Source of the DNA: Geodermatophilus sp. YIM 151500
GTDB taxonomy: Bacteria > Actinomycetota > Actinomycetes > Mycobacteriales > Geodermatophilaceae
DNA: 39,301 nt
Assembly: GCF_025716945.1 (NCBI RefSeq)
Contig: NZ_JAOVZT010000012.1
Location: 1 to 39,301, forward strand
Direction of reading: 5' to 3'
In this document: one piece after another, positions 1 to 39,301 of the stretch
Position numbering within the stretch: the stretch's first letter is position 1
Layout: every line of letters begins with the position of its first letter
The notes under the pieces: generated by a model
Databases searched by the model: none
What the model was told of the DNA's origin: nothing
Seen by the model: the letters and a program-made list of their open reading frames with translations, nothing else
Program-made: the position numbers and the translations under genes

Positions 1-60
1 CACTGACATTCGGCACGCTGTTGAGTTCTCAAGGAACGGACGCGCGACAAACCCGACCCT
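1..60 (-). promoter_or_regulatory. Ribosomal RNA operon leader (boxA-like element), reading out of the window
   Basis: On the minus strand, 39 to 16 reads as the conserved actinobacterial rRNA leader core CCTTGAGAACTCAACAGCG. It is followed by a GTGCCGAATGTCAGTG-like stretch up to position 1. This element normally lies between the rrn promoters and 16S rRNA and carries the antitermination and processing signals, so a 16S gene is expected just beyond the left edge. A TAGGGT hexamer on the minus strand at 95-90 is a candidate -10, but no good -35 is seen. A related element can precede 23S rRNA, so the identity of the first rRNA is inferred. Confidence 0.7.
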
Positions 61-206
61 TTCAGGCCTCTGTCATCGGCAGCTTTCCTACCCTACGCCG
101 TCCGCATCGGTCCCGCACACCCGGGGGTGTGTGACCCGTGCCCTTGCAGGCCCGTCCGGCGCGTCGACGAAGGTACACGACCTCCGGAGCCGCTGCAGGA
201 GGGGTC

Positions 207-890
207 TCAGGCGACTCCGGTGGGCCGGAACTGCACGCTCACCCGCGGCCCGACCGGCCGCGCCGTCTTGGGGATGCAGTGCTCCCACGTGCGCTGGCAG
301 GAGCCGCCCATGACGACCAGGTCACCGTGCCCGAGGGGGAACCGCATGGTGGGAGCACCGCCGCCGGTGGGCCGGAGCATCAGCGGTCGCGGGCTGCCGA
401 AGGAGACGATGGCGACCATGGTGTCGTCGGTGGCGCCGCGGCCGAGCCGATCGCCGTGCCAGGCCACGCTGTCGCGCCCGTCGCGGTAGAGGCACAGGCC
501 GGCCGTGACGAATCGGTCCCGCTCGCCGGCCTGGTAGTACGCGTTCAACGCGCTCCGGGCCTCGGCCAGCAGGGGGTGCGGAAGGATGCCGGCGCCGCCG
601 TACCACCGGAGCAGTCGGGGCACGGCCACTTGCCGGTCGTACATCTGCCGGCGGTCCTCCCGCCAGCCGATGTCGCCGAGCAGCACCTCGAGCACGGCTT
701 CCGACCCGGTGATCCAACCGGGCAGGTGGTCGACCCACGCGCCGCTCCCCAGGTCCCGCCGCGCCACCCGGCCGACGAGCGGGGTGAGCGCCGGTTCCTC
801 GGCGGTGTCCCAGAAAGTCGGCTGGCTCGGCCCCGTCCGGACGCTCGCCGCGAGGGTGCGAGCGATGAGCGGAGTGGGCTCCTTCGCCAT
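207..890 (-). CDS. alkB: AlkB-type 2-oxoglutarate/Fe(II)-dependent DNA dealkylase
   Basis: The 227-residue protein belongs to the AlkB family, which oxidatively removes alkyl lesions such as 1-methyladenine and 3-methylcytosine from DNA using Fe(II) and 2-oxoglutarate. The iron triad is visible: His145 and Asp147 in WHGDRLG, and His204 in WEHCIPK. Arg216 and Arg222 in GPRVSVQFRP match the 2-oxoglutarate-binding and signature arginines. Length is normal for a bacterial AlkB. The ATG at 890 is preceded by a TAGCGT -10 only 6 nt upstream, so the mRNA is probably leaderless. A 10-bp-arm inverted repeat resembling an actinobacterial SOS box covers the promoter. The gene lies upstream of, and on the same strand as, the rRNA leader. 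Confidence 0.93.
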   Translation of the reverse strand: MAKEPTPLIARTLAASVRTGPSQPTFWDTAEEPALTPLVGRVARRDLGSGAWVDHLPGWITGSEAVLEVLLGDIGWREDRRQMYDRQVAVPRLLRWYGGAGILPHPLLAEARSALNAYYQAGERDRFVTAGLCLYRDGRDSVAWHGDRLGRGATDDTMVAIVSFGSPRPLMLRPTGGGAPTMRFPLGHGDLVVMGGSCQRTWEHCIPKTARPVGPRVSVQFRPTGVA

Positions 891-896
891 GCCGGC

Positions 897-930
897 ACGC
901 TACCCCGGTTTCGCACATGTGTGCGAAACC
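897..930 (-). promoter_or_regulatory. alkB promoter with LexA-like operator
   Basis: The inverted repeat GGTTTCGCAC (907-916), ATGT, GTGCGAAACC (921-930) contains TCGCAC-N4-GTGCGA. This differs from the actinobacterial LexA box TCGAAC-N4-GTTCGA at one symmetric position in each half (10 of 12 match). The -10 TAGCGT (902-897, minus strand) ends 6 nt before the alkB ATG, so the operator sits over the -35 and spacer. LexA control is inferred; another dimeric repressor is possible. Confidence 0.6.
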
Positions 931-1030
931 CTGTGGATGGCGGGACGTCGTCCCGAGGCCGGCCACGAGGATCGGCGTGGGGCGGTCGAGCCTCCGGCGG
1001 GGCGGACGAGCCTCCCCCTGTGGTCCTCCG

Positions 1031-3352
1031 TCAGGCCGTCAGCGCGAGCGCGAAGGGCAGGACGGACGCGACCCCGGCGCGGCGCAGCTCCCGGCCGGCG
1101 ACGGTCAGCGTCCACCGGGAGTCGACGAGATCGTCGACCAGCAGCACCGGGGCGTCGCCCACCTCGGCGAGCGCCGACCGCAGCGCCGGGCCGACGGCGA
1201 TGCGCTCCCACACGGCCGACAGCCGGAACGCGCTGTTGCCACCTGGCCGACCGGTCGGTCCGCCGTGGGCCAGGTCCAGCGTGCCGAGGTACGGCAGCCG
1301 GCCCATCCGGGCGAGCCCCTCGGCCACGCCGCGCACGAGCTGCGGCCGCCGCCGCGACGGCACGGCCACCACCGCGCCGGGGCGCGCCTTCCAGTCCCAC
1401 GCGGCCAGCACCCGGGCGCAGGCCCGCAGCAGTTCCTCGTCCGGGGGGAAGTCGTGGCTCCGCTGCAGGGGCCCGCGCGGAGCCTGCGAGGCGTGGGGGG
1501 CAGCACGGTCCTTGCCGTCGAAGGCGGCGGGGCCCTCCGGCAGGGGCCCGCGCCGAGCGTGCGAGGCGTCGGACGCAGCGTCCGGGTCCTCCTCGATGCC
1601 CGGCGCCTCCAGCTCGACCACCCCGCCGACGCCGTCGTCCCCGAGGAGGCTGCGCAGGCGCTGCCCCCATCCCAGATCGGTGAGCCGTGCGACGGCCCGG
1701 CCGGGCTCCACCTGTTCGTCGGCGGCGATCTTCCCGCGCACCTGCACGCCGAGCCGGTCGGCGCCCGTGGGCCACTGCGCCCGCGGGGCGATCTCCACGC
1801 CCGGCCGGTCGAGCACCGCGGACGCCGCGTCGGCCGCCGCCTCGGGGACGTCGGACGCGTACCAGGGGCCGGCGCAGACGTCGCACCGGCCGCAGGCCGC
1901 GGCGGTCGGGTCGTCGAGCGCCTCCTGCAGGAAAGCCATCCGGCACCCCGCCTCGTCGACCGGACGGGCGTAGGCGATCATGGCCCGCTGCTCGGCCTCC
2001 CGCGTGCGCGTCACGCGCTGGTAGCGGTCGGCGTCGTACACCCAGGGCCGGCCGGTCGACCGCCAGCCGCCCTGGACGCGCTCCACCGCGCCGTCCACGG
2101 CCAGCACCTTGAGCAGCAGCTCGAGCCGCGACCGGCGCACGTCGGCCACCGTCTCCAACCGCGCCACCGACCACGCCTGCCGGTCGGCCATCGCAGCGAG
2201 CACCGCGGCCGCGTGGTCCTCCCGCGGCATGGACGACGTCGCGAACCACTGCCAGATGGCCAGGTCGTCCGGGCCGGGCAGCAGCAGCACGTCGGCGTGC
2301 TCGACGGCGCGACCCGCGCGGCCGACCTGCTGGTAGTAGCTCACCGGCGACGACGGCGCCCCCAGGTGGACGACGAAGCCGAGGTCGGGCTTGTCGAACC
2401 CCATGCCCAGGGCGGAGGTGGCGACCAGCGCCTTCACCCTGTTCTCCCGCAGCGCCTCCTCCGCCTCCCGCCGGTCGGCGTCGTCGAGCCGGCCGGTGTA
2501 GGCGCGGACCTCGTGCCCGGCCTGCCGCAGCAGCGCGGCGGTCTCCTCCGCGGCGGCGACGGTCAGCGTGTACACGATGCCGCTGCCCGGGAGGTCGCCC
2601 AGGTGCGCGGCCAGCCAGGCCAGCCGTGCGCGGTCGGACGGCAGCCGGAGGACGCCGAGGCGCAGCGAGTCCCGCGCCAGCGGGCCGCGCACGGTGGTGA
2701 CCCCGACGCCACCGGCGCCCAGCTGCTCGGCGACATCGGCGACCACCCGCTCGTTGGCCGTCGCCGTGGTCGCCAGCACCGGTGTGCCGGCCGGCAGCGC
2801 GGACAGCAGGTCGCGGATGCGGCGGTAGTCGGGCCGGAAGTCGTGCCCCCAGTCGGAGACGCAGTGCGCCTCGTCGACGACCAGCAGGCCGCAGCGGCGT
2901 ACCAGGTCGGGCAGCTGCTGCTCGCGGAAGCGCGGGTTGGTCAACCGCTCGGGCGAGACGAGCAGGACGTCGACGTCGTCGGCGCCCAGGCGCGCGGCGA
3001 CGTCGTCCCACTCGGTCATGTTGGCGCTGGAGATCTCCACCGCTCGGATGCCGGCGCGGGACGCGGCGGCGACCTGGTCGCGCATCAGCGCGAGCAGCGG
3101 GCTGACCAGCAGCGTCGGCCCGCGGCCGCGGCGGCGCAGCAGCGCCGTCGACACGAAGTAGACCGCCGACTTGCCCCACCCGGTGCGCTGCACGACGAGC
3201 GCCCGCTCCGCCCGATCGACCAGCGCGGCCACCGCGGCGTCCTGACCCTCGCGGAATTCCGCGTCGGGCCGCCCGGTGAGTTCGCGCAGCACCGAGAGCG
3301 CCTCCTCGCCGGTCGTGGGGGACAGCTCGGACGGCGGCGCGGCGGAGCTCAT
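1031..3352 (-). CDS. RecQ-family ATP-dependent DNA helicase with C-terminal phosphoribosyltransferase-like domain
   Basis: A superfamily 2 helicase of 773 residues. The N-terminal half carries the Q/Walker A region (QRTGWGKS), DEAH box (VVDEAHC), the TATAN motif and the helicase C domain with QQVGRAGR. A RecQ zinc-binding cluster follows (CRMAF...CGRCDVC). The C-terminal region ends with VLLVDDLVDSRWTL, a PRPP-binding-type loop as in type I phosphoribosyltransferases, instead of an HRDC domain. A low-complexity linker between them contains a 75-nt in-frame repeat. The ATG at 3352 (MSSAAPPSEL) is preferred; a GTG at 3400 would add 16 residues without a clear ribosome site. It probably unwinds DNA in repair or recombination; the role of the extra domain is unknown. 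Confidence 0.88.
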   Translation of the reverse strand: MSSAAPPSELSPTTGEEALSVLRELTGRPDAEFREGQDAAVAALVDRAERALVVQRTGWGKSAVYFVSTALLRRRGRGPTLLVSPLLALMRDQVAAASRAGIRAVEISSANMTEWDDVAARLGADDVDVLLVSPERLTNPRFREQQLPDLVRRCGLLVVDEAHCVSDWGHDFRPDYRRIRDLLSALPAGTPVLATTATANERVVADVAEQLGAGGVGVTTVRGPLARDSLRLGVLRLPSDRARLAWLAAHLGDLPGSGIVYTLTVAAAEETAALLRQAGHEVRAYTGRLDDADRREAEEALRENRVKALVATSALGMGFDKPDLGFVVHLGAPSSPVSYYQQVGRAGRAVEHADVLLLPGPDDLAIWQWFATSSMPREDHAAAVLAAMADRQAWSVARLETVADVRRSRLELLLKVLAVDGAVERVQGGWRSTGRPWVYDADRYQRVTRTREAEQRAMIAYARPVDEAGCRMAFLQEALDDPTAAACGRCDVCAGPWYASDVPEAAADAASAVLDRPGVEIAPRAQWPTGADRLGVQVRGKIAADEQVEPGRAVARLTDLGWGQRLRSLLGDDGVGGVVELEAPGIEEDPDAASDASHARRGPLPEGPAAFDGKDRAAPHASQAPRGPLQRSHDFPPDEELLRACARVLAAWDWKARPGAVVAVPSRRRPQLVRGVAEGLARMGRLPYLGTLDLAHGGPTGRPGGNSAFRLSAVWERIAVGPALRSALAEVGDAPVLLVDDLVDSRWTLTVAGRELRRAGVASVLPFALALTA
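1465..1579. repeat. Direct 40-bp repeat pair inside the recQ linker
   Basis: Copies at 1465-1504 and 1540-1579 match at 35 of 40 positions. The copy-to-copy distance is 75 nt (25 codons), so the reading frame is kept. The encoded linker peptides are HASQAPRGPLQ and DASHARRGPLP. This looks like a duplicated or inserted element tolerated between two domains. Confidence 0.7.
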
Positions 3353-3430
3353 GGCGACGACAGTAGGCAGCGCCACCGACAGCACGGGCCGGCCGGGCAC
3401 GACCTGGGGACGGCGGGGACAATGGGTCCG

Positions 3431-4264
3431 ATGTCATCCGAGCCCGGGCCCCCGCCGGACAACCACGTGCACACCCGCTGGTCGTGGGACACCGCCGCGA
3501 CCTCGACCATGCGCGGGGCATGCGAACGGGCGGTCGCCCTGGGGCTGCCCGCGATCGCGTTCACCGAGCACCTCGACTTCACGGTGTGGACCGAGGACGA
3601 CCGGGCGCACACCGAGGGGCTCACCGAGCGCCGGCACGCCCAGCAGATGCCGATCGACGTCGAGGGGTACGCCGCCGAGCTGGCCGAGTGCCGCGAGCGC
3701 TTCCCCGAGTTGCGCATCTGGTCGGGTGTCGAGACCGGGGAGCCGCACCTGTTCGCCGCCAGCGTCGCCGCCCACCTGCGGGACGCGCCCGCCGACCGCA
3801 TCCTCGGCTCGCTGCACTCGCTGCGCGACGGCTCGCACCTGGTCGGGGTGGGTCGGCTGCTCTACGGCAACCCCGACGCGACCATGCGCGCCTACCTCGC
3901 CGAGGTGGTGCGGATGATCCAGGGCAGCGACGTCTTCCAGGTGCTCGCGCACGTCGACTTCCCGCGGCGGTACTGGCCCGGCGGCTCCGACCGCTTCGTG
4001 GAGAAGGACTTCGAGGAGGAGTACCGGGCGGTGTTCCGCGCGCTGGCCGCCAGCGGCCGGGCGCTCGAGGTGAACACCAGCAGCCCGATGGCGTCGGTCG
4101 ACCAGGTGCGCTGGTTCCACGAGGAGGGCGGGGAGGCGGTCAGCTTCGGCAGCGACGCCCACCAGGCCACCGCCGTCGGGCAGCGGTTCGACCTGGCCGT
4201 CGACATCGTCGAGGCGGCCGGCTTCCGGCCCGGACGCGACCGGTTCGACTTCTGGCGCCGCTAG
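3431..4264 (+). CDS. PHP-domain phosphoesterase (histidinol-phosphatase-like)
   Basis: The 277-residue protein has the PHP metal-binding motifs in order: NHVHTRWSWD (His12, His14), FTEHLDF (Glu46, His47), GSLHSL, LAHVDFP and FGSDAH. PHP-domain phosphatases of the HisK type hydrolyse histidinol phosphate, the penultimate step of histidine synthesis. No his gene is nearby, so the substrate is uncertain. ATG 3431 is chosen because GACAAT (3418-3423) lies 7 nt upstream as a leaderless -10; an in-frame ATG at 3422 is the alternative. The gene is divergent from recQ. Confidence 0.85.
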   Translation: MSSEPGPPPDNHVHTRWSWDTAATSTMRGACERAVALGLPAIAFTEHLDFTVWTEDDRAHTEGLTERRHAQQMPIDVEGYAAELAECRERFPELRIWSGVETGEPHLFAASVAAHLRDAPADRILGSLHSLRDGSHLVGVGRLLYGNPDATMRAYLAEVVRMIQGSDVFQVLAHVDFPRRYWPGGSDRFVEKDFEEEYRAVFRALAASGRALEVNTSSPMASVDQVRWFHEEGGEAVSFGSDAHQATAVGQRFDLAVDIVEAAGFRPGRDRFDFWRR

Positions 4265-4296
4265 CCGCCCCCGACCGCCTCGGGTAGGAAGCGGTC

Positions 4297-4818
4297 GTGG
4301 CGCTGGTGAGGGACGCGACCGAGGACGACGCCGCCGCATGCGCTGCCATCTACGCGCCCTACGTCACCGGCACCGTGATCACCTTCGAGAGCGTCCCGCC
4401 GACCGCGGAGGAGATGGCCGGCCGGATCGCCCGGGCCCGGCGGACGCACGCCTGGCTGGTGCTGGAGGACGACGGCCGCGTCGTCGGCTACGCCTACGGC
4501 GGCCCGTACAAGGAGCGGGCCGCCTACCGGTGGTCCTGCGAGGTCAGCGTCTACCTCGAGACCGACCGGCGCCGCGGCGGCGGCGGCCGCGCGCTCTACA
4601 CCGCACTGCTGGACCGGTTGGCCGAGCGCGGCTACCGCACGGTGGTGGCCGGGATGGCCCTGCCGAACGAGGCCAGCGTCGGCCTGCACCGGGCGATGGG
4701 ATTCCAGCCGGTCGGCACCTGGCGGCGGATCGGCTGGAAGCACGGCGCGTGGCACGACGTCACCTGGGTGCAGCGGGCCATCGGTCCGGACGACGCCCCG
4801 CCCGTCGGACCGCGCTGA
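4297..4818 (+). CDS. GNAT N-acetyltransferase, phosphinothricin acetyltransferase-like
   Basis: A 173-residue GNAT protein. The acetyl-CoA-binding signature RRRGGGGRALYTALL follows CEVSVYLE, and the C-terminal part PNEASVGLHRAMGFQPVGTWRRIGWKHGAWHDVTW is typical of the PAT/Bar and ArsN group. That group acetylates phosphinothricin, methionine sulfoximine, arsinothricin or related amino acids; the actual substrate here is unknown. The GTG at 4297 follows TAGGAA (4285-4290) by 6 nt, consistent with a leaderless transcript. It begins 32 nt after the PHP gene. Confidence 0.88.
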   Translation: MALVRDATEDDAAACAAIYAPYVTGTVITFESVPPTAEEMAGRIARARRTHAWLVLEDDGRVVGYAYGGPYKERAAYRWSCEVSVYLETDRRRGGGGRALYTALLDRLAERGYRTVVAGMALPNEASVGLHRAMGFQPVGTWRRIGWKHGAWHDVTWVQRAIGPDDAPPVGPR

Positions 4819-4857
4819 GCCGCCCCGGATCCGCCGGCGCGAGCCCCGGGCAACTGC

Positions 4858-4886
4858 TTCACCGCTAAGCAATCGGCCGCTAGGGT
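4858..4886 (+). promoter_or_regulatory. Carbamate kinase promoter with shared operator motif
   Basis: A -35 TTCACC (4858-4863), 17-bp spacer and -10 TAGGGT (4881-4886) precede the GTG start by 7 nt (leaderless). The motif TCACCGCTAA (4859-4868) overlaps the -35. The fdrA promoter has the same -35, spacer length and an almost identical motif, and hyuA carries the motif too. The binding protein is not known. Confidence 0.65.
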
Positions 4887-4893
4887 CCGCGGG

Positions 4894-5889
4894 GTGGACC
4901 TGCCGCGCCGCGTCGTCATCGCCCTGGGCGGCAATGCGATGACCGCGCCGGACGGGTCGGCCACGCCCGGCGCGCAGCGCGACGCGATCGCCGTCGCGGC
5001 CGGTCACGTCGCCGACGTCGTCGCCGCCGGCGTCGACGTCGTCCTCACCCACGGCAACGGCCCGCAGGTGGGCAACCTGCTGGTCAAGAACGAGCTGGCC
5101 GCGCACGAGGTGCCGCCGGTGCCGCTGGACTGGTGCGTCGCGCAGACCCAGGCCACCATCGCCTTCACCGTGGCCGACGAGCTGGACGCCGCCCTCGCCG
5201 CGCGCGGGTCCGACCGCCGCACCGCCGGACTGGTGACCCGCACGCTCGTCTCGGCCGACGACCCGGGCTTCCGCGAGCCGACGAAGCCGGTCGGCCGCTT
5301 CCTCCCGCGCGAGCAGGCCGAGCGCTTCGCCGCGCTGGGCCAGACCTGGGAGGACCGCGGCGAGCGCGGCTGGCGGCGGGTGGTCGCCTCGCCCGAGCCC
5401 CGCGCCGTCGTCGACGTCCCGGCGATCGAGGCGCTCTGCGCCGCCGGGTTCGTCGTCGTCTGCGCCGGGGGCGGCGGCATCCCGGTCACCGGCGAAGGCC
5501 GGGACGGGCACGCGCTGAGCGGCGTCGAGGCGGTCGTCGACAAGGACCTCACCGCCGCGGTGCTGGCCGCGCAGCTGGGCGCCGATGCGTTGGTCATCGC
5601 CACCGACGTCCCGAACGTGATGGTGGGCTTCGGCACGCCGTCGGCGCGGCCGCTGGGCCGGGTCACCGCGGCGGAGCTGCGGTCGCACGCCGCGAGGGGG
5701 CAGTTCGCCCGCGGGTCGATGGGCCCGAAGGTCGAAGCCGCCCTCCGCTTCGTCGAGCCGGCGGTGCCCGGCCGGCCGCGACGCCGCGCCGTCATCACGT
5801 CCCTCGAGCACATCGCCGACGCCGTCCGCGGCGACGACGTCGGCACCGTCCTGCAGAACGACCCGGGTCCCGCGACGAAGGAAGAGTGA
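4894..5889 (+). CDS. arcC: Carbamate kinase
   Basis: The 331-residue protein matches carbamate kinase, which makes ATP and carbamate from carbamoyl phosphate and ADP. The amino-acid-kinase motifs are clear: [10 protein letters not shown] (N-terminal phosphate loop), [32 protein letters not shown] and the C-terminal [10 protein letters not shown]. There is no arginine deiminase or ornithine carbamoyltransferase around it. It is followed after 4 nt by a ring-opening amidohydrolase and shares its promoter motif with fdrA. This points to heterocycle or ureide catabolism, as for the carbamate kinase of E. coli allantoin degradation, rather than arginine fermentation. The enzyme recovers ATP from a carbamoyl group. 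Confidence 0.93.
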
Positions 5890-5893
5890 GCCG

Positions 5894-6997
5894 ATGCCCG
5901 CACCGATCGAGGTCCGCAAGGTCCCGCTGCACCACGTCAGCGACGCCTCCGAGCTGGCGAAGCTCATCGACGACGGCGTCATGGAGGCCGACCGGGTGGT
6001 CGCCGTCATCGGCAAGACCGAGGGCAACGGCGGCGTCAACGACTACACCCGGATCATCGCCGACCGCGCCTTCCGCGAGGTGCTGATGGAGAAGGGCACC
6101 CGGCCGCTCGACGAGGTGAAGCAGATCCCGATCGTCTGGTCGGGCGGCACGGACGGCGTCATCAGCCCGCACGCGACGATCTTCGCGACGCTGCCGGAGG
6201 ACGCCGTCGAGGCGACCGACGAACCGCGGCTGACCGTCGGCTACGCGATGAGCGAGCAGTTGCTGCCCGAGGACATCGGCCGCATCGCGATGGTGGAGAA
6301 GGTCGCCGACGGCGTCCGGAAGGCCATGGAGGAGGCCGGGATCACCGACCCCGCCGACGTCCACTACGTGCAGACCAAGACGCCGCTGCTGACCATCGAC
6401 ACCATCCGCGACGCCCGCGAGCGCGGGCAGACCACCTACTACGACGAGCCGCACGGTTCGATGGACCTGTCCAACGGCACGACCGCGCTCGGCATCGCCG
6501 TGGCCCTCGGCGAGATCGGGATGCCGACGCAGGAGCAGGTGATGCGCGACCTGTCGCTGTTCAGCTCGGTCGCCTCCTGCTCGTCGGGCGTGGAGCTGGA
6601 CCGGGCGCAGATCGTCGTCGTCGGCAACGCCCGCGGGCACGGCGGGAACTACCGCATCGGCCACTCGGTGATGGCGGACGCGCTCGACCAGGACGGCATC
6701 TGGAACGCCATCCGCGACGCCGGGCTGGACCTGCCGGAGCGGCCGCACTCCACCGATCTCGGCGACCGGCTGGTCAACGTCTTCCTCAAGTGCGAGGCCT
6801 CGCCCGACGGCAAGGTCCGCGGCCGGCGCAACGCGATGCTCGACGACTCCGACGTGCACTGGCACCGGCAGATCAAGGCCTGCGTGGGCGGGGTGACGGC
6901 GGCGGTGACCGGCGACCCGGCGGTGTTCGTGTCGGTGGCGGCCGTGCACCAGGGCCCCTCCGGCGGTGGTCCGGTGGCGGCGATCGTGCGGACGTAG
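5894..6997 (+). CDS. Ring-opening amidohydrolase (barbiturase / cyanuric acid amidohydrolase family)
   Basis: The 367-residue protein belongs to the small AtzD/barbiturase family, which hydrolyses barbiturate to ureidomalonate or opens the cyanuric acid ring. The three-fold internal repeat shows three Lys/Ser pairs: Lys41 (GKTEGNGG) with Ser83 (SGGTDG), Lys162 (QTKTPLL) with Ser230/231 (CSSG), and Lys299 (FLKCEAS) with Ser356 (GPSGGGP). Length fits the family. GAAGAG upstream is the ribosome site, and the start lies 4 nt after carbamate kinase. Sequence alone does not separate barbiturase from cyanuric acid hydrolase. The molybdenum hydroxylase and NCS2 permease nearby favour a pyrimidine-type substrate such as barbiturate. 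Confidence 0.92.
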
Positions 6998-7017
6998 GGC
7001 CGCCCGGATGCCCACGA

Positions 7018-7069
7018 CTGCGGGGAAGTCGGCCTCCGGACGGCGCTCCGGAGGCCGACTTCCCCGCAG
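7018..7069. terminator. Perfect 23-bp inverted repeat, bidirectional terminator
   Basis: Arms 7018-7040 and 7047-7069 are perfectly complementary around a 6-nt loop. The hairpin lies between the converging amidohydrolase and VOC genes. No T-tract follows, as is common in high-GC actinobacteria. Confidence 0.8.
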
Positions 7070-7091
7070 CGCCGCCAGGTGACGCGGGCGG

Positions 7092-7607
7092 TCAGCCGCC
7101 GGCCGGCAGGGGGACGAGCTCGGCCGCCGTCCCGACGCCGGACCAGCGCTGCAGCTCGGCCGCGAGCTCCAGCCGCTCCACGGTGGCCGTGTGCTCGAAC
7201 TCGCCCCAGGACGCACGCGGCAGCATCCACATGACCTCGAACTCGTTGCCGTCGGGGTCGATGCCGTAGAGGCTCTTCGTCGCGCCGTGGCTGGACTCGC
7301 CGGTCAGGGCACCGGCGCCGAGCAGGGCGTCGCGGGCCTGCGCCAGGTCGTCGATCGTGTCGACCTGCCAGGCCAGGTGGTAGAGACCGACCGTGCCGCG
7401 GGCGCGGGGCGGCGCGCCGGCCCCGATGCCGAACAGGCCGAGGTCGTGGTGGTTGCCCGAGCGGGGCAGCCGCAGGAAGGCGGCGTCCGCCCGCGGCTCG
7501 CGGACGACGAGCTCCATGCCGAACACGCCGACCCAGAAGCGCAGCGAGCGCTCGAGGTCCCCGACGAACAGGACGGCGTGGTTGAGCCGGACGGCGGCGA
7601 CGGTCAT
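7092..7607 (-). CDS. VOC-family protein (glyoxalase/extradiol dioxygenase fold)
   Basis: A 171-residue vicinal oxygen chelate protein. Candidate metal ligands are His10 (LNHAVLFV), His77 (LYHLAWQV) and Glu124 (NEFEVMW), the usual His/His/Glu set, so it may be an active metalloenzyme such as a catechol-2,3-dioxygenase-like or glyoxalase-like protein. Its substrate cannot be told. ATG 7607 has a GAGGAG ribosome site (7614-7619). It is transcribed divergently from a MarR regulator across a palindrome-rich promoter, so it is the probable target of that regulator. A CATCTG...CAGATG hairpin lies in its leader. Confidence 0.87.
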   Translation of the reverse strand: MTVAAVRLNHAVLFVGDLERSLRFWVGVFGMELVVREPRADAAFLRLPRSGNHHDLGLFGIGAGAPPRARGTVGLYHLAWQVDTIDDLAQARDALLGAGALTGESSHGATKSLYGIDPDGNEFEVMWMLPRASWGEFEHTATVERLELAAELQRWSGVGTAAELVPLPAGG

Positions 7608-7679
7608 GACGCGCTCCTCGTGGTGACGTGCTCATCTGCTCGCTCAGATGCTGAGCCCGCAGCCAACATAACGCCGGAT

Positions 7680-7710
7680 GGTTGATCAATCAATAATTGA
7701 CGGGTAAGCT
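7680..7710. promoter_or_regulatory. Divergent VOC/marR promoters with MarR operator
   Basis: Adjacent AT-rich palindromes TTGATCAATCAA (7682-7693) and TCAATAATTGA (7690-7700) overlap both promoters. For marR, -35 TTGATC (7682-7687), 17-bp spacer and -10 TAAGCT (7705-7710) sit 7 nt before the ATG. On the other strand TTGATT and TATGTT are spaced 17 bp apart toward the VOC gene. This is a typical autoregulatory MarR arrangement. Confidence 0.7.
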
Positions 7711-7717
7711 GTCGTGC

Positions 7718-8176
7718 ATGCCGGACGCCGCCGCTGCAACCGACGACGCCCTCGTGTCCACCTTCGGGCGCCTGCTGGAGGCGGCCGCCCGGCTGGAGCG
7801 ACGGCTCGGCACCGCGCTGGAGGCGGAGACCGGTGTCCCGCACGTGTGGTTCGAGGTGCTCGTGCGGCTGGCCCGCTCGGAGCGCGGCATGCTCCCCATG
7901 GGTGAGCTGGCCGGGCAGATCACCCTGACCAGCGGCGGCGTGACCCGCCTGGTCGACCGCATGGACGCCGCCGGGCTCGTGACGCGTCAGGCGTGCGCCA
8001 CCGACCGGCGGGTCTCCTACGCGGCGATCACGGACGCCGGCCGGGCGAAGCTGGCCGAGGCCGTCGGCGTGCACGCCACCAACCTCCGCACGGTGTTCGA
8101 CGGGTTCAGCGACCGCGAGCTGGCCGTGCTCGACCGCCTGCTCGACCGGCTGCGCGGCGCCCCGCTGCCGGCCTGA
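7718..8176 (+). CDS. MarR-family transcriptional regulator
   Basis: A 152-residue winged-helix regulator. The DNA-binding region includes PMGELAGQITLTSGGVTRLVDRMDAAGLVTR, followed by the wing ACATDRRVSYAAITDAGRAKL. This class represses neighbouring genes until a small phenolic or oxidised ligand binds. ATG 7718 is chosen because the -10 TAAGCT ends 7 nt before it; an in-frame TTG at 7697 lies inside the promoter and is unlikely. It probably represses itself and the divergent VOC gene. Confidence 0.9.
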   Translation: MPDAAAATDDALVSTFGRLLEAAARLERRLGTALEAETGVPHVWFEVLVRLARSERGMLPMGELAGQITLTSGGVTRLVDRMDAAGLVTRQACATDRRVSYAAITDAGRAKLAEAVGVHATNLRTVFDGFSDRELAVLDRLLDRLRGAPLPA

Positions 8177-8188
8177 CCCGGCCGGCGT

Positions 8189-8758
8189 TCAGCCGCGGGC
8201 GGCGAACCAGCTGTCGGGCGGGAGGTCCAGCGGCGGGGGCGGCTCGGCCGGCCGCTCGTCCCGCGGCGGTTCCCACGGCCACAGGGTGAGGACCTCGTCG
8301 GCGGCCCGGCGGATCGCCGTCCCGTCCAGCTCGGTGACCGTCTCGGCGAGGCCGAGCTCGTCGCAGCGGACCACGACCCGCAGCGGCCCCGCCGGCGGCA
8401 CCGGGCTGAGCCACCAGGACTGGTCGACCGCGGTGTCGCCGCCGCCCCCGCCGCCCTGGTGGAACAGGACGCCGTCGGTCCCGGCGCGCTCCGGCACGTT
8501 GCCCACCCGCCGGCCGTCGGCGAGCTCCAGACCGAACAGAAAACCCAGGCGGCCGCGCCGACCGCTGTCCCACAGGAGGTCGTTCAGGCCGACCCGCAGC
8601 GAGGGCGCGGCCGCGGCCCGCACCCGCAGCGCCAGGTCGAACGACACACCCGTCGTGTAGACGTGCAGCCCGACCAGGGCCGCCGCGACGTCGTCGGTCC
8701 GGGCCAGCACCCGGTTGGCCGGCAGGGCGACCGGGACCTCGTTCTCCGGGGCGCTCAT
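8189..8758 (-). CDS. Conserved hypothetical protein
   Basis: I do not recognise a named family. The predicted 189-residue protein is soluble, with MSAPENEVPVALPANRVLARTDDVAAALVGL at the N-terminus, a Gly-rich loop (GGGGGGDTAVDQSWWLSP) and a Pro-rich C-terminus ending in DSWFAARG. ATG 8758 is preferred because sequence after it looks like a compact domain; an in-frame GTG at 8836 would add 26 residues. The gene converges on marR with 12 bp between stops and lies 97 nt downstream of the S4 gene on the same strand, so it might be cotranscribed with it. Confidence 0.6.
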   Translation of the reverse strand: MSAPENEVPVALPANRVLARTDDVAAALVGLHVYTTGVSFDLALRVRAAAAPSLRVGLNDLLWDSGRRGRLGFLFGLELADGRRVGNVPERAGTDGVLFHQGGGGGGDTAVDQSWWLSPVPPAGPLRVVVRCDELGLAETVTELDGTAIRRAADEVLTLWPWEPPRDERPAEPPPPLDLPPDSWFAARG

Positions 8759-8855
8759 GCGGCGCAGCAGGTCGTCGTCCGGTTCGCCGTCCACGAAGCC
8801 CACGTGCCACACGGCACCGCAGCCTGCCGCCGCCACCGCCGACCGACAAGCGAGC

Positions 8856-9458
8856 TCAGCGGGCGTAGTGCTCGACGACGAGCTGTTCCTCGCTGACGAC
8901 CGGCACCTCGTCGCGGCCCGGGGTCCGCTCGTAGCGGCAGACCAGGTCGGTCAGCCGCACCTCGAGGTAGGCCGGCGCCACCGCGTGCGCGCCGGCGGCG
9001 GCGACGACGAAGGGCTCCTTGCTGCGCGACGTCTCCGCGATCGACACGAAGTCGCCCGGTCGGAGGCGGTAGGAGGGGCGGTCCACCCGCTTGCCGTTGA
9101 CCAGGACGTGCCGGTGGGTGACGAACTGGCGCGCCTGGTAGATGGTCCGGGCGAAGCCGGCCCGCAGCACGGTGGCGTCCAGGCGCGACTCGAGGTCCTG
9201 GATCAGCGCCTCGCCGGTCGTGCCGCCGGAGCGCTTGGCGCGGTCGAAGGCCGCCCGCAGCTGCGTCTCGCTGATGTCGTACTGGGCACGCAGCTTCTGC
9301 TTCTCCGTCAGCCGCGTGGAGTAGTCGCTCGCGGTCCGCCGTTTCCGGCCGTGCTCACCGGGCGGGTAGGGGCGCCGCTCGACGTAGCGCACGCACTTGG
9401 GCGTCAGCGGGATGCCGAGGGCGCGGCTGCGGCGGACCTTGGGACGGGGGTTGTTCAC
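8856..9458 (-). CDS. rpsD: 30S ribosomal protein S4, stand-alone copy without zinc ligands
   Basis: A 200-residue S4 protein, which nucleates 30S assembly by binding 16S rRNA. The S4 RNA-binding domain spans roughly residues 90-155 (SRLDATVLRAGFARTIYQAR, then HRHVLVNGKRVDRPSYRLRPGD). The N-terminus (NNPRPKVRRSRALGIPLTPK) lacks the four-cysteine zinc site of C+ S4 proteins. It resembles the stand-alone S4 of Streptomyces and is not next to rpsM, rpsK or rpoA, so it may be a paralogue. The GTG at 9458 has GGAGGT 4 nt upstream. A double iron box lies just upstream, suggesting iron-dependent expression, which is unusual for a ribosomal protein. Confidence 0.93.
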   Translation of the reverse strand: MNNPRPKVRRSRALGIPLTPKCVRYVERRPYPPGEHGRKRRTASDYSTRLTEKQKLRAQYDISETQLRAAFDRAKRSGGTTGEALIQDLESRLDATVLRAGFARTIYQARQFVTHRHVLVNGKRVDRPSYRLRPGDFVSIAETSRSKEPFVVAAAGAHAVAPAYLEVRLTDLVCRYERTPGRDEVPVVSEEQLVVEHYAR

Positions 9459-9471
9459 ACGGACCTCCGGA

Positions 9472-9495
9472 TTTGGTTAGGCTCACCTTACCTAA
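9472..9495. promoter_or_regulatory. Overlapping iron boxes (DtxR/IdeR/DmdR type)
   Basis: TTTGGTTAGGCTCACCTTA (9472-9490) matches the actinobacterial iron box TTAGGTTAGGCTCACCTAA at 17 of 19 positions. The overlapping TTAGGCTCACCTTACCTAA (9477-9495) is a second TTAGG...CCTAA site. Overlapping sites fit the two-dimer binding mode of DtxR-family repressors. The sites lie 13 nt from the rpsD start and 14 nt from the DUF2470 start, so they probably control both divergent genes. Confidence 0.75.
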
Positions 9496-9509
9496 GGACG
9501 AGGTGACGC

Positions 9510-10277
9510 ATGACCGTTGGGCACTCCCCCGAGACGGGCGATCCCCGTCGCGCGCTGCAGCCGAGCGCTCCCGACCTGGCCCGCACGGTCGCCGCCCGCG
9601 GCGCGCCGACGCTGCAGACCGGGGGTCCCGGCTCCGACCGGCTGCTCGCCGCGACGACCACGGTGGCGGGGCAGGTGCTCGTCGTCGTGCCGTCACGCGG
9701 CGACGTGGCCGCAGCGGTCCGCGGCGCCTCGCTGGGCGACGTCCCGGCCCGGCTGGCGGTCACGCTGTACGGGCCGCTCCCCATGCGCTCCCCCGTGCGC
9801 GCGCGGCTGGAGCTCACGGGGTGGCTGGCGCCGGTGCCCGCCGCGCGGCGGCACGACGCGTTGCTGGCCTTCGCCGACGTCCGGGCCGACGACGTCCTGC
9901 TCGACGTCGGGCTCACCGCGACGCTGCTGCGGCTCGACCTGGCCGAGGTGGCCGTCGAGGGGTGCGGACGGCGGGTCGAGCTGTCCCCCGAGGCCTTCGC
10001 CGCCGCGAGCCCGGATCCCGTGGCGACCGCGGAGGAGGAGGTGCTCCTGGCCGCCGCCGTCCCGCTGGACCGGCTGCAGCACGCCGTGCAGCTCTGGGCG
10101 GGCGCGGGCGAGACGGTGCACCTGCTGGGCGTCGACAGCTACGGCGTCACCTTCCGCGTCCTCTCCGGTGGCATCTCCTACGACCTGCGGGTGCCCTTCC
10201 CCCGGCGGGTCGACGCGGCTGGCGACGTCCCCGCGGCGGTGCACGAGCTGACCGCCTGCCCGCACCTCCCCGGCTGA
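9510..10277 (+). CDS. DUF2470 domain protein, candidate haem/iron-related
   Basis: A 255-residue protein with a C-terminal DUF2470 domain (about 172-248; GVDSYGVTFRVLSGGISYDLRVPFPRRV). The preceding region has the look of a split beta-barrel flavin/haem-binding fold. DUF2470 is found in HugZ-type haem utilisation proteins and related pyridoxamine-phosphate-oxidase-like proteins, so a role in haem or iron handling is inferred, not shown. The start has GAGGTG 4 nt upstream. Its promoter contains the double iron box shared with the divergent S4 gene. Confidence 0.78.
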   Translation: MTVGHSPETGDPRRALQPSAPDLARTVAARGAPTLQTGGPGSDRLLAATTTVAGQVLVVVPSRGDVAAAVRGASLGDVPARLAVTLYGPLPMRSPVRARLELTGWLAPVPAARRHDALLAFADVRADDVLLDVGLTATLLRLDLAEVAVEGCGRRVELSPEAFAAASPDPVATAEEEVLLAAAVPLDRLQHAVQLWAGAGETVHLLGVDSYGVTFRVLSGGISYDLRVPFPRRVDAAGDVPAAVHELTACPHLPG

Positions 10278-10281
10278 ACTT

Positions 10282-10299
10282 CCCCGCCGGGCGGCGGGG
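10282..10299. terminator. Hairpin between converging DUF2470 and ylbE genes
   Basis: CCCCGCC (10282-10288) and GGCGGGG (10293-10299) form a 7-bp GC stem with a 4-nt loop in the 57-bp gap between converging stops. No T-tract is present. Confidence 0.5.
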
Positions 10300-10334
10300 G
10301 TCGGCGGTCGGGCGGTGGGCGGGCGGGCGGACCG

Positions 10335-11753
10335 TCACGCGGCCGCGGGGGCGCGAGCCTCCCCGGCGAGCGCCGCCAGGGCCTGCTCGAAGCACACCCG
10401 GGGCGGCTGCACGAGACCGGCGCCCACCTGGCCGGTGCCGGCGACCCGGCCCGCCATGCCGGTGTTGATCTGCGGCAGCCAGCCGGTGCGCGCGACCGCC
10501 AGCACGTCGATGCCGGTCGGCGAGCCACGGAAACCGAGGATCGGGATCTGCATCGCCGGGTTCTCGGCCAGGGTCAGCTGGTACATCCGCTCGGTGGTGG
10601 CCAGCGCGTCGGGCACCGTGCCGCCCACGAACCGGACGATCGCCGGCGCCGCGGCCATGGCGAACCCGCCGACGCCGTAGGTCTCCATGATGGCGGAGTC
10701 GCCGATGTCGGGGTTGGCGTCGTCCGGGCCGTAGTCGCCGAGGAACAGCCCCACCGGCGTCTGCGCAGGCCCGGTGAACCAGCGGTCGCCGGTGCCCGCC
10801 GTCCGGATGCCGAACTCGGTGCCGTTGCGTGACATGACCGTGACCAACGACGAGCCGGGCAGGCCGGCCGCCGCGTCCATCGCCAGCTTCGCCGTCGGCA
10901 TGCCGAGGTTGAGGAAGAAGTGCTCGTTGCCGCCGATGAAGCGCAGCACCTGCGCGACGTCGGACGACGCCCAGCCCTCGACCGCGACGATCGACGGCGA
11001 CAGCTCGCGCAGCGCCATCAGCGACCCGGCGCGGTTGCGGTTGTGCGCCTCGTCGCCCATCTGCAGCATCTGCGCCAGCACGGCCTTGACGTCCAGCGGC
11101 TCGTCGCGCGACCGGACCGCCGCCGACAGCACGGGGCCGAGCACGGCACGCATCCAGCGCAGCCGGTCGAGCACCTCCGCGCCGTAGGCGCCCATCCGCA
11201 GCACCTTGCCCAGGCCCTCGTTGAGGTTGCAGAAAGCCTGCCCGCCGTGCACGGGGTCGGCCAGGCACCACAGCCACATGGACGGACTGGTGACGCCGGC
11301 CATCGGGCCGACCGCGCGGTGGTGGTGGCAGGGGTCGAGCGTGACGCCGCCGCCGGCGAGCAGCCGCTCGGCCTCCTCGACGTCGTCGGCCCAGCCCTCG
11401 AACAGGCAGGCGCCGACCAGCGCGCCCCGCAGCGGGCCGGAGGCCGATGCCCAGTCGATCGGCGGGCCGGCGTGCAGCAGCGTGCGGTCGGGCAGGTCGA
11501 GCACCTCGCGCGCGGGCCGGACGTCGACCAGGTGCGAGCCCGCGGCGAGCACCCGCTCCACCGCCGTCCGGTTGGCCGTCGCCCGGCGCGGGTCGAGGGC
11601 GAGCGCGGCCAGGTCGGCGGGGTCGCCGAAGGCTGGCGGGCGCCAGTCGACGTCGCGGACGTCGGCGCCCTGGGCGCGCAGCGCCTCGGAGAACACGTCG
11701 ACGCCGGCGGCGACGACGGTCGGCGGCCCCGCCAGCAGGTCGGCGATCGTCAT
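10335..11753 (-). CDS. YlbE-like DUF1116 protein, putative carbamoyltransferase subunit
   Basis: A 472-residue DUF1116 protein related to E. coli YlbE. Recognisable segments include PPIDWASASGPLRGALVGACLFEGWA, DPCHHHRAVGPMAGVTSPSMW, NLNEGLGKVLRMG, VMSRNGTEFGIR and GWLPQINTGMAGRVAGTGQVGAG. In E. coli, FdrA, YlbE and YlbF take part in the oxalurate-to-oxamate step of allantoin degradation, which releases carbamoyl phosphate. Its ATG overlaps the fdrA stop in ATGA, so the two are translationally coupled. No YlbF/DUF2877 gene is in the window. With carbamate kinase nearby under a matching promoter, a carbamoyl-transfer role is likely, though the acceptor and donor are uncertain. Confidence 0.88.
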   Translation of the reverse strand: MTIADLLAGPPTVVAAGVDVFSEALRAQGADVRDVDWRPPAFGDPADLAALALDPRRATANRTAVERVLAAGSHLVDVRPAREVLDLPDRTLLHAGPPIDWASASGPLRGALVGACLFEGWADDVEEAERLLAGGGVTLDPCHHHRAVGPMAGVTSPSMWLWCLADPVHGGQAFCNLNEGLGKVLRMGAYGAEVLDRLRWMRAVLGPVLSAAVRSRDEPLDVKAVLAQMLQMGDEAHNRNRAGSLMALRELSPSIVAVEGWASSDVAQVLRFIGGNEHFFLNLGMPTAKLAMDAAAGLPGSSLVTVMSRNGTEFGIRTAGTGDRWFTGPAQTPVGLFLGDYGPDDANPDIGDSAIMETYGVGGFAMAAAPAIVRFVGGTVPDALATTERMYQLTLAENPAMQIPILGFRGSPTGIDVLAVARTGWLPQINTGMAGRVAGTGQVGAGLVQPPRVCFEQALAALAGEARAPAAA

Positions 11754-13258
11754 CGTGCGGCTCCCAGCAGGTCGAGGGCGTACCGCACGGCGACGGCGTT
11801 GGACGCGAACACCGCGGCACCGGCCGCGGCGAGCGCGTCGGCCTGCCGGCTCCAGCCCTGCGGATCGGCGTCCGTGCCGACCAGCGCCACCACCACGGGC
11901 AGCTGCGTGCGCGACCGGGCGGCCCCCAGCGCGGCCGCCAGGGACGCCGCGGGGTCGGGGTCGGCGCCGTGGCCGAGGACGACGTCCATCAGCAGCACGG
12001 CCTGCTCGCCGGAGGCCGCCAGCCGGTCGACCGCCTCCAGCCGCAGCGTCGGGTCGATCATCGGGTGCGCCCGGCCGGCGGTCAGCGCGTCGTCGCCGAA
12101 GTCGATCACGACGTGCCCCGGGGCGGACAGGTCCGTCCCGAGGTCGAGCTCCGGCCGCAGCGGGATGTTGGACCGGACGTCGCCCAGCACCGGCGCGGCC
12201 AGCAGCATCGCCTCGTCGGCCAGCGTGCCGCCGGAGTAGAGGCCCTTGAGCGCGGAGCCGGGCACCGCCGCCTCGGCCGGCCCCGGCCGTGACGGCCACA
12301 CCGGCACGTCGAGGCCCATGTCGGCCAGCACCGCCTCGACGGCGGCGGTCAGGTCGGGCGCCGAGGGCGAGAGGGCGGCGCTGCGCACCGGTACGGACAG
12401 CGTCCCGGCGGCGTCCGCGACCGCGGCGGCCACGGACGCCGCCGGCGGCTTGGAGACCAGCAGCACCCGCTCGGTGCCCGGGTCGGCGTCGAGCGCGGCG
12501 AGCGCGTCGAGCGTGGCCAGCCCGCCGACCGCGGCGGAGAGGTCGCGACCGCCGACGCCGATCACGTGCGAGACCCCGACGCCGGCCATGTCGAGCAGGC
12601 AGGAGACCTGCTGCGCGCCGGTGCCGGACGCCGCCACGAGGCCGACGGGTCCGCGGCGGACCACGTTGGCGAACCCGAGCGCCAGACCCGAGACGATCGC
12701 CGTCCCGCAGTCCGGGCCCATCACGAGCACGCCGGCCGCGCGCGCCGCCTGCTTGAGCGCCACCTCGTGCTCGACGGGCACGCCGTCGGAGAACACCAGC
12801 ACGCTGCGCCCGGCGGCGATCGCGTCGGCCGCCTCGGCGACCGCGTACTGCCCGGGCGTGCTCACGATGGCCAGCGCCGACGCCTCCGGCGGCAGCTCGG
12901 CCAGGCCGGCGCCGATGGTCCGGGCGACCGACGCCTCGGCCGACGTCCCCCCGCGCTCCCGGGCGGCCAGGGCGGCGTCGACGGCCGCGACCGCGTCGGC
13001 CAGCGCGTCGTCGTCCGTGGCGCCGATGGCGACCAGCAGCTGGTCGGGAGCGGCGGGGCCGTCGGGGGCGAGGCCCATGCCGGCCGCCAGCTCGAGGTTC
13101 AGGGGGGTGGCCATGGCGACCAGGACGGCGGTGACGCCGTCGCGGGCGGCGACGTCCCGGCTCACCTGCATGAGCTTGACCGAGTCGGCGTAGACGCCCG
13201 ACCGCAGCGTCACCGAGCGGGCGCCCGTCGGGACCGGTGGGGCGGGTGCAGCGGTCAC
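11750..13258 (-). CDS. fdrA: FdrA-family protein, putative carbamoyltransferase subunit
   Basis: A 502-residue FdrA protein with a succinyl-CoA-synthetase-like fold. Motifs include RSGVYADSVKLMQVSRDV, MGPDCGTAIVSGLALGFANVVRRG, VAASGTGAQQVSCLLD, VIGVGGRDLS and LYSGGTLADEA. MGPDCGTA replaces the histidine-containing loop of succinyl-CoA synthetase, so acyl-CoA synthesis is unlikely. The E. coli homologue works with YlbE/YlbF in allantoin catabolism. The GTG start follows -10 TACGGT by 7 nt, and the promoter closely matches that of carbamate kinase. It is divergent from the permease/molybdenum hydroxylase operon and coupled to ylbE. Confidence 0.9.
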   Translation of the reverse strand: MTAAPAPPVPTGARSVTLRSGVYADSVKLMQVSRDVAARDGVTAVLVAMATPLNLELAAGMGLAPDGPAAPDQLLVAIGATDDDALADAVAAVDAALAARERGGTSAEASVARTIGAGLAELPPEASALAIVSTPGQYAVAEAADAIAAGRSVLVFSDGVPVEHEVALKQAARAAGVLVMGPDCGTAIVSGLALGFANVVRRGPVGLVAASGTGAQQVSCLLDMAGVGVSHVIGVGGRDLSAAVGGLATLDALAALDADPGTERVLLVSKPPAASVAAAVADAAGTLSVPVRSAALSPSAPDLTAAVEAVLADMGLDVPVWPSRPGPAEAAVPGSALKGLYSGGTLADEAMLLAAPVLGDVRSNIPLRPELDLGTDLSAPGHVVIDFGDDALTAGRAHPMIDPTLRLEAVDRLAASGEQAVLLMDVVLGHGADPDPAASLAAALGAARSRTQLPVVVALVGTDADPQGWSRQADALAAAGAAVFASNAVAVRYALDLLGAAR

Positions 13259-13265
13259 GCGCGAG

Positions 13266-13294
13266 ACCGTACCGAGCGATGTCTCAACGGTGAA
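13266..13294 (-). promoter_or_regulatory. fdrA promoter with shared operator motif
   Basis: On the minus strand, -35 TTCACC (13294-13289), 17-bp spacer and -10 TACGGT (13271-13266) end 7 nt before the GTG. TCACCGTTGA (13293-13284) overlaps the -35. The carbamate kinase promoter has the same -35, spacing and a near-identical motif in the same place. Confidence 0.65.
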
Positions 13295-13321
13295 CCATTC
13301 ATCCGAAGGTGCAACGACGAT

Positions 13322-13331
13322 TTAGCGCTGA
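13322..13331 (-). promoter_or_regulatory. Second copy of the shared motif in the fdrA/permease intergenic region
   Basis: TCAGCGCTAA on the minus strand is identical to the hyuA copy at 35061-35070 and one base from the carbamate kinase copy. It is a near-palindrome. Its place in the 179-bp divergent region suggests control of fdrA-ylbE, the permease operon, or both. Confidence 0.5.
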
Positions 13332-13437
13332 GGTACTTCCGCAGCGGCCCCGGGCGGTGACACAGTGACCGCCTCCGGTGGCTCGGCAGCCGTCGAGGGC
13401 ACCGATCGGACCGTAAGTGCACGTCGAGGAGGCACTG

Positions 13438-14958
13438 ATGGCTCTGGGGCTGGGTTGGACCGTCCACGGTGATGGCAAGGCGCCGCCGCTGGGCGAGGCC
13501 GTCGCCCCGGAGGAGCGGCTGTCCTGGCCGCGGACGGTCGGCATCGGCGCGCAGCACGTCGTCGCGATGTTCGGCGCGACGTTCGTCTTCCCGATCGTGA
13601 TGGGGCTCGACCCCAACCTCGCGATCATGATGAGCGGGATCGCCACGATCCTCTTCCTGCTCATCGTGCAGGGGAAGGTGCCGAGCTACCTGGGCACCAG
13701 CGCCTCGTTCGTCGGCGGGGTGGCCGCCGTCCGGGCGCAGGGCGGCGACTCCTCCGACGTGGTCGGCGCGATCCTGGTGTCGGGCGTCGTGCTGGCCCTC
13801 GTCGGCCTGGTCATCCACTTCGCCGGCGTGCACGTGGTGAACAGGGTGCTGCCGCCCGCCGTCACCGGCGCCGTGGTCATGCTGATCGGCTTCAACCTCG
13901 CCCCGGTCGCCGCGAGCATCTACTGGCCGCAGGACCAGTGGGTCGCACTGGCCACGATGGTCTTCGTCATCGTCTGCGCGCTGGCGCTGCGCGGCTTCCT
14001 CGCCCGCATCGCCATCCTGCTGGGGCTGGTCTTCGGCTACGTGCTGTCGGTCCTGCTCGACGTCACGGTCGGCGAGATCACCTCGCCGACGGCGACCGGC
14101 GAGGTCCTCACCCGCGAGCGGATCGACTTCGCCGCGGTGGGTGACGCCGACTGGTTCGGCCTCCCGGACCTCACCGCGCCGTCCTTCTCCTTCAACTTCA
14201 GCCTGCTGGTGCTGCCGGCCGTGATCGCGCTGGTCGCGGAGAACGCCGGGCACGTGAAGGCCGTCGCGGAGATGACCAAGCGCGACCTGGACCCGGTCAT
14301 GGGTCGGGCGATCTTCGCCGACGGCGTCGGCACGACCGTGGCCTCGGCGTTCGGCGGCTCCCCGACGACCACCTACGCGGAGAACATCGGCGTCATGGCG
14401 GCGACCCGGGTCTACTCGACCGCGGCCTACTACGTGGCCGCCGTGGTCGCGATCCTGCTGGGCCTGGTGCCCAAGTTCGGCGCGCTGATCAACATCGTGC
14501 CGGGCGGCGTGCTCGGCGGGATCACCGTCGTCCTCTACGGGATGATCGGCCTCCTGGGCGCGAAGATCTGGAAGGAGAACCGGGTCGACTTCGCCAACCC
14601 GATCAACCTGGTGCCGCTGGCCGCGGGCATCATCATCGGCATCGGCAACGTCACGCTCACCTTCACCGAGACGTTCTCGCTCACCGGCATCGCGCTCGGT
14701 TCGATCGTCGCGGTGGCCGCCTGGCACCTGGCCCGGGCGCTCGCCCCCGCCGAGATGAAGGCCGCGCTGACCCGCGAGGGCTCGCACCCGGCCGCCGCCT
14801 CCACGCTCGGGCACGGAGAGGAATCCGGCACCGGCACCGCCACCCCGGCGCCCGACCCGTCCTCGGTCGACCAGGTGACCGGCGAGGAGACGCGCCGGCG
14901 CGGCACCCGCCGGACCGACACCCGCCCGAGCGACTCCCCGGGAGCGCCCGGGCGGTGA
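13438..14958 (+). CDS. NCS2-family nucleobase permease (uracil/xanthine type)
   Basis: A 506-residue polytopic membrane protein of the NCS2 (nucleobase:cation symporter 2) family. It shows about a dozen hydrophobic segments and typical motifs: GAQHVVAMFGATFVFPIVMG, YLGTSASFVGG, LVAENAGHVKAV, and GGSPTTTYAENIGVMAATRVYS, which holds the signature segment. The UraA-like start and the ENAGH/TTTYAEN residues favour uracil or a related pyrimidine over purines, but this is not decisive. ATG 13438 has a GAGGAGG ribosome site 5 nt upstream; a GTG at 13417 lacks one. It is the first gene of the molybdenum hydroxylase operon and overlaps the next start (GTGA), so it probably imports the hydroxylase substrate. 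The C-terminal 70 residues are low-complexity. Confidence 0.92.
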   Translation: MALGLGWTVHGDGKAPPLGEAVAPEERLSWPRTVGIGAQHVVAMFGATFVFPIVMGLDPNLAIMMSGIATILFLLIVQGKVPSYLGTSASFVGGVAAVRAQGGDSSDVVGAILVSGVVLALVGLVIHFAGVHVVNRVLPPAVTGAVVMLIGFNLAPVAASIYWPQDQWVALATMVFVIVCALALRGFLARIAILLGLVFGYVLSVLLDVTVGEITSPTATGEVLTRERIDFAAVGDADWFGLPDLTAPSFSFNFSLLVLPAVIALVAENAGHVKAVAEMTKRDLDPVMGRAIFADGVGTTVASAFGGSPTTTYAENIGVMAATRVYSTAAYYVAAVVAILLGLVPKFGALINIVPGGVLGGITVVLYGMIGLLGAKIWKENRVDFANPINLVPLAAGIIIGIGNVTLTFTETFSLTGIALGSIVAVAAWHLARALAPAEMKAALTREGSHPAAASTLGHGEESGTGTATPAPDPSSVDQVTGEETRRRGTRRTDTRPSDSPGAPGR

Positions 14959-15845
14959 AGCCGGCTCCGTTCCGCTACGCCGACCCCGGCACCCTCGACG
15001 AGGCCCTGGAGGTCCTGTCCGCCGAGGGTGAGGGCGCCAAGGTGCTCGCCGGCGGCCAGTCGCTGCTCCCGCTGCTCTCGATGCGGCTCGCAGCCCCGGC
15101 CGTGCTGGTCGACATCAACCGGGTGCCCGGCCTCGACACGATCGAGGCAACCGGGGACGGCGTGCGGGTCGGTGCGCTCGTCCGGCACGGCGCGCTGCTG
15201 GGGGGCGGTCCGGACGCCGACGCCGCAGCCCGGGTCCAGCCGCTGCTGGCCCGGGCGACGGCGCACGTCGCCCACCCCGCGATCCGCAACCGCGGGACCA
15301 CGGTCGGCTCCATCGCGCACGCCGATCCCTCGGGGGAGATGACCTCCGTGTTGGCCCTCACCGGCGGCTCGGTGGCCGTCGCGACGCCGTCCGGGACGTC
15401 GGAGATCCCGTGGGCCGACTTCTTCGTCGGACCGCTGGAGACCTCGCTGCCGGCCGCCGCCGTCGTGACGTCCGCCTTCTTCCCCGCCCTGCCGCCGCGG
15501 GCGGGGACGGCGTTCGCCGAGATCGCGCGCCGCCGCGGCGACTACGCGGTGTGCGGCGCCGGCGTCGTCGTCACCCTCGACGACGACCGCCGCGTCTCCG
15601 CCGCCCGCGCCGCCTACATCTCCGTCGGCCTGGTGCCCGAGGTGCACGACCTCACCGAGGCCGTGGCCGGTCAGCCGGCCGACGCCGCCGACTGGTCGGC
15701 CGCCGCGGCGCTCGCCCGCGGCAAGGTCGACCCCGACGCCGACCTGCACGCCGGCGCCGGCTACCGGCGGCACCTGGTCGGCGTGCTGACCGGACGGACC
15801 CTTCCCGCGGCCGCCGCCGAGGCCGTCTCCAGGAGTGCCGCGTGA
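14955..15845 (+). CDS. Molybdenum hydroxylase, FAD-binding medium subunit
   Basis: A 296-residue CoxM/XdhB-type flavoprotein subunit. FAD-binding motifs AGGQSLLPLLSMR (about residues 32-44) and TVGSIAHADPSGEM (about 115-128) are present, followed by the CO dehydrogenase flavoprotein C-terminal domain (FAEIARRRGDYAVCGAG). It passes electrons from the iron-sulphur subunit to an acceptor. GTG 14955 overlaps the permease stop by 4 nt, and its own stop overlaps the 2Fe-2S subunit start by 4 nt. Confidence 0.94.
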   Translation: MKPAPFRYADPGTLDEALEVLSAEGEGAKVLAGGQSLLPLLSMRLAAPAVLVDINRVPGLDTIEATGDGVRVGALVRHGALLGGGPDADAAARVQPLLARATAHVAHPAIRNRGTTVGSIAHADPSGEMTSVLALTGGSVAVATPSGTSEIPWADFFVGPLETSLPAAAVVTSAFFPALPPRAGTAFAEIARRRGDYAVCGAGVVVTLDDDRRVSAARAAYISVGLVPEVHDLTEAVAGQPADAADWSAAAALARGKVDPDADLHAGAGYRRHLVGVLTGRTLPAAAAEAVSRSAA

Positions 15846-16360
15846 CCCCTGTCGATGCCGAGCGCACCGTCTCCCTCACGGTGAACGGTGTTCCACGTGA
15901 AGCGACGGTGCCGGTGCGGCGGCTGCTGTCGGACGCGCTGCGCCACGACCTCGGGCTGACCGGCACGCACGTCGGCTGCGAGCACGGCGTCTGCGGGGCG
16001 TGCACCGTGCTGGTCGACGGCGCGCCCGTGCGCTCGTGCCTGGTGCTCGCCGTCCAGGTCGACGGCCGGTCGGTGCGGACCGTCGAGGGCCTGGCGCGCG
16101 ACGACGGCCGGGGCGGGCAGTTGCTGCACCCGGTGCAGGAGGCCTTCCGCGAGTGCCACGCGCTGCAGTGCGGGTTCTGCACGCCGGGCTTCCTCATGAC
16201 CATCGCCGCCGGGCTGGAGGCGCGCGACGCCGCGGAGGAGATCAGCGAGGAGGAGGTCGACGACATGGTCGGCGGCAACCTCTGCCGGTGCACGGGTTAC
16301 GCGAACATCAAGAAGGCCGTGCGGCACGCCGCCGCCGCGATGCGCGAGGACGCTCGGTGA
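15842..16360 (+). CDS. Molybdenum hydroxylase, [2Fe-2S] small subunit
   Basis: A 172-residue CoxS/XdhC-type ferredoxin-like subunit. Cys46, Cys51, Cys54 and Cys66 (CEHGVCGAC...C) bind the plant-type cluster. Cys110, Cys113, Cys148 and Cys150 (CGFCTPG...CRCTG) bind the second cluster near the molybdenum site. It relays electrons from the molybdopterin subunit to FAD. GTG 15842 overlaps the FAD subunit stop (GTGA). It is separated from the large subunit by 88 nt containing a long palindromic element. Confidence 0.95.
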   Translation: MTPVDAERTVSLTVNGVPREATVPVRRLLSDALRHDLGLTGTHVGCEHGVCGACTVLVDGAPVRSCLVLAVQVDGRSVRTVEGLARDDGRGGQLLHPVQEAFRECHALQCGFCTPGFLMTIAAGLEARDAAEEISEEEVDDMVGGNLCRCTGYANIKKAVRHAAAAMREDAR

Positions 16361-16365
16361 GGGCC

Positions 16366-16436
16366 CCCGGGGGCATAGGAAGCTATGCCTGCGCTTCCGC
16401 CCCCGAGATGCCGGCAAAGCTTCCAATGCCGCGGGG
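16366..16436. repeat. Long palindromic element between the small and large hydroxylase subunit genes
   Basis: The arm 16366-16389 contains GGCATAGGAAGCTATGCC, itself a 7-bp-arm palindrome. The arm 16413-16436 is a near-perfect inverted copy (GGCAAAGCTTCCAATGCC), with 23 nt between. CCCCG/CGGGG ends extend the pairing. The layout resembles a REP or MITE-like intergenic unit and could modulate the operon by folding in the mRNA. Confidence 0.65.
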
Positions 16437-16448
16437 AGGCGGGCGGGC

Positions 16449-18944
16449 GTGACCACCAAGTTGTTCGGGGAGCCGGTGCGGCGGCGGGAGGACGCCCGGC
16501 TGATCACCGGCCGGGGCCGCTACGTCGACGACATCGGCCACACCGCGCTGGCCGCCGCGTTCGTGCGCTCGCCGCACGCGCACGCCCGCATCGTCGACAT
16601 CGATGTCGACGCCGCCCTCGACGTCGAGGGGCTCGTCGCCATCTACACCTACGAGGACCTCACCGGCCCGCTTGCCGAGCCGCTGCCGGTGCTCATCCCG
16701 CACCCGCAGCTGCACGCGCCGCGCACCGGCTACCCGCTGGCGAGCGGCGAGGTGAACCACGTGGGCGAACCGGTGGCGATGGTCGTGGCGACCGACCGGT
16801 ACGTCGCCGAGGACGCCTGCGACCGGATCGTGGTCACCTACGAGGAGCTGCCGGCCGTCGTCGGGGTGGACGCCGCGCGCGCGGCGAGATCGGCCGTCCA
16901 CGAGGAGATCCCGGACAACGTCGCCGCCGTCCACCACCAGGAGACCGGGGACGTCGAGGCGGCGCTGGCCACCGCCCCGCGCACGCTCTCCTTCACCCAG
17001 TACATCGAGCGCAGCGCCTCCATGCCCCTGGAAGGCAAGGGCGTGCACGCCCGGTGGGACGCCGACGACGGCTCGCTGCGGGTCCACACCAGCACCCAGG
17101 CGTCGACGTCGGTGCGGGCAGCCATCGCGGCCAAACTGCAGCTGTCGCTGGACCAGGTCGAGGTCATCGCGCCGGACGTCGGCGGGGGCTTCGGCGTGAA
17201 GATCGTGCACCCGTGGCCCGAGGAGCTGCTGGTCCCGATGGCCGCGATCGCGCTGGGTCGCGAGGTGAAGTGGACCGAGGACCGGCGCGAGCACTTCATC
17301 GGGTCGGCGCACGAGCGGCAGCAGCGGCAGGAGATCACCGTCGGCTACGACGACGACGGCCGGCTGGTCGCCCTCGACGTCCACATCTGGCACGACAACG
17401 GCGCCTACACGCCATACGGGATCATCGTGCCGATCGTGACCGCGACCCAGCTGGTCGGCCCGTACGTGATCCCCACGTACCGGGTGAAGGTCGAGAGCGT
17501 CTACACGAACACCGTCATCGTGACGCCGTACCGCGGCGCCGGGCGGCCGCAGGGCTGCTACGCGATGGAGCGGACGATGGACCGCATCGCCGACGTGCTC
17601 GGGCTCGACCGCGCCGAGGTCCGGGCGCGGAACCTCATCCGGCCCGACCAGTTCCCCTACGACCACCACCTGACGTTCCAGGACGGCCGGCCGGTCATCT
17701 ACGACTCGGGCGACTACCCGGGCCTGCTGGACAAGCTGAAGGCGCTCGTCGGCTGGGAGGACGCCGAGGCGATGCGCCGGGACGCCGAGGCCCGCGGCAC
17801 GCTGCTCGGCGTCGGCATGGCGCTGTACGTGGAGGGCACCGGCCCGGGGCCGTACGAGGGCGGGCACGTGCAGGTGCTCGGCAGCGGCAAGGTGCTGGTG
17901 TCGACCGGGCTGACCTCGCAGGGGCAGGGCCACGAGACCGTGCTGGCCCAGATCGTCGCCACCGAGCTCGGCGTGCCGATCGAGGACATCGAGGTGACCA
18001 CCGGCGACACCCGGCGGTTCGGCTACGCGGTGGGCACCTTCGCCTCGCGGGCGGCGGTGATGAGCGGCAACGCGGTGGCGCTGGCCGCGCGCGGGGTGCG
18101 GGAGAAGGCCCTGCGGATCGCCGCCGACGTGCTCGAGGCCGACCCGGGCGACCTGGAGATCGACGAGGGCCTGGTCCAGGTGCGCGGCACCCCGGGCGCC
18201 GCCGTCCCGCTGCGCACGGTCGCCGTGCTGTCGAACCCGTTGCGCTACGCCTTCGACGAGGCGGCGAGGCAGGCGACGCAGTTCGCCACGCACGACGACA
18301 GCAAGCCGCCGGTCGCCGAGGACGACGAGCCCGGCCTGGAGTTCCGCGACTACTACTCCCCGCTGCGCTCGACGTTCGCCTCCGGCGCGCACGCGGCGGT
18401 GGTCGAGATCGACCCGGCGACGTTCGAGATCGACGTCGTGAGGTACGCCGTGGTCCACGACTGCGGCAACGTGGTGAACCCGATGATCGTCGAGGGCCAG
18501 GTGCACGGCGGCGTCGCGCAGGGCGTGGGCGGGGCGCTGTACGAGCGGATGGCCTACGACGCCGACGGGCAGCTGCAGAACGCGTCGTTCATGGACTTCC
18601 TCATGCCGTACGCCTCCGAGGTGCCCGACGTCGACATCGACCACCAGCAGACGCCGTCGCCGCTCAACCCGCTGGGCATCAAGGGCGCCGGGGAGGCGGG
18701 GGTCATCCCCGGCACGGCGGCGATCGCCTCGGCGATCGAGGACGCGACCGGACGGCGGATCACCCGGATGCCGATCGCACCGAGCGAGCTGTTCGACCTG
18801 GTGAACGACGAGTCGGCGGAGCGGACGGCCGCCTCGGCGCGCCGCGCGGGGACGGGAACGATGCCGGCGGGAACGATGCCGGCGGGAGTCAGGACGACGG
18901 GAGTCAGGACGACGGGAGTCAGGACGACGGGAGGCGGGGCGTGA
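16449..18944 (+). CDS. Molybdenum hydroxylase, molybdopterin-binding large subunit
   Basis: An 831-residue CoxL/XdhA-type catalytic subunit carrying the molybdopterin cytosine dinucleotide cofactor. Recognisable parts are GGGFGVKI, PYRGAGRPQG (about 360-369), SQGQGHET, HDCGNVVNPMIVEGQVHGG and GIKGAGEAG, where Glu near 748 is the expected catalytic base. The loop is PYRGAGR, the form II/hydroxylase type, not the AYXCSFR loop of true CO dehydrogenase. It therefore probably hydroxylates an N-heterocycle or aldehyde. The nucleobase permease in the operon suggests a pyrimidine or purine. The last 30 residues consist of 15-bp tandem repeats (MPAGT, RTTGV). The GTG start lies after GGGGAGG. Confidence 0.93.
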   Translation: MTTKLFGEPVRRREDARLITGRGRYVDDIGHTALAAAFVRSPHAHARIVDIDVDAALDVEGLVAIYTYEDLTGPLAEPLPVLIPHPQLHAPRTGYPLASGEVNHVGEPVAMVVATDRYVAEDACDRIVVTYEELPAVVGVDAARAARSAVHEEIPDNVAAVHHQETGDVEAALATAPRTLSFTQYIERSASMPLEGKGVHARWDADDGSLRVHTSTQASTSVRAAIAAKLQLSLDQVEVIAPDVGGGFGVKIVHPWPEELLVPMAAIALGREVKWTEDRREHFIGSAHERQQRQEITVGYDDDGRLVALDVHIWHDNGAYTPYGIIVPIVTATQLVGPYVIPTYRVKVESVYTNTVIVTPYRGAGRPQGCYAMERTMDRIADVLGLDRAEVRARNLIRPDQFPYDHHLTFQDGRPVIYDSGDYPGLLDKLKALVGWEDAEAMRRDAEARGTLLGVGMALYVEGTGPGPYEGGHVQVLGSGKVLVSTGLTSQGQGHETVLAQIVATELGVPIEDIEVTTGDTRRFGYAVGTFASRAAVMSGNAVALAARGVREKALRIAADVLEADPGDLEIDEGLVQVRGTPGAAVPLRTVAVLSNPLRYAFDEAARQATQFATHDDSKPPVAEDDEPGLEFRDYYSPLRSTFASGAHAAVVEIDPATFEIDVVRYAVVHDCGNVVNPMIVEGQVHGGVAQGVGGALYERMAYDADGQLQNASFMDFLMPYASEVPDVDIDHQQTPSPLNPLGIKGAGEAGVIPGTAAIASAIEDATGRRITRMPIAPSELFDLVNDESAERTAASARRAGTGTMPAGTMPAGVRTTGVRTTGVRTTGGGA
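18854..18928 (+). repeat. 15-bp tandem repeats at the 3' end of the large subunit gene
   Basis: GGGAACGATGCCGGC occurs twice (18854-18883), followed by GGGAGTCAGGACGAC three times (18884-18928), all perfect and in frame. They encode a Gly/Thr/Arg tail beyond the catalytic domain. Strain-to-strain copy number variation is likely. Confidence 0.9.
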
Positions 18945-19621
18945 ACCTCGACGGCTCGGCGGTGCTGCACGCGGACCGCGAGCGCGTGTGGTCGGCGCTG
19001 ACCGATCCGGCCGTGCTGGCCCGGACGATCCCCGGCTGCCGGTCGCTGGAGCAGGTCGGCGAGGACTCGTACCGGCTGGACGTCGCGGCCGGCGTCGGCG
19101 CGATCAAGGGCACCTACGCGGGCGAGGTGCACCTGACCGACCAGCAGCGGCCGGCGCGCTACGTCATGCACGCCTCCGGCGCCGGCGCGCCGGGCCAGGT
19201 GCGGGCGACGGTCACCGTCGACCTGGCGGACCAGCCCGACGGCCAGGACGGCGCGACGGTGCTGACCTGGTCGGCGGACGCGGTCGTCGGCGGGCCGGTC
19301 GCCGGCGTGGGTCAGCGGATGATCACCGGCGTGGCCAAGCGGATGGCCGGCCAGTTCTTCAGCGCGGTCGACGCCGAGCTGACCGGGGCCGCGGCCCCCG
19401 CACCCGCGGCCCCGGCCGCGCCGGTCGGGGCCGCACCGGCGGAGGCCGCACCGGCCGTTCCGGCAGCCGCGGCACCGGCGGCTGCCGGTCGCGTCTTCGC
19501 CGGCACCGCGGCCGCCCCGGCGCCCGCCGACGCCCGGGCCCTCGCGCTCGGCGCCGCCGGTGGCGCGCTGCTCACCCTGATCGGCGTCGCCGTCGGCTGG
19601 CTCCTCGGCCGCCGCCGCTGA
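18941..19621 (+). CDS. CoxG-like SRPBCC protein with C-terminal membrane anchor
   Basis: A 226-residue CoxG-family protein. The SRPBCC domain occupies about residues 1-145 (LDGSAVLHADRERVWSALTDPAVLARTIPGC). An Ala/Pro-rich linker follows, then one transmembrane helix (ALLTLIGVAVGWLLG) and a positive RRR tail. CoxG proteins recruit molybdenum hydroxylases to the membrane, coupling them to the respiratory chain. GTG 18941 overlaps the large subunit stop (GTGA), so it belongs to the hydroxylase operon. Its presence suggests that electrons go to a membrane acceptor. Confidence 0.9.
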   Translation: MNLDGSAVLHADRERVWSALTDPAVLARTIPGCRSLEQVGEDSYRLDVAAGVGAIKGTYAGEVHLTDQQRPARYVMHASGAGAPGQVRATVTVDLADQPDGQDGATVLTWSADAVVGGPVAGVGQRMITGVAKRMAGQFFSAVDAELTGAAAPAPAAPAAPVGAAPAEAAPAVPAAAAPAAAGRVFAGTAAAPAPADARALALGAAGGALLTLIGVAVGWLLGRRR

Positions 19622-19714
19622 TCCCGCCGCCCGCGCCGGCCCGCGAACCCGACCCTCCGCAGCGGGAAGCACGCGGAGCACGCCGCGCCGAGCGCGCCGC
19701 GCGGCGGCGGTGCC

Positions 19715-20335
19715 TCACTCGGTGTCCAGGCCCATCGCACCGGTCTCCAGCTCCCCGGCGAACCGGTAGCTGCACATCAGCGCCCCGGTCGACGACGGCG
19801 TGCACGACTGCAGGCGCCAGGTGCGCGGAACCGCGCCGTCGCCGAAGAGCCGCTTGCCCGGGCCCACCACGACCGGGAAGACGACCAGCCGCAGCTCGTC
19901 GACGAGGTCGGCGGCCAGCAGCGTCTGGACCAGCCCGTGCGACCCGTGCACCTGCAGCTCGCCGCCGTCCGCGGCCTTGAGCGCGCGCACCGCCTCCACG
20001 ACGTCGCCCTCGACCAGCCGTGCGGTGTCCCAGTCCAGCGAGGTCAGCGTGCGCGAGGCCACGTGCTTGGTCTTCGTCTGCAACCCGACGGTGACCGGGT
20101 CGTCGCCGGTCGCGTGCGGCCAGTGGGAGGCGAAGATCTCGTAGGTGCGGCGGCCGAGCAGGAAGTCCTCTGCCGGCCGGAACCACTCGTCCAGCTGCGT
20201 CCCGAGGGCGTCGTCGAAGTGCGGCACCAGCCAGCCGCCGTGGGCGAAACCTCCGTCGGTGTCCTCCTGCGGTCCTCCGGGCGCCTGCATGACGCCGTCC
20301 AGGGTGACGAACGTGGTGACGACGAGCGGTCGCAC
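19715..20335 (-). CDS. Dihydrofolate reductase-family (RibD C-terminal-like) protein
   Basis: A 206-residue protein of the RibD C-terminal/DHFR-like reductase family, which contains NADPH-dependent reductases of mostly unknown substrate. Motifs include VVTTFVTLDGVMQAPGG, FLLGRRTYEIFASHW, LQVHGSHGLVQTLL and DELRLVVFPVVVGPGKRLFG. GTG 20335 is chosen for its GAGGAGG ribosome site 5 nt upstream; an ATG at 20401 would add 22 poorly conserved residues. It lies 81 nt downstream of a response regulator on the same strand. It converges on coxG across 93 bp, in which I see no clear terminator. Confidence 0.87.
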   Translation of the reverse strand: MRPLVVTTFVTLDGVMQAPGGPQEDTDGGFAHGGWLVPHFDDALGTQLDEWFRPAEDFLLGRRTYEIFASHWPHATGDDPVTVGLQTKTKHVASRTLTSLDWDTARLVEGDVVEAVRALKAADGGELQVHGSHGLVQTLLAADLVDELRLVVFPVVVGPGKRLFGDGAVPRTWRLQSCTPSSTGALMCSYRFAGELETGAMGLDTE

Positions 20336-20416
20336 GGCTGCCTCCTCGGTGACGGGTCCTGTGCGACGAGACCGCCGGCGGCCGCCGGACTCATCGCTCA
20401 CCGCAACCAGCGGCGG

Positions 20417-21064
20417 TCAGGCCGCGCGCAGCCAGGTGAGGACGGCGAGCACCCGCCGGTTGTCGTCGGAGCTCGGCGGCAGTCCCAGCTTGGCGAAGAC
20501 CGCCGCGATGTGCGTCTCCACGGTCTTCGGGCTCAGGTACAGCTCCCGGCCGATCCTCGCGTTCGACCGCCCCTCGGCCATGAGCTGCAACACCTCGCGC
20601 TCCCGGGCGGTCAGCTGGTCGACTGCCGACGTCGTCCGCTGCCGGCGGAGCAGCCGGACCACCAGCTCGGGGTCGACCACCGTCTCCCCGGCGACCACCC
20701 GGACCAGGGCGTCGTGCAGCGCCGCGCTGTCCTCCACGCGGTCCTTGAGCAGGTAGCCGACCGACCGCGCACCCGACCGCAGCAGCCGGGCGGCGTAGGC
20801 CGACTCGGCGTAGGTCGACAGCACCAGCACGGCGAGCTCGGCGTACCGGGCGCGCAGCCGCTCGGCCACGACCAGCCCCTCGTCGGTGTAGGTCGGCGGC
20901 ATCCGCAGGTCGAGCACCACCGCGTCGGGCAGGTCGGCCGCCACCGCCGCGAGCAGCTCGTCGCCCGAGCCCGCCAGGGCGGTGACCTCGACCCCGGTCG
21001 CGGTGAGCAGGCCGGCCAGCCCGCTGCGGAACAGCGCCGAGTCGTCGGCCAGGGCTACCCGCAC
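20417..21064 (-). CDS. LuxR/NarL-family response regulator
   Basis: A 215-residue regulator. The receiver domain has the acidic pair Asp7/Asp8, phosphoacceptor Asp52 (VVLDLRMP) and the conserved Lys in GYLLKD. The C-terminal LuxR helix-turn-helix is [38 protein letters not shown] 21064 overlaps the kinase gene by 10 nt, so the two form a translationally coupled pair. Its targets are unknown; the downstream DHFR-like gene may be cotranscribed. Confidence 0.94.
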
Positions 21065-22773
21065 GGGATCTCCGCGGTGATCCGGGTGCCCGCACCCGGG
21101 GGGCTGGAGATCCGCAGGGCGCCGCCGACGGCGCCGATCCGGTCGACCAGGCCGGTGAGCCCGCTGCCGCCGGCCGGGTCGGCACCGCCGACGCCGTCGT
21201 CCGCCACCTCGACGCGCAGCCGGCCGCCGGCCTCGTCGACCAGCACGCGGGCGGAGGTCGCCCCGGCGTGCTTGGCGGCGTTGGTGAGCGCCTCGCAGAC
21301 GAGGAAGTAGGCCGCGGTCTCGGCGGCGACGCTCCACCGCCGGTCGGGCACGTCGAGGCGCACCGGCAGCGGCAGCCGCTCGGCGACCGACTCCAGCGCC
21401 GGGCCGAGCCCCGCCTGCCCGAGCAGCGGCGGGTGCAGGCCGCGCGCGAGGTCGCGCAGCTCCTCGACGGCGCAGCGCAGGTCGGCACGCGCGGCGTCGA
21501 CCAGCTCCTTCGTGGCCTCGTCGGCGACGGCCGTGCGGACGGCGCCCAGCTGGATGGTCAGCGCCAGCAGCCGCTGCTGGGCCCCGTCGTGCAGGTCGCG
21601 CTCCAGCCGCCGGCGCTCGGCCAGCCCCGCCTCGACGATGCGCGCCCGCGACGCCCGCACCTGCTCCAGCTGCGCCCGGATGCCGGCCTGCAGCCGGGCG
21701 TTCTCCAGCGCCAGACCCGCCGCGCTCACCGCCGCCTCGACCAGCCGGCCGTGCCGCCGCAGCGACGGATCGGCCAGCACCAGGGCCAGCCGGTCGCCGT
21801 CACCGGCCGTCACCGGCACGACGAGCCGGCCGTCGCCGCCGGGCGGCTCGTCGGCGGGCCGCCCGTCCGTGCCGACCCAGGCCCGCTCGTCCGGCACCCA
21901 GTAGAGGACCTCCAGCCCCGGGTCTCGGAGCGCGCGGCGGAGCCGCTCGCGCACCTGGTCGAGCGGCGCCACCCCGGACAGGCCGACGACGACGTCGGCG
22001 ACCGCGCCGCGCTCCAGCCGCCGTCGCAGGGCGGCCGCCGCGAAGGCGAGCGGGATGGCGAGCAGGGCGACCGCGTGCACCAGGCGCAGCGCCGTGACGG
22101 ACTCTTCCGACCCGGCCAGCGCCCGGCCGATCCGGAAGCTGCCCAGCGCCACCCCGGCGGCGACCGCGCCGACGACGACCGGCACGAGTTCCCCGCGGTC
22201 CAGGCCGCGGGCACGGCGCACCTTGCGCGCCAGCAGGACGACGAACGCCGTCCCCAGCAGCACCGCGCCCACCCGGTCGACGGTGGCGAGCACCGCGGCC
22301 GACTCCGGGCCGAGCACCGGCGCCGGCCGCCACGGCCGCCCGCCCAGGGCACCCAGCGCCTCGACGCCGCCCGTCAGGGCCGAGCCGACGAAGACGGCCT
22401 GCAGCCACACGAAGAGGGTGACGACGAACGCCCGCTGCGCGGCTCCGGGCAGCCGGGCCGCGGGGTAGCGCAGCAGCACCGTGGCCCCGGCGGTGACGTA
22501 CAGGGCGGGGCAGACCAGGGCGACGACCGACAACAGCGGGCTCTGCCAGGCGTCGAGCCAGACGCCGGACCACGCCACCCCGGTGAGCGCCAGCAGCCGG
22601 CCGTTGGCGCGCTGCCCGCGATGCTCGGCCAACAGGGCACCGGTCACCACGAAGGCGACGGTGCCGACCCCGTTGACCAGCGCCAGCGCGGGCGCGGCGG
22701 CCCAGACCGGCCACTGCGTGACCACCGCGAGCACGAGACCGGCGAGCAGCGCACCCAGCCGACCCACCGACAC
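21055..22773 (-). CDS. Membrane sensor histidine kinase (HisKA_3/HPK7 type)
   Basis: A kinase of about 572 residues. The N-terminal third has several hydrophobic segments ([34 protein letters not shown] and others), followed by a GAF-like region. The dimerisation/phosphoacceptor box [15 protein letters not shown] has His395. The ATPase domain carries [10 protein letters not shown] and [10 protein letters not shown]. This NarX/DesK-like class pairs with LuxR-type regulators, as here. No ligand-binding periplasmic domain is evident, so the signal may be sensed in the membrane or by the GAF-like part. The GTG at 22773 is the best guess, with GTG 22767 an alternative. Confidence 0.88.
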
Positions 22774-23111
22774 CGCCCCGCCGCCGTACCCGCCCCCGCC
22801 GCTCGCCACCGCCGCCGGGCCGGCCGCCCGCGACCGAGCCTCGTCGGCAGCAGTGTGACCACGGGGGCGGGGCCGCGGCAAGCACCCGGCGGGGGGACGG
22901 CGCGGACCGGGGTTTCCCCCGATCCGCCGGACGCCGCCGCCCGCGACGCTGGGCGCGTCCGGCCGCCCGGCCGGTCCTCCCCGACCGCCGCACCGAGCGG
23001 ACGCCCGCGGCCCTGAACCCGCCGCGGGTAGCCGGCCCTGACCCCGCCGGCGGGTGCGCGCAGCGTGGTCCCGGCGAACCGACGGCCACGCTGCGCGCAC
23101 GAGCCGTGCGA
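22774..23111. other. Gene-free stretch upstream of the histidine kinase
   Basis: The 338 bp hold the terminator of the selenoprotein gene (23054-23100). They also hold an imperfect direct repeat, GGCCCTGAACCCGCCGCGGG at 23009-23028 and a similar copy at 23034-23056. The kinase promoter must lie here, but I see no convincing hexamers. No small gene is supported. Confidence 0.5.
23054..23100 (-). terminator. 15-bp hairpin terminator after the UAG-containing gene
   Basis: Arms GTGCGCGCAGCGTGG (23054-23068) and CCACGCTGCGCGCAC (23086-23100) are perfectly complementary, with a 17-nt loop. The hairpin starts 11 nt past the stop codon of the minus-strand gene. Confidence 0.75.
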
Positions 23112-23768
23112 TCAGCCCGGCGGCGGGTGCTCCGCCCGCCACTCGTCGAACGCGGCGAGGAACGACTCGGCCATGTGCTGCTCGGTCTCCAGCTGCACCC
23201 GGTCGCGGTCGTCGACCATCCGCTTCGCCAGCGCCATGGTGTTCATCCGGATCGCCCGGAAGTACGGGATGAACGACGACGGTGTGAACGCCTTCTCCGA
23301 CGGCCGCGGGGTCACCCCCTCGGGCGTCCAGCCGGTCGGCGCGGGGACGGCGGGCAGGCCGAGGGACTCCAGCGCCGACAGCACCGGCTCGTCGTCCGGG
23401 CGGTCGGTGAAGTCGCGCGACAGCTCGCGGAACACCTCCCGCCCGTCCGGCGCCACCGCGATCACGACCGGCGCGAACACCCGGCGGTCGGGGTTCCAGG
23501 CGTCCAGCGGCTGCGCGAGGCGCTCGCCGCCGGGGTCGCTCACCCAGCGGAAGGGCAGGAACCACGTGCGGTTCATGGCCACCTGGACCTCCGGCGGGTC
23601 CACCGAGGCGAGCAGGACCTCCGCGCCGGCGGCCGACAGACGGGGCAGCGAACGGGCCAGGCGGACCGCCTGGGCGCAGCAGTAGGGCTACCAGTCACCC
23701 CGCAGGCCGACGAAGAGCAGGGCGGCGCGCTCGTCCGAGCGCAGGGACAGCAGGTCCGCGGACTCCAT
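23112..23768 (-). CDS. Thioredoxin-fold peroxiredoxin-like protein with in-frame UAG, candidate UAG-encoded selenoprotein
   Basis: Read from ATG 23768, the frame is open for 26 codons, meets TAG at 23690-23688, and continues for 191 more codons to the stop at 23112. Both parts form one thioredoxin-fold domain: AALLFVGLRGDW-(UAG)-PYCCAQAVRLARSLP...EVLLASVDPPEV. The UAG sits exactly where the first cysteine of the redox motif (GDWCPYC) belongs. Selenocysteine inserted at UAG is established in Geodermatophilus and Blastococcus. A 7-bp hairpin with a GGUC loop follows at the SECIS distance. The start has -10 TAGGCT 6 nt upstream (leaderless), and a strong terminator follows. The 218-residue product probably reduces peroxides or disulfides. 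Alternatives are a nonsense-mutated cysteine gene, or a short 163-codon product from GTG 23603 lacking the active site. Confidence 0.82.
23657..23673 (-). promoter_or_regulatory. SECIS-like hairpin downstream of the UAG codon
   Basis: On the mRNA, CCAGGCG and CGCCUGG form a perfect 7-bp stem around GUC, so the apical sequence reads GGUC. Exactly 20 nt separate UAG from GGUC. In E. coli fdhF mRNA a GGUC apical loop follows UGA by 18 nt and is read by SelB. No bulged U is evident in the upper stem, which differs from the E. coli element. Confidence 0.65.
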
Positions 23769-23885
23769 CGAGCGAGCCTACGTACGGCCCGACCCCCTCG
23801 CCCGACGACGCCGGACGGCCGGGACCCGTGCACCGTGCTCCCCACGGCTCGCCGCGCCCGGCCGGGCGTGCCAGGCTGCGCGGCG

Positions 23886-25073
23886 ATGGGCACCCCGGAC
23901 GGCACGGCGCGCCAGCGGGCGCAGCGGGCGGTCCGCCGTGCCCTGGGTCGCTCCGTCGTCGCGGTCGAGCGGTGGTGGGACGGGGCGGTCCTGGCCCGCT
24001 CGGCCGACCGGCCGCCCGAGCACTTCCGCATCGCGCCCTTCCTCGGGCACGGCGGCCCAGCAGGTGCCGTCGTCCGCGGCCGGGTCCTCGACGACGCCGA
24101 GCCGCCCACCGCCGTCCGCGGCGAGGGGACGCGGGCCGCCGTCCGCCGGACCGTCGCCCGCTTCCTCACCCGGGAGCTCCCCGCCGTGCCGCTGCGCGTC
24201 CGGCTGGGCGCGGCCGACGTGGAGACCGTCAGCGACGACGAGGGGTACGTCGACCTGCGGCTCGACGCGGGTCTCACGCCGGACGACGGCCCGTGGGCCG
24301 AGGGCACGGTGGAGCTGGCCCGGCCGTGGCGGGGGCTGACCGGCGCGCACCCCGCGGTGCTGCGGATCCGGGTGCCCGGCCCCCGCGCGGCGTTCGGCGT
24401 GGTCTCCGACGTCGACGACACCGTCCTGCACACCGGCGCGCAGCGGGCGGCCGAGATGGTCTCGCGCACGCTGACCGGGTCGGCCCTGACCCGGACGCCG
24501 ATGCCGGGTGCGCCCGAGCTGTACCGCGCGCTGGCCGCCGGCCGGTCCGGCGACGAGGACAACCCGGTCTTCTACGTCTCCTCCAGCCCGTGGAACCTGC
24601 ACGGTTTCCTCACCGCCTTCCTCGAGCACCGCCGCATCCCGATCGGCCCCCTGCTGCTGCGCGACCTGCTCGGCACCGGCGCGCGGCGCACCCACGCCAG
24701 CGGCAAGCTGGCGAGCCTCGCCGAGGTGCTCGACCTGCACCCGCACCTGCGCTTCGTGCTGCTCGGCGACTCCGGCCAGCACGACCCGGAGATCTACGCC
24801 GAGGCGGTCCGGCGGCATCCGGGCCGGGTCCTGGCCATCTACATCCGGGAGGTGCGCCTGGACCCCGGCGACGGCCGGGTGGAGAAGGTGACCGGCGCCT
24901 GGGACGACGACGTCCCGTTCGTGCTCGCCGCCGACTCCACGGCCATCGCGCGGCACGCCGCGGAACTCGGCCTGATCGGCGCCGGTGACGTCGCCGCGGT
25001 GGAGCGGGCGGTCGCGGCGGAGCGCGGGGGGCCGCCGACACGGGAGGATCACCCGGACCGGCGGGTTCCGTGA
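23886..25073 (+). CDS. App1-family phosphatidate phosphatase-like protein (DUF2183)
   Basis: A 395-residue protein with the App1/DUF2183 catalytic domain, a HAD-like Mg2+-dependent phosphatase. The nucleophile motif is VVSDVDDTVLHTG (Asp175, Asp177). Later motifs are FYVSSSPWNLHGF, RTHASGKLASL and LLGDSGQHDPEIY. Yeast App1 dephosphorylates phosphatidate; the bacterial substrate is not established, though phospholipid turnover is plausible. ATG 23886 follows a CAGGCT hexamer by 8 nt. The gene is divergent from the candidate selenoprotein gene. Confidence 0.87.
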   Translation: MGTPDGTARQRAQRAVRRALGRSVVAVERWWDGAVLARSADRPPEHFRIAPFLGHGGPAGAVVRGRVLDDAEPPTAVRGEGTRAAVRRTVARFLTRELPAVPLRVRLGAADVETVSDDEGYVDLRLDAGLTPDDGPWAEGTVELARPWRGLTGAHPAVLRIRVPGPRAAFGVVSDVDDTVLHTGAQRAAEMVSRTLTGSALTRTPMPGAPELYRALAAGRSGDEDNPVFYVSSSPWNLHGFLTAFLEHRRIPIGPLLLRDLLGTGARRTHASGKLASLAEVLDLHPHLRFVLLGDSGQHDPEIYAEAVRRHPGRVLAIYIREVRLDPGDGRVEKVTGAWDDDVPFVLAADSTAIARHAAELGLIGAGDVAAVERAVAAERGGPPTREDHPDRRVP

Positions 25074-25101
25074 TCGTCGTCCGGATGCCACGATCGGCGG
25101 C

Positions 25102-25539
25102 GTGGAGCCGGTCCGCCCCGACGACTACCGGGTGAGCGACGTCGAGCGCGCCGCGGTGCAGGAGAGGCTGCGCCGCGCGGTCGGTGACGGCCAACTCGAC
25201 CTCGCCGAGTTCGACCAGCGGGTGGCCACGGCGTGGGCGGCCCGGACCCGCGGGGAGCTGACCGCGGTCACCCGCGATCTCCCCGAACCGCCGACCGCGC
25301 CGCCGCCTCTCCCGCCGGCGCCGCGCCGCCGGGTGTTCTCCGACGACGCCGGCGGCACCACGCTCAAGGTGCTCTCGATCATCTGGATCTGCGCGCTGGC
25401 TATCAATGTGACCGTCTGGATGCTGGTATCGCTCACCAGCGACGGCCCCGTGTACCCGTGGTTCGTCTGGATGGGACCGTCGGGCGCCGTCCTGGCCACC
25501 CTGTACGCGATCGGCATAGGCCGCCCGCGCCGGTCCTGA
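25102..25539 (+). CDS. DUF1707 membrane protein
   Basis: A 145-residue protein. The N-terminal DUF1707 (SHOCT-like) domain reads RVSDVERAAVQERLRRAVGDGQLDLAEFDQRVATAWAARTRGEL. After a Pro-rich linker there are two transmembrane segments (LSIIWICALAINVTVWMLVS and WFVWMGPSGAVLATLYAIGIG). Function is unknown; the domain is common in actinobacteria. GTG 25102 follows a CACGAT hexamer by 7 nt and lies 28 nt after the App1 gene. Confidence 0.87.
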   Translation: MEPVRPDDYRVSDVERAAVQERLRRAVGDGQLDLAEFDQRVATAWAARTRGELTAVTRDLPEPPTAPPPLPPAPRRRVFSDDAGGTTLKVLSIIWICALAINVTVWMLVSLTSDGPVYPWFVWMGPSGAVLATLYAIGIGRPRRS

Positions 25540-25613
25540 CCCGCCGCCGCCCGGCCGCGTCGCCGGTCGTTCCGGGGCGGCGCGGCCGGGCATCCGTCCC
25601 GACCGTGCCCGCA

Positions 25614-25658
25614 CGCGCGAACGGGCCCCTCCGCCGGGCGGAGGGGGCCGTTCGCGCG
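25614..25658. terminator. 22-bp inverted repeat, bidirectional terminator
   Basis: Arms 25614-25635 and 25637-25658 pair with a single mismatch. The hairpin lies between the converging DUF1707 and tctA genes. Confidence 0.75.
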
Positions 25659-25679
25659 CGATCGCGACGGGCGCCGGCG

Positions 25680-27344
25680 TCAGCGGCTGGACGACCTCGC
25701 CGACGTGTCCGCCGAGGTGTCCGCCGCGGCCCCGGGCGTGCCCGCCGTGGCACCGGCCGCGCCGGTGGCGCCGGCCGTGCCGGTGGTGGCGGTGGTTCCC
25801 GACGTCCCGCCGCCCGGGCCGTTCCCGCCCCTACCGGTGAGCCGGCGCACGCCGGCCTTGGCGGCGGGCACCAGCCAGGGCACGGAGATCATGAAGGCCA
25901 TGATCGCGAGCAGCACCACCGACGTCGTCCGCTCCAGGAAGATGCCGAAGCTGCCGTCGGAGATGAGCAGCGTCTGGCGCAGCGTCTCCTCGCCGAGCGG
26001 GCCCAGCACCAACGCGATGACCAGCGCGGCCGGCGACATCCCGTAGCGCCGCATGAAGAACCCGAGGACGCCGCAGGCCAGCATGATGCCGACCTCGATG
26101 ATGCTGCCGTTGACGGTGAACGTCCCGAGGATGCAGACCACCAGGATCATCGGCGCCAGGAAGCTGAACGGGACCCGCGCGATGCTGGCGAACACCGGGA
26201 TGAAGAAGATGTTGACGATCAGCAGCATCACGTTGCCCAGGTACATGCTGGCGATCAGGCCCCAGGCGAACTCGGGGTTCTGCTCCATCAGCAGCGGGCC
26301 GGGCTGCAGGCCCCACATCAGGAACCCGCCGATGAGCACCGCGGTCGAGGCCGACCCGGGGATGCCCAGGGTGAGCAGCGGCACCAGCGCGCCGGTGGAG
26401 GCCGCGTTGTTGGCCGCCTCGGGCCCGGCCAGACCGGGCATCGCGCCCTTGCCGAACTTCTCCGGCGTCTTGGAGAGCGACTTCTCCAGGTTGTAGGACA
26501 TCAGCGAGGCCACCGTCGCCCCGGCGCCGGGGGCGGTGCCCACGGCGAAGCCCAGCAGCGACCCGCGCAGCATCGAGCCGTTGGACTCCCTGAAGTCCTT
26601 CCTGGTGGGCCAGAAACCCTTCGCGCGTGCCTTGACGCTGAAGTAGGCCAGCTTCTCGAGGTGCCCGCCGACCCACAGGGTGTGCAGCACCTCGCCGACA
26701 CCGAACAGCCCGATGGCGACCGGGATGAAGTCGATGCCGTTGATCAGCTCGGTGGAGCCGAAGGTGTAGCGCTGCTGGCCGCCGCCGATGTCGATGCCGA
26801 CGGTGGCCAGGCCGAACCCGATCAGCGCCGACACGGCGCCCAGCAGGCGGTTCTTGCCGACGATCACGATGAGCGTCAGCAGGCCGAGGATGACGATGAG
26901 GAACAGCTCCGGCGGGCCGAAGCTGGCCGCCACCGACGCCATGGCGGGCGCGGCGATGCTGATCAGGACCGCGCCGAGCGTGCCGGCGATGAACGACGCG
27001 ACCGCGGCCATCACCAGCGCCGGCCCGGCCCGGCCCTGCTTGGCCAGGGGATAGCCGTCGAAGGTGCTGGCCACCGTGGCCGATTCACCGGGCGTGTTGA
27101 TCAGCACCGAGGTGATCGTGCCGCCGTACATCGCGCCGTAGTAGACGGCCGCGAGCATGATGATCGCGCCGGTCGGGTCGAGCGAGAAGGTGAGCGGCAG
27201 CAGGATCGCCAGCCCGGCGGACGGCCCGAGGCCGGGCATGACGCCGACGACCATGCCGATCATCACGCCCGCGCCGAGCAGCAGGATGTTCTGGACGGTG
27301 AGCAGCGCGGCGATGCCCTGACCGAGATCGTTGAAGACGTCCAC
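25680..27344 (-). CDS. tctA: Tripartite tricarboxylate transporter permease TctA
   Basis: A 554-residue integral membrane protein, the large permease of a TTT-family secondary transporter for carboxylates. Family motifs include GVMPGLGPSAGLAILLPLTF, YYGAMYGGTITSVLINTPGE, GTAPGAGATVASLMSYNLEKSLSK and LVPLLTLGIPGSASTAVLIGG. About twelve hydrophobic helices are present. The last 45 residues are a Gly/Thr/Ala-rich cytosolic tail. The GTG at 27344 follows a GGAG site. It is the last gene of a six-gene leftward operon. Confidence 0.93.
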   Translation of the reverse strand: MDVFNDLGQGIAALLTVQNILLLGAGVMIGMVVGVMPGLGPSAGLAILLPLTFSLDPTGAIIMLAAVYYGAMYGGTITSVLINTPGESATVASTFDGYPLAKQGRAGPALVMAAVASFIAGTLGAVLISIAAPAMASVAASFGPPELFLIVILGLLTLIVIVGKNRLLGAVSALIGFGLATVGIDIGGGQQRYTFGSTELINGIDFIPVAIGLFGVGEVLHTLWVGGHLEKLAYFSVKARAKGFWPTRKDFRESNGSMLRGSLLGFAVGTAPGAGATVASLMSYNLEKSLSKTPEKFGKGAMPGLAGPEAANNAASTGALVPLLTLGIPGSASTAVLIGGFLMWGLQPGPLLMEQNPEFAWGLIASMYLGNVMLLIVNIFFIPVFASIARVPFSFLAPMILVVCILGTFTVNGSIIEVGIMLACGVLGFFMRRYGMSPAALVIALVLGPLGEETLRQTLLISDGSFGIFLERTTSVVLLAIMAFMISVPWLVPAAKAGVRRLTGRGGNGPGGGTSGTTATTGTAGATGAAGATAGTPGAAADTSADTSARSSSR

Positions 27345-27358
27345 GACGAGAACTCCAG

Positions 27359-27937
27359 TCAGAAGCGGGGCAGGATGCCGCCCGGCAGACCCGCGTTCAG
27401 GAAGGTCTGGAACAGCAGGTACAGCGCCAGCGGCAGCAGCAGGCTGAGTGCGACGTTGAGCACCGGCCGACGGCGGTTCAGGTAGAACAGCATGACCAGC
27501 AGGAACAGCGCGCAGGCGACGATCGCGCCCAGGGTCAGGAACACCGCGAGCAGGCCGAAGCTGGCCGCCACGAGCGCGATGACCGGGATCGGGTGGTGGC
27601 CGTGCGCGCCGGAGCCCAGGTCCTCGCCGCCGCCGTCCTCCTCGGTCGCGTCGACGCCGGCCAGCGGGCCGTCGTCGTCCTCCGCGTCCGGCGCCCCGGC
27701 GCGCAGGCTCAGGACCAACGTGACCAGGGTGAGCACGATGGCGAGCCCGCCGATGATCCGCGGGAAGAAGCCCGGGCCGATCCGGCCGGCGACGGTCTGC
27801 CACTCCAGGTCGAACGCCATCTGCCAGTAGACGGCCTCGATGACGACCAGGACTCCGAGGAACAGGGCCTTGCCGGTGGGGCGGCGCCAGCCGCGCCGCC
27901 CCACCGGTGAGACCGTCCCCGCGGGGGCGGAGGTCAC
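27359..27937 (-). CDS. tctB: Tripartite tricarboxylate transporter small subunit TctB
   Basis: A 192-residue small membrane subunit with four predicted helices (FLGVLVVIEAVYWQMAF, IIGGLAIVLTLVTLVLSL, VIALVAASFGLLAVFLTLG, VLNVALSLLLPLALYLLFQT). GRIGPGFFPRIIGGLA is a TctB hallmark. An acidic loop with DAEDDDG and EEDGGGE lies between helices 2 and 3. GTG 27937 overlaps the tctC stop (GTGA), and the stop is 14 nt before tctA. Confidence 0.9.
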   Translation of the reverse strand: MTSAPAGTVSPVGRRGWRRPTGKALFLGVLVVIEAVYWQMAFDLEWQTVAGRIGPGFFPRIIGGLAIVLTLVTLVLSLRAGAPDAEDDDGPLAGVDATEEDGGGEDLGSGAHGHHPIPVIALVAASFGLLAVFLTLGAIVACALFLLVMLFYLNRRRPVLNVALSLLLPLALYLLFQTFLNAGLPGGILPRF

Positions 27938-28938
27938 AGCGCTCCGGCCTCCGTGAGGATCTCCTCGAACTGGGACTGGGTCTCCTGCAGGTAGGCGGCG
28001 AACTCCTCACCCCAGCGGATGTCCTCGGTGAGGTAGTTGCCCTCGATGTACTCCCGCCACTCCGGCGTCTCGACCACTTGGGTCATGGTGTCGATCCACC
28101 AGGTCTGCGCCTCCTCGGGCGCGTCCGGCGGCAGGATCATCCCGCGCGGCATCGACGGGATGCCCTCGAAGCCCAGCTCCTGGTCGGTCGGGGTGTCGGG
28201 CAGGGCGTCGATCCGCTCGTCGGCGGTGGTCAGCAGCGGGGTGAGCTCACCGGCCTCGACTTGGCCGAGGATCTCGGCCGGGTTGGACACGATGGCGTCG
28301 ACCGCGCCCGACAGCAGCGAGGTGATCAGCTGGCCCTCCTCGTTGAAGGGCACGTATTCCACCTCGTAGCCGGCCTGGTCGGCCAGCATGGCGCTGACGA
28401 TGAAGTCGACGTTCACCGTGCCGATGCCACCGACGACCAGGCGCTCGCTCTTGGCGGTCTCGACCCACTGGTCCCAGGTCTTGACCGGGCTGCTGCCCGG
28501 CACGAGGAACACCGCGTCGTCGGTGGCCATCAGCCCGACGGGGGTGAAGTCCGAGGGCTGCCAGCCGGTGTCGGCCTGCAGCGGCGTGGTGATGAAGGAG
28601 CCCGACGTCGTCGAGATGCCGTAGCCCTCACCGGCCTGGCTGTACAGGTAGCCCCAGCCGGTGGCGCCCGAGCCGCCCTCGCGGTTCTGCACCACGATGT
28701 TGCCCGGGTACAGGTCGTTCTTCTCGAGGATGTCGACGATGGTGCGGGCCATGATGTCGTTGCCACCGCCCGGACCGAAGGCGATGGTCCAGTCGAGGTC
28801 CTCCGACGCCTCCGGGTAGCCCGCGGCTTCCGAGCCGGAGCCCGAACCGCCCTCGCCGCCGCTGTCGCCGCCGCAGGCGGCCAGGGTGAGGCTCAGAACG
28901 GCCGCGGCGCCGGCCGCGATGACCTTGGTGTTGCGCAT
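27934..28938 (-). CDS. tctC: Tripartite tricarboxylate transporter substrate-binding lipoprotein TctC
   Basis: A 334-residue extracytoplasmic solute receptor. The lipoprotein signal is MRNTKVIAAGAAAVLSLTLA with the lipobox cysteine at 22, followed by a Gly/Ser linker. The mature part has family motifs FGPGGGNDIMARTI, NREGGSGATGWGYL and GGIGTVNVDFIVSA. These receptors bind mono-, di- or tricarboxylates through water-mediated contacts, so the ligand cannot be read from the sequence. ATG 28938 has AGGAGG at 28948-28953. The CoA-transferase and hydratase upstream suggest the imported acid becomes a CoA ester. Confidence 0.92.
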   Translation of the reverse strand: MRNTKVIAAGAAAVLSLTLAACGGDSGGEGGSGSGSEAAGYPEASEDLDWTIAFGPGGGNDIMARTIVDILEKNDLYPGNIVVQNREGGSGATGWGYLYSQAGEGYGISTTSGSFITTPLQADTGWQPSDFTPVGLMATDDAVFLVPGSSPVKTWDQWVETAKSERLVVGGIGTVNVDFIVSAMLADQAGYEVEYVPFNEEGQLITSLLSGAVDAIVSNPAEILGQVEAGELTPLLTTADERIDALPDTPTDQELGFEGIPSMPRGMILPPDAPEEAQTWWIDTMTQVVETPEWREYIEGNYLTEDIRWGEEFAAYLQETQSQFEEILTEAGAL

Positions 28939-28951
28939 GGTGCGTGTCCTC

Positions 28952-29458
28952 CTATCCGGCGGCGGTGCCGGGTCGAGACTGGGACGGGGAAGGCTGGACG
29001 GCGTCCAGGCGGTGCCATGTGCCGGTCGCGAAGGCGGCCAGCCGGTGCTGCTCGTCGTACAGGTGCGACTCGAGGTGCACGATCCGCTGCCCGGCACGCA
29101 GGATCCGTCCCTGGATCACGCCGGTCCCGGTGAGCGGCCGGAAGAAGCGCAGCTGCATCTCGATGGTGACCGCGGTGGACAGGAACCGGTGGCACAGGTG
29201 GCCCATCGAGATGTCCATCGCGGTCGTGATGACCCCACCGTGCACCGTCCCCTGCGGATTGCAGAGGAACGGCGCGTACGGCAGGACCACCGAGCAGGTC
29301 TGTGCCTGGTCGTCGTAGCTGATGTCCAGGGACAGGAAGCGGGAGAGGAAGAAGTTCCCGAAGCGGTGCTCCGGGTCGTCCGCCGCGGCCCGCGCCCGCT
29401 CGACCGGGTCGGCGAGCCCCAGGGGGGCCGCCGGCCCGGTCGGGGTCGGGTCGCTCAC
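28952..29458 (-). CDS. PaaI-type hotdog-fold thioesterase
   Basis: A 168-residue protein of the PaaI/4HBT superfamily. The catalytic region is NPQGTVHGGVITTAMDISMG, with His73-Gly74-Gly75 and Asp82. These enzymes hydrolyse acyl- or aryl-CoA thioesters, often as housekeeping for catabolic pathways. GTG 29458 overlaps the hydratase stop (GTGA). It lies 13 nt before tctC in the same operon. Confidence 0.88.
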   Translation of the reverse strand: MSDPTPTGPAAPLGLADPVERARAAADDPEHRFGNFFLSRFLSLDISYDDQAQTCSVVLPYAPFLCNPQGTVHGGVITTAMDISMGHLCHRFLSTAVTIEMQLRFFRPLTGTGVIQGRILRAGQRIVHLESHLYDEQHRLAAFATGTWHRLDAVQPSPSQSRPGTAAG

Positions 29459-30237
29459 CGCCACGAGAACCGGGGGGCGCGCTTCTCGAGGAAGGCGCGG
29501 ACGCCCTCGGCGTAGTCCTCGGTGTCGAACGAGGAGTTCCGGATGCCGGTGGTCTCCTCGTCGTCGGCCACCTGGCCGCGCACCACGCGGTTGACCATGG
29601 CCTTGCCCGAGCGGACGGCGAACTGCGCGCGCGTGGTGATCACCTCGGCGAAGGCGTAGGTGGCGCTCTCCAGCTCCTCGGTGGGGTGGATCTCGTCGAA
29701 CAGGCCCAGCTGAAGCGCCCGCTCGGCCTCGATCTGCTGGCCGGACATGAGGATCCACTTGGCCCGGGAGGGGCCGGCCAGGTCGACGACCCGCTTGGTG
29801 GACTCGAGGCTGTAGACCAGGCCCAGCTTGGACGGCGTGATCGCGAAGCGGGCCCGCGGGTCGGCGAAGCGCAGGTCGCAGGCCAGCGCCAGACCCGCGC
29901 CGCCACCGATGCAGTATCCGTGGATCATCGCGATCGTCGGCTTGGCCATGCCCTCGAGGGCCCGCTCGGCCGCCGCGACGTGCTCGTTGTAGTTGCGCGC
30001 CGCCGTCGCGTTGCCGCGCTCCTGCTCGAACTCGCTGATGTCCGCGCCGGAGGCGAAGGCCTTCTGCCCGGCACCGCGGACGACGACGACCTTGACCTGC
30101 GGGTCGCCGTCGAGGTCGGCGACCAGGCCGGGCAGGTCGCGGTACATGTCGATGCTGATCGCGTTGTGGCTCTTCGGCTTGTTGAGCACCAGGGTGGCGA
30201 TGTCGCCCTGACGCTCGACGAGGAGGTGGTCGGACAC
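29455..30237 (-). CDS. Enoyl-CoA hydratase/isomerase family protein
   Basis: A 260-residue crotonase-fold protein. The oxyanion-hole segments are KAFASGADISEF and IHGYCIGGGAGLALACDLRFA. The region KLGLVYSLESTKR holds a Glu at the expected second catalytic position. The family includes hydratases, isomerases, hydrolases and decarboxylases on CoA esters. GTG 30237 is 2 nt from the CoA-transferase stop, so it probably acts on the CoA ester made by that enzyme. Confidence 0.92.
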   Translation of the reverse strand: MSDHLLVERQGDIATLVLNKPKSHNAISIDMYRDLPGLVADLDGDPQVKVVVVRGAGQKAFASGADISEFEQERGNATAARNYNEHVAAAERALEGMAKPTIAMIHGYCIGGGAGLALACDLRFADPRARFAITPSKLGLVYSLESTKRVVDLAGPSRAKWILMSGQQIEAERALQLGLFDEIHPTEELESATYAFAEVITTRAQFAVRSGKAMVNRVVRGQVADDEETTGIRNSSFDTEDYAEGVRAFLEKRAPRFSWR

Positions 30238-30239
30238 GG

Positions 30240-31454
30240 TCAGCGCTCCTGCAGCTCGGGGTGGGCGTCGTAGAGGACGCCCTCGGTGAACAGGGACTTG
30301 AGCTCGACGTCGTCCACGCCGACCTCGCCCAGGACCTCGGCGGTGTGCTGGCCGAGCCAGGGCGCGGGACCGCGGACGGCGAAGTCCAGCCCGGAGAACT
30401 TGGTCGGCGGGCCGATGGTCTTCATCGGGCCGATGACCGGGTGCTGCAGCTCCTGCACCATGCCGCGGGACAACACGTGCTCGTCGCGGAGCGCCTCGTC
30501 GTAGGTGAGCACCGGCCCGCCCACGACGCCGGCCCGGTCCAGCCGCGCGATCCACTCCTCGGTGGTGCCCGTCGTGGTGATGGCCTCGATCTCGCGCTCG
30601 AGCTCGTCGATGTTCTTCATGCGGTCCGGCAGCGTCGCGAACCGCGGGTCGTCGGCCCACTCGGGCCTGTCGAGGACGTCGTTGATCAGCCGCAACCACA
30701 GCCGGTCGTTGTTCGCGCCGATGACCACGTAGCCGTCGGAGGTCCGGTAGGCCTGGTACGGCGTCGACCGGCGGTGCCGGGTGCCGGTCGGCTGCGGGAC
30801 CTCACCGTCGGCGAAGTAGGCCCCGGACTCCCACACCGTCCACGCCAGGCCCGCGTCGACGAGGGAGATGTCGATGTACTGACCCTCGCCGGTGGCCCGG
30901 CGGTGCATCTCGGCGGCCATGATCGAGTAGACGGCGGTGACGCCGGCCGCGATGTCGTTGATGGCGATGCCGATCTTGACCGGCTTGCCGCCGGGCTCGC
31001 CGGTCATGCGCAGGAAGCCGACGACACCCTGGGCCATGATGTCGAAGCCCGGCCGGTCGCGGTACGGGCCGGTCTGCCCGAAGCCGCTGATCGAGCAGTA
31101 GAGGATGTCGGGCTTGATCGCCTTCAGCGACTCGTGGTCGATGCCCAGCCGCTTCACCACGCCCGGCCGGAAGTTCTCGATCACCAGGTCGGCGGTCTTG
31201 GCCAGCTCGAGGAACAGCTCGCGGCCGCGCTCGGTCTTGAGGTCCAGCGAGACGCTGCGCTTGCTCCGGTTCGGCATCGCGAACGGGTAGCTCTCGTTGT
31301 TGATCTTGGGCGCCATGCGGCGGGAGTCGTCACCCGTCTCGGGCTGCTCGATCTTGATGACATCGGCGCCGAACTCGGCCAGCACCATCGTGCAGTAGGG
31401 CCCGGAGAGGAAGCGGGTCAGGTCGAGGACCCGGAAGCCGTCGAGTGGGCGCAT
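30240..31454 (-). CDS. CaiB/BaiF-type (class III) CoA-transferase
   Basis: A 404-residue family III CoA-transferase. The N-terminus MRPLDGFRVLDLTRFLSGPYCTMVLAEFGADVIKIEQPETGDDSRR is characteristic. Asp167 in IAINDIAAG fits the catalytic aspartate that forms the acyl anhydride in formyl-CoA transferase. Such enzymes move CoA between carboxylic acids without ATP. It is the first gene of the leftward operon with hydratase, thioesterase and TctCBA. The ATG has an AAAGGT site, and the promoter region is shared with a divergent IclR regulator. Confidence 0.93.
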   Translation of the reverse strand: MRPLDGFRVLDLTRFLSGPYCTMVLAEFGADVIKIEQPETGDDSRRMAPKINNESYPFAMPNRSKRSVSLDLKTERGRELFLELAKTADLVIENFRPGVVKRLGIDHESLKAIKPDILYCSISGFGQTGPYRDRPGFDIMAQGVVGFLRMTGEPGGKPVKIGIAINDIAAGVTAVYSIMAAEMHRRATGEGQYIDISLVDAGLAWTVWESGAYFADGEVPQPTGTRHRRSTPYQAYRTSDGYVVIGANNDRLWLRLINDVLDRPEWADDPRFATLPDRMKNIDELEREIEAITTTGTTEEWIARLDRAGVVGGPVLTYDEALRDEHVLSRGMVQELQHPVIGPMKTIGPPTKFSGLDFAVRGPAPWLGQHTAEVLGEVGVDDVELKSLFTEGVLYDAHPELQER

Positions 31455-31462
31455 CGTGACCT

Positions 31463-31497
31463 TTCCGAATGATGGGATACCATCCCGTGTCGCGGAA
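31463..31497. promoter_or_regulatory. Inverted repeats in the CoA-transferase/IclR intergenic region
   Basis: GATGG-GATA-CCATC (31471-31484) is a perfect palindrome with 5-bp arms. It is flanked by TTCCG (31463-31467) and CGGAA (31493-31497). Its place in the 84-bp divergent region fits an operator for the adjacent IclR protein. Confidence 0.5.
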
Positions 31498-31538
31498 CAC
31501 AGTACGAGTGATGTCGCTTACGGGTCAAGGGGTCGGGC

Positions 31539-32471
31539 ATGCTGCCGTCCGTGGAGCCGAGTCGCACCAACCGTGCCGGGGACGCCGGGGGACCCCCGCC
31601 GTCCGGCGCTCCGGAGGGGCTGCGCGGCGGGCCGCGCCGCTCCGGGCCGGTGGCCGGCGACGGGGCACCTGGCCGCAGCGCGGTGCAGTCCATCGACCGG
31701 GCGGTGACGATCCTGCGCTGCTTCGACGCCCGCCGGCCCACGCTCGGCATCAGCGACATCGCCCGAGCCACCGGGCTGTCGACCACGACGACCCACCGCA
31801 TCCTGGCCGCCATGCAGGCCAACCACCTGGTGCGCCAGACCAGCGACCGCCGCTACGGGCTGGGCCCGCTGCTGGTGCAGCTGGCCCACAGCGGGGCGCT
31901 GCCCACGACGCTGCGCGACGCGGCGATGCCCCTCATGACGCAGCTGCGCGACGAGGTCGACGAGACGGTGGGCCTGCACGAGCTGCTGCCCAGCGGCGAG
32001 CGCGTCGTCGTCGACCAGGTGGAGAGCCACCAGGAGGTGCGCCGCACCTACACCGACATCGGGGTGCCCATCCCGCTGCCGCACGGTGCGCCGGGCAAGG
32101 CCATCCTCAGCACCCTGCCGCCCGCGGAGCAGGACTACTGGCTGTCGCGGCCGATCCGCTCGATCACCGCGCGCACGATCACCGACCCCGAGGCGCTGCG
32201 CGCCGACCTCGCCGCCACGCGCGAGCGCGGCTGGGCGGACTCGCGCTCCGAGCGCACCTCGGGCATCCGGGCGGTGGCCGCGCCGATCTTCGACCACACC
32301 GGGAAGCCGGTCGGCGCGCTGGGTCTCTCGGTGCCCGAGTTCCGCATGGACGACGACCGGGCCCGGCACCTCGGCGAGCGCGCGCGGCAGACCGCCTGGC
32401 TGGTGTCGGAGACGCTCGGCGCCACCGCCGAGGCGGTCGCCGAGACGCTGCGCCGGGCCGGAGGGGCCTGA
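31539..32471 (+). CDS. IclR-family transcriptional regulator
   Basis: A 310-residue IclR regulator. The winged helix-turn-helix spans about residues 47-110 (AVQSIDRAVTILRCFD...LGISDIARATGLSTTTTHRIL). The C-terminal effector domain contains LPHGAPGKAILSTLP and SERTSGIRAVAAPIFDHTGKPVGALGLS. IclR proteins control catabolic operons in response to pathway intermediates. It is divergent from the CaiB-hydratase-Tct operon, its likely target. The first 45 residues are low-complexity, so translation may start later, for example at GTG 31680. Confidence 0.9.
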   Translation: MLPSVEPSRTNRAGDAGGPPPSGAPEGLRGGPRRSGPVAGDGAPGRSAVQSIDRAVTILRCFDARRPTLGISDIARATGLSTTTTHRILAAMQANHLVRQTSDRRYGLGPLLVQLAHSGALPTTLRDAAMPLMTQLRDEVDETVGLHELLPSGERVVVDQVESHQEVRRTYTDIGVPIPLPHGAPGKAILSTLPPAEQDYWLSRPIRSITARTITDPEALRADLAATRERGWADSRSERTSGIRAVAAPIFDHTGKPVGALGLSVPEFRMDDDRARHLGERARQTAWLVSETLGATAEAVAETLRRAGGA

Positions 32472-32542
32472 GCCGCGCACCGGCACCCCCGGCCGGGCGA
32501 CGAGCCCCGGCGCGGTGTCCGGCCCGGCACTAGCGTGCCGTC

Positions 32543-33637
32543 GTGGCGCGCACCGTGAGCCGGCGGCAGGCACTCGGGTTCCGGGTCCGGGCCCAGCAGC
32601 TGGAACGGACGGCGGGCTCGCTCACCGACACCGCCGTCCTCGACCTCGGCGTCCAGGACACCGGACCGGACGGCGGGCCGTGGGCGCTGGCGCTGCGGGG
32701 CGTGGACGCCGGCCCCGACGACGAGCTGGCGCTGGCCTGGACCCTCCGCGGCGCGCCGCACCTCTACCGCCGCGCGGACCTCCCGGCCGTCGCTGCCGCC
32801 ACCGCCCCGTTCTCCGACGCCGACGCCGGCAAGCGCATCTTCGACGCGGCGAGACCGCTCGCGGCCGCCGGCATCGGCAACTTGGCGGCGCTGGACGCCG
32901 TCGCCGCGGCGATGCGCGCGGTCGTCGCCGCGCCGATGGTCAAGGGGGAGGTGTCGGCCCGGCTGACCGCCGCGCTGGACGAGCCGTTCCTGCGGTACTG
33001 CCGCCCGTGCGCCGCCATCCACCCCTACGAGATGCCGTTCCGCCTCGCGGCGTTGCGGGCCGGCCTGGAGCTGGAGCCGGGCACGTCGCCGCCGGTGCTG
33101 CGCCCGGTGCCCGGCTTCGCCCCGGCCCGGGAGGTGCCGCCGCGGCTCGACGTGGTGCGCGGCTACCTGCGCCTGCTGGGCCCCGCGCGGCCGGTCGACG
33201 TGGCCGGCTTCCTCGACGCGCCGGTGCGCGAGGTCCGCGCGCGCTGGCCGGCGGACGCCGTCGAGGTCCGGGTGGACGGCGAGCCGCGGTGGGTGCTGGC
33301 CGCCGACGCGGACGTCCTGGCGGCGGACCCGCCCGACGTCGTCCGCCTGCTCGGGCCCTACGACCTGTTCCTGCAGGCCCGCGACCGGTCGCTGCTGGTG
33401 GCCGACGCGGCGGCGGCGAAGACGCTGTGGCCGGTCCTCGGCCGGCCGGGAGGGGTGCTGCTCGGCGGGGAGGTCGCCGGGACGTGGCGGGCCCGCAAGG
33501 AGGGGCGGGCCGTACGGGTCTCCGTGCAGCTGTGGATGCCGCCGGCCGCGCCGGCGCGGGCGGCGCTGGCCGAGCAGGCCGAGCGGCTGGCCGCCCACCG
33601 CGGGCTGGCCCTCGCCGGGCTCGACGTCGCCGGCTGA
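32543..33637 (+). CDS. Winged-helix DNA-binding protein, AlkZ/YcaQ-like (HTH_42)
   Basis: A 364-residue protein of the HTH_42 superfamily, which includes the DNA glycosylase AlkZ/YcaQ that removes alkylated or crosslinked bases. Segments include RQALGFRVRAQQL, LGVQDTGPDGGPWALALR, AWTLRGAPHLYRRADLP, and LLGPYDLFLQARDRSLL. The VQD sequence resembles, but does not equal, the QxQ catalytic motif of AlkZ, so activity is uncertain. GTG 32543 follows TAGCGT (32531-32536) by 6 nt (leaderless). Confidence 0.8.
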   Translation: MARTVSRRQALGFRVRAQQLERTAGSLTDTAVLDLGVQDTGPDGGPWALALRGVDAGPDDELALAWTLRGAPHLYRRADLPAVAAATAPFSDADAGKRIFDAARPLAAAGIGNLAALDAVAAAMRAVVAAPMVKGEVSARLTAALDEPFLRYCRPCAAIHPYEMPFRLAALRAGLELEPGTSPPVLRPVPGFAPAREVPPRLDVVRGYLRLLGPARPVDVAGFLDAPVREVRARWPADAVEVRVDGEPRWVLAADADVLAADPPDVVRLLGPYDLFLQARDRSLLVADAAAAKTLWPVLGRPGGVLLGGEVAGTWRARKEGRAVRVSVQLWMPPAAPARAALAEQAERLAAHRGLALAGLDVAG

Positions 33638-33660
33638 GGACGTCGCCGGCCGAGGACGTC
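33623..33660 (+). repeat. 16-bp tandem repeat spanning the stop codon
   Basis: GACGTCGCCGGCTGAG (33623-33638) is repeated as GACGTCGCCGGCCGAG (33639-33654) and again in part. The first copy contains the stop codon of the winged-helix gene. Confidence 0.75.
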
Positions 33661-34029
33661 GCCCGGAGGGGCAGGGGCGCGCCCACGGGCGCCACGGCCA
33701 TTCCGCCGCGGGGCGCCGAGCCACCCCGCCCCCATTCGACGACCGCCGGCGCAGAGTGCCGCGAACCATTGTCGACCATTGCGTCGCGCCATTCCCTCGG
33801 TAGCGTCGACTCCAGTCCGCCGACATTCGACGACGCCGTGGTCTGCGCCATACGCGCAGGTTGGAGCCGTGGCGGCCATCACAATGGCGGGCGTCCCGTG
33901 GCGCAGCTCACGGCCGGGAAGGCTGGGAAGTGCCGACTGTCACAGCGCCGGCCGGAAAGTTTCGCGCGCAACTGCCGTTAACGTGGACGTACACCTCGAA
34001 ATGAAATTGCAGATGAGAGAGGCACGAGC
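33638..34029. other. Gene-free stretch before the 81-residue gene
   Basis: The 392 bp start with the tail of the 16-bp tandem repeat and then become less GC-rich than the surroundings, as a promoter region would. A TAGCGT (33801-33806) and a GTTAACG near 33977 are possible promoter parts, but no -35/-10 pair is convincing. I see no supported gene. Confidence 0.45.
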
Positions 34030-34275
34030 GTGACCACGTCCGTAGCGCAGCGAGTTCTCCCCACGACCGCCCGCCCGCAGGCGCCGCGCCTGCACTTCCT
34101 CCCCCGCTTCTTCCGTTCGGTCGCGGTCGCCGGTTCCGCCGTCGCCCGGGCCAACCGTTTCGCGCAGGCCTACGAGTCGGCCGCCGGTCCCACCGCCAGG
34201 CAGCGCGTGGCCGCGGGTTTCCTCGCCGAGCTGAACCGCGGCGCCGGCAGCATCGCGGGCAGCCGCACGGTCTGA
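34030..34275 (+). CDS. Small basic protein of unknown function
   Basis: An 81-residue protein that I do not recognise. It is basic, with an aromatic patch (LHFLPRFFRSVAVAGSAVARANRFAQAYES) and an Arg-rich C-terminal half (TARQRVAAGFLAELNRGAG). There is no signal peptide or clear membrane helix. GTG 34030 has GAGAGAGG 8 nt upstream as a ribosome site. A long upstream untranslated region and a hairpin after the stop support an independently expressed gene. Confidence 0.6.
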   Translation: MTTSVAQRVLPTTARPQAPRLHFLPRFFRSVAVAGSAVARANRFAQAYESAAGPTARQRVAAGFLAELNRGAGSIAGSRTV

Positions 34276-34295
34276 GCACCACCGCACCGCCACCC

Positions 34296-34325
34296 CGAGG
34301 CTCCGGCGCCGCTGCCGGGGCCTCG
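34296..34325 (+). terminator. Hairpin terminator after the small gene
   Basis: CGAGGCTCCGGC (34296-34307) pairs with GCCGGGGCCTCG (34314-34325) with one mismatch and a 6-nt loop, 20 nt after the stop. Confidence 0.65.
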
Positions 34326-34383
34326 TCGTGTTCCCGGGCCCGTGGGGCCCAGCGGATCCGGCCGGACCCGGTAGAACGGCTCC

Positions 34384-35007
34384 GTGAGCCCCGGACCCGC
34401 GCTGCTGCTGGTGCTCGACCTCCTGGGCACGTTCGCCTTCGCGCTGAACGGCGCGCTCACCGCCGTCCGGACCGCACGCCTCGACATCGTCGGCGTGGTC
34501 GCGCTCGCCATGACCACCGCGCTCGGCGGTGGCGTCGTCCGCGACGTCCTGTTGGGCGACCTGCCGCCCGCGACCTTCGGCGACTGGCGCTACCTCGCGG
34601 TGGCCGCCGGTGGCGGGCTGCTCGCCTTCGCCTTCGGCCGGCCGCTGGGGCGGCTGCTCGGCCCGGTCACCGTGCTCGACGCGGCCGGGCTGGCCCTGTT
34701 CGCCGTCACGGGCGCCAGCAAGGCCCTGGCCTTCGGCCTCGGCCCGGCGCAGGCGGTCATCCTCGGCACGCTCACCGGCGTCGGCGGCGGCACGCTGCGC
34801 GACGTCCTCCTGCGGCAGGTGCCCACCGTCCTGGTCAGCGAGCTGTACGCGATCCCGGCCATGCTCGCCGCCACGGTCACCGTGGTCGCCGTCCTGACCG
34901 GCACCTACGGCCTGCCCGCCGCCCTCGCTGCCGCGGCCCTGTGCTTCACCCTCCGCCTCGTCGGGGTCCGCTTCGGTCTGAACGCCCCCCGCCGCGGTCC
35001 CCGCTGA
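34384..35007 (+). CDS. TRIC-family (UPF0126) membrane cation channel protein
   Basis: A 207-residue protein with seven predicted transmembrane helices and the duplicated UPF0126 pattern. Each half has a Gly-rich motif: TTALGGGVVRDVLLGDLPP and TLTGVGGGTLRDVLLRQVP. Bacterial members form trimeric potassium/cation channels related to eukaryotic TRIC channels. GTG 34384 follows TAGAAC (34372-34377) by 6 nt. No functional link to its neighbours is seen. Confidence 0.92.
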   Translation: MSPGPALLLVLDLLGTFAFALNGALTAVRTARLDIVGVVALAMTTALGGGVVRDVLLGDLPPATFGDWRYLAVAAGGGLLAFAFGRPLGRLLGPVTVLDAAGLALFAVTGASKALAFGLGPAQAVILGTLTGVGGGTLRDVLLRQVPTVLVSELYAIPAMLAATVTVVAVLTGTYGLPAALAAAALCFTLRLVGVRFGLNAPRRGPR

Positions 35008-35060
35008 CCCGCGTCCCGCCCCGGCACGGCACCGCCCGCGCGGCTTCCCGCCCGGATATC

Positions 35061-35073
35061 TCAGCGCTAAGGT
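35061..35073 (+). promoter_or_regulatory. hyuA promoter with shared operator motif
   Basis: TCAGCGCTAA (35061-35070) overlaps the -10 TAAGGT (35068-35073), which lies 8 nt before the ATG (leaderless). The motif is identical to the copy in the fdrA/permease region and one base from that at carbamate kinase. Confidence 0.6.
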
Positions 35074-35081
35074 TCCAACGC

Positions 35082-37188
35082 ATGGGCGAGGGGCGACGGG
35101 TCCGCATCGGCATCGACACCGGCGGCACCTTCACCGACGTCGTGGCCGTCGACGAGGACACACGGCGCGATCACCACCACGAAGACGCCGTCCACCCCCG
35201 CCGACCCGGCCGACGGCTTCCTGACCGGCGTGCACAAGGTGCTCGGCCTGATGGGCCTGTCCGGCGACGAGGTCACCGCGGTCAGCCACGGGACGACGGT
35301 GGCCACCAACCAGCTGCTCGAGGGGAAGCTCGACCGCATCGGCTTCATCACCACCGAGGGCTACGAGTCGGTGCTCGAGATCGCCCGGCAGTCCGTGCCC
35401 GACGGCTACGGCAACAGCTACTTCTGGGTCAAACCGCCGCGCATCGTGCCCGCGGACCTGGTGCGCACCGTGCGCGGCCGGCTCGACCCCACCGGGACGG
35501 AGGTCCGTCCGTTCGACGAGGACGACGCCGTCGCCGCGGCCCGGTTCTTCCGCGACGCCGGCATCCGGACCGTCGGGATCTGCTTCCTGCACTCCTACGC
35601 CGACGACGCGCACGAGCGCCGGATGCTGGACGTCCTCCGGCGCGAGCACCCCGGCTGCGTGGTCAGCCTGTCGTCGGAGGTGCTGCGCGAGTACCGCGAG
35701 TACGAGCGGTCGGTGACCACACTGGTCGACGCCGCGGTCAAGCCCCGGGTGGGCACCTACGTGTCGGGCATCCGCCGGCGGCTCGACGACCTCGCGCCGG
35801 GCGTGCCGTTCTACGTGATGAAGAGCAACGGCGGGGTGCTCAGCGCCGAGGAGGTCGCGCACCAACCGATCACCACCATGCTGTCCGGCCCGGCCGCGGG
35901 GGCGCTCGGCGCCGCCCTGGTCGCGGGCACCGCGGGCTTCGACCGGGTGCTCACCTGCGACGGCGGCGGCACGTCCACCGACGTGACCGTGGTGGTCGAC
36001 GGCGAGCCCACGCTGACGACGGAGGGCTCGGTCGGCGACTTCCCGTCGAAGATCCCGATGATCGACGTGGTCACCGTCGGCGCGGGCGGTGGCTCGATCG
36101 CCTGGCTCTCGCCCGAGGGCACGCTCAAGGTGGGGCCGCGGTCGGCCGGCGCCGACCCGGGCCCGATGTGCTATCCGCACGGCGGCGAGGAGCCGACCGT
36201 CACCGACGCCCACGTGGTGCTCGGCCGCATCCCGCCGCACCTGCTCGGTGGGGAGATCCCGCTGTCGGTCGACGCCGCCCGGGCCGGGCTCGAGCGGCTC
36301 GGCGCGACGCTCGACCTGTCGCTGGAGCGCACCGCCACCGGCATCCTGGAGATCTCGGCGTGGAACCAGGCGAACGCGCTGCGCCAGGTCACAGTCGCCC
36401 GCGGCCTCGACGTCCGCGACTTCACGCTGACCACCTTCGGCGGCTCCGGGTCGCTGCTGGCCTGCCGGCTGATGGACGTCCTCGGCCTGCCCCGCACCCT
36501 CGTGCCGCCGAACCCGGGCAACCTCAGCGCGTTCGGGCTGCTGACCGTCGACGTCCGCAACGACCACGTCCAGACGGCGATCAGCCGGCACGCCGACCTC
36601 GACCTCGACCGGGTGCGGGCGCGCTACGCCGACCTGGAGGCCGCGGCGCGCGCGGCGCTCGACGGCGAGGGGTTCCCGCCCGACCGGCAGCGGGTGCAGC
36701 GGACGGCCGACCTGCGCTACGTCGGCCAGGCCTTCGAGGTGCGGGTGCCGGTGCCCGACGGCGTGCTCGACGCGGCGGCGGCCGACGACGTCGCCCGCGC
36801 GTTCCACGCGGCTCACCGGCAGCTCTACGGCTACGACTTCGCCGACGACCCGCGCCAGGCCGTCGAGTGGGTGAACCTGCGGGTCAGCGGCATCGGGCCG
36901 ATCCGCCGTCCGGACCTGGTGGAGCTGGCACCGACGGACGGGAGTCCGGACCGGTCCGTCACCGGCACCCGCCGCGTGTTCTTCGACGCTGTGCACCCGT
37001 CGCCGTCCTCCGGCGGCGACTGGCTGGACACCCCGATCCACCGGCGGACGGACCTGGCTGCGGGCGACGTCGTCCGCGGCCCGGCGGTCATCGAGGAGTT
37101 CGGCTCCACCGTTCCGGTGCACCCCGGCTTCGCCGCGACCGTCGACCGGTTCGGCAACCTGCTGCTCACGAAGGAGACCACCCGATGA
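35082..37188 (+). CDS. hyuA: Hydantoinase/oxoprolinase subunit A, with apparent +1 frameshift near 35160
   Basis: About 701 residues if corrected. HyuA-type proteins are the ATP-dependent subunit of N-methylhydantoinase, oxoprolinase or acetone carboxylase-like enzymes. The N-terminal nucleotide motif RIGIDTGGTFTDVVAVDED is in the frame of ATG 35082. From about 35162 the matching sequence (GAITTTKTPSTPADPADGFLTGVHKV) continues one frame later, so one extra base lies near ACAC at 35159-35162. The rest is intact: SHGTTVATNQLLEGK, CDGGGTSTDVTVV, GAGGGSIAWL, FGGSGSLLACRLMD. A start at GTG 35230 would lose the nucleotide motif. This may be a sequencing error or a real mutation. Its stop overlaps the hyuB start (ATGA). 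Confidence 0.85.
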
Positions 37189-39301
37189 GCGCCGGTGATG
37201 GCCATGTCCGCCGCGACGCGGCCACGCTGACCGGCGGCACGGTGGACGCCGACCCGGTGCTCGTGGAGATCGTGGCCGGCACGCTCGCCGCGATCGAGAA
37301 GGAGGTCGAGACCTCCATCGGGCGGACGTCGCGGTCGCCGATGATCCGCGACGCGCACGACTTCCGCGCCGGCATCCACGACCGGCTGCTGCGCAAGCTG
37401 ACCGGCCGCTCGTACTCGGCGCTGGTGCACCCGGTGGTCCGCGACCACCCGATCGACACGATGCGGCCCGGCGACGTCTTCTTCCACAACGACGTGTACC
37501 TCTCCGAGGGCGGCATCGGGCACCTGCCGGACCTGTGCGTCACGGTGCCGGTGTTCGCGCACGATCCGGACGGCCCCGCCGGCCGGGGCGAGCGCGTGGT
37601 CGCCTTCGTCCAGGCCTTCGGCCACCACGACGACATCGGCGGCGCGGTGCCGGGCTCCATGCCGTCGGCGGCGACCAGCGTCTACGAGGAGGGCCTGATG
37701 GTCCCGCCGATCCGGCTGTGGGACCGAGGCGTGCCCAACGAGGCCGCGCTGACGATCCTGACCCGCAACTCGCGGATGCCCGACTCGCTGGCCGCCGACC
37801 TCGACGCGGAGTGCTCGGCCTGCCTGGCCGGGGCGCGGCGGCTCGGCGAGCTGTTCGACCGCTACGGCGTCGAGGCCGTCGAGGCGTGCTTCGACGCGAT
37901 CCTGGCGAACTCCACCGAGGTGTACCGGCGGGAGATCCTGTCGCAGATCCCCGACGGCACCTACATCTGGGAGGACTACGCCGAGCACGACGGCGTCGAG
38001 CCCCCGAAGCTGCACCGCCAGCGGATCACGCTCACCATGGACTCGACCGCCGACGTCCCGCTGGTCGTCGACTTCACCGGCACCGGGCCGCAGGCGAAGG
38101 GCCCGATCAACCACTGCGGCGACTACGCCGACGGCAACTTCCTCAAGAAGTGGCTGGCGCCGATCCTGCGCAACCTCGCCGCCACCCCTGAGCGGATGGC
38201 CGAGCTCGACGTCAACGAGGGCGTCGTCCCGCTGATCGAGATGCGCTTCCCGGAGAAGGGCACTCTGCTCACCCCGGTCTTCCCGGCGCCGACCAACGCC
38301 CGCACCTTCGTCATCCTGCGGCTGCTCGGCGTGCTGGCGGGGGTGCTGGCCAAGGCGACCGGCGGGCGGATGCCCGCGGACCAGGAGACCATCCGCTACA
38401 CCGGCGTGTACGGCACCGACGCCGACGGCGAGCCGTACCTGATGCGCGAGGTGCTCGGCGGCGGCTCCGGCGGGCGGTACTACGCCGACGGCGAGGACAC
38501 CATCCACGTCGTCCCCGACTCGCGGAACCTGCCCACCGAGTTCACCGAGTCGCGGTTCCCGCTGCGGATCGAGCGGCTGGGGCTCGCCGTGGACTCGGGC
38601 GGCCCGGGCCGCTACCGCGGCGGCTGCGGCTACGAGAAGCACATCCGGGTGCTGCGCGACGCGCACTTCATGTCGATCGCCGACCGCTCGATCCTGTCCT
38701 GCTGGGGCGTCAACGGCGGCCGGGCGGGCCGGCCGTTCCGGATCACCGTCGACCCGGGCGGCGCCGGCGAGCACGACGTCGATGCGCTGGCCGACGCCGA
38801 GCCGCTGCCCGCCGGCACCGTCGTGCGCATCCGGACCACGGGCGGCGGCGGCTGGGGCGACCCGCTCGACCGCCCGGTCGGGGAGGTGCTGCGCGACATC
38901 GCCTGGCGCAAGGTCTCGGTGCGCGGCGCGCGGGAGGACTACGGCGTCGTGGTGTCGGACGACGGCACGACCGCCGACGAGGCCGCGACGGCGGAGCTGC
39001 GGGCGGCGATGCGGGCCGCCCGCAGCGGCGACGAGCCGTTCTTCGACCGGGGCCCCGGCTACGCGGTCCTCTCCGGCGGGTCGACGCACAACGAGTTCGA
39101 CGTCCTGGGACGGCACGACGCGGTCGGGAAGTCGTCGGACCGGTGGGGTGGCAGGCTCGGCGGCATGGGTGAACTCGCTGAGCGGTCCGACGACCCGATC
39201 CTCCACCCGGGACCGCGCGACGAGGGCGGCCAGGGCGGCATGGCCACCCGGGAGCAGGCCACCCGGGAGCAGGCCACCCGGGAGCAGGCCACCCGGGAGC
39301 A
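37185..39301 (+). CDS. hyuB: Hydantoinase/oxoprolinase subunit B, 3' end beyond the window
   Basis: At least 705 codons are open from ATG 37185 to the window edge. HyuB is the partner of HyuA in ATP-dependent lactam or hydantoin hydrolysis. Typical segments are DPVLVEIVAGTLAAIEKEVE, FHNDVYLSEGGIGHLPDL, FGHHDDIGGAVPGSMP, GPINHCGDYADGNFL and TTGGGGWGDPLDRP. The expected C-terminus is near residue 640 (about 39100). The frame continues through a segment with an internal ATG at 39166 and ends in ATREQ repeats, so the 3' end is unusual or the stop has been lost. Translation is coupled to hyuA through ATGA. Confidence 0.9.
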   Translation, partial: MSAGDGHVRRDAATLTGGTVDADPVLVEIVAGTLAAIEKEVETSIGRTSRSPMIRDAHDFRAGIHDRLLRKLTGRSYSALVHPVVRDHPIDTMRPGDVFFHNDVYLSEGGIGHLPDLCVTVPVFAHDPDGPAGRGERVVAFVQAFGHHDDIGGAVPGSMPSAATSVYEEGLMVPPIRLWDRGVPNEAALTILTRNSRMPDSLAADLDAECSACLAGARRLGELFDRYGVEAVEACFDAILANSTEVYRREILSQIPDGTYIWEDYAEHDGVEPPKLHRQRITLTMDSTADVPLVVDFTGTGPQAKGPINHCGDYADGNFLKKWLAPILRNLAATPERMAELDVNEGVVPLIEMRFPEKGTLLTPVFPAPTNARTFVILRLLGVLAGVLAKATGGRMPADQETIRYTGVYGTDADGEPYLMREVLGGGSGGRYYADGEDTIHVVPDSRNLPTEFTESRFPLRIERLGLAVDSGGPGRYRGGCGYEKHIRVLRDAHFMSIADRSILSCWGVNGGRAGRPFRITVDPGGAGEHDVDALADAEPLPAGTVVRIRTTGGGGWGDPLDRPVGEVLRDIAWRKVSVRGAREDYGVVVSDDGTTADEAATAELRAAMRAARSGDEPFFDRGPGYAVLSGGSTHNEFDVLGRHDAVGKSSDRWGGRLGGMGELAERSDDPILHPGPRDEGGQGGMATREQATREQATREQATRE
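39243..39301 (+). repeat. 15-bp tandem repeat at the window edge
   Basis: GCCACCCGGGAGCAG is present in three full copies and 14 bases of a fourth, running off the edge. It is in frame with hyuB and encodes ATREQ repeats. Confidence 0.9.

Follow-up and report, generated by a model that had tools for sequence, protein, structure and literature searches.

The question raised by this locus is whether a UAG triplet inside an otherwise open frame ends translation or is read as selenocysteine (Sec). The window, i.e. the whole stretch of DNA that was analysed, comprises 39,301 nucleotides of Geodermatophilus sp. YIM 151500. On its minus strand, a frame of 657 nt (23112-23768, 218 codons plus TGA) opens with an ATG at 23768, contains a TAG at 23690-23688 (codon 27) and closes with a TGA at 23114-23112; no further stop interrupts it. 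The read-through product has 218 residues with the in-frame UAG counted, and is made up of 26 codons up to RGDW, the UAG, and then PYCCAQAVRL and the rest of the protein. An earlier note on this DNA had described the frame in just this way, exact in coordinates, strand and reading, and had proposed that the UAG encodes Sec at the first cysteine of a CxxC-type motif. The frame, a profile match and the orthologues together point to a gene for an AhpC/TSA-like (peroxiredoxin-like) selenoprotein with a UxxC motif, and we consider it very probable that tRNA-Sec(CUA) reads the UAG and inserts Sec at Sec27-Pro-Tyr-Cys30 of this enzyme.

With translation table 11, the gene ends at codon 27 or starts late, as the note had anticipated; standard annotation could call an alternative internal ORF of 163 aa instead, which has a GTG start at 23603 (23112-23603, minus strand) and does not include the active site. 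The PYC motif of the active site is encoded downstream of the UAG but upstream of this internal GTG, and the table-11 reading thus misses or misnames a redox enzyme. Inspection of the sequence revealed no clear ribosome-binding site near ATG 23768, which is therefore a tentative start for the UAG gene; Met or Val is found at the same place in 27 of 28 family genes. At a GC content of 74.6%, a long open frame past a stop is weak evidence when taken alone, and it is therefore conservation that carries the case. Elsewhere in the window, on the minus strand between 25680 and 29097, there are ORFs which from a look at the sequence resemble a tripartite tricarboxylate transporter.

A UAG-decoding tRNA-Sec has reportedly been described in Geodermatophilus and Blastococcus by Mukai and colleagues in 2016. 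The genome that contains the window (G000; 4.77 Mb, 99.8% complete) has such a tRNA on contig C49 (2601-2692), which scores 66.4 bits with the tRNA-Sec covariance model (gathering score 47) and has the anticodon CTA. A second hit above the gathering score of this model is a tRNA-Ser. The genes selA (424 bits), selB (282 bits) and selD (386 bits), all over their curated cut-offs, are found at the same locus, so that the four genes that the earlier note had named as the ones to look for are all present, together in a region of about 8 kb. Among 59 relatives, 35 are genomes of the family, and a tRNA-Sec was found in 33 of these (CTA only in 25, TCA only in seven, both in G014); in the non-family genomes of the order, 15 of 24 gave a tRNA-Sec hit, all with TCA. 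Many of the CTA genomes do not contain the AhpC-like UAG gene, and tRNA-Sec(CTA) must therefore serve further genes too. The two tRNA-Sec genes of G014, TCA and CTA, lie on different contigs (L026 on G014:C17 and L063 on G014:C11), which could indicate a dual-codon or transitional state, or contamination. In every scanned locus that holds a tRNA-Sec(CTA), the program ARAGORN designates it 'tRNA-Pyl' (e.g. L001:1501-1596), likely a trap for annotation.

The read-through protein was used to search for orthologues in the 59 relatives (E 1e-10) and in 112 genomes of the family (E 1e-15), with the window's own genome counted in both sets. There were matches in 12 of the 59 relatives: ten with one TAG, one with one TGA (G056, which belongs to a neighbouring family in the order) and one whose matched part contains no stop (G018). 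The distribution within the family is patchy, with the gene in 30 of 112 genomes and five of 12 genera and no match in the other 82. Of these 30 genes, 28 are intact, all of them interrupted only once, by a UAG at column 27; since the orthologues are related, this does not amount to 28 independent events. The tRNA agrees with the codon throughout: tRNA-Sec(CTA) is present in all 30 family genomes with the UAG gene, and G056, with UGA in the gene, has tRNA-Sec(TCA). In a class-wide search of 394 genomes (E 1e-20) the UAG gene was found in two, both within the family, and a plasmid search gave a single distant match. A collection of named genomes, which overlaps the family set, yielded 131 stretches that matched the search pattern; a relative is encoded by 98 of them, of which 80 were retained. 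The closest 18 of these (at least 71% identity; Modestobacter, Blastococcus and Geodermatophilus) all have the UAG, one of them together with the 1-nt deletion described below. In 24 distant homologues that were aligned (23-35% identity), column 27 is Cys, which is not to be read as a frequency because the scan pattern itself held GDWCPYC.

The remaining two family genes, in G018 and G133, keep the UAG, and one base is lost between it and the hairpin stem described below. The earlier note had asked whether close relatives show the gene decaying with further lesions. No such build-up of lesions is seen: two of the 30 genes share this one 1-nt deletion, and downstream of it they are still constrained, with dN/dS values of 0.27 and 0.33 versus 0.34 for intact pairs. 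A quick tree, weakly supported at its inner branches, does not group the two together. The deletion (L092/L024 in G018, L209 in G133), which sits at the base of the hairpin and is not followed by later decay, could be a sequencing error, repeated slippage or a sign of frameshifting.

The two sides of the UAG are under comparable coding constraint. For the 26 codons upstream, the median pairwise dN/dS is 0.29, with 19 of 371 pairs reaching 1 or more; it is 0.25 from the UAG to the first internal GTG (11 of 373 pairs) and 0.33 for all codons downstream of the UAG (0 of 378 pairs). The stretch between the UAG and the internal GTG could be expressed by neither half-ORF, and its constraint thus indicates that it is kept as protein.

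Downstream of the UAG lies a candidate bSECIS, the hairpin CCAGGCG-GUC-CGCCUGG (23657-23673, minus strand). Its apical loop starts 22 nt after the UAG on a stem of 7-8 bp in all 29 intact genes; on the 3' side, U replaces C in nine of the 29, and the pair is kept as G-U. In codons 28-38, the amino acid is invariant at seven columns of four- or six-fold degeneracy, and five of these use a single codon, compared to two of 54 such columns elsewhere (Fisher p = 7e-5, for a stretch that was picked after the hairpin had been seen). Among blocks of 11 codons, the lowest codon entropy is that of codons 29-39. Of 3000 synonymous shuffles, 345 produced a stem of at least 7 bp with a loop starting in G, and in four ORFs of the genome itself such a stem-loop stands downstream of 56 of 1563 codons. 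No Rfam family covers the hairpin; the sole hit between 23000 and 24000 at E ≤ 1 is to a microRNA family on the opposite strand, which lies outside the hairpin and falls far short of its gathering score. Folding energy was tried as proof of a SECIS and failed: over 76 nt the z-score is +1.23, with 182 of 200 dinucleotide shuffles folding as well, and the same is true of 1071 of 2000 synonymous shuffles. The argument for a SECIS would thus be one of placement and constraint, not of stability.

If the UAG were a true stop, as in a decaying gene or through a sequencing error, only the ORF from GTG 23603 would be made, or nothing at all. That the internal GTG opens 163 codons, that two relatives have the 1-nt deletion close to the UAG and that 82 of 112 family genomes do without the gene would all suit this explanation. 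It would leave the same codon in the same column of 28 out of 28 intact family orthologues, and the UGA in G056, without a cause, and it is at odds with constraint on both sides, including the stretch before the internal GTG, and with the position of the PYC motif between UAG and GTG. On the recurrence of the UAG and on this constraint, we rejected a pseudogene or sequencing error, and regard a true stop as very improbable. Still less credible is a reading of the UAG as pyrrolysine or by some other amber suppressor. The ARAGORN label of the CUA tRNA speaks for it, but the tRNA is recognised by the tRNA-Sec model, with no other Rfam family reported there, and is adjoined by selA, selB and selD; the column in question is Cys in aligned distant homologues and UGA in G056. 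The C-terminal family of PylS reached only 21.9 bits versus a cut-off of 178.15, and a pyrrolysine system was rejected on this score and on the tRNA-Sec model. The selenoprotein that the earlier note had proposed is supported by the tRNA, the sel genes and the conserved codon, all of them data from genome sequences.

A variant that is compatible with Sec insertion, and which we think rather unlikely, holds that the hairpin is not a SECIS and that its constraint comes from a longer structure or from codon choice at the active site. The SECIS of Escherichia coli fdhF has a bulged U. Such a U is not evident here, and together with a folding energy that is unexceptional against shuffles this favours the variant; the peak of synonymous conservation at codons 29-39 and the constant start of the loop, 22 nt past the codon in 29 of 29 genes, argue against it. 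Hairpins at a similar distance in two other UAG genes of the genome, FDH-like and solute-binding, also count against it, although weakly, as their energies are not exceptional.

The likeliest mechanism for Sec at UAG would be standard bacterial Sec insertion with a changed anticodon. SelA would convert Ser-tRNA-Sec(CUA) to Sec-tRNA with selenophosphate from SelD, and SelB would deliver the Sec-tRNA(CUA) at a UAG with the hairpin downstream of it, competing there with release factor 1. At UAG codons without a hairpin, translation would still end. A global reassignment of UAG was rejected, since UAG still ends genes: 14 of the 28 orthologues have both the internal UAG and a terminal UAG, and by a crude count 11 of 38 long open frames of the window with high GC3 end in TAG. 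From the 14 genes with both, it follows that UAG is recoded by context and not reassigned.

With PF00578 (AhpC-TSA), the read-through protein scores 40.7 bits, above the cut-off of 26, in a match that spans residues 17-109; all 11 members of set A1 match this family at E ≤ 0.001. A C-terminal part of roughly 100 residues extends beyond the match. A scan with NCBIfam gave only PrxQ, with 12.9 bits versus a cut-off of 260. The predicted structure (mean pLDDT 92.1, pTM 0.88) places residue 27 immediately ahead of a helix, 28-39, which we take to be the usual place of the active site in a thioredoxin fold. The 50 Foldseek matches listed against the PDB are peroxiredoxins, AhpC2 and AhpE among them, with a TM-score for AhpE (1xxu) of 0.52 by query and 0.73 by target. 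The product is thus predicted to be a thiol oxidoreductase or peroxidase of the AhpC/TSA family.

As to the active site, the earlier note had equated the UAG with the redox cysteine at the start of a CxxC-type motif. The UxxC placement is right, and Cys occupies this column in the 24 distant homologues, but in a profile alignment to the solved Bcp-type peroxiredoxin 2cx3 (weak, E 0.003) the Cys of FSPVC falls on Cys30 and not on Sec27, which is aligned with the Ser three positions earlier. The Cys of FSPVC is presumably the peroxidatic residue in the family of 2cx3. Cys30 (23679-23681, minus strand) is invariant in an alignment of 41 sequences. Sec27 may attack, with Cys30 as the resolving residue in the manner of thioredoxin, or the roles may be reversed; Sec27 is our preferred candidate for the attacking residue, since selection placed Sec there. 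Sec27 and Cys30 would form a reversible selenenylsulfide during the reduction of peroxide or another oxidised substrate.

Two further genes with an in-frame UAG were seen in the same genome, each with a hairpin at a similar distance. One is an FDH-alpha-like gene (L202, contig C52, from 145676) with one in-frame TAG in the context QARI-U-HSA, which is followed by a hairpin with the loop GGUCU. Its first stretch scores 177 bits, under the family cut-off of 666. In FDH, this position typically carries Sec. A second FDH-like gene, on contig C14, likewise stays below 666 with its 541 bits and has no in-frame stop.

The other is a solute-binding gene of the SBP_bac_5 type (PF00496, 149 bits), which lies outside the window on contig C49 (L010:2868-4556, plus strand), between the tRNA-Sec(CTA) and selA, and has a UAG at residue 162 (GEGHW-U-VID). 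Homologues were found at E 1e-40 in 14 of 108 family genomes, own genome included, and in a class-wide search of 394 genomes (E 1e-60) in the window's own genome only. Of 20 loci, three do not extend as far as the motif GEGHW-stop-(V/I)ID; in the 17 that include it, the stop is TAG in 15 (own locus included), TGA in G025 and TAA in G007. The tRNA-Sec of G025 is TCA. In G007 (L222, G007:C70), with UAA at the Sec site, another in-frame stop, TAG, follows 313 codons later, and the tRNA-Sec that was found is TCA. The TAG loci include at least three that are fragmented or truncated (in G097, one copy in G105 and the second copy in G133). A scan of three homologues with NCBIfam matched no Sao model. 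Other substrate-binding selenoproteins, SaoX and SaoB, appear in the sections of PMC13188914 used here; a solute-binding family of the present type was not found in the literature searched, which included parts of PMC13188914, PMC9312934 and PMC12013277. We lean slightly towards the view that the UAG selenoproteome of the Geodermatophilaceae includes an undescribed SBP_bac_5-type family (GEGHW-U-(V/I)ID.PGPW), in which the Sec site would have followed the tRNA anticodon through swaps of the stop codon, with G014 as a possibly transitional or dual-codon genome.

Taken together, the 28 UAG genes, the one UGA gene and the matching anticodons form a clean natural record of a swap of the Sec codon. 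The 14 genes that combine a predicted Sec UAG inside the frame with a UAG as terminator offer ready material for studying how SelB and the hairpin distinguish between the two. For annotation, two errors coincide, as table 11 truncates the gene and ARAGORN mislabels the tRNA. The solute-binding family is the less known part and, if true, merits a second look by a specialist.

UAG-encoded Sec in the Geodermatophilaceae is already in print, in agreement with the earlier note, which mentioned a UAG-reading tRNA-Sec reported for Geodermatophilus and Blastococcus. In the sections of PMC5330540 (Santesmasses et al. 2017) used here, tRNA-Sec(CUA) is reported from three Geodermatophilaceae genomes, and an AhpC with Sec-TAG and a predicted bSECIS is described in Blastococcus saxobsidens DD2, beyond the FDH and UGSC proteins. 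The same sections cite FDH and UGSC-motif proteins, not AhpC, as the UAG-Sec targets from Mukai et al. 2016, with whose system the present genome has the CUA tRNA-Sec, the UAG Sec codon and an FDH target in common. Judged by these sections, the DD2 protein and ours share the AhpC family, the UAG Sec site, tRNA-Sec(CUA) and the Geodermatophilaceae as hosts, with a bSECIS that is predicted there and a candidate here, and the DD2 gene is probably an orthologue of the gene in the window. Unlike that report, which names AhpC in one of three genomes, we find the gene in 30 of 112, and the window comes from another genus-level group. The protein also resembles the Prx-like thiol:disulfide oxidoreductase selenoproteins (pfam00578, UxxC/UxxU) in the table of the review PMC9312934, with which it shares the PF00578 domain and the UxxC motif. 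These are listed without UAG, a term with 0 occurrences in the portion of the review covered, whereas the window gene uses UAG, and they differ from the window protein in its C-terminal extension past PF00578. Peroxiredoxin-like proteins with RGDWCPYC have the same motif, with Cys where the window protein has Sec. As the use of UAG for Sec in the Geodermatophilaceae and an AhpC of this type have both been published, the window gene is a further case; what is added here is its spread and strong conservation, a UGA orthologue with matching anticodon, and a constrained hairpin.
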